A stretch of DNA of 35,708 bases from contig REED01000121.1 in NCBI GenBank assembly GCA_007695225.1, forward strand, positions 1-35,708. Reading direction: 5' to 3'. The first letter of the stretch is position 1. Each line of letters opens with the position of its first letter. The DNA comes from Gemmatimonadales bacterium (GTDB lineage: Bacteria > Gemmatimonadota > Gemmatimonadetes > Longimicrobiales > Gaopeijiaceae). A program made the position numbers and the translations under genes. This document shows, piece by piece, positions 1 through 35,708 of the stretch. The notes beneath the pieces were generated by a model, which was not told the origin of the DNA, did not search any database, and was given only the letters and a program-made list of their open reading frames with translations.

Positions 1-1
1 G

Positions 2-1222
2 AGCGAGACGGCCGTGGAGGGCATCATGTCCTTCTACCACCGCGGTGCAGAGGAGGGCGGGTTCGAGAATGGGGTTCGGCTGGCCCTTCAGGCCACCCTG
101 GCCAGCCCCGGCTTCATCTTCCGGATGGAGCGGCAGCCCGAGGGACTTCGGGCCGGCGAGACCTTCGCCGTGGATGACCTGGACCTGGCTTCGCGCCTCT
201 CCTTCTTCCTCTGGGGATCGCCCCCGGACCGGGAGCTGCTGGAGGTGGCCAACCAGGGACGCCTCTCCGACGAGGAGGTCCTCCGGTCCCAGGCGCTGCG
301 GATGCTGGAAGATCCTCGGGCCGAGGCCCTATCCACCCGGTTCGCGGCCCAGTGGCTCCGCCTCCAGGACATGGATAACATCCGTCCCGACCCCTACTGG
401 TTCCCGAACTACAGCGAGACCCTCGCCTCCGACATGCGCCGGGAGACGGAGCTCTTCTTCGAACATCTCCTCCGGAACGACCGAAGCTTCCTCGAGCTCT
501 TCTCCGCCGACTACACCTTCGCCAACGAGCGACTGGCCCGTCATTACGGCATCCCCAACGTGGTGGGCACCGAGTTTCGCCAGGTCCCCTACCCCGCCGA
601 CTCGAACCGGCAGGGCGTCCTGGGGCATGGCAGCATCCTCCTCCTGACCTCCATGGGGAACCGGACCTCTCCGGTCCTCCGGGGGAAATGGGTGATGGAG
701 GTCCTCATGGGTTCGCCGCCGCCGCCGCCGCCGCCCAACGTACCCACCCTCGAGGAGACGGATGGAGTGGGCGAGGAGGGACTTCTCACCACCCGGGAGC
801 GTATGGCGATCCACCGGGCCAATCCGGCCTGCTCCTCCTGCCACATCATGATGGACCCCATCGGCGTGGCCCTGGACAACTTCGATGTCCTTGGCAAGTG
901 GCGGATCCGGGAGAACGGAATCCCAGTGGATACCCGGGGTGACTACTACGACGGCACCCGCATCAACAACCAGGTGGAACTGGCGGAGGTCCTGCTGAGC
1001 CGTCCGATCCCCCTGGTGCGGACCTTCACCGAATACCTCCTCTCCTACGCCATCGCACGCCCGGTGGAGCATTTCGACCAGCCCACGGTGCGGGCCCTGG
1101 TCCGGGAAGCCGAGGCCGAGGACTACCGACTCTCCTCCCTCATCCTGGGGGTGGTGATGAGCGATCCGTTCCGCATGAAGCGGGCCGACGTCCTCGCCGA
1201 TGACGATGTCCAGGACCGCTGA
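2..1222 (+). CDS. DUF1592/DUF1588/DUF1585 cytochrome-like protein, 5'-truncated
   Basis: This is the C-terminal part of a large planctomycete-type secreted protein. The reading frame is open to the window edge and the first GTG at 14 is internal, so the true start lies outside. The early part resembles DUF1592 (SRLSFFLWGSPPD, then AAQWLRLQ). It is followed by a DUF1588-type region with a proline run encoded by repeated CCG codons before NVP. A heme-c-like CSSCH motif sits in the family context MDPIGVALDNFD. The DUF1585-like tail ends in SDPFRMK. The family is usually encoded next to DUF1552 proteins, as here, only 58 bp upstream. Function is unknown; the CxxCH motif and secretion of relatives suggest periplasmic redox or degradative work. 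The missing N-terminus would normally carry a signal peptide and further domains. Family assignment is confident, function is not. Confidence 0.85.
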   Translation, partial: SETAVEGIMSFYHRGAEEGGFENGVRLALQATLASPGFIFRMERQPEGLRAGETFAVDDLDLASRLSFFLWGSPPDRELLEVANQGRLSDEEVLRSQALRMLEDPRAEALSTRFAAQWLRLQDMDNIRPDPYWFPNYSETLASDMRRETELFFEHLLRNDRSFLELFSADYTFANERLARHYGIPNVVGTEFRQVPYPADSNRQGVLGHGSILLLTSMGNRTSPVLRGKWVMEVLMGSPPPPPPPNVPTLEETDGVGEEGLLTTRERMAIHRANPACSSCHIMMDPIGVALDNFDVLGKWRIRENGIPVDTRGDYYDGTRINNQVELAEVLLSRPIPLVRTFTEYLLSYAIARPVEHFDQPTVRALVREAEAEDYRLSSLILGVVMSDPFRMKRADVLADDDVQDR

Positions 1223-1280
1223 GGGAAACCGATGACGCACGACAACCAAAACACCGACCCCTGCCAGGAGGCCTGAGAAG

Positions 1281-2714
1281 ATGAACATGGGAACCGGATT
1301 CATTACCGGGAAACACATCCCCCGTCGGACCTTCCTCCGGGGCATGGGGGCGGCCGTCGCGCTTCCCTTCCTGGATTCCATGATCCCTGCGGGTCGACGG
1401 TGGTCGGGGGAGGAGATCGACCGAACCCGGCTCATCTGCATGGAGGAGGTCCACGGTGCGGCCGGCTCCAATGACTGGGGGGCGAGTCAGTACCTCTTCG
1501 CCCCTGACACGGTGGGCCGGAATTTCTCGTTGAACGCCGAAAACCTGCTCAAGCCGCTGGAGCCCTTCCAGGACTACCTGACCATCATCAGCAACACCGA
1601 TGTGCGGATGGCCGAGGCCTGGGAAGCGGCGGAGATCGGAGGAGACCACTTCCGATCCAGCGCCGTCTTCTTGACCCAGTCCCACCCCCGTCAGACCCAG
1701 GGGTCGGACCTCTACGCCGGCACCTCCCTGGATCAGCTCTACGCCCGGCGGTACGGCCAGGACACCCCCATCCCCTCCATGCAGCTCTGCATCGAGACCA
1801 CCGATCAGTCCGGCGGGTGCCACTACAACTATTCCTGCGCCTACACCGACTCCATCAGCTGGGCCTCGCCCACCGAGCCCCTTCCCCTGGTCCGGGATCC
1901 CCGGGTGGTCTTCGACATGATGTTCGGAGCCGGCGCCACCCAGGAGGAGCGGGTCACCCGCAGGCGGGAGAACCAGAGCATCCTCGACTGGATCGCCGGC
2001 GAAGTGGCTGGGCTCAAGCGGGAGCTGGGGATGGCCGACCGTCGCCGCATCGACCAGTTCATGAACGACATCCGGGAGATCGAGCGCCGGATCCAGATGG
2101 TGGAGGCCCGGAACACCAGCGGTGAGCCTCGGGAGCTCCCTGAGGCGCCGGTGGGCGTGCCCGACTCCTTCGAAGAGCACATGAAGCTCATGTTCGACCT
2201 TCAGCTCCTGGCCTTCGAAGCGGACCTGACCCGGGTCTTCTCCTTCAAGTGGGGACGGGACAGCTCCAACCGGATCTTCCCGGAAAGCGGTGTGGACCGG
2301 CCCATTCACCCCGCCTCCCATCATGGGAACGACGAGGAGCGGATCCTGGAATGGAACCGGATCCATCAGTGGCGGATGGAGATGCTCCCCTACTTCCTGG
2401 AGAAGCTCCAGAATTCCGTTGAGGGTGACACCCACCTCCTGGACAAGACCATGATCGTGTGGGGCTCGCCCATGGGCGACGGGAACCTCCACAACCACCG
2501 ACGCTGCCCCCTCATCGCCATCGGCGGCGCCAATGGGAAGCTCCAGGGGAATCTTCACCTCCGGGCTCCCGATGGGACCCCCATGGCCAACGCCATGTTG
2601 AGCCTCCTTCACGCCCTGGGCCTGGAGGACATGACCAGCTTCGGTGACAGCACCGGCGCCTTTTCCTGGACGCCGCCCACTCGGGCGGCCACCCTCACCC
2701 TGGATGCGAGATGA
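1281..2714 (+). CDS. DUF1552 Tat-exported protein, copy A
   Basis: This 477-residue protein belongs to the DUF1552 family, which typically pairs with DUF1592/DUF1588 proteins. The N-terminus carries a twin-arginine motif (PRRTFLRGMG, about residues 14-23) and a short hydrophobic stretch, so export folded through Tat is likely. The start is supported by an AGGAGG at 1266-1271, 9 bases upstream. Internal family-like segments include WGSPMGDGNLHNH near residue 395 and SHHGND. The enzymatic role is unknown. The stop overlaps the next start as ATGA, indicating translational coupling with copy B. Copies A and B align without any gap at an offset of exactly 1430 bp, and 372 bp are identical between them. 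Confidence 0.85.
   Translation: MNMGTGFITGKHIPRRTFLRGMGAAVALPFLDSMIPAGRRWSGEEIDRTRLICMEEVHGAAGSNDWGASQYLFAPDTVGRNFSLNAENLLKPLEPFQDYLTIISNTDVRMAEAWEAAEIGGDHFRSSAVFLTQSHPRQTQGSDLYAGTSLDQLYARRYGQDTPIPSMQLCIETTDQSGGCHYNYSCAYTDSISWASPTEPLPLVRDPRVVFDMMFGAGATQEERVTRRRENQSILDWIAGEVAGLKRELGMADRRRIDQFMNDIREIERRIQMVEARNTSGEPRELPEAPVGVPDSFEEHMKLMFDLQLLAFEADLTRVFSFKWGRDSSNRIFPESGVDRPIHPASHHGNDEERILEWNRIHQWRMEMLPYFLEKLQNSVEGDTHLLDKTMIVWGSPMGDGNLHNHRRCPLIAIGGANGKLQGNLHLRAPDGTPMANAMLSLLHALGLEDMTSFGDSTGAFSWTPPTRAATLTLDAR
1494..1865 (+). repeat. 372-bp identical tract, donor/acceptor A
   Basis: Bases 1494-1865 match 2924-3295 without a difference, while the flanking parts of the two DUF1552 genes differ at many synonymous sites. 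Both edges are abrupt (TACC versus CATC on the left, CTCG versus CACC on the right). This is seen directly by aligning the two genes at offset 1430. Confidence 0.9.
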
Positions 2715-4144
2715 GCATGGTTAACGGATTCATCACCGGCAAACACGTTCCGCGGCGGACCTTCCTACGGGGAATGGGAGCCACCGTGGCTCTACCCTTT
2801 CTGGATGCCATGATCCCCGCGGGTCGGCGTTGGTCGGGAGAGGAGATCGACCGGACCCGGCTCATCTGCATGGAGGAGGTCCACGGATCGGCCGGCTCCA
2901 ATGACTGGGGGGCGAAACAGCATCTCTTCGCCCCTGACACGGTGGGCCGGAATTTCTCGTTGAACGCCGAAAACCTGCTCAAGCCGCTGGAGCCCTTCCA
3001 GGACTACCTGACCATCATCAGCAACACCGATGTGCGGATGGCCGAGGCCTGGGAAGCGGCGGAGATCGGAGGAGACCACTTCCGATCCAGCGCCGTCTTC
3101 TTGACCCAGTCCCACCCCCGTCAGACCCAGGGGTCGGACCTCTACGCCGGCACCTCCCTGGATCAGCTCTACGCCCGGCGGTACGGCCAGGACACCCCCA
3201 TCCCCTCCATGCAGCTCTGCATCGAGACCACCGATCAGTCCGGCGGGTGCCACTACAACTATTCCTGCGCCTACACCGACTCCATCAGCTGGGCCACCCC
3301 CACCGAACCCCTCCCCCTCATCCGGGACCCCCGCGTCGTCTTTGAGATGATGTTCGGGGCCGGAGCCAACGAGGAGGAGCGGACCACCCGCAGACGCGAG
3401 AACCAGAGCATCCTGGACTGGGTCGCCACCGAGGTGGCTGGGCTCAAGCGGGAGCTGGGGATGGCGGACCGTCGCCGCATGGACCAGTTCACCAACGATA
3501 TCCGGGAGATCGAGCGCCGGATCCAGATGGTGGAGGCCCGGAACACCAGCGGCGACCCGAGGGACCTCCCTGAGGCGCCGGTGGGCGTACCCGACTCCTT
3601 CGAAGAGCACATGAAGCTCATGTTCGACCTTCAGCTCCTGGCCTTCGAGGCGGATCTGACCCGGGTCTTCTCCTTCAAGTGGGGACGGGACGGCTCCAAC
3701 CGGATCTTCCCGGAGAGCGGTGTGGAGCGGCCCATCCATCCCGCCTCCCATCACGGCAACAACGAGGAACGGATCCTGGAGTGGAACCGCCTGCACCAGT
3801 GGCGGATGGGGATGCTCCCCTACTTCCTGGAGAAGCTCCAGAACTCCATGGAGGGGGATGCCCACCTCCTGGACAAGACCATGATCGTATGGGGATCCCC
3901 CATGGGCGATGGAAATGTCCACAACCACCGGCGCTGCCCCCTCATCGCCATCGGCGGCGCCAATGGGAAGCTCCAGGGCAACCTCCACCTCCGGGCTCCC
4001 GACGGGACGCCCATGGCCAACGCCATGCTGAGTCTCCTCCACGCCCTGGGGCTGGAGGACATGACCAGCTTCGGCGACAGCACCGGCGCCTTCTCCTGGT
4101 CGCCGCCGGCACGCCTGGCCACCCTAACCAACGACGCCCGCTGA
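2711..4144 (+). CDS. DUF1552 Tat-exported protein, copy B
   Basis: This is a second 477-residue DUF1552 protein with the same length as copy A and no gaps between them. It has the same Tat motif (PRRTFLRGMG). The start ATG at 2711 overlaps the stop of copy A by 4 bases; an ATG at 2717 is a possible alternative. Differences from copy A are spread over the first ~210 bases and the last ~850, mostly at third positions. The block 2924-3295 is identical to 1494-1865. The pair is a recent tandem duplication or one kept similar by gene conversion. Function is unknown; the context suggests it acts with the DUF1592-type protein upstream and the ankyrin protein downstream in the periplasm. Confidence 0.85.
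   Translation: MSMVNGFITGKHVPRRTFLRGMGATVALPFLDAMIPAGRRWSGEEIDRTRLICMEEVHGSAGSNDWGAKQHLFAPDTVGRNFSLNAENLLKPLEPFQDYLTIISNTDVRMAEAWEAAEIGGDHFRSSAVFLTQSHPRQTQGSDLYAGTSLDQLYARRYGQDTPIPSMQLCIETTDQSGGCHYNYSCAYTDSISWATPTEPLPLIRDPRVVFEMMFGAGANEEERTTRRRENQSILDWVATEVAGLKRELGMADRRRMDQFTNDIREIERRIQMVEARNTSGDPRDLPEAPVGVPDSFEEHMKLMFDLQLLAFEADLTRVFSFKWGRDGSNRIFPESGVERPIHPASHHGNNEERILEWNRLHQWRMGMLPYFLEKLQNSMEGDAHLLDKTMIVWGSPMGDGNVHNHRRCPLIAIGGANGKLQGNLHLRAPDGTPMANAMLSLLHALGLEDMTSFGDSTGAFSWSPPARLATLTNDAR
2924..3295 (+). repeat. 372-bp identical tract, donor/acceptor B
   Basis: This is the second member of the identical pair (see 1494-1865). It encodes the conserved segment from LFAPDTVGRNF to YTDSISWA. The direction of transfer cannot be told from this window. 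Confidence 0.9.
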
Positions 4145-4157
4145 GAGAGGCACACCT

Positions 4158-5957
4158 ATGCGGACGAACACTTTTTTCCGGGCCCCCCTCCGAGCCGCCG
4201 GCCTCCTGGTTCTGGCCGCGCTGGTGGGTGGCGGGGTCCCCAGTACTTCTCCGGTGGCCGATGCCGCCATGCGCGGTGACCGGGCGGCAGTCCTGGCCCT
4301 GATCCAGGAGAACCCATCGGCGGTGAACACCCCCCAGGGAGACGGCATGACCGCGCTCCATTGGGCCGCCTTCCGGGGAGACGCCGAACTGGCGTCGGCC
4401 CTGGTCCAGGTGGGCGCCGAGCTGGAGCTCCTGACCCGCATCGGAAGCTACACCCCTCTCCACCTGGCCAGCCGGGGAGGCCATGCCGAGGTCGCGGAAA
4501 CGCTCCTCCAGGCCGGAGCCAACCCCAACGCGACCACCAGCAGCGGGTCGGCCACGGCCATCCACCTGGCCGCCGCTTCCGGGAGCACGGCCACGGTGGC
4601 CCTCCTTCTCGATCAGGGCGTGGACCCGAATCTCCGGGAAGGGGAATGGGGGCAGACCCCCCTCATCTTCGCCGCCTCCTCCAACCGCACCGAGGTGGTG
4701 ACGCTCCTTCTGGAGCGGGGGGCCGACCCGGCCATCACCACCCAGGCCCACGACGTCCGTGAACTGGCCGCAATCCACGGCCAGGCGTCGGAGCGCTGGC
4801 GGGAAGTCCTGGACGAGTTCCGAGAGGAGGACGGCGCCACGGATCGCACCTGGCATCCCACCCCGCGGCAACTCCGGGCCGCCGCAGCGGCGGCCCGGGA
4901 GGTCCTGGAATCCCCGGAAGAGGTCGAGCTCGAAGAGATTGAGCCGGGCACCACCAACCAGAACCAGTTGGTGCGGAGTTGGGGCGGCCTCAACGCCCTC
5001 CTCCACGCCGCCCGGCAGGGTCACATGGAGACGGCCCTGGCACTCCTGGAGGGAGGAGCCGATATCAACCAGAGAAGTGGCAGCGATGGCACCACGCCCC
5101 TTCTCATGGCGTCGGTGAACGGTCAGTTCGACCTGGCCATTCGCCTGGTGGAGTTGGGCGCTGATCCCAACCTGGCCAGCGCTTCCGGGAACACACCCCT
5201 CTACGCCGTCCTGGAACGACAGTGGACCTCCCGCTCGCGCTACCCACAGGTGCGGGACCACGAGCACCAGCAGGCATCCCACCTCGACGTGATGGAGACC
5301 CTCCTCGAGGCCGGGGCCCACCCCGATGTCCGCCTTGATCAGCACCTCTGGTACATGTCCCACATCTCCTGCGGGAACTTCAACTGCGGTCTGGAGGTGA
5401 CCTGGGGAGCCACGCCCTTCTGGCGAGCGGCCTACGGGTTGGACGTGGAGGGAATGCGACTCCTGGCGGCCTACGGCGCGGATCCAACCATTCCCACGCG
5501 GCGTCCGGTCATCCGGGGAGGTAACCCCTACGGTGAGGAAGAGGTGGAGGATCCATCGGGACTTCCCCCCGTGGAGGAAGGTGGCCCAGGGGTCTTCCCC
5601 CTCCACGCGGCTTCAGGGGTGGGGTACGGCACCGGATTCGGAGGCAACGCCCATCTCCACTCGGCCACGGGATTCATGCCCGCCATGCGCTACCTCATCG
5701 AGGAGCTGGGGGTGGATGTGAACCAGCGGGACTACAATGGCTACACCGCGCTCCACCACGCCGCCTCCCGGGGCGACAACGCCATGGTCCTCTACCTGGT
5801 GGAACAGGGCGCAGACGTCACGGTGGTGAGCCGCCGTGGACAGACGGTAGCGGACATGGCCAACGGGCCGGTCCAGCGGGTGTCGCCCTACCCCAGCACC
5901 GTTCGGCTCCTGGAGAGCCTGGGATCGAAGAACAACAACAATTGCCTGTCCTGCTGA
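4158..5957 (+). CDS. Exported ankyrin-repeat protein
   Basis: A 599-residue protein with an N-terminal hydrophobic signal (about residues 8-25, ending near SPVADA) followed by ankyrin repeats. Clear repeats include GMTALHWAAFRGD (about 62), SYTPLHLASRGGH (about 96), ATAIHLAAASGS (about 130), TPLIFAASSN (about 165), ALLHAARQGH (about 280), TPLLMASVNGQ (about 315) and a final block GYTALHHAASRGD near 530. A non-repeat insert at about 205-270 separates two repeat groups. A purine-rich ribosome site (4144-4150) precedes the ATG. It ends in NNNNCLSC. Ankyrin repeats bind proteins; the partner is unknown. It lies 13 bp after the DUF1552 pair and before a terminator, so it is probably the last gene of that operon and acts outside the cytoplasm with those proteins. 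Confidence 0.88.
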   Translation: MRTNTFFRAPLRAAGLLVLAALVGGGVPSTSPVADAAMRGDRAAVLALIQENPSAVNTPQGDGMTALHWAAFRGDAELASALVQVGAELELLTRIGSYTPLHLASRGGHAEVAETLLQAGANPNATTSSGSATAIHLAAASGSTATVALLLDQGVDPNLREGEWGQTPLIFAASSNRTEVVTLLLERGADPAITTQAHDVRELAAIHGQASERWREVLDEFREEDGATDRTWHPTPRQLRAAAAAAREVLESPEEVELEEIEPGTTNQNQLVRSWGGLNALLHAARQGHMETALALLEGGADINQRSGSDGTTPLLMASVNGQFDLAIRLVELGADPNLASASGNTPLYAVLERQWTSRSRYPQVRDHEHQQASHLDVMETLLEAGAHPDVRLDQHLWYMSHISCGNFNCGLEVTWGATPFWRAAYGLDVEGMRLLAAYGADPTIPTRRPVIRGGNPYGEEEVEDPSGLPPVEEGGPGVFPLHAASGVGYGTGFGGNAHLHSATGFMPAMRYLIEELGVDVNQRDYNGYTALHHAASRGDNAMVLYLVEQGADVTVVSRRGQTVADMANGPVQRVSPYPSTVRLLESLGSKNNNNCLSC

Positions 5958-6017
5958 GAAGAGATCACGTCGGGCGGAGGCCGGGGACCGGCTGAAGCCA
6001 CAGGTCAGGAGATGATT

Positions 6018-6049
6018 AGAGGGGGGTCGCGGAACCGCGGCCCCCCTCT
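6018..6049 (+). terminator. Rho-independent terminator after the DUF1552/ankyrin operon
   Basis: AGAGGGGGG pairs with CCCCCCTCT, then a T-G wobble, then CGCG-type pairs around a GGAACC loop. A pyrimidine tract rich in T (CTTCCCTTTTCTT) follows. It lies 60 bp after the ankyrin stop and before the convergent aminotransferase gene. Confidence 0.75.
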
Positions 6050-6110
6050 TCCCTTTTCTTCCCTTTTCCGGCTCTCCTGCCTCCGGGGTCTACCTCGTCG
6101 GACCCATGGC

Positions 6111-6158
6111 CAGATCCAGGGCCAGATCCAGGATCAGATCCAGGATCAGATCCGCCCC
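6111..6158 (+). repeat. 12-bp tandem repeat over the aminotransferase stop codon
   Basis: Four units of 12 bp starting CAGATCC (6111, 6123, 6135, 6147); units two and three are identical and the fourth diverges after CAGATCC. The TCA at 6146-6148, the complement of the aminotransferase TGA, lies inside the array, so unit number changes could alter the C-terminus. Confidence 0.75.
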
Positions 6159-7300
6159 ATGGTCCGAAAGCGCCTCAACGCCCCCGCCCACCGATCCATC
6201 TCCTCGGGGAGTCCGAAGGAAATCCGGTTCCACCCCGTCATGGGCGGAAAGGGACGACCCACCCGGATCCCCTCTGCCCGCATCCGTCCAATGTACTCCC
6301 CCAGGTCGCCAGGGATGCGGTGCATGAGGAAGTTGGCGTGGGAGGGAAGGTACTCCAGCCCCATCTCGTCCAGGGCACGGTGGGTGACGTCCCGGGCCTC
6401 CCGATTCACCTGGAGGCTCTGGGCCATGATGGCCTCATCCTCCATGGAGGCCATGGCGGCGGCGGCGGCCAGGATGTTGGGATTGTTGGAGATGGTGAAG
6501 AGTCGCAGACGGTCCAGGGTGTCCGGGTGGGCCAGACCGTAGCCCAGACGCAGCCCCGCCATCCCGAAGATCTTGGAGAAGGTCCGGACCACGATGACGT
6601 TGGGTTTTTCGTTGATCCAGTGGAGGGCCGAGGCGTACGCCGGGTCCTCCGCGTACTCATGATAGGCCTCGTCCACCAGGAAGAGGGTGGATTCCGGCGC
6701 CTCGGCGATCCACTCGTCCAGCTCCCGGGCCGGCGTCACCGTGCCGGTGGGATTGTTGGGGTTGCAGATGTACACCACCGCCGGGCGACGACCGACCTCG
6801 GCGAGCTCCCGCATCCGGACCAGGTCATGGGAGTGATCCGCCTTCAAAGGCACCATCTGCAGGTGGTAGGAGAGGGGGCCCTGATAGCGGAGGACGTCCT
6901 CGAAGGTAGGCTCCGCCATGATGAGGGGAACCCCGGGACCCTGGTAGGCCTGGACGATGATCTGGAGGATCTCGGTGGAGCCGGCGCCGAACAGGATATT
7001 CTCTTCCCCCACCCCCACGTACTCTGCCAGTTGGGGATAGAGGGGAGCGGTGAACTCTCCGGGATACCGACCGGCGTGGATGAGGGCCTCGATGACGGCC
7101 TCCCTGGCCGCCGGGGCGAGGCCCAGGGGGTTCTCGTTGGAGCTGAGTCGGAGGGTGCCATCGGCCATGGTCTTCCCCCTGCCCCATCCGGGAATCCGCT
7201 CCAGCGCTGCGGCCACGGAGGCTCCGGCCCCACCCAGCCCCGACATGCCCGCCGCCACCCCCGCCGCCATCCCCGCCGATAGAAATCCCCTGCGATCCAT
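6146..7300 (-). CDS. Tat-exported histidinol-phosphate-type aminotransferase
   Basis: A 384-residue fold-type I PLP aminotransferase related to HisC. Visible motifs are SNENPLG (54-60), NPNNPTG (180-186), DEAY around Asp210 which contacts the pyridine nitrogen, and the PLP lysine Lys243 in TFSKIFGMAGLRLGYG. A late RISFG arginine segment would hold the substrate carboxylate. The N-terminus MDRRGFLSAG followed by an Ala/Gly hydrophobic stretch is a twin-arginine signal, unusual for a PLP enzyme. The start at 7300 is chosen because GGGGGAG lies just upstream and the RR motif follows directly; a longer frame to 7705 overlaps the divergent gene. The substrate is unknown. A role in histidine synthesis is unlikely for an exported copy with no his genes nearby. 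Confidence 0.85.
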   Translation of the reverse strand: MDRRGFLSAGMAAGVAAGMSGLGGAGASVAAALERIPGWGRGKTMADGTLRLSSNENPLGLAPAAREAVIEALIHAGRYPGEFTAPLYPQLAEYVGVGEENILFGAGSTEILQIIVQAYQGPGVPLIMAEPTFEDVLRYQGPLSYHLQMVPLKADHSHDLVRMRELAEVGRRPAVVYICNPNNPTGTVTPARELDEWIAEAPESTLFLVDEAYHEYAEDPAYASALHWINEKPNVIVVRTFSKIFGMAGLRLGYGLAHPDTLDRLRLFTISNNPNILAAAAAMASMEDEAIMAQSLQVNREARDVTHRALDEMGLEYLPSHANFLMHRIPGDLGEYIGRMRAEGIRVGRPFPPMTGWNRISFGLPEEMDRWAGALRRFRTMGRI

Positions 7301-7580
7301 GACCACTCCCCCGATTCTTGTGAGGTCGCCCCGGCCGGGCGGTCGCGCCCTCCGGTTCTTCCAGTGGTTCCGGATTGCGTCGGCCTCAATGTGAGCCGGA
7401 ACCTGCCACGACTGCAAGGTTCTTACGGGCCTTGCGTCTGCTTGAGCCATCCGGATCCGCCGCGGGAACGTCATGGGCCGCCGGGGATAGATGTCAGTGT
7501 CCCGGGGATTCCACCGGTCCGGGCTCTCCTCCGATGAACGAGGCGACACCGTGTTTCCAGGAGCTGCCGGCCGAACGGCA

Positions 7581-8846
7581 ATGACGCCCCGGCAGAGATG
7601 GGGTGTGACTCGTCGGCTTGGGCCGAACCTCGCCGTATTCCTTGTTCTCCTCCCCCTCCTCGTGACCGGCTGCGACCCCCCCGAACGGTCGAAGGGCGAG
7701 CCCATTTCCCGACCCGGCAGCCCCTCCTATGAGGTGGATGAACTTGAACCTGGGACCGGAGACGGCATGGATCGGGAAGGGTCCGGTCCGATCCTTTCGG
7801 TCCTCGATGTACGCCACATCCCCGCGTCCTCCGGATTGGACTCCATTCTCCTGGCCTCGGCGGTGGAACGGGCCGGCGGCCAGTCCCGGCTTCACAACAT
7901 GGTGGTGGCACGACACGGCGAGGTCATCCTGGAACGGCATTTCCGGGGACCCCAGCCGCACCAGCCTGCCAATGTGAAATCCGTCTCGAAGACCCTCCTC
8001 TCCGCGGTGGTGGGGTACGCCCTGGCGGAGGGCCTACTGGAGGACCTGGAGACGCCCGTGAGCCACTATTTCCCCGACTATCTGCCTTCGATGGGGGAGG
8101 AAGCGGATTCCCAGGCGGGAGGGAATTCGGACCGCGTCGGCGCCACGTCCTCTGGGGGGGAGGCTGACCTTCGCCAGCAGATCACCCTGGCCCACCTCCT
8201 CTCCATGAGTTCCGGGCTGGAGTCCACCTCCATCCGGAACTATGGTCGGTGGGTCTCCAGCCCGAACTGGGTCCGGGCGGCCCTCACCCGGCCCATGAAC
8301 TTCCCGCCCGGGACCCGGATGGTCTACAGCACCGGGAACAGCCATCTCCTCTCGGCGGTCCTCACCCGGGCCTCGGGCCGAACCACCCATGCCCTGGCCC
8401 GATCCGCCCTCTCGGAGCCGGTAGGGATCCAGCTCCCCCCCTGGCCCCGGGACCCCCAGGGAATCTACTTCGGTGGGAACGACATGCTCATCAGCCCCCG
8501 GGATCTCCTCCGCTTCGGGGAACTCTATCGGCAGGGGGGAACCCTGGATGGGCGGGAGGTGCTTCCCAGGGAGTGGGTGGAGGAGTCCTGGCGGGTCCGG
8601 ATCCACTCCCCCCGTGATGGAAACGGGTATGGCCTGGGGTGGTGGGCCCGGAACTCCGGGGGCCATGAGGTCCGGTTCGCCTGGGGCTACGGAGGCCAGT
8701 TCCTCTTCATCGTCCCGGCCCTGGAACTGACGGTGGTCTTCACCTCGGATCCATGGGCGTCCCGGGAAGGAAACCATCTCCGGGTTCTCCACGACCTCTT
8801 GGATGACTACCTGGTGCCGGCAGCGGAACGAGGGGCCCAGGGGTGA
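7581..8846 (+). CDS. Serine hydrolase lipoprotein (class C beta-lactamase fold)
   Basis: A 421-residue protein when started at 7581. The N-terminus has a basic region, a hydrophobic core and a lipobox LVTGC (Cys31), so it is a lipoprotein. The active-site motif SVSK (Ser134-Lys137) matches SxxK, YST at Tyr249 stands for the YxN motif, and GYGGQ near 370 occupies the place of the third HxG/KTG motif. Family members include esterases, D-aminopeptidases and penicillin-binding-protein relatives; the substrate cannot be read from sequence. The frame is open back to an ATG at 7491, but that start would place 30 residues before the signal peptide. The stop overlaps the next gene (GTGA), suggesting coupling with the SixA-like phosphatase. 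Confidence 0.82.
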   Translation: MTPRQRWGVTRRLGPNLAVFLVLLPLLVTGCDPPERSKGEPISRPGSPSYEVDELEPGTGDGMDREGSGPILSVLDVRHIPASSGLDSILLASAVERAGGQSRLHNMVVARHGEVILERHFRGPQPHQPANVKSVSKTLLSAVVGYALAEGLLEDLETPVSHYFPDYLPSMGEEADSQAGGNSDRVGATSSGGEADLRQQITLAHLLSMSSGLESTSIRNYGRWVSSPNWVRAALTRPMNFPPGTRMVYSTGNSHLLSAVLTRASGRTTHALARSALSEPVGIQLPPWPRDPQGIYFGGNDMLISPRDLLRFGELYRQGGTLDGREVLPREWVEESWRVRIHSPRDGNGYGLGWWARNSGGHEVRFAWGYGGQFLFIVPALELTVVFTSDPWASREGNHLRVLHDLLDDYLVPAAERGAQG

Positions 8847-9376
8847 AGACCCTCTACCTCCTCCGCCACGCGAAGTCGAGCTGGGACGATCCTTCCCTTT
8901 CCGACGAGGAGCGTCCCCTCTCCCCTCGGGGGCGAAGGGCGGCCACCGCCATGGCCCATCACCTCCGGCGGGAGGGGGTGGCCCCCGACCGGATCCTCTG
9001 CTCCCCATCCCTGCGGACCCGACAGACACTGGACCACCTGGTCCCCGTGCTGATGGGCCCGGGGAACGCAGGGGAAGTCCTCTTCGAGCCGGCCATCTAC
9101 GAAGCAGCTCCCCATCAGCTCCTGGCGCTCCTCCAGTCCACCCCCCCGGAGATCTACTCGCTCCTTCTCATCGGCCACAACCCCGGCATGGCCTCTCTGG
9201 CGGCATCCCTCCCGGCTCCCGACGGGCACGACGCGTCCCTGGCGCACCTCCAGCGCAAGTACCCCACCGGAGCCCTGGCCACCTTCCAGTTTCCCCACGT
9301 GGAATGGGATGCCCTGCGCCCGGGGAGTTGCCGCCTCCTCTCCTTCGTTCGGCCCCGGGATCTTCCGGCGCCCTGA
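8843..9376 (+). CDS. sixA: SixA-like histidine phosphatase
   Basis: A 177-residue member of the histidine phosphatase superfamily. The catalytic motif LRHAKSS (His9) has the RHAK form typical of SixA phosphohistidine phosphatases, and the second catalytic histidine is in LLIGHNPGM. It probably removes phosphate from phosphohistidine proteins or a small phosphoester in the cytoplasm. It starts with GTG at 8843, overlapping the serine hydrolase stop by 4 bases. It converges with a CYTH-CHAD gene 18 bp away, a common pairing because both families handle phosphate or polyphosphate. Confidence 0.85.
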   Translation: MKTLYLLRHAKSSWDDPSLSDEERPLSPRGRRAATAMAHHLRREGVAPDRILCSPSLRTRQTLDHLVPVLMGPGNAGEVLFEPAIYEAAPHQLLALLQSTPPEIYSLLLIGHNPGMASLAASLPAPDGHDASLAHLQRKYPTGALATFQFPHVEWDALRPGSCRLLSFVRPRDLPAP

Positions 9377-9394
9377 GTCCGGCGGTGGATTCCC

Positions 9395-10939
9395 TCACCG
9401 CCAGAACCGACGGCGCTTCCGGTACTCCCTGAAGGCCTGGGTGGCCGCAGCCATCCGCTCCTCTCCATGGGCCAGGTGCCAGCCGATGACGACCCCGGCC
9501 ACGCGATGGCCGACAGGATCCCGGACCCCCGGGGGGAGGTCGGAGAGGAGCGCCTCGGCCATGGTCAGGTCCTGGAGTTCCCCGAGTCGATCCTGGACCG
9601 CGCGGATGGACCGCAGCCACCCCTTTCGCCCCCGAGCTTCGGGAAAAAGGGGCGCAAGGAAATCAGCGGCGTAGCGGAGACGCTTGACCCGGATCCGGAG
9701 GCGATGCCGATCGGCGTCGGGGAGTGTCTCCAGTTTCTTTCCCTCCCGTCGCACCCGTCCGTCCAGCCGATGGAGCGCCTCGCTGGCGAACGCCTTGCCG
9801 CCGATGGAGGAGGCCTTCTCCCCGGTCTCGCCCGCTGCGAGCATCCGCCCCTCCAACCAGGCCCCGATCCGGAGGATCAGTCCGGTGAAGCGAGAGGAGA
9901 GAACCACCCGCACGGCATGATCCGTCCTCATGGCCAGGCGCTTTTCCAGCTCCAGGTGGAGTCGTTCCATGTCCCTGTCTCCCGGTCGGGCCTGGCGCAC
10001 CGGTCGGATGATCTCGGAGAGGAGGACGTGGAGGTCCCGCACCGGGCCCAACTCGGCCAGGAGCCAGCGGAGATCCTCCTCGACCGGCTCGGCGAGGGCT
10101 GGGTCAAGGACAGGACGGAAGAGGCGGAGGGCTGATCGCAATCGCCGTGCCCCCACCCTCAGTTGGTGGATCGCCTCCGCCTTGTCCGTGACGCGAAGGT
10201 AGCACTGGTTTGCCAGCATCTGCTCCCGGCAGGCATGCCCGACGCCCTGCAGCACGTCCTTCAACCCGGCATCCGGCCGTGGGCCTGGGGGGCGCCATCT
10301 GGGGGGCTCCGGGTGGAGACCCGAGGCAAGCTGATACCCGCGGATCGACTTGGACGCCCATAGAAGGCGAAAGGGGACCGCCTCCAGCAGCTCCAGGGCC
10401 AGGGCCTGGAGGTGGTCCGCCCCCCCTCGTTTCAACTCCAACTCCAGTTCAAAGAGAGGTTCCCGTCGCGGCCCCGCCACGATGGAACCCCGGTCCAGGG
10501 CCGCCTCCACCTCCCACTCCCCTTCCCCCAACTGCCAGGAGGTACGACGTACCTCGGTATGGAACACAGGCGAGACCCCGGCACCCCGGAGTTTGTCCAG
10601 GAACCCGGGGCGTAGGTCGGAGGCCACCCGAGCGAAGAGTTCGCTGAAATCGGCTTGGCCTACAGGTACCTCCACCTCCCACTCGAGGCGTTGATAGGCT
10701 CCCTTCCCCGTGGCCGCCTTGAGGGTCTGGACCGAGCCCGTCCCCAGGTCCGTCCTGCGAACCCGGAGCTCCATTCCCTGGCGATGCAGGGCCCGGTCGG
10801 TGGTGTCGAAGTAGACCGACTGCATACGCTGTGTCCGAGGCCCGGACCGAAGGATGCGCCGGACGAGCGGGTGCCCCTGGAGCGTCCGGAGCGCCCCGGG
10901 ATCGATCTCCAGCTTAAGTTCGGTCTCACTCGGAGGCAT
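9395..10939 (-). CDS. CYTH and CHAD domain protein
   Basis: A 514-residue two-domain protein. The N-terminal CYTH domain (about 1-200) begins with the ExExK signature (Glu5, Glu7, Lys9) and has alternating acidic and basic residues that bind triphosphate and metal, e.g. ELRVRR and ELELELKRG. The CHAD domain (about 220-505) is helical with conserved histidines and arginines, e.g. [17 protein letters not shown] and [16 protein letters not shown], a polyphosphate-binding surface. The CYTH part may be a triphosphatase acting on inorganic tri- or polyphosphate. The start at 10939 is chosen because the CYTH signature follows at once; the longer frame upstream has no homology. It is convergent with the SixA-like gene. 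Confidence 0.88.
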
Positions 10940-11066
10940 GGACTGGATCCTGACAGGTTCGGTCCCGGACCACCGGAGCCACCCCGATGGAGGGAATGCA
11001 GAGCGCTTCCCGCCCCCTCCGGAGGTCACCCCCGTGGTCCACTTCCTCAAGGATACTACATCGGCT

Positions 11067-11102
11067 CGGCCCGACACCGAAGGAGCATGCCGGGTCGGGC
11101 CG
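11067..11102. repeat. Inverted repeat in the CYTH-CHAD/msrP intergenic region
   Basis: CGGCCCGA (11067-11074) is the exact complement of TCGGGCCG (11095-11102), with 20 bases between. It lies in the 274-bp divergent region. It could be a hairpin or a regulator site; GC-rich sequence makes chance occurrence plausible. Confidence 0.35.
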
Positions 11103-11145
11103 GGCATTGCGGGGGGACGGGGACGCCTTGCGCATCTCCCCGGGA

Positions 11146-11163
11146 ATTCCGAGGATTCGGAAT
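11146..11163. promoter_or_regulatory. Palindromic candidate operator upstream of msrP
   Basis: ATTCCGA and TCGGAAT form a perfect 7+7 inverted repeat separated by GGAT, 50 bp before the msrP start. It is AT-richer than its surroundings, as expected for an operator of a dimeric regulator. No regulator gene is adjacent. Confidence 0.45.
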
Positions 11164-11213
11164 ACCCCCTGCATTGGCGGTACCTGCTTCCGTTCCCGTT
11201 TTGGAGCCCAGCA

Positions 11214-12185
11214 ATGCTGATCCGCAAGCCGAATGACATCCCCTCGTCGGAGATCACGCCGGAAGGGATCTACCTGGACCGCCGCCGTTTCCTGAAGCGT
11301 GCGGCCGCTGGTGCGATCCTCGCCGCCAGCCCGGGCTTCCTGGCTGCCGGGTGTGAAGCCGCGGGTCAGGGGGGAACAACCCCGTCTCCGGAAGCCGATG
11401 GCTTGGCGTTCCAGATGGGGGAGGAGCTTCGGGACGAGCTCACTCCCTACGAGGACGTCACCGGCTACAACAACTTCTATGAGTTCGGCCGGGACAAGGG
11501 TGATCCGGCGCGAAACTCCGGGAACTTCCAGATCCGTCCCTGGACGGTGGAGATCGGGGGGCTCTGCCACAACCCGGGGGTCCTGGACCTGGACGAGTTC
11601 CTCCGCCCCCATGAGCTGGAGGACCGGATCTATCGGTTCCGCTGCGTGGAGGCCTGGTCCATGGTCATCCCCTGGCGGGGCTTCCCCCTTGCACGCCTGG
11701 TGGAACGGGCGGACCCCCTGGGGAGTGCCCGATACATCGCCTTCACCACCGTCTACCGCCCCGAGGAGATGCCGGGACAGCGCCAGCCCATCCTGGACTG
11801 GCCGTATCGGGAAGGGCTTCGCCTGGACGAGGCCATGCACCCGCTCTCCCTCATGACCACCGGGGTGTACGGCAGGGATCTTCCGGTGCAGAATGGGGCT
11901 CCCCTCCGCCTGATGGTGCCCTGGAAGTACGGGTTCAAGAACATCAAGTCCATCGTGAAGATCGAGTTCACCGAGGAGATGCCGGTCAGCACCTGGGCCC
12001 ACGACAAGCCCCACGAGTACGGGTTCTACGCCAACGTGAACCCCGAGGTGGACCATCCCCGCTGGAGTCAGGCCCGGGAACGGCGGATCGGAGAGATCCG
12101 GCGTCGACCGACGCTCATGTTCAACGGATACGCGGACCAGGTGGCCTCCCTCTACTCGGGGATGGACCTGACCCGGTATTACTGA
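11214..12185 (+). CDS. msrP: MsrP, molybdopterin methionine sulfoxide reductase catalytic subunit
   Basis: A 323-residue protein of the MsrP (YedY) family, which reduces methionine sulfoxide in periplasmic proteins using a molybdenum cofactor and electrons from MsrQ. The Tat motif RRRFLKR (about 23-29) precedes a hydrophobic segment, as required for export of the cofactor-loaded enzyme. The Mo-coordinating cysteine is Cys144 in [14 protein letters not shown], a family hallmark. Other typical parts are GYNNFYEFG and [25 protein letters not shown]. The start is the ATG with GGAG 7 bases upstream; a longer frame runs back to 10854 without homology. msrQ follows 7 bases later. E. coli MsrP has 334 residues, so this one is full length. 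Confidence 0.93.
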
Positions 12186-12192
12186 GCCCCGG

Positions 12193-12849
12193 GTGGAGAC
12201 CACCCGAAAGGTTGCGGGACCCACTCCCCCTTCCCTGGATCCAGGAGCCCGGCAGCGCACCGCCCGCCGGGTCCGGATCGGGGCATGGACCCTCGGGCTC
12301 CTCCCTCTGGCCCTCCTGCTCTGGGAGACCGCCACCCGGGGGCTGGGCTCGAACCCCATCGAGAAGGTCCTCCACCACACCGGGTGGTGGGGACTGTTCG
12401 TTCTCGTCCTCTCCCTGGCCGTCACACCCCTCCGGCGATGGACGGGGATCAACGCCCTCATCCAGGCCCGGCGGACCCTGGGCCTCTTCGCCTTCTTCTA
12501 CATCGCCCTCCACGTCGTCACCTACGTGGGGCTGGACCAGTTCTTCGCCTGGGGCTACATCCTTGAGGACGTTCTGGAGCGCCCCTTCATCACCGTCGGG
12601 ATGCTGAGCTTCCTCCTTCTCCTTCCCCTGGCCGTCACCTCGACCCGCGGGTGGATCCGTCGGCTGGGAAGGAACTGGACCCGCCTCCATCGCCTGGTCT
12701 ACCCGGCGGCCATCCTGGGGGTGATCCACTACATCTGGGGCGTTAAGACCGAGGCCCTGGCCCCCTTCCTTTTCGCCGCGGTGGTGGCCCTCCTCCTGGG
12801 GACCCGGCTCTATTTCGCCTTCCGGAAGCCTCCCCGTCCTTCCCCCTGA
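12193..12849 (+). CDS. msrQ: MsrQ, heme-binding membrane subunit
   Basis: A 218-residue membrane protein of the ferric reductase-like transmembrane family that passes quinol or flavin electrons to MsrP. About six hydrophobic helices are visible between residues 28 and 210. Candidate heme ligands are the histidines in [22 protein letters not shown] and [18 protein letters not shown]. The start is GTG at 12193, in the 7-bp gap after msrP. Order and spacing fit one msrPQ operon. The last 40 bases overlap the convergent ABC exporter gene on the opposite strand. Confidence 0.92.
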
Positions 12850-14651
12850 TGGGGTTCGCCGGTCTGCACTCGCCATAGCCCGGCATAGATCCCCTCTCGG
12901 GCCAGCAGTTCCCCGTGGGTTCCGGCCTCCACCACCCGTCCTCTCTCCAGGACATAGATGGCGTCGGCATTCCGCACCGTGGAAAGGCGATGGGCGATGG
13001 CGATGGTCGTCCGGTCCGCGGTGATCCGGTCCAGGGACCGCTGGATGGCCGCCTCCGTCTCGTTGTCCACGGCGCTGGTGGCCTCGTCCAGGATCAGAAG
13101 AGGCGGATCCTTGAGGATGGCCCGGGCCAGGGCGATACGCTGGCGCTGCCCCCCGGAGAGTTTCTGCCCCCGCTCCCCCACCACGGTATCGTAGCCCCGG
13201 GGAAGGTCGAGGATGAACCCGTGTGCTTCAGCCCGGCGTGCCGCATCCTCCACCTCTTCGTGGGATGCGCCCCAACTCCCGTACTCGACGTTCTCCCGAA
13301 CGGTACCGTGGAAGAGAAAGACGTCCTGGCTCACCAGCCCCATGGACCGTCGCAGATCCCCCAGTCGGATCTCCCGGAGCGGGATACCGTCCAGTGTGAT
13401 CTCCCCTTCCTCGATCTCGTAGAAGCGGAGAAGGAGTTTCACCAGGGTGCTCTTCCCCGAGCCGGTGGCTCCCACGATCCCCACCGTGGCCCCTGCCGGC
13501 ACGGAGATGGAGACGTTCCGGAGAACGGGCTCCCCCTCCCCATAGCCAAAGGTAAGGCCCCGGATCTCCAGGGCCCCCGCCACGGCTGCCGCTGGAAGGC
13601 TCCGGGTCCCGGTCCGGATGTTCACCGGCGTGTCCAGGACGTCCATGACCCGGTTCGTGGAAGCCATGGCCCGCTGGTACTGGTCCAGCGTCTCCCCGAG
13701 TCGGGTGAGGGGCCAGAGGAGGCGCTGGGTCAGGAAGATGAGAACGCTGTAGGTTCCCACCGCCAGGTTTCCCTCCACCGTCTCCATTCCCCCGTAGAGA
13801 AGGATGGCGGTGAAGCCCACCAGGATCACCATCCGGATGAGGGGGACGAAAGCGGAGCTGACCCGGATGGCCCGGCGGTTGCTTTCCCGATAGGCCTGGC
13901 TCTCCCGGGCCACCTGACCCGCCTCGAAGTCCTCGGCGGTAAATGCCTTGATGGTGGTCAATCCCCCCAGGTTGTTCACCAGGCGGGTGTTCAGGTATCC
14001 GACCCGCTGCCGGATATCCGCGTAGTAGGGGGTGAGACGTCGCTGGAACCAGATGGAGCCCCCCACCACCACCGGCATGGGGAGGATGGCCATCCACGCC
14101 ACCGAGGGCGCCAGGAGGAGGAAGGCCGCCCCGATGACCACCACCGTGGTCAGGACCTGGAGGATCTCGTTGGCTCCGATGTCCAGGAAGCGTTCGAGCT
14201 GGTTGATATCGTCGCTGAGGATGGACATGAGGCCCCCGGTGCTGCGCTCCTCGTGGTAGGCCAGTTCCAGTTCCTGGAGGTGCCGATAGGCGTCGAGGCG
14301 GAGCTCGTGCTGGACCACCTGGGCCAGATTCCGCCAGAGGATGGCGTAGGCATACTGGAAGACCGACTCCAGCACCCAGATGACCAGGGTGATGGCGGAG
14401 AGAAGGAGGAGCTGGTCCCAGATCTCCACCACGCCCAGACGGGCCAGGAAGGAGGCCTCCCGCTGCACCACCACGTCCACCGCCACCCCGATGAGGACCG
14501 GAGGCCCCAGGTCGAAGATCTTGTTCAGGATGGAGCAGGTGGACGCCAGTCCGATCCGCCGCCGGTGCGGCCGAGCGTAGGAGAGGAGTCGGCGGAGGGG
14601 TGGGTCGGGGGATTCGCCCCCTGTGCGGGGGAGGCCGGAAGATGGGGGCAT
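12810..14651 (-). CDS. ABC exporter, fused membrane and ATPase domains
   Basis: A protein of about 613 residues of the MsbA/multidrug exporter type. The first ~320 residues hold six membrane helices (ABC_membrane), e.g. [20 protein letters not shown]. The ATPase domain has Walker [11 protein letters not shown]-loop [10 protein letters not shown], signature LSGGQRQR, Walker [13 protein letters not shown] and the switch histidine in IAHRLST. It would work as a homodimer; lipid, drug or peptide substrates are all possible. The ATG at 14651 leaves a normal short N-terminus; the frame extends to an ATG at 14726 with an arginine/proline-rich lead that looks noncoding. Its 3' end overlaps msrQ tail-to-tail. 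Confidence 0.88.
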
Positions 14652-14754
14652 GGGCGACGGGGGCGGGTGACGACGGCGGCGGGGAAGGAGCGGCCGGGGG
14701 CCGGGGGCAGATCGACGGAAACGCATCGGGACCGATCCGACAAGACGGAGACCC

Positions 14755-14819
14755 CGATGCGTGCCCGATGCGTGCCCGATGCGTGCCCGACGCGTGTTTG
14801 GCGCGTGTTTGGCGACGCC
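14755..14819. repeat. 11-bp tandem repeat array in a divergent promoter region
   Basis: Six consecutive 11-bp units. Units 1-3 are identical (CGATGCGTGCC at 14755, 14766, 14777). Units 4 and 5 share GCGTGTT and unit 6 is a partial degenerate copy. The array lies between the ABC exporter start and the copper monooxygenase start. An 11-bp period keeps every unit on nearly the same face of the helix, which suits cooperative protein binding; slippage is the alternative. Confidence 0.8.
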
Positions 14820-14859
14820 GGGACCCTCGATGATTTTTCCTGGCCGACCGATGGAGTTC

Positions 14860-14880
14860 AGGGTATCTTCGTAGTACCCT
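14860..14880. promoter_or_regulatory. Inverted repeat upstream of the copper monooxygenase
   Basis: AGGGTA and TACCCT are separated by 9 bases, 28 bp before the start at 14909. A TATCTT that could serve as a -10 box overlaps the left arm. A dimeric regulator could act here. No good -35 is visible. Confidence 0.35.
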
Positions 14881-14908
14881 ACCCGCCCCCCTCTTCCGGG
14901 CCTTCAAG

Positions 14909-16396
14909 ATGCGTATGCACCCGTTCGCCCCCCTTGGCCTGGCGGCTCTCCTCCTGACCATCCTGGCCCCCGTTCCGGCCTCCTCCCAGGATTTCTACTC
15001 CGACATCCGTCCCGTCCTGGTCCAGAACTGCATCCAGTGCCACACCGAGGCGGGTCCCGGGTGGTCCGTGGAGGACCCGGAAATGGCGTTCCAGGGTCGG
15101 CAGGCCATCGCCGCCGCCATCCTGGATCGGAGGATGCCCCCGTTCCTCGCGGCCCAGGGGGTGCAGGCCTACCATGACGACCCCTCCCTGAACTCCTACG
15201 TGCTGGAACTGGTTCGGGACTGGCGGGAAGGCGGGTTCGAGAAGGGGGAACCTCGCCCCGACCCCCTCCCCGTGGCTCGTGCCTCCCACGACCACGGAGC
15301 CCTGGGCGGCGCCCCCGGCACTCGCGCCTTCCAACACCATCTCTCCATCGAGGTGCTCCCGACGGGGACCTCCTACCTGCCGGACCAGACACGGGCCGAC
15401 GACTACCGCTGCTTCGTGGTGGACTGGACCGGCCAGGAGCCGGCCTACGTCACCGGCTTCCGGGCCGACCCCGGGAACCGCCTGGTGGCCCACCACCTGG
15501 TCGTCCATTCCGTCTCTCCCGACATGAAGGAGCGCTTCCGGGAGTTGGAGGACGCCGAAGAGGGCCTGGGGTATCAGTGCTTCGGGGGCGCCCTCCCGGA
15601 CCGCCTGGGCCAGCGAGCGGAGCGGGAGGCCTACGAAGCCCGCTACCCCGACGGCATCCGGGAACTGAGCCTTTCGAACTTCTGGCTCGCCCATTGGGCC
15701 CCGGGGATGGACGGGCACCTCTTTCCCGAGGGAACCGGGATCCTGATGGAGCCGGGGTCCGCCATGGTGGTTCAGATGCACTATTACGGCCAGGAGGCCC
15801 CGGGGGAGAGGGACACAGGAACCCGGATGGACTTCCAGCTGGCCGAGTCGGTGGAGCGGCCGGCCCTCCACTTTCCCCAGACCCGTGGGACATGGCTCGC
15901 CGGAGAACGGAACGGCTCCATGGTCATCGCCCCGGGAGAGACGGCCACCTACCAAGTGGCTGACGACCTGGAGACACTGGTGGGCTACATCTCCCGGGTG
16001 ACCCAGGTGGATCAGGAGCGGATCCAGGGGCTGGAGGTCCACGCCATCAACCTCCACATGCATGCCTTCGGTCAGTCGGGCGCCATTACCCTGTCGGACC
16101 GGAACGGGCGGAAGGAAACCCTTCTCTCGGTTCCCCGGTGGGATGTCCGGTGGCAGCGCGACTTCACCCTGGTGGAGCCCAGGATCTTCCCCAGGGAAGA
16201 CCTGGAGGGAACGTCCATCGCCGTCGAGTGCACCTTCCACAATCCCCGGAGCGAACCGGTCTACGGGGGATACGGCTCCTACGACGAGATGTGCTTCAAC
16301 TTCGTCTACCTGGCGGTGCAGACGGGGGAGCCCCGGGTGGAGGACGGTGAAGGCGACGGCGCCGATGAGGAGGGTCCGCTCCAGGACCCCCGCTAG
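14909..16396 (+). CDS. PHM-like copper type II monooxygenase with N-terminal heme-c motif
   Basis: A 495-residue exported protein (signal peptide about 1-26, ending ASSQ). A c-type heme motif CIQCH occurs at 41-45. The rest matches the PHM/DBM two-domain copper monooxygenase fold. The expected ligands are all present: CuH site His195-His196 (VAHHLVVHS) and His291 (VVQMHYYG); CuM site His383 and His385 (NLHMHAFG) and Met461 in DEMCFNF, like the DEMC of animal PHM. The enzyme would hydroxylate an unactivated C-H using O2 and two electrons, and the heme may supply electrons in place of ascorbate. The substrate is unknown. An 11-bp repeat array lies upstream; a broken barrel-protein gene lies downstream. 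The stop TAG begins a 19-nt element shared with the SDR gene. Confidence 0.85.
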   Translation: MRMHPFAPLGLAALLLTILAPVPASSQDFYSDIRPVLVQNCIQCHTEAGPGWSVEDPEMAFQGRQAIAAAILDRRMPPFLAAQGVQAYHDDPSLNSYVLELVRDWREGGFEKGEPRPDPLPVARASHDHGALGGAPGTRAFQHHLSIEVLPTGTSYLPDQTRADDYRCFVVDWTGQEPAYVTGFRADPGNRLVAHHLVVHSVSPDMKERFRELEDAEEGLGYQCFGGALPDRLGQRAEREAYEARYPDGIRELSLSNFWLAHWAPGMDGHLFPEGTGILMEPGSAMVVQMHYYGQEAPGERDTGTRMDFQLAESVERPALHFPQTRGTWLAGERNGSMVIAPGETATYQVADDLETLVGYISRVTQVDQERIQGLEVHAINLHMHAFGQSGAITLSDRNGRKETLLSVPRWDVRWQRDFTLVEPRIFPREDLEGTSIAVECTFHNPRSEPVYGGYGSYDEMCFNFVYLAVQTGEPRVEDGEGDGADEEGPLQDPR

Positions 16397-16412
16397 GAGG
16401 CTGTTGAAGAAG
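16394..16412 (+). repeat. 19-nt stop-codon-linked repeat, copy 1
   Basis: TAGGAGGCTGTTGAAGAAG; the first three bases are the stop codon of the copper monooxygenase gene. An exact reverse-complement copy is at 27668-27686, where it again begins with the stop codon of its gene. The core GGCTGTTGAAGAAG resembles the ends of several transposase elements, so it may be an IS-end scar. Confidence 0.7.
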
Positions 16413-16529
16413 TACAGGGTGCCCGTCCCCCTGATGAGGCATCTGCTGGGGCATGGGTATTGCTGGCTTCCACTTCGGCGGGCGGGGCGTCCCTCCGCAC
16501 CCGCTCGACCCCGACCCGGAGCCAATGCC

Positions 16530-17093
16530 ATGCCGCAATCCACCCAGATCCGAGGACTCCGCCCGCCCCACCTCCCCGCAGCCGGCGTCCTTGTCGCCAG
16601 CCTCATCCTCGCTGCCCCACTCCTCTCCGGGGGTGCCTTGGAAGGTCAGGTCCACGTCGGGGGGCAGTTCGCCCTTGCCTCGGACAGCGGGGTCGGACTC
16701 GGCGCCCGCCTGGTTTTCCCCCTCCGTCCGGAAAGGCTACGCCTGGACGGAGCGATGGACATCAACCACTACCCCAGCCCCGGAAGCGGGGTGGACGACT
16801 GGAACGAACTGAATCTGAACGCCCGCCTCCCCCTTCCCGTTTCGGATCGCTTCGTCACGCGGGTGGGTGCCGGACTCAACCTGGCCTTTGTCTCCACGGA
16901 AAGCGTGCCCGGAAGCGCCGGATAGAGCCGGACGGACGCGGGGCTCAACCTCCTGGCGGCGGTCGAATTCTCCCGAGGACGCTTCTCCCGGGGCCGGGTC
17001 ATTCCCTTCGTGGAGACCCGTTTGGTGCTGGGGGATCGAAGCCAGGCGATCCTCACCGGAGGCGTCACCCTTGGCTCGCCCCGGGGGCGCTGA
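16530..17093 (+). pseudogene. Outer-membrane beta-barrel-like protein, interrupted by in-frame TAG
   Basis: The frame begins with ATG at 16530 and encodes a signal peptide (hydrophobic core LPAAGVLVASLILAAPLL, then GQVHVGGQFALASDSG). Alternating beta-strand-like segments follow (GVGLGARLVFPL, RLRLDGAMDINHY, LNLNARLPLP, VTRVGAGLNLAF). A TAG at 16923-16925 ends the first 131 codons. Without any shift of frame the same pattern continues for 55 more codons (AGLNLLAAVEFSRG, VIPFVETRLVLG, AILTGGVTLG) to TGA at 17091. One base change (e.g. GAG or CAG to TAG) explains the break. The product, if intact, would be a small barrel or porin-like protein of unknown function. Confidence 0.75.
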
Positions 17094-17159
17094 CCTCACC
17101 GGGCGTTCTCCGATCCGGCCCTTTCCCCAGACCCCTGGCGCTCACCGTCAGCGGAGACC

Positions 17160-18803
17160 CTACCCGTCTGGATCCCTCCGAGCGCTCCGCACGACCTCCG
17201 GGGTCACCGCCTGCCCGGCCCCCATCCGCTCCCGCACGGCCTCGAAGACCCGGACGTCAGAGGCCTTTCGTGCTTCATCCCGACGGCTGGCTGAGGCCAG
17301 TGGAAGGGCCAGCCGCCGGTTCTTTTCGAGCCGCGCCCGGTGCCGCTCCAGGAACGCCCAGTAGAGATCGGAGATGGGACACGTCTCGTCGGGGTCAAGC
17401 ACGCACCCTTCGCAGAAATCGCTCATCTTCCGGATGTAGGGCGTGCCGGAGACATAGGGCTTCGTGGTCATGAGTTCCCCTACGGCGAAGGTCCCCATGG
17501 CCAGGACGTTGGGCTCCACCACCCAGTCGTAGGCATCGGTGTAGGCCACCCAGAACCAGTCGGTGATGGCCCGGGGATCCACATCCAGGAGGGTGGCCAG
17601 GTTGGACAGGACCATGAGTCGGGTGATGTGGTGGCCATACCCCTCCTCCCACACCCCCTCCACCACGTGGTCCAGGCAGTGGAGCCCCGAGGGCGTCCCC
17701 CAGAAGGCATCGGGGAGAGGTCCGTCCGCGCCCAGGAAGGAGGGGGCGGCGCCCCCGTCCCGCTCCGGGACCGGGTCCCACCCCGGGATCTTCCGGAACC
17801 CATCGGTAGCCCGGTGGACGTGGCGCACGAACTCCCGCCACCCCAGGACCTGCCTCAGAAATCCCTCGCGGCTGGCCAGGGGGAGGTCCATCTCCAGGAC
17901 GTCCCCGACTACCCGACGGGGGGTGAGACGGTGGAGGTTCAGGAGCCCGGAGATCCGGGTGTGGAAGAGGGTCCGGGATTGGACCGACATGGCGTCCTCG
18001 AAGGGACCGAAGCGGGGGAGGCACGCATCCCGGGCCCAGCCCCAGAGGGTCTCGGCGTCCTCCCGCGTCGCGGGGAGGTCCCCGGGGCGGAGGGCACCCG
18101 GATGGTCCCCGAAGCGACCCTCCACCAACTCCAGCACCTCCTCCTTCACCGGGTCCAGGGGGAAGTGGGGAGGGATGGCGGCGGGGGGGGCTCCATCCCA
18201 GGGCTTCCGGTTCTCCGCGTCGAAGGAGTACTTCCCCCCCACCGGCTTTCCGTCCTCCATGAGGATTCCGGTGCGCTTCCGGACCTGGCGGTAGAAGGCG
18301 TCCATGCGCCAGGGCGGTGACGCGCCCGCCCCGCGTTCGAAGTCATCTTCGGTGGTAAGCCACCCCTCGTGGGGAAGCACCTCCAGGCCTCCCTTCGTCA
18401 CCAGGGGCTCCAGGTCCGCCCGCAGCTCCCGCTCCGCCGCCTCCATCATCCGCAGGGGGCCCAGTTCCCGGACCAGCGGGGTCAGGGCATCAGCATAGCC
18501 TCCCGGGCTGACGACGTGGCGGACCGCCACCCCCCGGGCCGCCTGCTCCAGCGTGAAGTGGCGTAGATTCGCCAGGACGAGGGCCAGCTTCTGCTTGTGA
18601 TAGGGTCGCCGTCCTCCTTTCGCGGGTGCCTCCACCACCACGACCCCCAGCTCCTCCGGGGCCTCCCTGGCGAGGGGACCCAGGGCGTCGGAGAGCTGGT
18701 CGTAGGGTACGAAGAGCCAGCGCCGACCGGCGGGGTCCGTCTGGCGGATGGCAAGCTCGGTGCGGAATACGGAGGACATGGGGCCGGGTACCCGGCGATC
18801 CAT
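17160..18803 (-). CDS. Iron-sulfur bacterial cryptochrome/photolyase (PhrB-like)
   Basis: A 547-residue protein of the FeS-BCP group, which repairs (6-4) photoproducts with FAD, a lumazine-type antenna and a 4Fe-4S cluster. Four cysteines are placed as cluster ligands: Cys376 (GLHCLDHV), Cys464 and Cys467 (SDFCEGC) and Cys475 (ETCPISDLYW). The 88- and 3-residue spacings of the first three match those of PhrB. FAD-domain features include GWREFVRHVHRA and EEGYGHHITRLMVLSNLATL. An AGGGGA sequence supports the start at 18803; an internal ATG at 18779 is possible. It is divergent from a K+ channel gene with only 43 bp between starts. Confidence 0.9.
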   Translation of the reverse strand: MDRRVPGPMSSVFRTELAIRQTDPAGRRWLFVPYDQLSDALGPLAREAPEELGVVVVEAPAKGGRRPYHKQKLALVLANLRHFTLEQAARGVAVRHVVSPGGYADALTPLVRELGPLRMMEAAERELRADLEPLVTKGGLEVLPHEGWLTTEDDFERGAGASPPWRMDAFYRQVRKRTGILMEDGKPVGGKYSFDAENRKPWDGAPPAAIPPHFPLDPVKEEVLELVEGRFGDHPGALRPGDLPATREDAETLWGWARDACLPRFGPFEDAMSVQSRTLFHTRISGLLNLHRLTPRRVVGDVLEMDLPLASREGFLRQVLGWREFVRHVHRATDGFRKIPGWDPVPERDGGAAPSFLGADGPLPDAFWGTPSGLHCLDHVVEGVWEEGYGHHITRLMVLSNLATLLDVDPRAITDWFWVAYTDAYDWVVEPNVLAMGTFAVGELMTTKPYVSGTPYIRKMSDFCEGCVLDPDETCPISDLYWAFLERHRARLEKNRRLALPLASASRRDEARKASDVRVFEAVRERMGAGQAVTPEVVRSARRDPDG

Positions 18804-18846
18804 GGTCCGGTCCCCTGCGTTTCGCCTGAAGCAGGCAGCATTTATC

Positions 18847-19779
18847 ATGGTCTCCATGCCCACCCCTGCCCCTTACCCCGTCCGCCGTATCCTCTACGAG
18901 GTCATCTTCGAGGCCCGCACCCCGGCGGGACGGGCCTTCGACCTGGCCCTGATTCTGGCCATCCTGGTCAGTGTGGGGATCATTCTCCTGGAGTCCGTGC
19001 ACGGCTTCGCCCAGCGCTACGGAGAACTCTTCTACTGGCTGGAGTGGGGCTTCACCCTCCTCTTCACCGTGGAGTACCTGCTCCGTCTCTGGGTGGTCGC
19101 CCGCCCCGGGAAGTACGCCCGGAGCTTCTTCGGGGTGGTGGACCTGCTGGCCATCCTTCCCATGTACCTCTCCCTCCTCCTTCCTGGGGCCCAGATCTTC
19201 CTGGTGATCCGGCTGGTGAGGATCCTCCGGGTCTTCCACGTCTTCAACCTGGCCGGGTACCAGGGGGCCGCGGAGACCCTGGCATCGGCGCTTCGGGCCA
19301 CCCGCTTCACCCTCACCGTATTCTTCGTGGGGCTGGTCTCCCTGGTGGTCTTCCTGGGAACCCTCATGTTCTTGGTGGAGGGGCCCGACTCGGGCTTCAC
19401 CAGCATCCCTGTGGGCATTTACTGGGCCGTAGTCACCGTCACCACGCTGGGGTACGGCGATCTGGTCCCGCAGACAACACTGGGCCGCGGACTCACCTCC
19501 GGAATCGTCCTCCTCGGCTACTGGGCGCTGGCCGTCCCTGTGGCCATCGTGTCGGTGGAGCTCTCCCGAGCGACGAGGATGACCCGGGGAAGGGAGGGGC
19601 GTCAGCCCCCCAGGGCCGCCCCCCCTCCCTGCCCTGCATGCGGCGCGGAGGGCCATCAGGCCGATGCGCTACACTGTCGGATGTGCGGCGGGCCCCTCTC
19701 CTCGCCGGAACCCCCACCGGAATCTCCGGCACGGCCCCCAACCGACGCCCCGGCGGAGCCCCCCTCTACCTTCCGATGA
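18847..19779 (+). CDS. Voltage-gated-type K+ channel with C-terminal zinc ribbon
   Basis: A 310-residue six-helix channel subunit. S1-S4 span about residues 30-135, with S4 reading IRLVRILRVFHVF (121-133), a reduced voltage sensor with arginines. The pore helix and filter TTLGYGD (about 199-205) define K+ selectivity, and S6 follows (215-238). Beyond the membrane part the tail carries CPAC and CRMC pairs (Cys262, 265, 277, 280), a zinc-ribbon-like module, then a proline-rich end. The start is ATG 18847; ATG 18856 is an alternative. It would conduct K+ across the inner membrane as a tetramer. No operon partner; pyrD follows after 76 bp. Confidence 0.9.
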   Translation: MVSMPTPAPYPVRRILYEVIFEARTPAGRAFDLALILAILVSVGIILLESVHGFAQRYGELFYWLEWGFTLLFTVEYLLRLWVVARPGKYARSFFGVVDLLAILPMYLSLLLPGAQIFLVIRLVRILRVFHVFNLAGYQGAAETLASALRATRFTLTVFFVGLVSLVVFLGTLMFLVEGPDSGFTSIPVGIYWAVVTVTTLGYGDLVPQTTLGRGLTSGIVLLGYWALAVPVAIVSVELSRATRMTRGREGRQPPRAAPPPCPACGAEGHQADALHCRMCGGPLSSPEPPPESPARPPTDAPAEPPSTFR

Positions 19780-19855
19780 GTTGACGCCGTTCTTGTGGCA
19801 AGAAGGAAGGGTTCCCACCTTTGAATGTGGCCCACCGTACTCCTTCGAGGTTGTC

Positions 19856-20956
19856 ATGCTTCCCTTCCTCTACCAGAAAGTCCTCAAGCCCGTCCTTTTC
19901 CGCTTTGATCCCGAGTGGGTCCACGACGGATTCGTGGCCATGGGGGATCTACTGGGCCGGACCGGGGCGGGGCGAGGACTCATCTCCGCCATGTACGGAT
20001 ACCGGGGTCCCGATGCCTCGGTGACCGTGGATGGACTCCGGTATCGCACCCCGGTGGTTCTGGCCGCCGGATTCGACTACAACGGCCGCCTCGCAGGCGT
20101 CCTTCCCGGCATGGGCTTTGGGGGGGTGGAGGTGGGTTCGGTCACCGCCCTTCCCACCCCGGGCAACGACCCCCCTCGCCTGCAGCGGATGGTCCGCTCC
20201 CGGTCCATCGTGGTGAACAAAGGGCTCCGGAACGAGGGGGTGGAGGCCGTCACCCGGCGCCTCGACTCCGTGGAGACCCCCGACGACTTCGTGCTGGGAG
20301 TGAGCATTGCCCGGAGCAACCGGGAGGAGGCCGCCAGCGAGGAGGGAGGGATCGAGGACTATGCCCGTTCCCTGGAGCACCTGGTGGCCGCTGGGGTGGG
20401 GGATTTCTACACCATCAACATCTCCTGCCCCAACGTCCATGGCGGGGAGAGCTTCGCCGAACCCCAGCGGCTCCGGAAGCTTCTCCAGCGCCTGGACCGC
20501 GTGGAGCACGACCGCCCCGTCTATGCCAAGATGCCCATCAATCCTCCCTGGGAGGAGTTTCAGCGCCTGGGAGATGTCATCGAGGCTGCCGGCCTCCAGG
20601 GGATGATCATCGGGAACCTGAACAAGGACTACGAAAGCGCCGCGTATCCCGAAGAGGCGCCGTCCTCCTACCAGGGAGGCCTTTCCGGGCTCCCCTGTCG
20701 GGAGCGCTCCACCGAACTGGTGGCTCGATCCCGAGAGGCATGGGGGGACCGATTCACTCTCATCGGGTGTGGGGGAATCCTCTCCGCCGAAGATGCGATG
20801 GAGAAGTTTCAGGCCGGCGCCGACCTGGTCCATCTCATCTCGGGAATGATCTTCACCGGCCCCCATCTCATGGGGGAGATCGCAGAAGCCTGGGCCCGGG
20901 AAAGCCAGGGGGGCGCGCTCCCCATCGCCTCGGGGCGCACTTCCGGCCAGCGATAG
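19856..20956 (+). CDS. pyrD: Dihydroorotate dehydrogenase, class 2-like
   Basis: A 366-residue FMN enzyme of pyrimidine synthesis, oxidising dihydroorotate to orotate. The N-terminal extension (FLYQKVLKPVLFRFDPEWVHDG) is that of the quinone-linked, membrane-associated class 2. The active-site loop reads NISCPNVHG with Cys191 where class 2 enzymes such as E. coli PyrD have the catalytic serine (NISSPN). FMN-phosphate residues appear in LIGCGGI and LVHLISGMIFTGP. The start at 19856 has CGAGG upstream and matches the class 2 N-terminus; the frame extends further back inside the channel gene without meaning. No other pyr gene is present in the window. Confidence 0.88.
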   Translation: MLPFLYQKVLKPVLFRFDPEWVHDGFVAMGDLLGRTGAGRGLISAMYGYRGPDASVTVDGLRYRTPVVLAAGFDYNGRLAGVLPGMGFGGVEVGSVTALPTPGNDPPRLQRMVRSRSIVVNKGLRNEGVEAVTRRLDSVETPDDFVLGVSIARSNREEAASEEGGIEDYARSLEHLVAAGVGDFYTINISCPNVHGGESFAEPQRLRKLLQRLDRVEHDRPVYAKMPINPPWEEFQRLGDVIEAAGLQGMIIGNLNKDYESAAYPEEAPSSYQGGLSGLPCRERSTELVARSREAWGDRFTLIGCGGILSAEDAMEKFQAGADLVHLISGMIFTGPHLMGEIAEAWARESQGGALPIASGRTSGQR

Positions 20957-20961
20957 CGGGC

Positions 20962-20980
20962 CTCGGGATCGCGGCCCGAG
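20962..20980. terminator. Weak hairpin between convergent genes
   Basis: CTCGGG and CCCGAG pair around a 7-base loop in the 37-bp gap between pyrD and the convergent membrane-protein gene. There is no T tract, so it may not terminate alone. Confidence 0.3.
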
Positions 20981-20993
20981 CCTCCGCCAAGCG

Positions 20994-21668
20994 CTATCCG
21001 CCCAGCCTTCCCCCCATCCACAGGGCGGCCACCACAACGAGCGCGGTGAAGACGAGGACCGCACCCCTGTTCCAGCCGGGTCCCTGTTCCTGGATTGGCG
21101 TCGTGGCAGGGGGTGTGGATGCCGTCGTCGGAGTCACCGGGGCAAGGGGAGTCGCCGGGACAAGGGAAGTCGCCGCAAAGGCTGCAGCCACCAGGATGCC
21201 GGCCCCCACCGCCTCCAGGAGGGGAACCCCCACCGCCCAGGCCATGAGGGGGACCGCCACCGCCAGGGGAGTGAAAGGAGATCTCCCCACCCCTCCCGTG
21301 GCGACCACCAGGATGGTCACCACTCCGATGTTCAACCCAGCAAAGGCCCACCGACCCAAGGCTGCGGGCACACCACCGAAGGCTTCGAGGCCCAGGGTGG
21401 GCCCCCAGAGGGGAGCCAGGGGCGTGGAGAAGAAGAGGAGTCCGGCCACCACCATGAGCAGGGGCAGGACCAGCCGGGTGAGTTCCACCCGGGCCCACCC
21501 CGGACCTCGAGGGAGGCGGAAACGACGAAGGGGAGCACTCCCCATCCACATCACCGCTGCCAGCAGGAACTGGAGGACGAGAAGGGCCAGCACCGTGTCG
21601 GCCGCAGGGAGCAGGGAGTCCGTCGCGGCAAGCACCATGTCGGTGGCAGCCAGCAGGGGATCGGTCAC
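20994..21668 (-). CDS. Hypothetical multi-pass membrane protein
   Basis: A 224-residue protein with about six hydrophobic segments (roughly 24-40, 67-85, 105-125, 132-150, 152-170 and 200-218). It has a Pro/Thr/Ala-rich linker between the last two (VPATPLAPVTPTTASTPPATTP). Only short charged loops are seen. No family is recognised. It converges on pyrD and diverges from a lipoprotein gene. Confidence 0.6.
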   Translation of the reverse strand: MTDPLLAATDMVLAATDSLLPAADTVLALLVLQFLLAAVMWMGSAPLRRFRLPRGPGWARVELTRLVLPLLMVVAGLLFFSTPLAPLWGPTLGLEAFGGVPAALGRWAFAGLNIGVVTILVVATGGVGRSPFTPLAVAVPLMAWAVGVPLLEAVGAGILVAAAFAATSLVPATPLAPVTPTTASTPPATTPIQEQGPGWNRGAVLVFTALVVVAALWMGGRLGG

Positions 21669-21923
21669 GTGGGGAGGGTTCGGGGGTGGGGGCTTGAGAG
21701 ATGGGCCGGGGGAGAGGGAGCCGGGCGCCGAGGCATGGGCTCCACGGGTCCAATGGAGCCCGCCCCGGGCTGCGAAGCAACTGCCGCAGATCGAGCCCTG
21801 TCCAGCCTCCCCCGTGAAGCCACCGTGGGAAGCTGGCCTCCAGCCCCGGCTGGGGTCATGATGGGGACTCCGACGGGCCTCCCCGCCCTCTTCCTTCGCC
21901 TTCCATCGCCACCTGGTTCGTCC

Positions 21924-22631
21924 ATGTCGCCCCCAACTTCCTCCCGTGGAACCTCAACCCCTTCCCCAGTACCGATCCTGTCGCTCCCGCCGGCCCTCCT
22001 CGCCCTGGCCGCGGTCTCCCTGCTGGCGGTGGGGTGCGGGGGAGACGCCCCAGGGGAAGACGGAGCGCCAGCAGGCTCGGAAGCCCTGGTTTCGGGGGGT
22101 CCGGGACACCCTCCTTCCGCTCCCGCCCAGGCCTTTCTGGCCAACCTGGCCCTCCACTGCGGCTCGGCCTATTCCGGGGGGCTCACCCTCGAGCCGCCGG
22201 GAGACGACATGCTCACGGGAACGGAGGAACTCATCGTCCACTTTCGCGAATGCGACGGCGACACCCTTCGCCTCCCGTTTCACATCGAACTGGAGGAGAC
22301 GGCGAGCTGGGACCGCTCCCGGACCTGGGTCCTGACCCCGGCATCCGGGGACCGCCTGGAGCTGCGTCACGACCATCGGGAGCCGGATGGGACCCCCTCG
22401 GAACGGACCATGTACGGAGGCTTCACCGAGACGCCAGGGACCCCCGAACGACAGGACTTCGTCTCCGTGGAGCGGACCGAGGAATCGGGATTCCCCCGGG
22501 GATGGCGGATCGAGGTGGTACCGGGGGAGCGATACACCTACGGAACCACCCGACGCGGCGAGTGGTCCTGGCGCATCGACTTCGATTTGAGCCGCCCGGT
22601 GCCCGTCCCCCCTGCCCCATGGGGCCACTAG
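21924..22631 (+). CDS. Hypothetical lipoprotein
   Basis: A 235-residue protein when started at 21924. The N-terminus has a hydrophobic core and a lipobox LLAVGC (Cys38), then a Gly/Pro-rich linker. The globular part (about 65-225) has short beta-rich stretches (LIVHFRECDGDTLRLPFHIELEE, RTWVLTPASGDRLELRHDHRE) and two cysteines near 75 and 105. The part after the linker reads like a family in which a sugar- or lipid-like compound is bound, but I do not recognise it. Earlier in-frame ATGs at 21858 and 21861 exist but would give an overlong signal. Confidence 0.65.
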   Translation: MSPPTSSRGTSTPSPVPILSLPPALLALAAVSLLAVGCGGDAPGEDGAPAGSEALVSGGPGHPPSAPAQAFLANLALHCGSAYSGGLTLEPPGDDMLTGTEELIVHFRECDGDTLRLPFHIELEETASWDRSRTWVLTPASGDRLELRHDHREPDGTPSERTMYGGFTETPGTPERQDFVSVERTEESGFPRGWRIEVVPGERYTYGTTRRGEWSWRIDFDLSRPVPVPPAPWGH

Positions 22632-22683
22632 GTGGGTGATCGAAGGCTCGATGGGGATCCGCAGGGGGCGGAGACGTCGGACC

Positions 22684-24405
22684 CTACCCGGCCTCCCCGA
22701 CGCCCTGGGGCCGGACGCCTCCTTCGGCCAGGGCCAGGCCGCCATCCACCACAAGGGCCAGGAGCGCCGCCGGGATGGCTCCGGCCAGGACCATCCGGGA
22801 GTCGGTGAGGGCCAGCCCCGCCACGATGGGATCCCCCAATCCACCGGCGCCGATGAAGGCCGCCAGGGTCGCGGTCCCCACATTGATCACCGCCGAGGTG
22901 CGGATCCCCGCCATGATCATGGGAGCGGCCAGGGGAAGCCGGACCTGGAGGAGGATCTGGGCCTCGGTCATCCCCAGGGAGCGTGCGGCATCCACCGCGT
23001 CGGCGTCGGCGTCCCGTACGCCGGATAAGGTGTTCCGGAGGATGGGGAAGAGGGAATAGAGGAAGAGCGCCACCAGCGCCGGCAGCACCCCGATCCCCAG
23101 CAGGGGGATCATGAAGGCCAGAAGCGCGATGCTGGGGATGGTCTGGAGAAGGCCCACCCCGCGGATCACCGTCTCCGCTCCCCACCGGACCCGCTCCAGG
23201 AGGAGACCCAGGGGGACCGCAAGGAGAATGGCCCCCAGGAGGGAGACGCCCACCAGGAGGAGATGGCGGCGGGTCTGCCCCAGCGTCTCCCACCGTCCCG
23301 CCCAGAGATAGGCGAGCAGACCCCGCGCTCCCCGGTCCGACGAAGGCCGAAGCGCGTCCGTTCCCGGCGAAGGATCCGCTCCCACCAGCCCCGCCGCCGC
23401 CAGGGCATCGGCCGCGACCCGGGCCAACGCCTCTCCGTCCACCTCGAGGCGGTGGTTCAGGGCCCGCATGGTGGCCTCGTCCAGGTGATGGGCCAGTTCG
23501 GAGAGGACGGCCACCGCTCCAGGGAGCTCCCGCCAGAGCCGGTCGCCCACCAGGGGAGCCGCCTCGTATGGAGGGAAGAAGCCCAGGTCATCCTCCAGGG
23601 TAAAAAGCCCCTCCTCCGCCAGGAGCGCGTCGGTGGTATAGGCGTCGATGACGTCGACACTCCCCGACCGAAGCGCCTGGTGCTTCACCGCCTGGAGGAG
23701 GGATCGGGACTCCCGGAGCTCCAGACCGTAGGCATCCCGGAGGCCGGGGAGACCGTCCTCCCGCCCCAGGAAGTCAGGGGAGAAGCCCCCCACCAGCCCC
23801 CTCCCCTCCCGGGCCAGGTCCGAAAGGGTCCGGAGCCCCAGGGAGTCCGCCGTCTCCTGGCGGACCGAGATGGCGTAGCTGTTCTCGAAACCCAGGGGGG
23901 GGAGCCACCGCACGCCCCACCGCTGGCGGAATTCCCTGGATACCCGTCGAAAGACCTCTGCCGGTGTCCCGGTGGGGGATTCGCCCAGGATGGCCAGAAG
24001 ACCCGTGCCCGTGTACTCGGGATAGACATCCACCGCCCCGGTCCGGAGGGCGCCGAAGGCCACCTCGGTGGAGCCGAGGCCCAGGCGCCGATCCACCCGG
24101 AACCCCCGGTCCTCCAGGAGCTGTGCGAAGATCTCCGCCAATAGGTAGGACTCGCCGAAAGGCTTGGAGGCCACCACCACCGGGCGGGCCTCCCGGACCG
24201 GCCCCGCACGCAGATGGGGCTCCTGCGGTTCCTGCCATTCTTGCGGTTCCTGCGACCCGTGGGGTTCCTGGGCCGAGCTCCCTCCCGCGTCGATCATGGC
24301 GGCGGACAGGTCGCCCACCACGACGCCCACCACGACGCCGGCCAGGAGGCCGACCCTGACGATCGCCGCGAAGACCGGGTGCCGCGCCCCGGGGCGCTGG
24401 GGCAT
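22684..24405 (-). CDS. Osmolyte-type ABC transporter, fused substrate-binding protein and permease
   Basis: A 573-residue fusion. Residues 10-30 form a signal or anchor helix. A repetitive linker follows (QEPQEWQEPQEP, 52-63). Residues 75-345 are an OpuAC/OsmX-type binding domain, with the family motifs LGSTEVAFGAL and VDVYPEYTGTG, and VDVIDAYTTD later. Residues 360-565 are an OpuCB-type permease with LLQTIPSIALLAFMIPLLGIG and the EAA loop AARSLGMTEAQILLQVRLPLAAPM. It probably imports glycine betaine, choline or a similar quaternary amine; relatives also take ergothioneine. The start overlaps the ATPase stop (TGATG), so the two are coupled. The domain order, binding protein first, is opposite to OpuABC-type fusions. 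Confidence 0.87.
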   Translation of the reverse strand: MPQRPGARHPVFAAIVRVGLLAGVVVGVVVGDLSAAMIDAGGSSAQEPHGSQEPQEWQEPQEPHLRAGPVREARPVVVASKPFGESYLLAEIFAQLLEDRGFRVDRRLGLGSTEVAFGALRTGAVDVYPEYTGTGLLAILGESPTGTPAEVFRRVSREFRQRWGVRWLPPLGFENSYAISVRQETADSLGLRTLSDLAREGRGLVGGFSPDFLGREDGLPGLRDAYGLELRESRSLLQAVKHQALRSGSVDVIDAYTTDALLAEEGLFTLEDDLGFFPPYEAAPLVGDRLWRELPGAVAVLSELAHHLDEATMRALNHRLEVDGEALARVAADALAAAGLVGADPSPGTDALRPSSDRGARGLLAYLWAGRWETLGQTRRHLLLVGVSLLGAILLAVPLGLLLERVRWGAETVIRGVGLLQTIPSIALLAFMIPLLGIGVLPALVALFLYSLFPILRNTLSGVRDADADAVDAARSLGMTEAQILLQVRLPLAAPMIMAGIRTSAVINVGTATLAAFIGAGGLGDPIVAGLALTDSRMVLAGAIPAALLALVVDGGLALAEGGVRPQGVGEAG

Positions 24406-25202
24406 CACGAGGCGGCCCTGGGAGTGGGCAGGATCCCGGCCCGCTCCAGGAGACGGGTCACGTAGCCGGGGGCTGGCCGCTCCCTCAACTCCCGTGGAGT
24501 GGCCTCCTGCTCCACTCGGCCATCCTTGAGCACCGCCACCCGGTCCGCCAGCACCAACGCTTCCCGGAGGTCGTGGGTCACGAGAACGGCGGTGATCCCC
24601 AGCTCCGTGCGGAGGGCGTGGAAGGCCTCCTGGAGGTCGGCCCGGGTGATGGCGTCCAGGGCCCCGAAGGGCTCGTCCATGAGGAGAGCCGAGGGGCCCG
24701 ACGCCAGGGCGCGGGCCATGGCGACGCGCTGCCGCTGACCTCCGGAGAGTTCCCTGGGCCATCGCCCCCCGAAGGTGGCCGGGTGCAGGCCCACGCGCTC
24801 CAGCGCGTCCCGGGCCCGGAGTTCCGCTCCCTCCATCCCCAGGAGGCGCGGGGCCAGCGCCGCGTTGCGGAGGACGGTCCAGTGGGGCATGAGACCACCT
24901 GACTGGGGCACGTATCCGGTGGACCGGCGGAGAAGGATGGGGTCCATCTCCCGGAGGTCCCGACCTCGAGCCCGTAGCTCCCCCCGGTCCGGCGAAACCA
25001 TCCGATTGAAGCATCGGAGCAGGGTCGTCTTCCCCGATCCGCTCTCTCCCACCAGCGCCACGCATGCGCCCACCGGCACCTGGAGGGAGACCCCGTCCAG
25101 GGCCGTGACCTGGCCGAACCGGTGGTGAACGCCCAGCGCCTCCAGGGCGGGGTGGGGAGAGGCGGGAGCGTCGTTCGACGGGGAGGTGGACAAGGCGGCC
25201 AT
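24405..25202 (-). CDS. Osmolyte-type ABC transporter ATPase
   Basis: A 265-residue ATPase of the OpuCA/ProV group. It has Walker A GESGSGKTT (about 53-61), Q-loop YVPQSGGLMPHWTV, signature LSGGQRQR, Walker B ALLMDEPFGALD and the switch histidine in VTHDLREAL. The tandem CBS domains that sense ionic strength in OpuA/ProV are absent; the protein ends about 40 residues after the H-loop. So osmotic gating by CBS is not expected. It is the first gene of a two-gene operon with the fused permease and is divergent from the flavoprotein gene. Confidence 0.9.
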   Translation of the reverse strand: MAALSTSPSNDAPASPHPALEALGVHHRFGQVTALDGVSLQVPVGACVALVGESGSGKTTLLRCFNRMVSPDRGELRARGRDLREMDPILLRRSTGYVPQSGGLMPHWTVLRNAALAPRLLGMEGAELRARDALERVGLHPATFGGRWPRELSGGQRQRVAMARALASGPSALLMDEPFGALDAITRADLQEAFHALRTELGITAVLVTHDLREALVLADRVAVLKDGRVEQEATPRELRERPAPGYVTRLLERAGILPTPRAAS

Positions 25203-25432
25203 GGGACGAGGCTAGGGCCCCTCCGATACCCGGGCAAGGCGACGGGTCCAGCGGCCCGGATGCCCGGAGGAGCCCGGAACTCCTGGTTGCCCTCACGGCT
25301 TCACCTCCCAGAGGTTGGAGCGAGGAAGGGTCCCCGGGCCGCGGCGGAGTGCCCGGACCAGGCCGGCGAACCGCTCCCCTCCCACCCCCACATCGCCCCA
25401 GCGCCACCATCTCCCCAACCGGGATTATTCAG

Positions 25433-26839
25433 ATGTCCCACGCCAGCGATCCCCCCCTCGAAACCGTCGACGACCTCATCATCGGCACAGGACAGGCCGG
25501 CAAACCCCTGGCCGGGGCGCTGGCGGAGGCCGGCCGCTCGGTGGCCATCGTGGAGCGGGACCGGGTGGGGGGGACCTGCGTTGTCCGGGGATGCACCCCC
25601 ACGAAGACCATGGTGGCCAGCGCCCGTGTGGCCTACATGGCCCGGCGAGCCGGGGGATACGGGATCGACACCGGAGCGGTCTCGGTCTCCGTGGACATGC
25701 ACCGGATCCGGGAGCGGAAGCGCACCATCGTGGACGAGTGGAGCGGGGGAAGTCGAAAGGGACTGGAACGCCACGAGACGCTGGAGCTCATCGAAGGCGA
25801 AGCCCGGTTCGTGGAGGAGCGCACCGTGGAGGTCACCCACCCCGATCGGTCCAGCCGCCGGATCCGGGCGGAACGGGTCTTCATCAATGCCGGTGCCCGC
25901 CCACGGGTCCCCGATCTTCCCGGGCTGGGGGAGATTCCATACCTCGACTCCACCTCCATCATGGAGCTCGACCGGGTCCCTGAACACCTGGTGGTGCTGG
26001 GCGGAGGGTTCATCGGTCTCGAATTCGGCCAGATGTTCCTCCGGTTCGGGTCCCGGGTCACGGTGCTGGAACAGGGCCCCCGCCTGGCCCCCCGAGAGGA
26101 CGAGGACATCTGCGAAGCCCTGGAAGCGATCCTCACGGAGGAAGGGATGGTGATCCGCACCGGGGCCCGGGCCGTCCGCGTCGAGGCCGCCCCCGACTCC
26201 GGTATCCGGATCCACCTGGAGGGAGGCGGCGACCCCGTCGAGGGAAGCCATCTCCTGGTGGCCACCGGCCGGACTCCCAACACCGAGACGCTGACGCTGG
26301 AGGCCACCGGCCTCTCCTCCGACTCCAGGGGCTTCGTTCCCGTGAATGACCGCCTGGAGACACCGGTCGAGGGAATCTGGGCCCTGGGAGATGTGGCGGG
26401 CTCGGCTCCCTTCACCCATGTGGCCTACGACGACTTCCGGGTGGTCCGGGAAAACCTGCTGAACGGGGGAGGGGCCTCCACCGCCCATCGGATCTCCACC
26501 TATACCGTGTTCCTCGACCCCCAGTTGGGGCGGGTGGGGATGTCGGAAAAAGAGGCCGCAGAGGCCGGGTACGACATCCGGGTGGCCACCCTCCCCATGG
26601 CCCGGGTGGCCCGGGCCATGGAACTGGACGAGACCCGAGGCGTGATGAAGGCCGTGGTGGATGCCGAGACCGACCGGATCCTCGGAGCGGCGATCCTGGG
26701 GATCGAGGGCGGGGAGATCGCGGCCGTCCTGCAGGTGGCCATGATGGGGAAGCTTCCCTACACCGCCCTCCGGGATGCCGTCATCTCCCACCCCACCCTG
26801 GCGGAGTCGCTGAACAACCTCTTCGCGGGGCTCGATTGA
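25433..26839 (+). CDS. MerA-like pyridine nucleotide-disulfide oxidoreductase
   Basis: A 468-residue flavoprotein. The FAD site IIGTGQAGKPLA starts at about residue 16. The redox disulfide is Cys49-Cys54 in GGTCVVRGCTPTK; the NAD(P)H site is VVLGGGFIGLEFG. The second FAD motif is GIWALGDVAGSAPFTHVA, and the dimerisation end holds ISHPTLAE. It lacks both the N-terminal metal-binding domain and the C-terminal Cys-Cys pair of mercuric reductase, so mercury reduction is unlikely. The general disulfide-reductase role is clear, the substrate is not. The ATG at 25433 gives a normal start; the frame upstream to 25349 is not conserved. No merR or other mercury genes are nearby. Confidence 0.88.
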   Translation: MSHASDPPLETVDDLIIGTGQAGKPLAGALAEAGRSVAIVERDRVGGTCVVRGCTPTKTMVASARVAYMARRAGGYGIDTGAVSVSVDMHRIRERKRTIVDEWSGGSRKGLERHETLELIEGEARFVEERTVEVTHPDRSSRRIRAERVFINAGARPRVPDLPGLGEIPYLDSTSIMELDRVPEHLVVLGGGFIGLEFGQMFLRFGSRVTVLEQGPRLAPREDEDICEALEAILTEEGMVIRTGARAVRVEAAPDSGIRIHLEGGGDPVEGSHLLVATGRTPNTETLTLEATGLSSDSRGFVPVNDRLETPVEGIWALGDVAGSAPFTHVAYDDFRVVRENLLNGGGASTAHRISTYTVFLDPQLGRVGMSEKEAAEAGYDIRVATLPMARVARAMELDETRGVMKAVVDAETDRILGAAILGIEGGEIAAVLQVAMMGKLPYTALRDAVISHPTLAESLNNLFAGLD

Positions 26840-26847
26840 ATGTTGGG

Positions 26848-27102
26848 ATCGTCCCCTCCGGTGGTGAAACGAAGCCGCCCTTCCAGGGCGTGGACCGTGA
26901 TGGGCCCGGGTGCGGAATGCTCCCGAAGCTACCCACCGGGCCCGCGAACGATGAGGGTGACCCGGAGAGGGCCATCCTTCACCAGGGTGCGGGCCGTCCG
27001 GCCCTGCTCGACCTCGACCCCGGCTCGGACCATACGCGCCCGCTCCTCCTCGAGGCGAAAGCGAAGGGGGTCCCCGGAAAGGGGGCGCTGTATGGATGGC
27101 AT
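26848..27102 (-). pseudogene. Cupin-domain protein remnant: in-frame TAG and lost 3' end
   Basis: Starts with ATG at 27102 behind AGGAG. It encodes about 57 codons (MPSIQRPLSG..., TARTLVKDGPLRVTLIVRGPGG), then TAG at 26929-26931. In the same frame it continues LREHSAPGPITVHALEGRLRFTTGGDD, a typical cupin barrel half with the metal-binding EH and the PITVHALEG strand. After GGDD the frame runs into the antisense of the flavoprotein end, so the second half of the barrel is missing. Two independent lesions mark it as dead. It lies 79 bp after the Fe-S carrier gene on the same strand. Confidence 0.72.
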
Positions 27103-27181
27103 GGAAGACTCCTGGGACTGGGGATGTGCTCTCGGGGGTGGATCCTGACTCCGGGGAGCTCGAGGGCCCGTCACCCCCACC

Positions 27182-27547
27182 TCAGCAGGCGCGACCGCCC
27201 GCCCCCCGGGGATGCCGGAAAGCGAACCCCTCTCCCATTCCCGGGGAATCCACGTAGTCCACCTGGAGCCCGTCCAGTCCCCATGCGCTGGTGGGATCCA
27301 TGAAAATCCGGATTCCCGCTCCCTCCATCACGATGTCATCCGATTCGGGAAACTCCTCCAGGATGAGGCCAAATTGCATGGGAGCGGAACACCCCGCTCC
27401 GGTGTGGCCGGAGATCCGGAGGCCGCCCTCCTCCAGCAACTCCTCCTCCTCCAGCATCTCCCTGACCTTCGCCACCGCAGCAGCGGTGAGATGGACGCGG
27501 GGAGGGGCCAGCGTGGGTTCAGGAGCTTCCGATTCGAGGACCGACAT
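27182..27547 (-). CDS. A-type iron-sulfur carrier-like protein (HesB/IscA fold)
   Basis: A 121-residue protein of the HesB/IscA family (LTAAAVAKVREML, then GGLRISGHTGAGCSAPMQFGLILEE, then a C-terminal block MDPTSAWGLDGLQVDYVDS). Cys53 in GAGCSAP matches the first conserved cysteine. The usual C-terminal CGCG pair is replaced by GMGEGFAF, and the only other cysteine is the last residue, Cys121. So cluster binding, if any, must use a different ligand set. It may be a scaffold or a diverged relative with lost function. The start ATG has GGAGC 10 bases upstream. Neighbours on the same strand are an SDR gene and a broken cupin. Confidence 0.82.
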   Translation of the reverse strand: MSVLESEAPEPTLAPPRVHLTAAAVAKVREMLEEEELLEEGGLRISGHTGAGCSAPMQFGLILEEFPESDDIVMEGAGIRIFMDPTSAWGLDGLQVDYVDSPGMGEGFAFRHPRGAGGRAC

Positions 27548-27611
27548 GGCGCTATGCTCCGATTGGAGGGCTCGCCGTGGCGAGGGCCCAGGGGTTCGTT
27601 GAACGGGGAGG

Positions 27612-27640
27612 GGCTCCCCCCCTCTCCAACCCGGGGAGCC
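27612..27640. repeat. Hairpin between SDR and Fe-S carrier genes
   Basis: GGCTCCCC pairs with GGGGAGCC around a 13-base loop in the 136-bp gap. There is no T tract on either side. It could slow transcription or stabilise mRNA ends. Confidence 0.35.
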
Positions 27641-27667
27641 GCCTGGGGGTTCCCGGCGGCCCCTCTC

Positions 27668-27686
27668 CTTCTTCAACAGCCTCCTA
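27668..27686 (-). repeat. 19-nt stop-codon-linked repeat, copy 2
   Basis: On the minus strand this reads TAGGAGGCTGTTGAAGAAG, and TAG is the stop codon of the SDR gene. It is identical to 16394-16412, with the same phase relative to a stop codon. Sequence beyond the 19 bases is unrelated. Confidence 0.7.
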
Positions 27687-28445
27687 CCGGCTTCGGACCC
27701 TTGCCAGGCCGCCGTCCACACCATAGACCTGGCCGGTAACCCAGTCATGGGCCGGATCCAGGAGCCATTCCGCCAGAGAGGCCACCTCGTCGGGCCGACC
27801 CAACCGGCCCAGGGCATGAAGGGCTTCCGACGCCTCCCTTCCCGCCTTGGAGGAGGTGATGCGTTTCGCGAGGGGGGTGTCCACCAACCCCGGCGCCACG
27901 GCATTGAAACGGAGGCCCCGACCGGCGTAGCTGGCCGCCGCCGCCCGCACCAGTCCCTCCACCCCCGCCTTCGCCGCTCCGATGGCCTCATGGCCCGTGA
28001 GGCCCATCTGCGCGGCAGCCGTGGAAAAGAGAACGATGGACCCGGCGCCCTTCATGTGTCGGGCCGCTCCCCGAACGACGTGGAAGGCACTCTCCAGGTT
28101 CAGGGCCAGCGTCTCACGGAAATCCTCTGGAGAGGTGAGATGGGCCGGACGGATGAGGATGGAGCCCACGGCCAGCGCCATTCCGGTAAGGCGTTCCTCC
28201 CCCTGGGCCACCTCCCGGACAAGGTCGTCCACCTCCTCGGACCGGGTGACATCCACGGTTGCCGTGGTCACTCCCGTTTCCCTCGCCAGCTCCGCCAGGC
28301 GCTCCTCACCCCGGGCCGCCGCCACCACCGCCGCACCTCGTCGGACGAGTCGCCGCACCAACGCCTCCCCGATGCCTCCGGTCCCGCCGAAGACCAGGAA
28401 CCGGTGTCCAGCCAATGAGCCGTCGCTCCCCTTTTCCTCCGTCAT
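27684..28445 (-). CDS. Short-chain dehydrogenase/reductase without catalytic tyrosine
   Basis: A 253-residue Rossmann-fold SDR. The nucleotide site is GGTGGIGEA (20-28). The NAG-like strand is replaced by LAVGSI, Asn116 is kept, and Ser141 sits in VLFSTAAAQ. The YxxxK motif reads IGAAK: Ile155 replaces the tyrosine while Lys159 remains. The tail AVAPGLVDTPLAKRI and YGVDGGLA is classical. Without the tyrosine, normal alcohol/ketone chemistry is doubtful; similar HEAI-type sequences form a known divergent subgroup. The stop TAG starts a 19-nt element shared with the copper monooxygenase gene. It is divergent from the SLC13-type transporter. Confidence 0.85.
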   Translation of the reverse strand: MTEEKGSDGSLAGHRFLVFGGTGGIGEALVRRLVRRGAAVVAAARGEERLAELARETGVTTATVDVTRSEEVDDLVREVAQGEERLTGMALAVGSILIRPAHLTSPEDFRETLALNLESAFHVVRGAARHMKGAGSIVLFSTAAAQMGLTGHEAIGAAKAGVEGLVRAAAASYAGRGLRFNAVAPGLVDTPLAKRITSSKAGREASEALHALGRLGRPDEVASLAEWLLDPAHDWVTGQVYGVDGGLARVRSR

Positions 28446-28474
28446 TCCATCACCTCTTCACCTGTTCATCACGA

Positions 28475-28506
28475 GAAGGAACCCGTACCTCGAAGGAACC
28501 CGCACC
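28475..28506. repeat. 17-bp-spaced direct repeats in a divergent promoter region
   Basis: GAAGGAACCCGTACC (28475) and GAAGGAACCCGCACC (28492) are direct repeats 17 bp apart. A looser third copy (GAAAGAACCCCTGACC) occurs near 28546. They lie in the 172-bp gap between the SDR and transporter starts and could bind a regulator. Confidence 0.5.
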
Positions 28507-28617
28507 CCGAGGGCCACGGCCCAGCGAGCCCGAGGGCCTTGGTCACGGAAAGAACCCCTGACCTGGAGCAGGGATCCGGTCCCTCCCCCGGGCATTTCCG
28601 GACCGTTACCATGGGGC

Positions 28618-30393
28618 ATGACCAGTGACCAGCTTCTCATCTTCGGGGTCCTTGTTGTTACCCTGGCCCTCTTCGTCTGGGGAAAGTGGCGATACGATCT
28701 CGTGGCGCTCCTCGCCCTACTGACCGTCACCCTTCTCGGGATCGTCCCTTGGGGGGAGGCCTTCCTGGGCTTCGGACACCCCGCCGTCATCACCGTGGCT
28801 GCGGTGCTCATCGTCGGGAAGGCCCTGGCCAACTCGGGACTCGTGGGGCTCCTGACGCGACAGCTCTCCCGGGTGGGAACCCGCATCACCGCACAGGTGA
28901 GCGCGCTTACCGTCCTGGTCGCGTTCCTTTCGGCGTTCATGAACAACGTCGGGGCCCTGGCCCTCCTCATGCCGGTGGCCGTTCGCATGGCCAGGAAGAA
29001 CGAGCGTCCTCCCTCCCTCTACCTGATGCCCCTGGCCTTCGGCTCCCTCCTGGGTGGGCTCGTCACCCTCATCGGGACGCCCCCCAACATCATCATCGCC
29101 ACCTTCCGGGAGGATACCACGGGCGCTCCCTTCCGGATGTTCGACTTCGCCCCCGTGGGGCTGGGGGTCGGTTTGGCCGGGGTCATCTTCGTCTCCCTCC
29201 TGGGATGGCGGCTTCTTCCGAAGCGGGAGGGGCAGGCGAGTCGGGATGAGCTCTTCCGCACCGGGGAGTACCTCACCGAAGTCCGGGTCCCCGAGGACTC
29301 CCCCATGGTGGGGAAGTCGCTGGAGGAGGTGGAGCAGGAGGCCGGAGGAGACGTGGTGGTGGCCGGACTGATCCGGGGGGAACAGCGCCGACCGGCTCCG
29401 GTGGTGTTCGAGCGGATCCGCGCCGAAGACATCCTCATCGTGACAGCCGACAGCGACACCCTGAAGGAGTTCGTGGAGGAGCACCGGCTGGAGTTCGCGG
29501 AGGAACGGGAGTTGGACGAAGCGATCCTGGGCTCGGAGGACGTGGACCTGATGGAAGTGGTGGTGACGCCCAACTCCCGTCTGGCGGGGCGGAACCCGAA
29601 GGCCCTCCGGATACGGGGGAGCTTCGGCATGAATATCCTGGCCGTCGCCCGACAGGGGGCACGCATGAAAGAGCGCATCGCGGACATCCGGTTCAGGGTG
29701 GGCGACGTGCTCCTGGTGCAAGGACCCAGAGCCGCGCTCTTCGATGCGGTTCCCAGGTTGGGGCTCCTCCCCATCGCGGAGCGGGACCTGAGCGTGGGGG
29801 ATCCTCGTCGGATGATCCTTGCGGTGGGGATCTTCGGCGTTGCGGTGGCCCTGGCCGCACTTGGCATCCTGGGAATCCAGATCGCGTTCGTGGCCGCGGC
29901 GGTGGCCGCGGTGCTGGCGGGACTCGTCAACCTCGATCAGGCCTATGGGAGCGTGGACTGGCCCGTCATCGTCCTCCTGGGTGCCATGATCCCGGTGGGA
30001 GAGGCTCTGGAGAGCACGGGAGCCGCCGCCCTGGTGGGAAATCTTCTCCTGGAGGTCTCCGCAGGGGCTGCCCCGGCGGTGTCGGTGGGTGCCGTGCTGG
30101 TGGTGACCATGCTCCTCTCCGACATCATAAACAACGCCGCTGCGGCCGTCCTCATGGCTCCGGTGTCCCTGGCAATCGCCGCCGGACTCCAGGCTTCCCC
30201 GGATCCCTTCCTCATGGCGGTGGGGCTCGGTGCCTCCTGCGCCTTCCTCACACCCATCGGACACCAGTCCAACACCCTGGTCTTGGGACCCGGGGGATAC
30301 AGATTCGGAGACTATTGGCGGCTCGGGCTTCCCCTGGAAGTGGTTATCGTAGTGGTGGGGATCCCCCTGATCTTGTGGGCATGGCCGCTCTGA
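28618..30393 (+). CDS. SLC13/ArsB-NhaD-type transporter with two RCK_C domains
   Basis: A 591-residue inner-membrane transporter. The first half has about five hydrophobic helices, including AFMNNVGALALLMPVA and IGTPPNIIIA, the NNxG-type motifs of the ion transporter superfamily. The middle (about 215-375) holds two RCK_C/TrkA_C regulatory domains (LTEVRVPEDSPMVGKSLEEVEQ; DLMEVVVTPNSRLAGRNPKALR). The second half repeats the fold with LSDIINNAAAAVLMAPV and LTPIGHQSN. Members carry anions such as sulfate, dicarboxylates or silicate, or citrate with Na+; the substrate is not determined. The start ATG at 28618 is chosen because helix one follows at once; the long frame upstream overlaps the SDR gene. 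A candidate 6S RNA follows the stop. Confidence 0.88.
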   Translation: MTSDQLLIFGVLVVTLALFVWGKWRYDLVALLALLTVTLLGIVPWGEAFLGFGHPAVITVAAVLIVGKALANSGLVGLLTRQLSRVGTRITAQVSALTVLVAFLSAFMNNVGALALLMPVAVRMARKNERPPSLYLMPLAFGSLLGGLVTLIGTPPNIIIATFREDTTGAPFRMFDFAPVGLGVGLAGVIFVSLLGWRLLPKREGQASRDELFRTGEYLTEVRVPEDSPMVGKSLEEVEQEAGGDVVVAGLIRGEQRRPAPVVFERIRAEDILIVTADSDTLKEFVEEHRLEFAEERELDEAILGSEDVDLMEVVVTPNSRLAGRNPKALRIRGSFGMNILAVARQGARMKERIADIRFRVGDVLLVQGPRAALFDAVPRLGLLPIAERDLSVGDPRRMILAVGIFGVAVALAALGILGIQIAFVAAAVAAVLAGLVNLDQAYGSVDWPVIVLLGAMIPVGEALESTGAAALVGNLLLEVSAGAAPAVSVGAVLVVTMLLSDIINNAAAAVLMAPVSLAIAAGLQASPDPFLMAVGLGASCAFLTPIGHQSNTLVLGPGGYRFGDYWRLGLPLEVVIVVVGIPLILWAWPL

Positions 30394-30547
30394 GAGGCGG
30401 GGGTGGGCCTGCCATGGGACCGGAACTGCTGTCCCCGACGATGTCACCGCCAAGAGAACCGCCGCTGCAGCGCATCTGCGCCGCCCGGTCCCCGGTGACC
30501 CTCCCCACCAACCCCGAGCAGGACCGGTCCATGGAACGGCACCTCTC
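30392..30547 (+). ncRNA. ssrS: Candidate 6S RNA
   Basis: The 205-bp gap before the cyclo-ligase gene folds as one long rod. The closing stem is GCC/GGC (30407/30538), CCATGG/CCATGG (30412/30529), ACCGG/CCGGT (30419/30524) and CTGCT/AGCAG (30426/30517). A central bubble of 12 and 17 unpaired bases follows (30431-30442, 30500-30516). The upper stem is GTCACCG/CGGTGAC (30443/30493), then ACCG/CGGT (30458/30486), ending in GCGC-ATCT-GCGC (30470-30481). GAGAGG/CCTCTC (30392/30542) may extend the base. Closing stem, central bubble and terminal stem are the 6S architecture that mimics an open promoter. In proteobacteria 6S RNA lies just upstream of ygfA, the same gene as here. The fold was made by eye; transcript ends are not known, and the promoter would lie in the end of the transporter gene. 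Confidence 0.6.
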
Positions 30548-30564
30548 CTCTCCCCCCTTCCCTC

Positions 30565-30589
30565 CCCCCGAGTCCACTCGCGTCGGGGG
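30565..30589 (+). promoter_or_regulatory. Hairpin covering the cyclo-ligase ribosome site
   Basis: CCCCCGA (30565-30571) pairs with TCGGGGG (30583-30589) around 11 bases. The right arm is the only Shine-Dalgarno-like sequence (GGGGGA) before the GTG at 30599. It may limit translation or act as a 3' end for the candidate RNA upstream. Confidence 0.4.
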
Positions 30590-30598
30590 ATCCGAGCC

Positions 30599-31255
30599 GT
30601 GACGGACAAGGATCCCCTGGCCCCCCGAGGACCCGCCGAGGTGGCGCACTGGCGGAAGGAGGTCCGGGAGCGGCTGATCCGGGAGCGGCTCGTCATGGAT
30701 CCCAAGACACGGCAGCGCTACGGGGAACGGATCGTCCACGGCTTTCTGGAGGCCGTGGGCGAGATCCGGGGGCGTACCATCAGCGCGTTCCGCCCCATCC
30801 AGGGGGAACCGGACCTGACACCCTTCCTCGAGACGCTCGCCGCACGGGGGGGGCGCTGCGCCCTCCCCGTGGTGGTGGGGGCGGGAAAGCCCCTGGTGTT
30901 CCGGGCCTGGACCCCCGGGGACCCTCTCGAACCCGGCGTCTGGGGGATTCCCGTCCCGCCGGCGGACGCACCGCTCGTGATCCCGGAGGTGGTCATCGCC
31001 CCGGTGGTGGGCTTCGACCGGGCCGGATACCGCCTGGGATATGGCGGAGGGTACTTCGACCGGACGCTGGCGGCCCTGGGGCCCGGGGTTCGGTTTCTGG
31101 GGGCCGGATACTTCCGGTCCGCCCTCCCCACCATCCACCCCCAGCCCCACGATGTCTCCATGGAGGTGGTGGTGACCGAGGCGGGGATCGTCCGGGCGGG
31201 GTATGGCGTCTTACCTTCGGTGCGGGTTGGAGGTGAAACGCACCTGCCCCCCTGA
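30599..31255 (+). CDS. 5-formyltetrahydrofolate cyclo-ligase
   Basis: A 218-residue enzyme of the MTHFS family (E. coli YgfA), which converts 5-formyl-THF to 5,10-methenyl-THF with ATP. The N-terminal LRKE-like part (HWRKEVRERLIRERL) and the substrate loop FRPIQGEPDLTPFLE are visible. The glycine-rich nucleotide motif GYRLGYGGGYFDRTL (about 145-159) is the family signature. It starts with GTG at 30599. The C-terminal tail after DVSMEVVVTE is about 30 residues longer than in E. coli. It converges with pheA (34 bp between stops). A candidate 6S RNA is directly upstream. Confidence 0.92.
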   Translation: MTDKDPLAPRGPAEVAHWRKEVRERLIRERLVMDPKTRQRYGERIVHGFLEAVGEIRGRTISAFRPIQGEPDLTPFLETLAARGGRCALPVVVGAGKPLVFRAWTPGDPLEPGVWGIPVPPADAPLVIPEVVIAPVVGFDRAGYRLGYGGGYFDRTLAALGPGVRFLGAGYFRSALPTIHPQPHDVSMEVVVTEAGIVRAGYGVLPSVRVGGETHLPP

Positions 31256-31289
31256 TTCGCCGCCGGCTCCCGGCGTCGCGGCCGACAGA

Positions 31290-32204
31290 TCACCCCTGCA
31301 GCGCCGCCGGAAAGCTCCCCAGCACCCGGAAGGCCGTGGTCCCCTCCGCCGCCGATTCCAGGGCCTTCTGAAGGTGAACGTCCCCCGCTTCCCCGCGGAG
31401 CTCCAGAAGAAATCGGTAGCACCACGGCTCTCCGGCCGGGCGCGACTCAATCCGGGACAGATCGACGCCGTATTCCGCGAAGGGCAGAAGGACCCGAACC
31501 AGGGCTCCCGGCTGATCCACGAGTTCCAGGAGAACCACGGTCCGAAGGCTGCGACCTTCGTCGAAGTCCGGTGATTGGGTAGGGTCTCCCTCCCGTTGCA
31601 GGAGATAGAACCGGGTCTGGTTGTCGTCCCGGTCCTGGAGGTCGGCCGCCAGGATATCGAGCCCGTAACGCTCTGCCGCACCCCGGGGCGCGATGGCGGC
31701 CACCCGTGGGTCTCCCACCCGGGCCACTTCCATCGCCGCCCCGGCGGTATCGTGCACGGGGATGGCCTCGGCGTCCCTGCGGGCCCGGAGATACCGAAGG
31801 CATTGTGCCAACGCCACGGGATGGGAAAGGATGCGGTGAACCCTGTTCTCAGAGGCCCCAGGGACGCCCATGAGAAAGTGGCGGATGGGGAGGATGACTT
31901 CCGCCGTGATGATCAGCCCGCCCTCCACCAGCACGTCGTGGGATCCCTGGACGCTCCCCGCCAGCGTGTTCTCCACCGGAAGGAGGCCCAGGTCCGCGTC
32001 CCCACCCCGCACCGCCTCCCCCACATCGAGAAAGGTTCGACGGGGCAGGGGTTGGGCTCGGCCATTGAAATGCTGAAGGATGGCCTCCTCGCTGAAGGCT
32101 CCATGCTCGCCCTGGAAGGCCACGATGGGTTCGTCCCCGCCCGACTTCATCCCTGTCTCCGAGATGAGGCGCACCGACATGAGATCCAGCTTCTGTGAAT
32201 CCAT
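31290..32204 (-). CDS. pheA: Prephenate dehydratase
   Basis: A 304-residue monofunctional enzyme converting prephenate to phenylpyruvate for Phe synthesis. The catalytic PDT domain (about 25-205) has AFQGEHGAFSEEA, LLPVENTLAGSV and the catalytic TRF (Thr197-Arg198-Phe199 in DNQTRFYLL). The ACT domain (about 220-300) carries LLELVDQPGALVRVL and ESRP (253-256), the Phe-binding site for feedback inhibition. No chorismate mutase domain is fused. GGAGGAG 6 bases upstream of ATG 32204 fixes the start. Control is at two levels: allosteric Phe binding and the attenuator directly upstream (32262-32457). Confidence 0.95.
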   Translation of the reverse strand: MDSQKLDLMSVRLISETGMKSGGDEPIVAFQGEHGAFSEEAILQHFNGRAQPLPRRTFLDVGEAVRGGDADLGLLPVENTLAGSVQGSHDVLVEGGLIITAEVILPIRHFLMGVPGASENRVHRILSHPVALAQCLRYLRARRDAEAIPVHDTAGAAMEVARVGDPRVAAIAPRGAAERYGLDILAADLQDRDDNQTRFYLLQREGDPTQSPDFDEGRSLRTVVLLELVDQPGALVRVLLPFAEYGVDLSRIESRPAGEPWCYRFLLELRGEAGDVHLQKALESAAEGTTAFRVLGSFPAALQG

Positions 32205-32261
32205 CTTTCTCCTCCGGGTCCGTGGTCTGTGATCGGGCACCGGAGAGGCCAGGGGCGCCTA

Positions 32262-32297
32262 CAAGAAAAGGCGGCCCGTGGTCTCCCACGGGCCGCC
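32262..32297 (-). terminator. pheA attenuator terminator
   Basis: Read on the minus strand: GGCGGCCCGTGG, loop GAGA, CCACGGGCCGCC, then TTTTCTTG. The 12-bp stem is perfect. It stands between the leader peptide and pheA, 58 bp before the pheA start, so it stops transcription before the gene unless it is prevented from forming. Confidence 0.92.
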
Positions 32298-32363
32298 CGT
32301 TCGGATGAGAAGCGTCGGTCCCTACCGCCCGCCACTCTCCCCACGGCCCATGGGATGGGTCGT
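32285..32363 (-). promoter_or_regulatory. Mutually exclusive attenuator helices (protector and antiterminator)
   Basis: On the minus strand, ACGaCCCAT (32363-32355) pairs with ATGGGcCGT (32351-32343) around CCC: the protector (1:2) hairpin. The next arm CCCATGGGCCG (32354-32344) alternatively pairs over 11 bp, one of them U-G, with CGGCCCGTGGG (32295-32285), the 5' arm of the terminator: the antiterminator (2:3). ACG is the codon right after the last Phe codon, so a ribosome stalled on Phe codons breaks 1:2 and frees region 2 for 2:3. A fast ribosome lets the terminator form. Confidence 0.82.
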
Positions 32364-32420
32364 AAAGGAAAACGCGAAGGCGCAAAACGCGAAGGCGAAG
32401 GACCGGGTCATCTCGTTCAT
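32322..32420 (-). CDS. pheL: Phe-rich leader peptide of pheA attenuator
   Basis: A 32-codon reading frame starting ATG at 32420 (another in-frame ATG at 32423 and at 32411). Residues 8-19 read FAFAFCAFAFSF: six phenylalanines in twelve codons, using TTC and TTT. It ends with TAG 24 bases before the terminator arm. Its position between a promoter-like sequence and the terminator, and the fit of the RNA helices to the Phe codons, match the E. coli pheL mechanism. No clear Shine-Dalgarno precedes 32420; GAACGAG precedes the ATG at 32411, which would still keep every Phe codon. Confidence 0.9.
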   Translation of the reverse strand: MNEMTRSFAFAFCAFAFSFTTHPMGRGESGGR

Positions 32421-32427
32421 CATCAGA

Positions 32428-32457
32428 AGAATGGTTCAGCGTTCCACGTCACGTCAA
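32428..32457 (-). promoter_or_regulatory. Predicted pheL-pheA promoter
   Basis: On the minus strand TTGACG (32457-32452) is followed after 18 bases by CATTCT (32433-32428), a -35/-10 pair with a strong -35 and a weak -10. The expected transcript start falls at or just before the leader ATG, so the leader may be translated with little or no 5' UTR. Confidence 0.55.
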
Positions 32458-32595
32458 TCCTCTTCCTTCCTCGAGGCCCCCGTCGCTCGTCGGACCCAGC
32501 GGGCACCCCGACAGCCCTTCCCGCGCCCACGACCAGGGGTCAGCTTGGAGAGTAGATGTCTCACGGCCTCATCCCCTGCCCCTTCCGGAGCCGCC

Positions 32596-32781
32596 ATGAG
32601 TGCTCTTGACCGCCCCGCCCTCCCTAAGTTCGTCCCGTGGAACGACCACCGGAGGTATCCAGCGGATGAGATGATCCTCCGATCCCGGGAGTTCGAGATG
32701 GCCGTGAAGCGCCGCATCCGGATGGCCACCGAAAAGGAGGAATGGGAGTTCCCCGAGATCTGCAACACCCTCGACGAATGA
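32596..32781 (+). CDS. Small hypothetical protein upstream of recX
   Basis: A 61-residue acidic/basic protein with aromatic-rich start (KFVPWNDHRRYPADEMILRSREFEMAVKRRI) and an acidic end (EKEEWEFPEICNTLDE). CGGAG at 32585-32589 supports the ATG at 32596. Its stop overlaps the recX start (ATGA). No family is recognised. Tight coupling suggests co-expression with RecX. Confidence 0.65.
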   Translation: MSALDRPALPKFVPWNDHRRYPADEMILRSREFEMAVKRRIRMATEKEEWEFPEICNTLDE

Positions 32782-33218
32782 CCCCCACCGATTCCAAACT
32801 GCGGGACAAGGCCCACCGGCTCCTCTCCCAAAGGGAGCACAGTCGCAGCGAACTCCGGCAGAAACTTCTTGAGCGGGGCAGCGCTGAGGGGCCCGTGGAC
32901 GAACTCCTGGACCACCTCCGGGACACCGGGCTCCAATCGGATCGTCGGTTCGCCGAAGCGCTGGCTCGGAGCCGGGTGGCCCGGGGGTACGGCCCCCTCC
33001 GCATCCGGTCCGATCTGGCTCGGCGGGGCGTCGCGCCCCCCCTCGCCCGTCAGGTCCTGGACGCGCTCGCTGTGGACTGGGCGGAGGCCCTTCGTGAGGA
33101 GCATGCATCCCGGTTCGGTGACGACGCCCCCCCGAATTTCCAGGAAAAGGCCCGGCGCTGGCGGGCACTGGAACGTCGGGGGTTCACGGTGGCACAGTTG
33201 CGGGACTTCCTGGGCTGA
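32778..33218 (+). CDS. recX: RecX regulatory protein
   Basis: A 146-residue three-helix-repeat protein that binds RecA filaments and limits recombination and SOS induction. Typical repeat features are ALLSQREHSRSELRQKLLERG-like (about 14-35), VDELLDHLRDTGLQSDRRFAEALARSRVARGYGPLRIRSDLARRGV (36-85) and the final RRWRALERRGFTVAQLRDFL. RecA itself is not in the window. The start overlaps the small upstream gene by 4 bases. Confidence 0.9.
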   Translation: MTPTDSKLRDKAHRLLSQREHSRSELRQKLLERGSAEGPVDELLDHLRDTGLQSDRRFAEALARSRVARGYGPLRIRSDLARRGVAPPLARQVLDALAVDWAEALREEHASRFGDDAPPNFQEKARRWRALERRGFTVAQLRDFLG

Positions 33219-33378
33219 AAGGGGGGGGTATGGACAGCCTCTCGCAGGATTCCTGGCGAGCGGGCGCCACCTTGCCCCCAGCCGCCTGCCCCCGCATCAT
33301 GCCCGATACAGTCCTCGCCTGACCCGAACGGATCCGGACGAGGCGACCTCTCAGTCGCGGGATGAACAGGAGATGGGG

Positions 33379-34491
33379 ATGGTTCGATACATGAGCGGAG
33401 TGGGATTCCTTCTGCTCCTAGCGCTGGGCGCACCCGGCTGTGCCGTGGATTCCCCGGAGCCCGAGGGCGATCTGCCTACCTTCCGAGCAGATCCGGACTG
33501 GCCCCGGCCCTTTGCCGAGAACTGGGTGCTGGGCGCCGTCACGGGAATCGCCGTCGACGCCCGGGACCACGTCTGGGTCACCCACTCGCCAAGCGGCGGT
33601 GGCGGCGCGGCCTTCGGCGCTGCCCAGGACCCCCCCATCTCCACCTGCTGCGTTCCGGCCCCCGACGTCATCGAGTTCGATCCCGACGGGAATGTGGTAC
33701 AGGCCTGGGTCATGGACGGCGACGGCTACGAGTGGCCGAGCATCCCCCACGGGATCTTCGTGGACCACACGGACCATGTCTGGATCGGGTCCCGCCCCAA
33801 CCACCAGCTCTTGAAGTTCAACCGGGACGGAGACCTGGTCCTCACCATCGGTGAACTGGGCGTGAGTGGCGGGAGCAACGACCCGGACCGGTTGGGCACC
33901 CCCGCCGACATGTGGGTGAGCCCCGAAACCAATGAGGTCTTCGTCGCGGACGGATATGGGAACCGGCGGATCATCGTATTCGACGGCGACACCGGTGCCT
34001 ACCTTCGGCACTGGGGCGCCTATGGAGAGGTGCCCGATGACGACTACGAGTATGGCCCTCGGGGCGCCGACGAGCCGCCGGCTCGCCAGTTCGGAACGGC
34101 CCACGGCATCGTGGGCTCCCGCGACGGCCTCCTCTACCTGGCGGATCGCCGGAACAACCGGGTGCAGGTCTTCCAGCAGGACGGAACCTTCGTGGCCGAG
34201 AGGCTCGTGGCCCCCGAGACCCTTTCCAGCGGCTCCGCCCACGACGTGGCGCTCTCCGCCGACGCCGATCAGCGCTTTCTCTATCTCATGGATGGCGTGA
34301 ATCACCGGATCTGGATCCTGCAGCGGCACGACCTCGAGGTGGTGGGTCACTTTGGCCAGGGAGGGTACCAGTTGGGTCAATTCATCCGTCCCCACAACAT
34401 GGACAGCGACTCGCGGGGGAACATCTACTCCAGCGAAGCCGAGACCCAGCGCGTCCAGCGCTTCCTCGTCCAGGGCGCAGGCGCGCCGTAG
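33379..34491 (+). CDS. PAL-like six-bladed beta-propeller lipoprotein, copy 1
   Basis: A 370-residue lipoprotein (hydrophobic core then GAPGC, Cys21). The rest is an NHL-type propeller whose blades align with peptidylglycine alpha-amidating lyase (PAL). PHGIFVDHTDHVWIGS (His124) matches PAL PHGL, ADGYGNRRIIVF (Tyr193) matches SDGYCNSRI with the catalytic Tyr, AHGIVGSRDGLLYLADRRNNRVQVF (His242) matches the PHSL blade, and RPHNMDSDSRGNIY (His339) matches the PHDI blade. The three zinc-ligand histidines and the tyrosine are therefore present; the methionine before the last His is Arg. PAL cleaves hydroxyglycine. The start at 33379 has AGGAG 6 bases upstream. A close paralog follows. Confidence 0.85.
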   Translation: MVRYMSGVGFLLLLALGAPGCAVDSPEPEGDLPTFRADPDWPRPFAENWVLGAVTGIAVDARDHVWVTHSPSGGGGAAFGAAQDPPISTCCVPAPDVIEFDPDGNVVQAWVMDGDGYEWPSIPHGIFVDHTDHVWIGSRPNHQLLKFNRDGDLVLTIGELGVSGGSNDPDRLGTPADMWVSPETNEVFVADGYGNRRIIVFDGDTGAYLRHWGAYGEVPDDDYEYGPRGADEPPARQFGTAHGIVGSRDGLLYLADRRNNRVQVFQQDGTFVAERLVAPETLSSGSAHDVALSADADQRFLYLMDGVNHRIWILQRHDLEVVGHFGQGGYQLGQFIRPHNMDSDSRGNIYSSEAETQRVQRFLVQGAGAP

Positions 34492-34546
34492 GCGTGCCGC
34501 CCAACCCCGGAACCGCCGCCACGTGCGCACAAGAAACAGGATGCCG

Positions 34547-35662
34547 ATGAAGAACACACGAACACTCCGGAGAGGGATGGCCGGACTCATTGCGTTGGTC
34601 CTGGCGGGAGCCTGCACCCCGGCGCCGGCCCAGACCCCGGCCAACTCCGGATTCGACCTCGACCCCGACTGGCCACAGCCCTTCCAGGAGAACTGGGTCC
34701 TGGGCTCGGTGACCGGAGTCGCGGTGGATGGGCGGGGACACATCTGGGTCACCCACGCCCAGGGAATGGCTACCGCCGCGGCCCACGGTGCCGCAGCGGA
34801 CCCACCGGTCTCCCTCTGCTGCGTGCCGGCCCCTGGAGTCATGGAATTCGACCGGCAGGGCGCCCTGGTGCAGAGCTGGGACACCAGCAGCGGCGATTAC
34901 GCCTGGCCCGACGTCCCCCACGGCATCTACGTGGACCACAACGACTTCGTCTGGGTCGCCTCCCGGCCGCACCACCAGCTTCTCAAGTTCGACCGGGATG
35001 GGGAGCTGGTTCTCACGATCGGGGAACTGGATGTGACCGCCGGAAGCAACGATCCCGACCGACTCGGAAACCCCGCCGGGGTCTGGGTCGACCCGGGGAC
35101 CAACGAGGTCTTCGTCGCGGATGGATACCGGAATCGGCGGGTGGTGGTCTACGACGGGGAGTCGGGAGAGTACCTGCGTCACTGGGGCGCATACGGGGAG
35201 ACTCCCGATGACGACTATGTGTACGGGCCCCGGGGCGCCGACGCGCCTCCGGCACGACAGTTCGGCACGGTCCACGGGATCGTCGGCTCGGCCGACGGGC
35301 TGATCTACGTGGCGGACCGCCGGAACAATCGGGTTCAGGTCTTCCAGCAAGACGGTACGTTCGTCCAGGAGAAGGTCGTGGCGCCGGCCACCCTGGCATC
35401 GGGCTCTGCCTTCGACGTGGCGCTCTCCCCCGGTCCCGACCAGGACTTCCTCTACCTCATGGATGGAACCAACCACAAGATCTGGGTCCTTCAGCGAAGC
35501 GACCTGGAGGTGGTGGACGAACTGGGCCGGGGAGGCTACCAGGTGGGGCAGTTCGTCCGTCCCCACAACATCGCCACCGATGCCGAGGGAAACATCTACA
35601 CCAGCGAGGCCGAGACCAAGCGCGTGCAGCGGTTCGTCCCCCGCGGGGCCTACGCTCCCTGA
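34547..35662 (+). CDS. PAL-like six-bladed beta-propeller lipoprotein, copy 2
   Basis: A 371-residue paralog of copy 1 (lipobox LAGAC, Cys23). It shares the same blades: PHGIYVDHNDFVWVAS (His125), ADGYRNRRVVVY (Tyr194), VHGIVGSADGLIYVADRR (His243), RPHNIATDAEGNIY (His340). The cysteine that forms a disulfide in animal PAL (DGYC) is Arg here and Gly in copy 1. A conserved CC pair with VPAP near residue 91 is shared by both copies but not by PAL. The ATG at 34547 is preferred because AGGA precedes it; an ATG at 34541 is in frame. Divergence between the copies is even, unlike the DUF1552 pair. Confidence 0.85.
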   Translation: MKNTRTLRRGMAGLIALVLAGACTPAPAQTPANSGFDLDPDWPQPFQENWVLGSVTGVAVDGRGHIWVTHAQGMATAAAHGAAADPPVSLCCVPAPGVMEFDRQGALVQSWDTSSGDYAWPDVPHGIYVDHNDFVWVASRPHHQLLKFDRDGELVLTIGELDVTAGSNDPDRLGNPAGVWVDPGTNEVFVADGYRNRRVVVYDGESGEYLRHWGAYGETPDDDYVYGPRGADAPPARQFGTVHGIVGSADGLIYVADRRNNRVQVFQQDGTFVQEKVVAPATLASGSAFDVALSPGPDQDFLYLMDGTNHKIWVLQRSDLEVVDELGRGGYQVGQFVRPHNIATDAEGNIYTSEAETKRVQRFVPRGAYAP

Positions 35663-35680
35663 CGTGGGCTCCATGGGCCA

Positions 35681-35708
35681 AAGCCCTGTGAACCGAAGCC
35701 CTGTGAAC
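35681..35708 (+). repeat. 15-bp tandem repeat at the window end
   Basis: AAGCCCTGTGAAC occurs at 35681 and 35696, with period 15, and is cut by the window edge. The number of units cannot be judged. Confidence 0.5.

Follow-up and report, generated by a model that had tools for sequence, protein, structure and literature searches.

A predicted phenylalanine-codon attenuator before pheA in Gemmatimonadota, one member of a family with a shared scaffold and differing sensor codons

Introduction

In enteric bacteria, pheA is preceded by pheL, a Phe-rich leader, and by a protector, an antiterminator and a terminator, an arrangement represented in Rfam as Phe_leader. The locus described here has the same parts before pheA, and ribosome stalling is the predicted sensor. 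It differs from the enteric system in that the window (the whole stretch of 35,708 nucleotides that was analysed) has no match to any Rfam leader, in that its pheA is monofunctional, and in that a leaderless mRNA is predicted. An earlier sequence-only reading of this DNA described the parts as placed like those of enteric pheL-pheA. The parts are indeed present, but the layout appears to depart somewhat from the enteric one, with regions 1 and 2 lying inside the leader ORF. An origin independent of enteric pheL, which was also suggested, is plausible, and the missing Rfam match is consistent with it without proving it. His and Thr operon leaders are likewise known from Proteobacteria (Rfam His_leader and Thr_leader). 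The family described below resembles them in having His codons before hisG and Thr codons before aspartokinase, whereas its scaffold is common to Phe and Tyr versions and the 20 loci searched gave no match to these Rfam models.

The state of knowledge on attenuation is taken here from PMC2965389 and PMC1262725. In Actinobacteria, leader-peptide attenuators have been reported for Trp, Cys and branched-chain amino acids, and according to the same source no conserved RNA structures were observed there before His, Thr, Phe or Tyr operons; for Tyr genes elsewhere, the paper names T-boxes as the RNA-based control (PMC1262725). The actinobacterial cases are similar to the present ones in combining leader peptides and terminators outside Proteobacteria, but the specificities predicted here are Phe, Tyr, His and Thr instead of the Trp, Cys and branched-chain cases reported there (PMC1262725). 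In Sinorhizobium meliloti trpL, the 5' end of the attenuator RNA coincides with the ATG of the leader ORF, as is predicted here, and the trpL products are reported to act in trans; that system is a Trp leader before trpE(G) in a different phylum (PMC7298713). Our literature search, which covered few subscription papers, found no published description of a Gemmatimonadota attenuator family.

With a probability of about 0.9, we consider the window locus to be a ribosome-mediated transcription attenuator that senses Phe-tRNA and that belongs to a Gemmatimonadota family with a shared scaffold and differing sensor codons. Peptide-leader attenuation as such is known; what is new is a single scaffold that carries different predicted codon sensors.

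The pheA Locus in the Window

The feature lies on the minus strand of contig C11 in a 4.18-Mb genome assembly, with a recX-type gene as its divergent neighbour. Its parts are as follows.

32452..32457, minus strand: −35-like box TTGACG (from the sequence; the position of TTGAC is shared across the leader family)
32428..32433, minus strand: −10-like box CATTCT after an 18-bp spacer (from the sequence; family −10 pattern)
32322..32423, minus strand: leader ORF MMNEMTRSFAFAFCAFAFSFTTHPMGRGESGGR, 33 codons and a stop codon (relatives have Phe-containing leaders in the same place)
32364..32399, minus strand: sensor FAFAFCAFAFSF, 12 codons including six Phe (from the sequence; family sensor codons end before the protector)
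32347..32359, minus strand: protector hairpin, regions 1 and 2, CCCAT-CCC-ATGGG, 5 bp (A-T to G-C change in relatives)
32343..32353, minus strand: antiterminator 5' arm CCATGGGCCGT, region 2 (pairs with 11 bases of 32286-32297)
32286..32297, minus strand: region 3 GGCGGCCCGTGG, the antiterminator 3' arm and at the same time the terminator 5' arm
32270..32281, minus strand: region 4 CCACGGGCCGCC, the terminator 3' arm
32265..32269, minus strand: T-tract TTTTC after the terminator (from the sequence)
32205..32215, minus strand: Shine-Dalgarno-like GGAGGAGAAAG, including GGAGGAG, before pheA (from the sequence)
31290..32204, minus strand: pheA, a monofunctional prephenate dehydratase (PDT and ACT domains)

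Transcription is predicted to start at the leader ATG or within a few nucleotides of it. The sequence-only reading had named a promoter-like TTGACG, a 32-codon Phe leader, a perfect 12-bp stem with a T run, and two competing helices, and all of these are borne out: TTGACG is at 32452-32457 on the minus strand, the leader counts 32 codons from its second ATG and 33 from its first (at 32423), the terminator at 32270-32297 is a perfect 12-bp stem with a 4-nt loop followed by TTTTC, and the protector CCCAT/ATGGG competes with an 11-bp antiterminator that shares the terminator arm. The protector had been placed directly after the last Phe codon, and the gap is 4 nt; the antiterminator had been said to use 11 bp of the terminator arm, and 11 pairs with the terminator 5' arm were counted, two of them being G-U. 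The leader ORF thus contains the two protector arms as well as the antiterminator 5' arm, and it ends downstream of them. The claim of a monofunctional pheA agrees with a domain search, which found PDT and ACT domains but none for chorismate mutase in the window PheA, and the gene content was rightly ascribed to a different phylum: the closest named relatives of this pheA are Gemmatimonadota/Gemmatimonadetes assemblies. Elsewhere in the window, on the plus strand, adjacent near-identical ORFs of 477 residues (1281-2714 and 2711-4144) look like a recent tandem duplication, and the adjacent ORFs at about 33200-34491 and 34352-35662, which encode clearly similar proteins, form another tandem pair.

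Chance expectations were computed for several of these parts. Six or more Phe per 13 codons would be expected 0.004 times in all six frames of the window, and a cluster of at least six in 13 codons was found at the leader only, as two overlapping windows of codons. The terminator is the sole perfect stem of at least 12 bp followed by a T-run on either strand of the window. Folding of the leader RNA was better than that of 200 of 200 dinucleotide shuffles (z −3.3).

Relatives before pheA

A pheA match was present in 60 of the 121 genomes of the family. In our own scan, 20 of 61 upstream regions contained a terminator within 1.5 kb of pheA and 41 did not, showing that the scaffold is not universal. 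At least one of the terminator-less regions is accounted for by a contig end, and some by a position of pheA downstream of other genes, which in several cases were judged by eye to be leuC-leuD. Among L143, L146, L147, L148 and L150, translations read by eye place pheA right behind what look like leuC and leuD in several cases, an apparent Leu-Phe operon; no attenuator was found next to pheA in these leuC-leuD-pheA arrangements.

Six pheA loci, the window included, share the scaffold. Their peptides differ, as exemplified by MRNGTYFIDLDFFFTARTMGRGRRCGRR and MIDQTASYGFSFTFTTRTTGRRGSCMP, and each contains three to six Phe. Conservation of Phe codons in relatives was one of the checks proposed by the sequence-only reading; the codons are kept, though the peptide has otherwise changed. 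At one position of the protector, the window has an A-T pair where four of the loci have G-C and one has G-T, and the antiterminator retains 10 or 11 of its 11 pairs in all six. A chorismate mutase-pheA pair follows in three of the six. Distant variants that keep the terminator but have only one or two Phe codons precede chorismate mutase-pheA in G036, G087 and G088, and pheA in G047. Upstream of pheA in L101, L106, L107 and L109, a CGATTTA stretch and one or two Phe codons accompany quite different stems.

A Family across the Phylum

Two RNA models were used: R1, whose training set was the six pheA attenuators only, and R2, with 31 training rows. Both take in the last two sensor codons, and their finds are biased towards codons like those in the training set. 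At E ≤ 0.01, R1 matched in 128 of 395 genomes of the phylum (partial and opposite-strand matches counted); with R2 at E ≤ 1e-4, 144 of the 395 had a match, and 143 of them belong to the same class as the window. In each of the 25 new R1 loci retrieved (L156-L180), the first downstream match is aroF, phenylalanine hydroxylase, aspartokinase, pheA or chorismate mutase. Most are Tyr-rich leaders before aroF or phenylalanine-4-hydroxylase; two are Thr-rich leaders before aspartokinase, and one is a Phe leader before pheA/chorismate mutase. Altogether, the family scaffold occurs in more than 80 related genomes with Tyr, His or Thr codons where the window has Phe, and there it precedes genes of the corresponding pathways. 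The scaffolds probably share descent, because a model made from Phe leaders retrieves the others.

A set of 150 loci was assembled from 30 R1 loci (L151-L180), 119 further R2 rows among the matches listed, and L096, leaving out an opposite-strand row that comprised the terminator part alone. Downstream genes were assigned by tblastn with reference proteins of six kinds. The first downstream match was a reference gene in 138 of the 150 loci examined, among the matches listed: aroF in 73, phenylalanine hydroxylase in 28, hisG in 18, pheA in 8, chorismate mutase in 6 and aspartokinase in 5. None of the six kinds was found downstream in the other 12 of the 150. When the 31 training rows of R2 were removed, 107 of 119 loci preceded a reference gene. 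One representative each of the hydroxylase, DAHP synthase, HisG and aspartate kinase passed the curated NCBIfam cut-off. As a control, R2 was applied to 50 genomes of other phyla, of which 9 had hits at E ≤ 0.01 and a single one at E ≤ 1e-4, with up to 76 candidates scored per control genome vs. nine each in the phylum scans. Eight control hits were inspected, and none preceded a reference gene; they were at ordinary gene ends or in coding sequence.

More than one class is present in 14 of 118 genomes, including that of the window, which has a second putative attenuator of the same scaffold with a His-rich leader, MRSLFSVHHHANHHAPRTGWVQIGVGA, before hisG (G000:C148:106-225, L257). Leaders before aroF are present in the single-contig genomes G138 and G156. 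The two DAHP-synthase-family matches of the window's genome (L338 and L339) have no terminator within 700 nt upstream. The same scan of trpE found no terminator within 700 nt in 25 of 26 loci, which indicates that there is no general Trp version within that distance. The lone Trp candidate, L333 (G254), has the leader MRNSLDRGAFFFTGCWWSRPPVGAV and, 67 nt upstream of the trpE match, a terminator. The Phe case of the window is one member of a larger family with several putative amino-acid specificities.

Match between Leader Codons and Downstream Genes

To each of the 138 loci a residue-blind rule was applied that picks the leader ORF by position and start codon; it yielded a leader in 135 and none in three, which stay in the denominators of the threshold counts below. 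Residues matching the class of the downstream gene numbered 675, compared with a label-shuffled mean of 425 (sd 17.5, maximum 492, 10000 shuffles). Because the models contain the last sensor codons, the test was repeated with codons before the model start only, giving 311 vs. 194.6 (sd 9.7, maximum 236), and again with the training rows removed, giving 246 vs. 155.6 (sd 9.2, maximum 192).

Leaders before hisG have on average 5.56 His each vs. 0.50 elsewhere. At least three matching residues were found in 18/18 hisG, 70/73 aroF, 24/28 hydroxylase, 11/14 pheA/chorismate mutase and 4/5 aspartokinase loci. Outside the respective class, the same threshold was reached in 1/117 leaders for His, 22/121 for Phe, 39/64 for Phe+Tyr+Trp, 51/107 for Tyr and 52/131 for Thr, whose codons are found in the fixed tail as well. 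With the codons covered by the models removed, His, Thr, Phe and the aromatic mix still exceed the other classes. Under this treatment, Tyr in the hydroxylase class is not above all other classes (1.14 vs. 1.10, p 0.35), because aroF leaders are Tyr-rich too; it is above the hisG, aspartokinase and pheA classes together (1.14 vs. 0.28, p 2.8e-5; p 0.011 without training rows). In addition, Phe and Trp are lower in hydroxylase than in aroF leaders (0.21 vs. 1.13, p 2.4e-5). The sensor codons end sharply: over the final codon positions ahead of the protector, the counts run 23, 16 and 22, then 1, in the hydroxylase class, and 62, 57 and 47, then 4, in the aroF class.

Promoter Position

In 104 of 134 leaders, the motif TTGAC is situated 35-39 nt upstream of the start codon, and the family −10 position shows T-A after a 17-bp spacer. 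These positions together place the predicted transcription start at the start codon. A Shine-Dalgarno-like 5-mer was found in 3 of the 134 leaders vs. 5.3 in shuffled upstream regions. The leader is therefore predicted to be translated from a leaderless transcript.

RNA Structure and Folding States

Covariation in the helices was another check that the sequence-only reading had proposed. In an alignment of 77 rows, 94.7% of the cells of the protector and terminator are paired and 64 cells have changed on both sides; the covariation was reached by 0 of 500 shuffles, and slid partners were at most 49.6% paired. Alignment of the rows followed the structure of the model itself and so favours these pairing figures. 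Compensatory changes are thus present, chiefly in the terminator helix, and the fourth protector pair is broken in 29 of 75 rows. For the antiterminator, 89.1% of the cells are paired in the 77 rows, vs. at most 42.2% when slid. Its covariation is modest (20 cells vs. 9.7 in shuffles), and its both-sided changes were matched by 178 of 500 shuffles.

Ribosome states were modelled by placing a footprint on the last sensor codon and cutting the transcript before region 4. In this folding model, the free window RNA has P(1:2) of 0.94 and P(2:3) of 0.00, and a ribosome stalled on the Phe codons raises P(2:3) to 0.83. When the ribosome covers region 2, P(2:3) is 0.00 and the protector is absent as well. 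Across 135 leaders, stalling raises the mean P(2:3) from 0.28 to 0.68 (Wilcoxon p 3e-17), with a gain of more than 0.05 in 98 leaders and none of that size in 37. Folding from the model start, with the upstream leader absent, gave no gain from stalling (P(2:3) 0.78 free and 0.71 stalled).

The model also suggests when the decision would have to be made. The leader stop codon starts a median of 50 nt past the model start, and in the window region 2 stays free when a ribosome sits at the stop codon, with P(2:3) of 0.91. Termination under plenty must thus rest on timing or steric effects and would have to be settled before the ribosome leaves region 2. For the full window transcript at equilibrium, P(3:4) is 1.00 in every ribosome state; since the terminator is present in every equilibrium state, the switch must be kinetic.

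Proposed Mechanism and Alternatives

We infer the function of the window attenuator and of the family from these sequence comparisons and folding models. The locus combines a short ORF rich in codons of the pathway, an intrinsic terminator between this ORF and the first gene, and a mutually exclusive antiterminator that shares the terminator arm; exposure of the latter by stalling is an in-silico prediction. When Phe is plentiful, the ribosome would run through regions 1 and 2, both within the ORF, and would cover region 2 while the polymerase makes regions 3 and 4, so that the terminator could fold and pheA would not be transcribed. When Phe is scarce, the ribosome would stall on the Phe codons, masking region 1 and leaving region 2 free to pair with region 3; no terminator would then form and pheA would be read. 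If no ribosome is present, the protector would form and make termination the default state.

An additional role in trans of the leader peptide or of the short attenuated RNA, with a functional Arg-rich tail TGRxRRxR, is very unlikely: an Arg-rich C-terminal tail does recur in many leaders, yet some of it is encoded by regions 1 and 2 and would be conserved there through RNA pairing alone.

GC-rich hairpins followed by T-tracts are widespread, and 12 of the 150 model hits are before no reference gene, as might suit a plain terminator or remnant before pheA, with a Phe-rich ORF that arose by chance and no regulation at all. Against this stand the expectation of just 0.004 Phe clusters in the window, the layout kept in relatives though the peptide has changed, the sharp positional end of the sensor codons, and a codon-pathway match far above label shuffles even with the model-covered codons removed. 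The explanation by chance is thus extremely unlikely.

The sequence-only reading had also proposed a comparison with the Rfam Phe leader model, and no leader model matches. At the gathering score, the window has no match to Phe_leader or any other amino-acid leader. The segment at E ≤ 10 gave four weak matches, none of them a T-box, riboswitch or amino-acid leader; three (sX12, mir-3017 and CC2171) fall on the terminator hairpin. For 20 of the 150 family loci at E ≤ 1, there were four sub-gathering matches, none of them a leader, T-box or riboswitch. The T-box covariance model had no match in the window (gathering score), in the segment (E ≤ 10) or in the 20 family loci (E ≤ 1). Riboswitch and T-box candidates were rejected on the basis of these covariance-model searches. 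Conservation of the scaffold in sequence besides pairing might hint at another sensor, such as a T-box, a riboswitch or an RNA-binding protein, driving the same terminator beside an incidental leader ORF, but this is extremely improbable, for the Rfam matches of the segment and the 20 loci include neither a T-box nor a riboswitch and a ligand-binding RNA would not swap Phe, Tyr, His and Thr codons with the gene.

The Tyr Version before Phenylalanine Hydroxylase

Tyr-containing leaders precede phenylalanine-4-hydroxylase in 28 loci, including L158, L163 and L205; in L205, aroF follows the hydroxylase gene. A prephenate dehydrogenase domain (PF02153) scores over the cut-off in all six genomes that have the Phe-type scaffold but in 11 of the 28 with a hydroxylase attenuator. 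It is not over the cut-off in the other 17 of 28, single absences being weak evidence because the assemblies are incomplete. According to PMC7311316, Tyr is made from Phe in a few bacteria, some of which have no prephenate dehydrogenase, and the authors of GapMind propose phenylalanine hydroxylase as a Tyr route in three bacteria. The hydroxylase considered here would be similar to that biosynthetic enzyme in that Tyr is made from Phe (PMC7311316). A Tyr-codon attenuator fits a Tyr-making role of the hydroxylase. Our search, which extended to few subscription papers, found no report of a Tyr-codon attenuator before phenylalanine hydroxylase.

On balance, we favour a history in which an ancestral attenuator was repeatedly reprogrammed by its sensor codons alone, for Phe, Tyr, mixed aromatic residues, His and Thr. 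As part of this same view, the Tyr version may control the hydroxylase as a Tyr-repressed biosynthetic step and may be the first Tyr-codon transcription attenuator.

Implications

The analysis yields more than 100 candidate leader ORFs, together with an RNA model that can be used in annotation. Leader-peptide attenuators thus appear to be present widely in another phylum, with codons matching the gene behind them. The predicted Tyr version argues, on regulatory grounds, that in many of these bacteria phenylalanine hydroxylase serves to make tyrosine. The family may also serve as a natural test bed for how attenuators gain specificity, in which the codons change and the switch stays.
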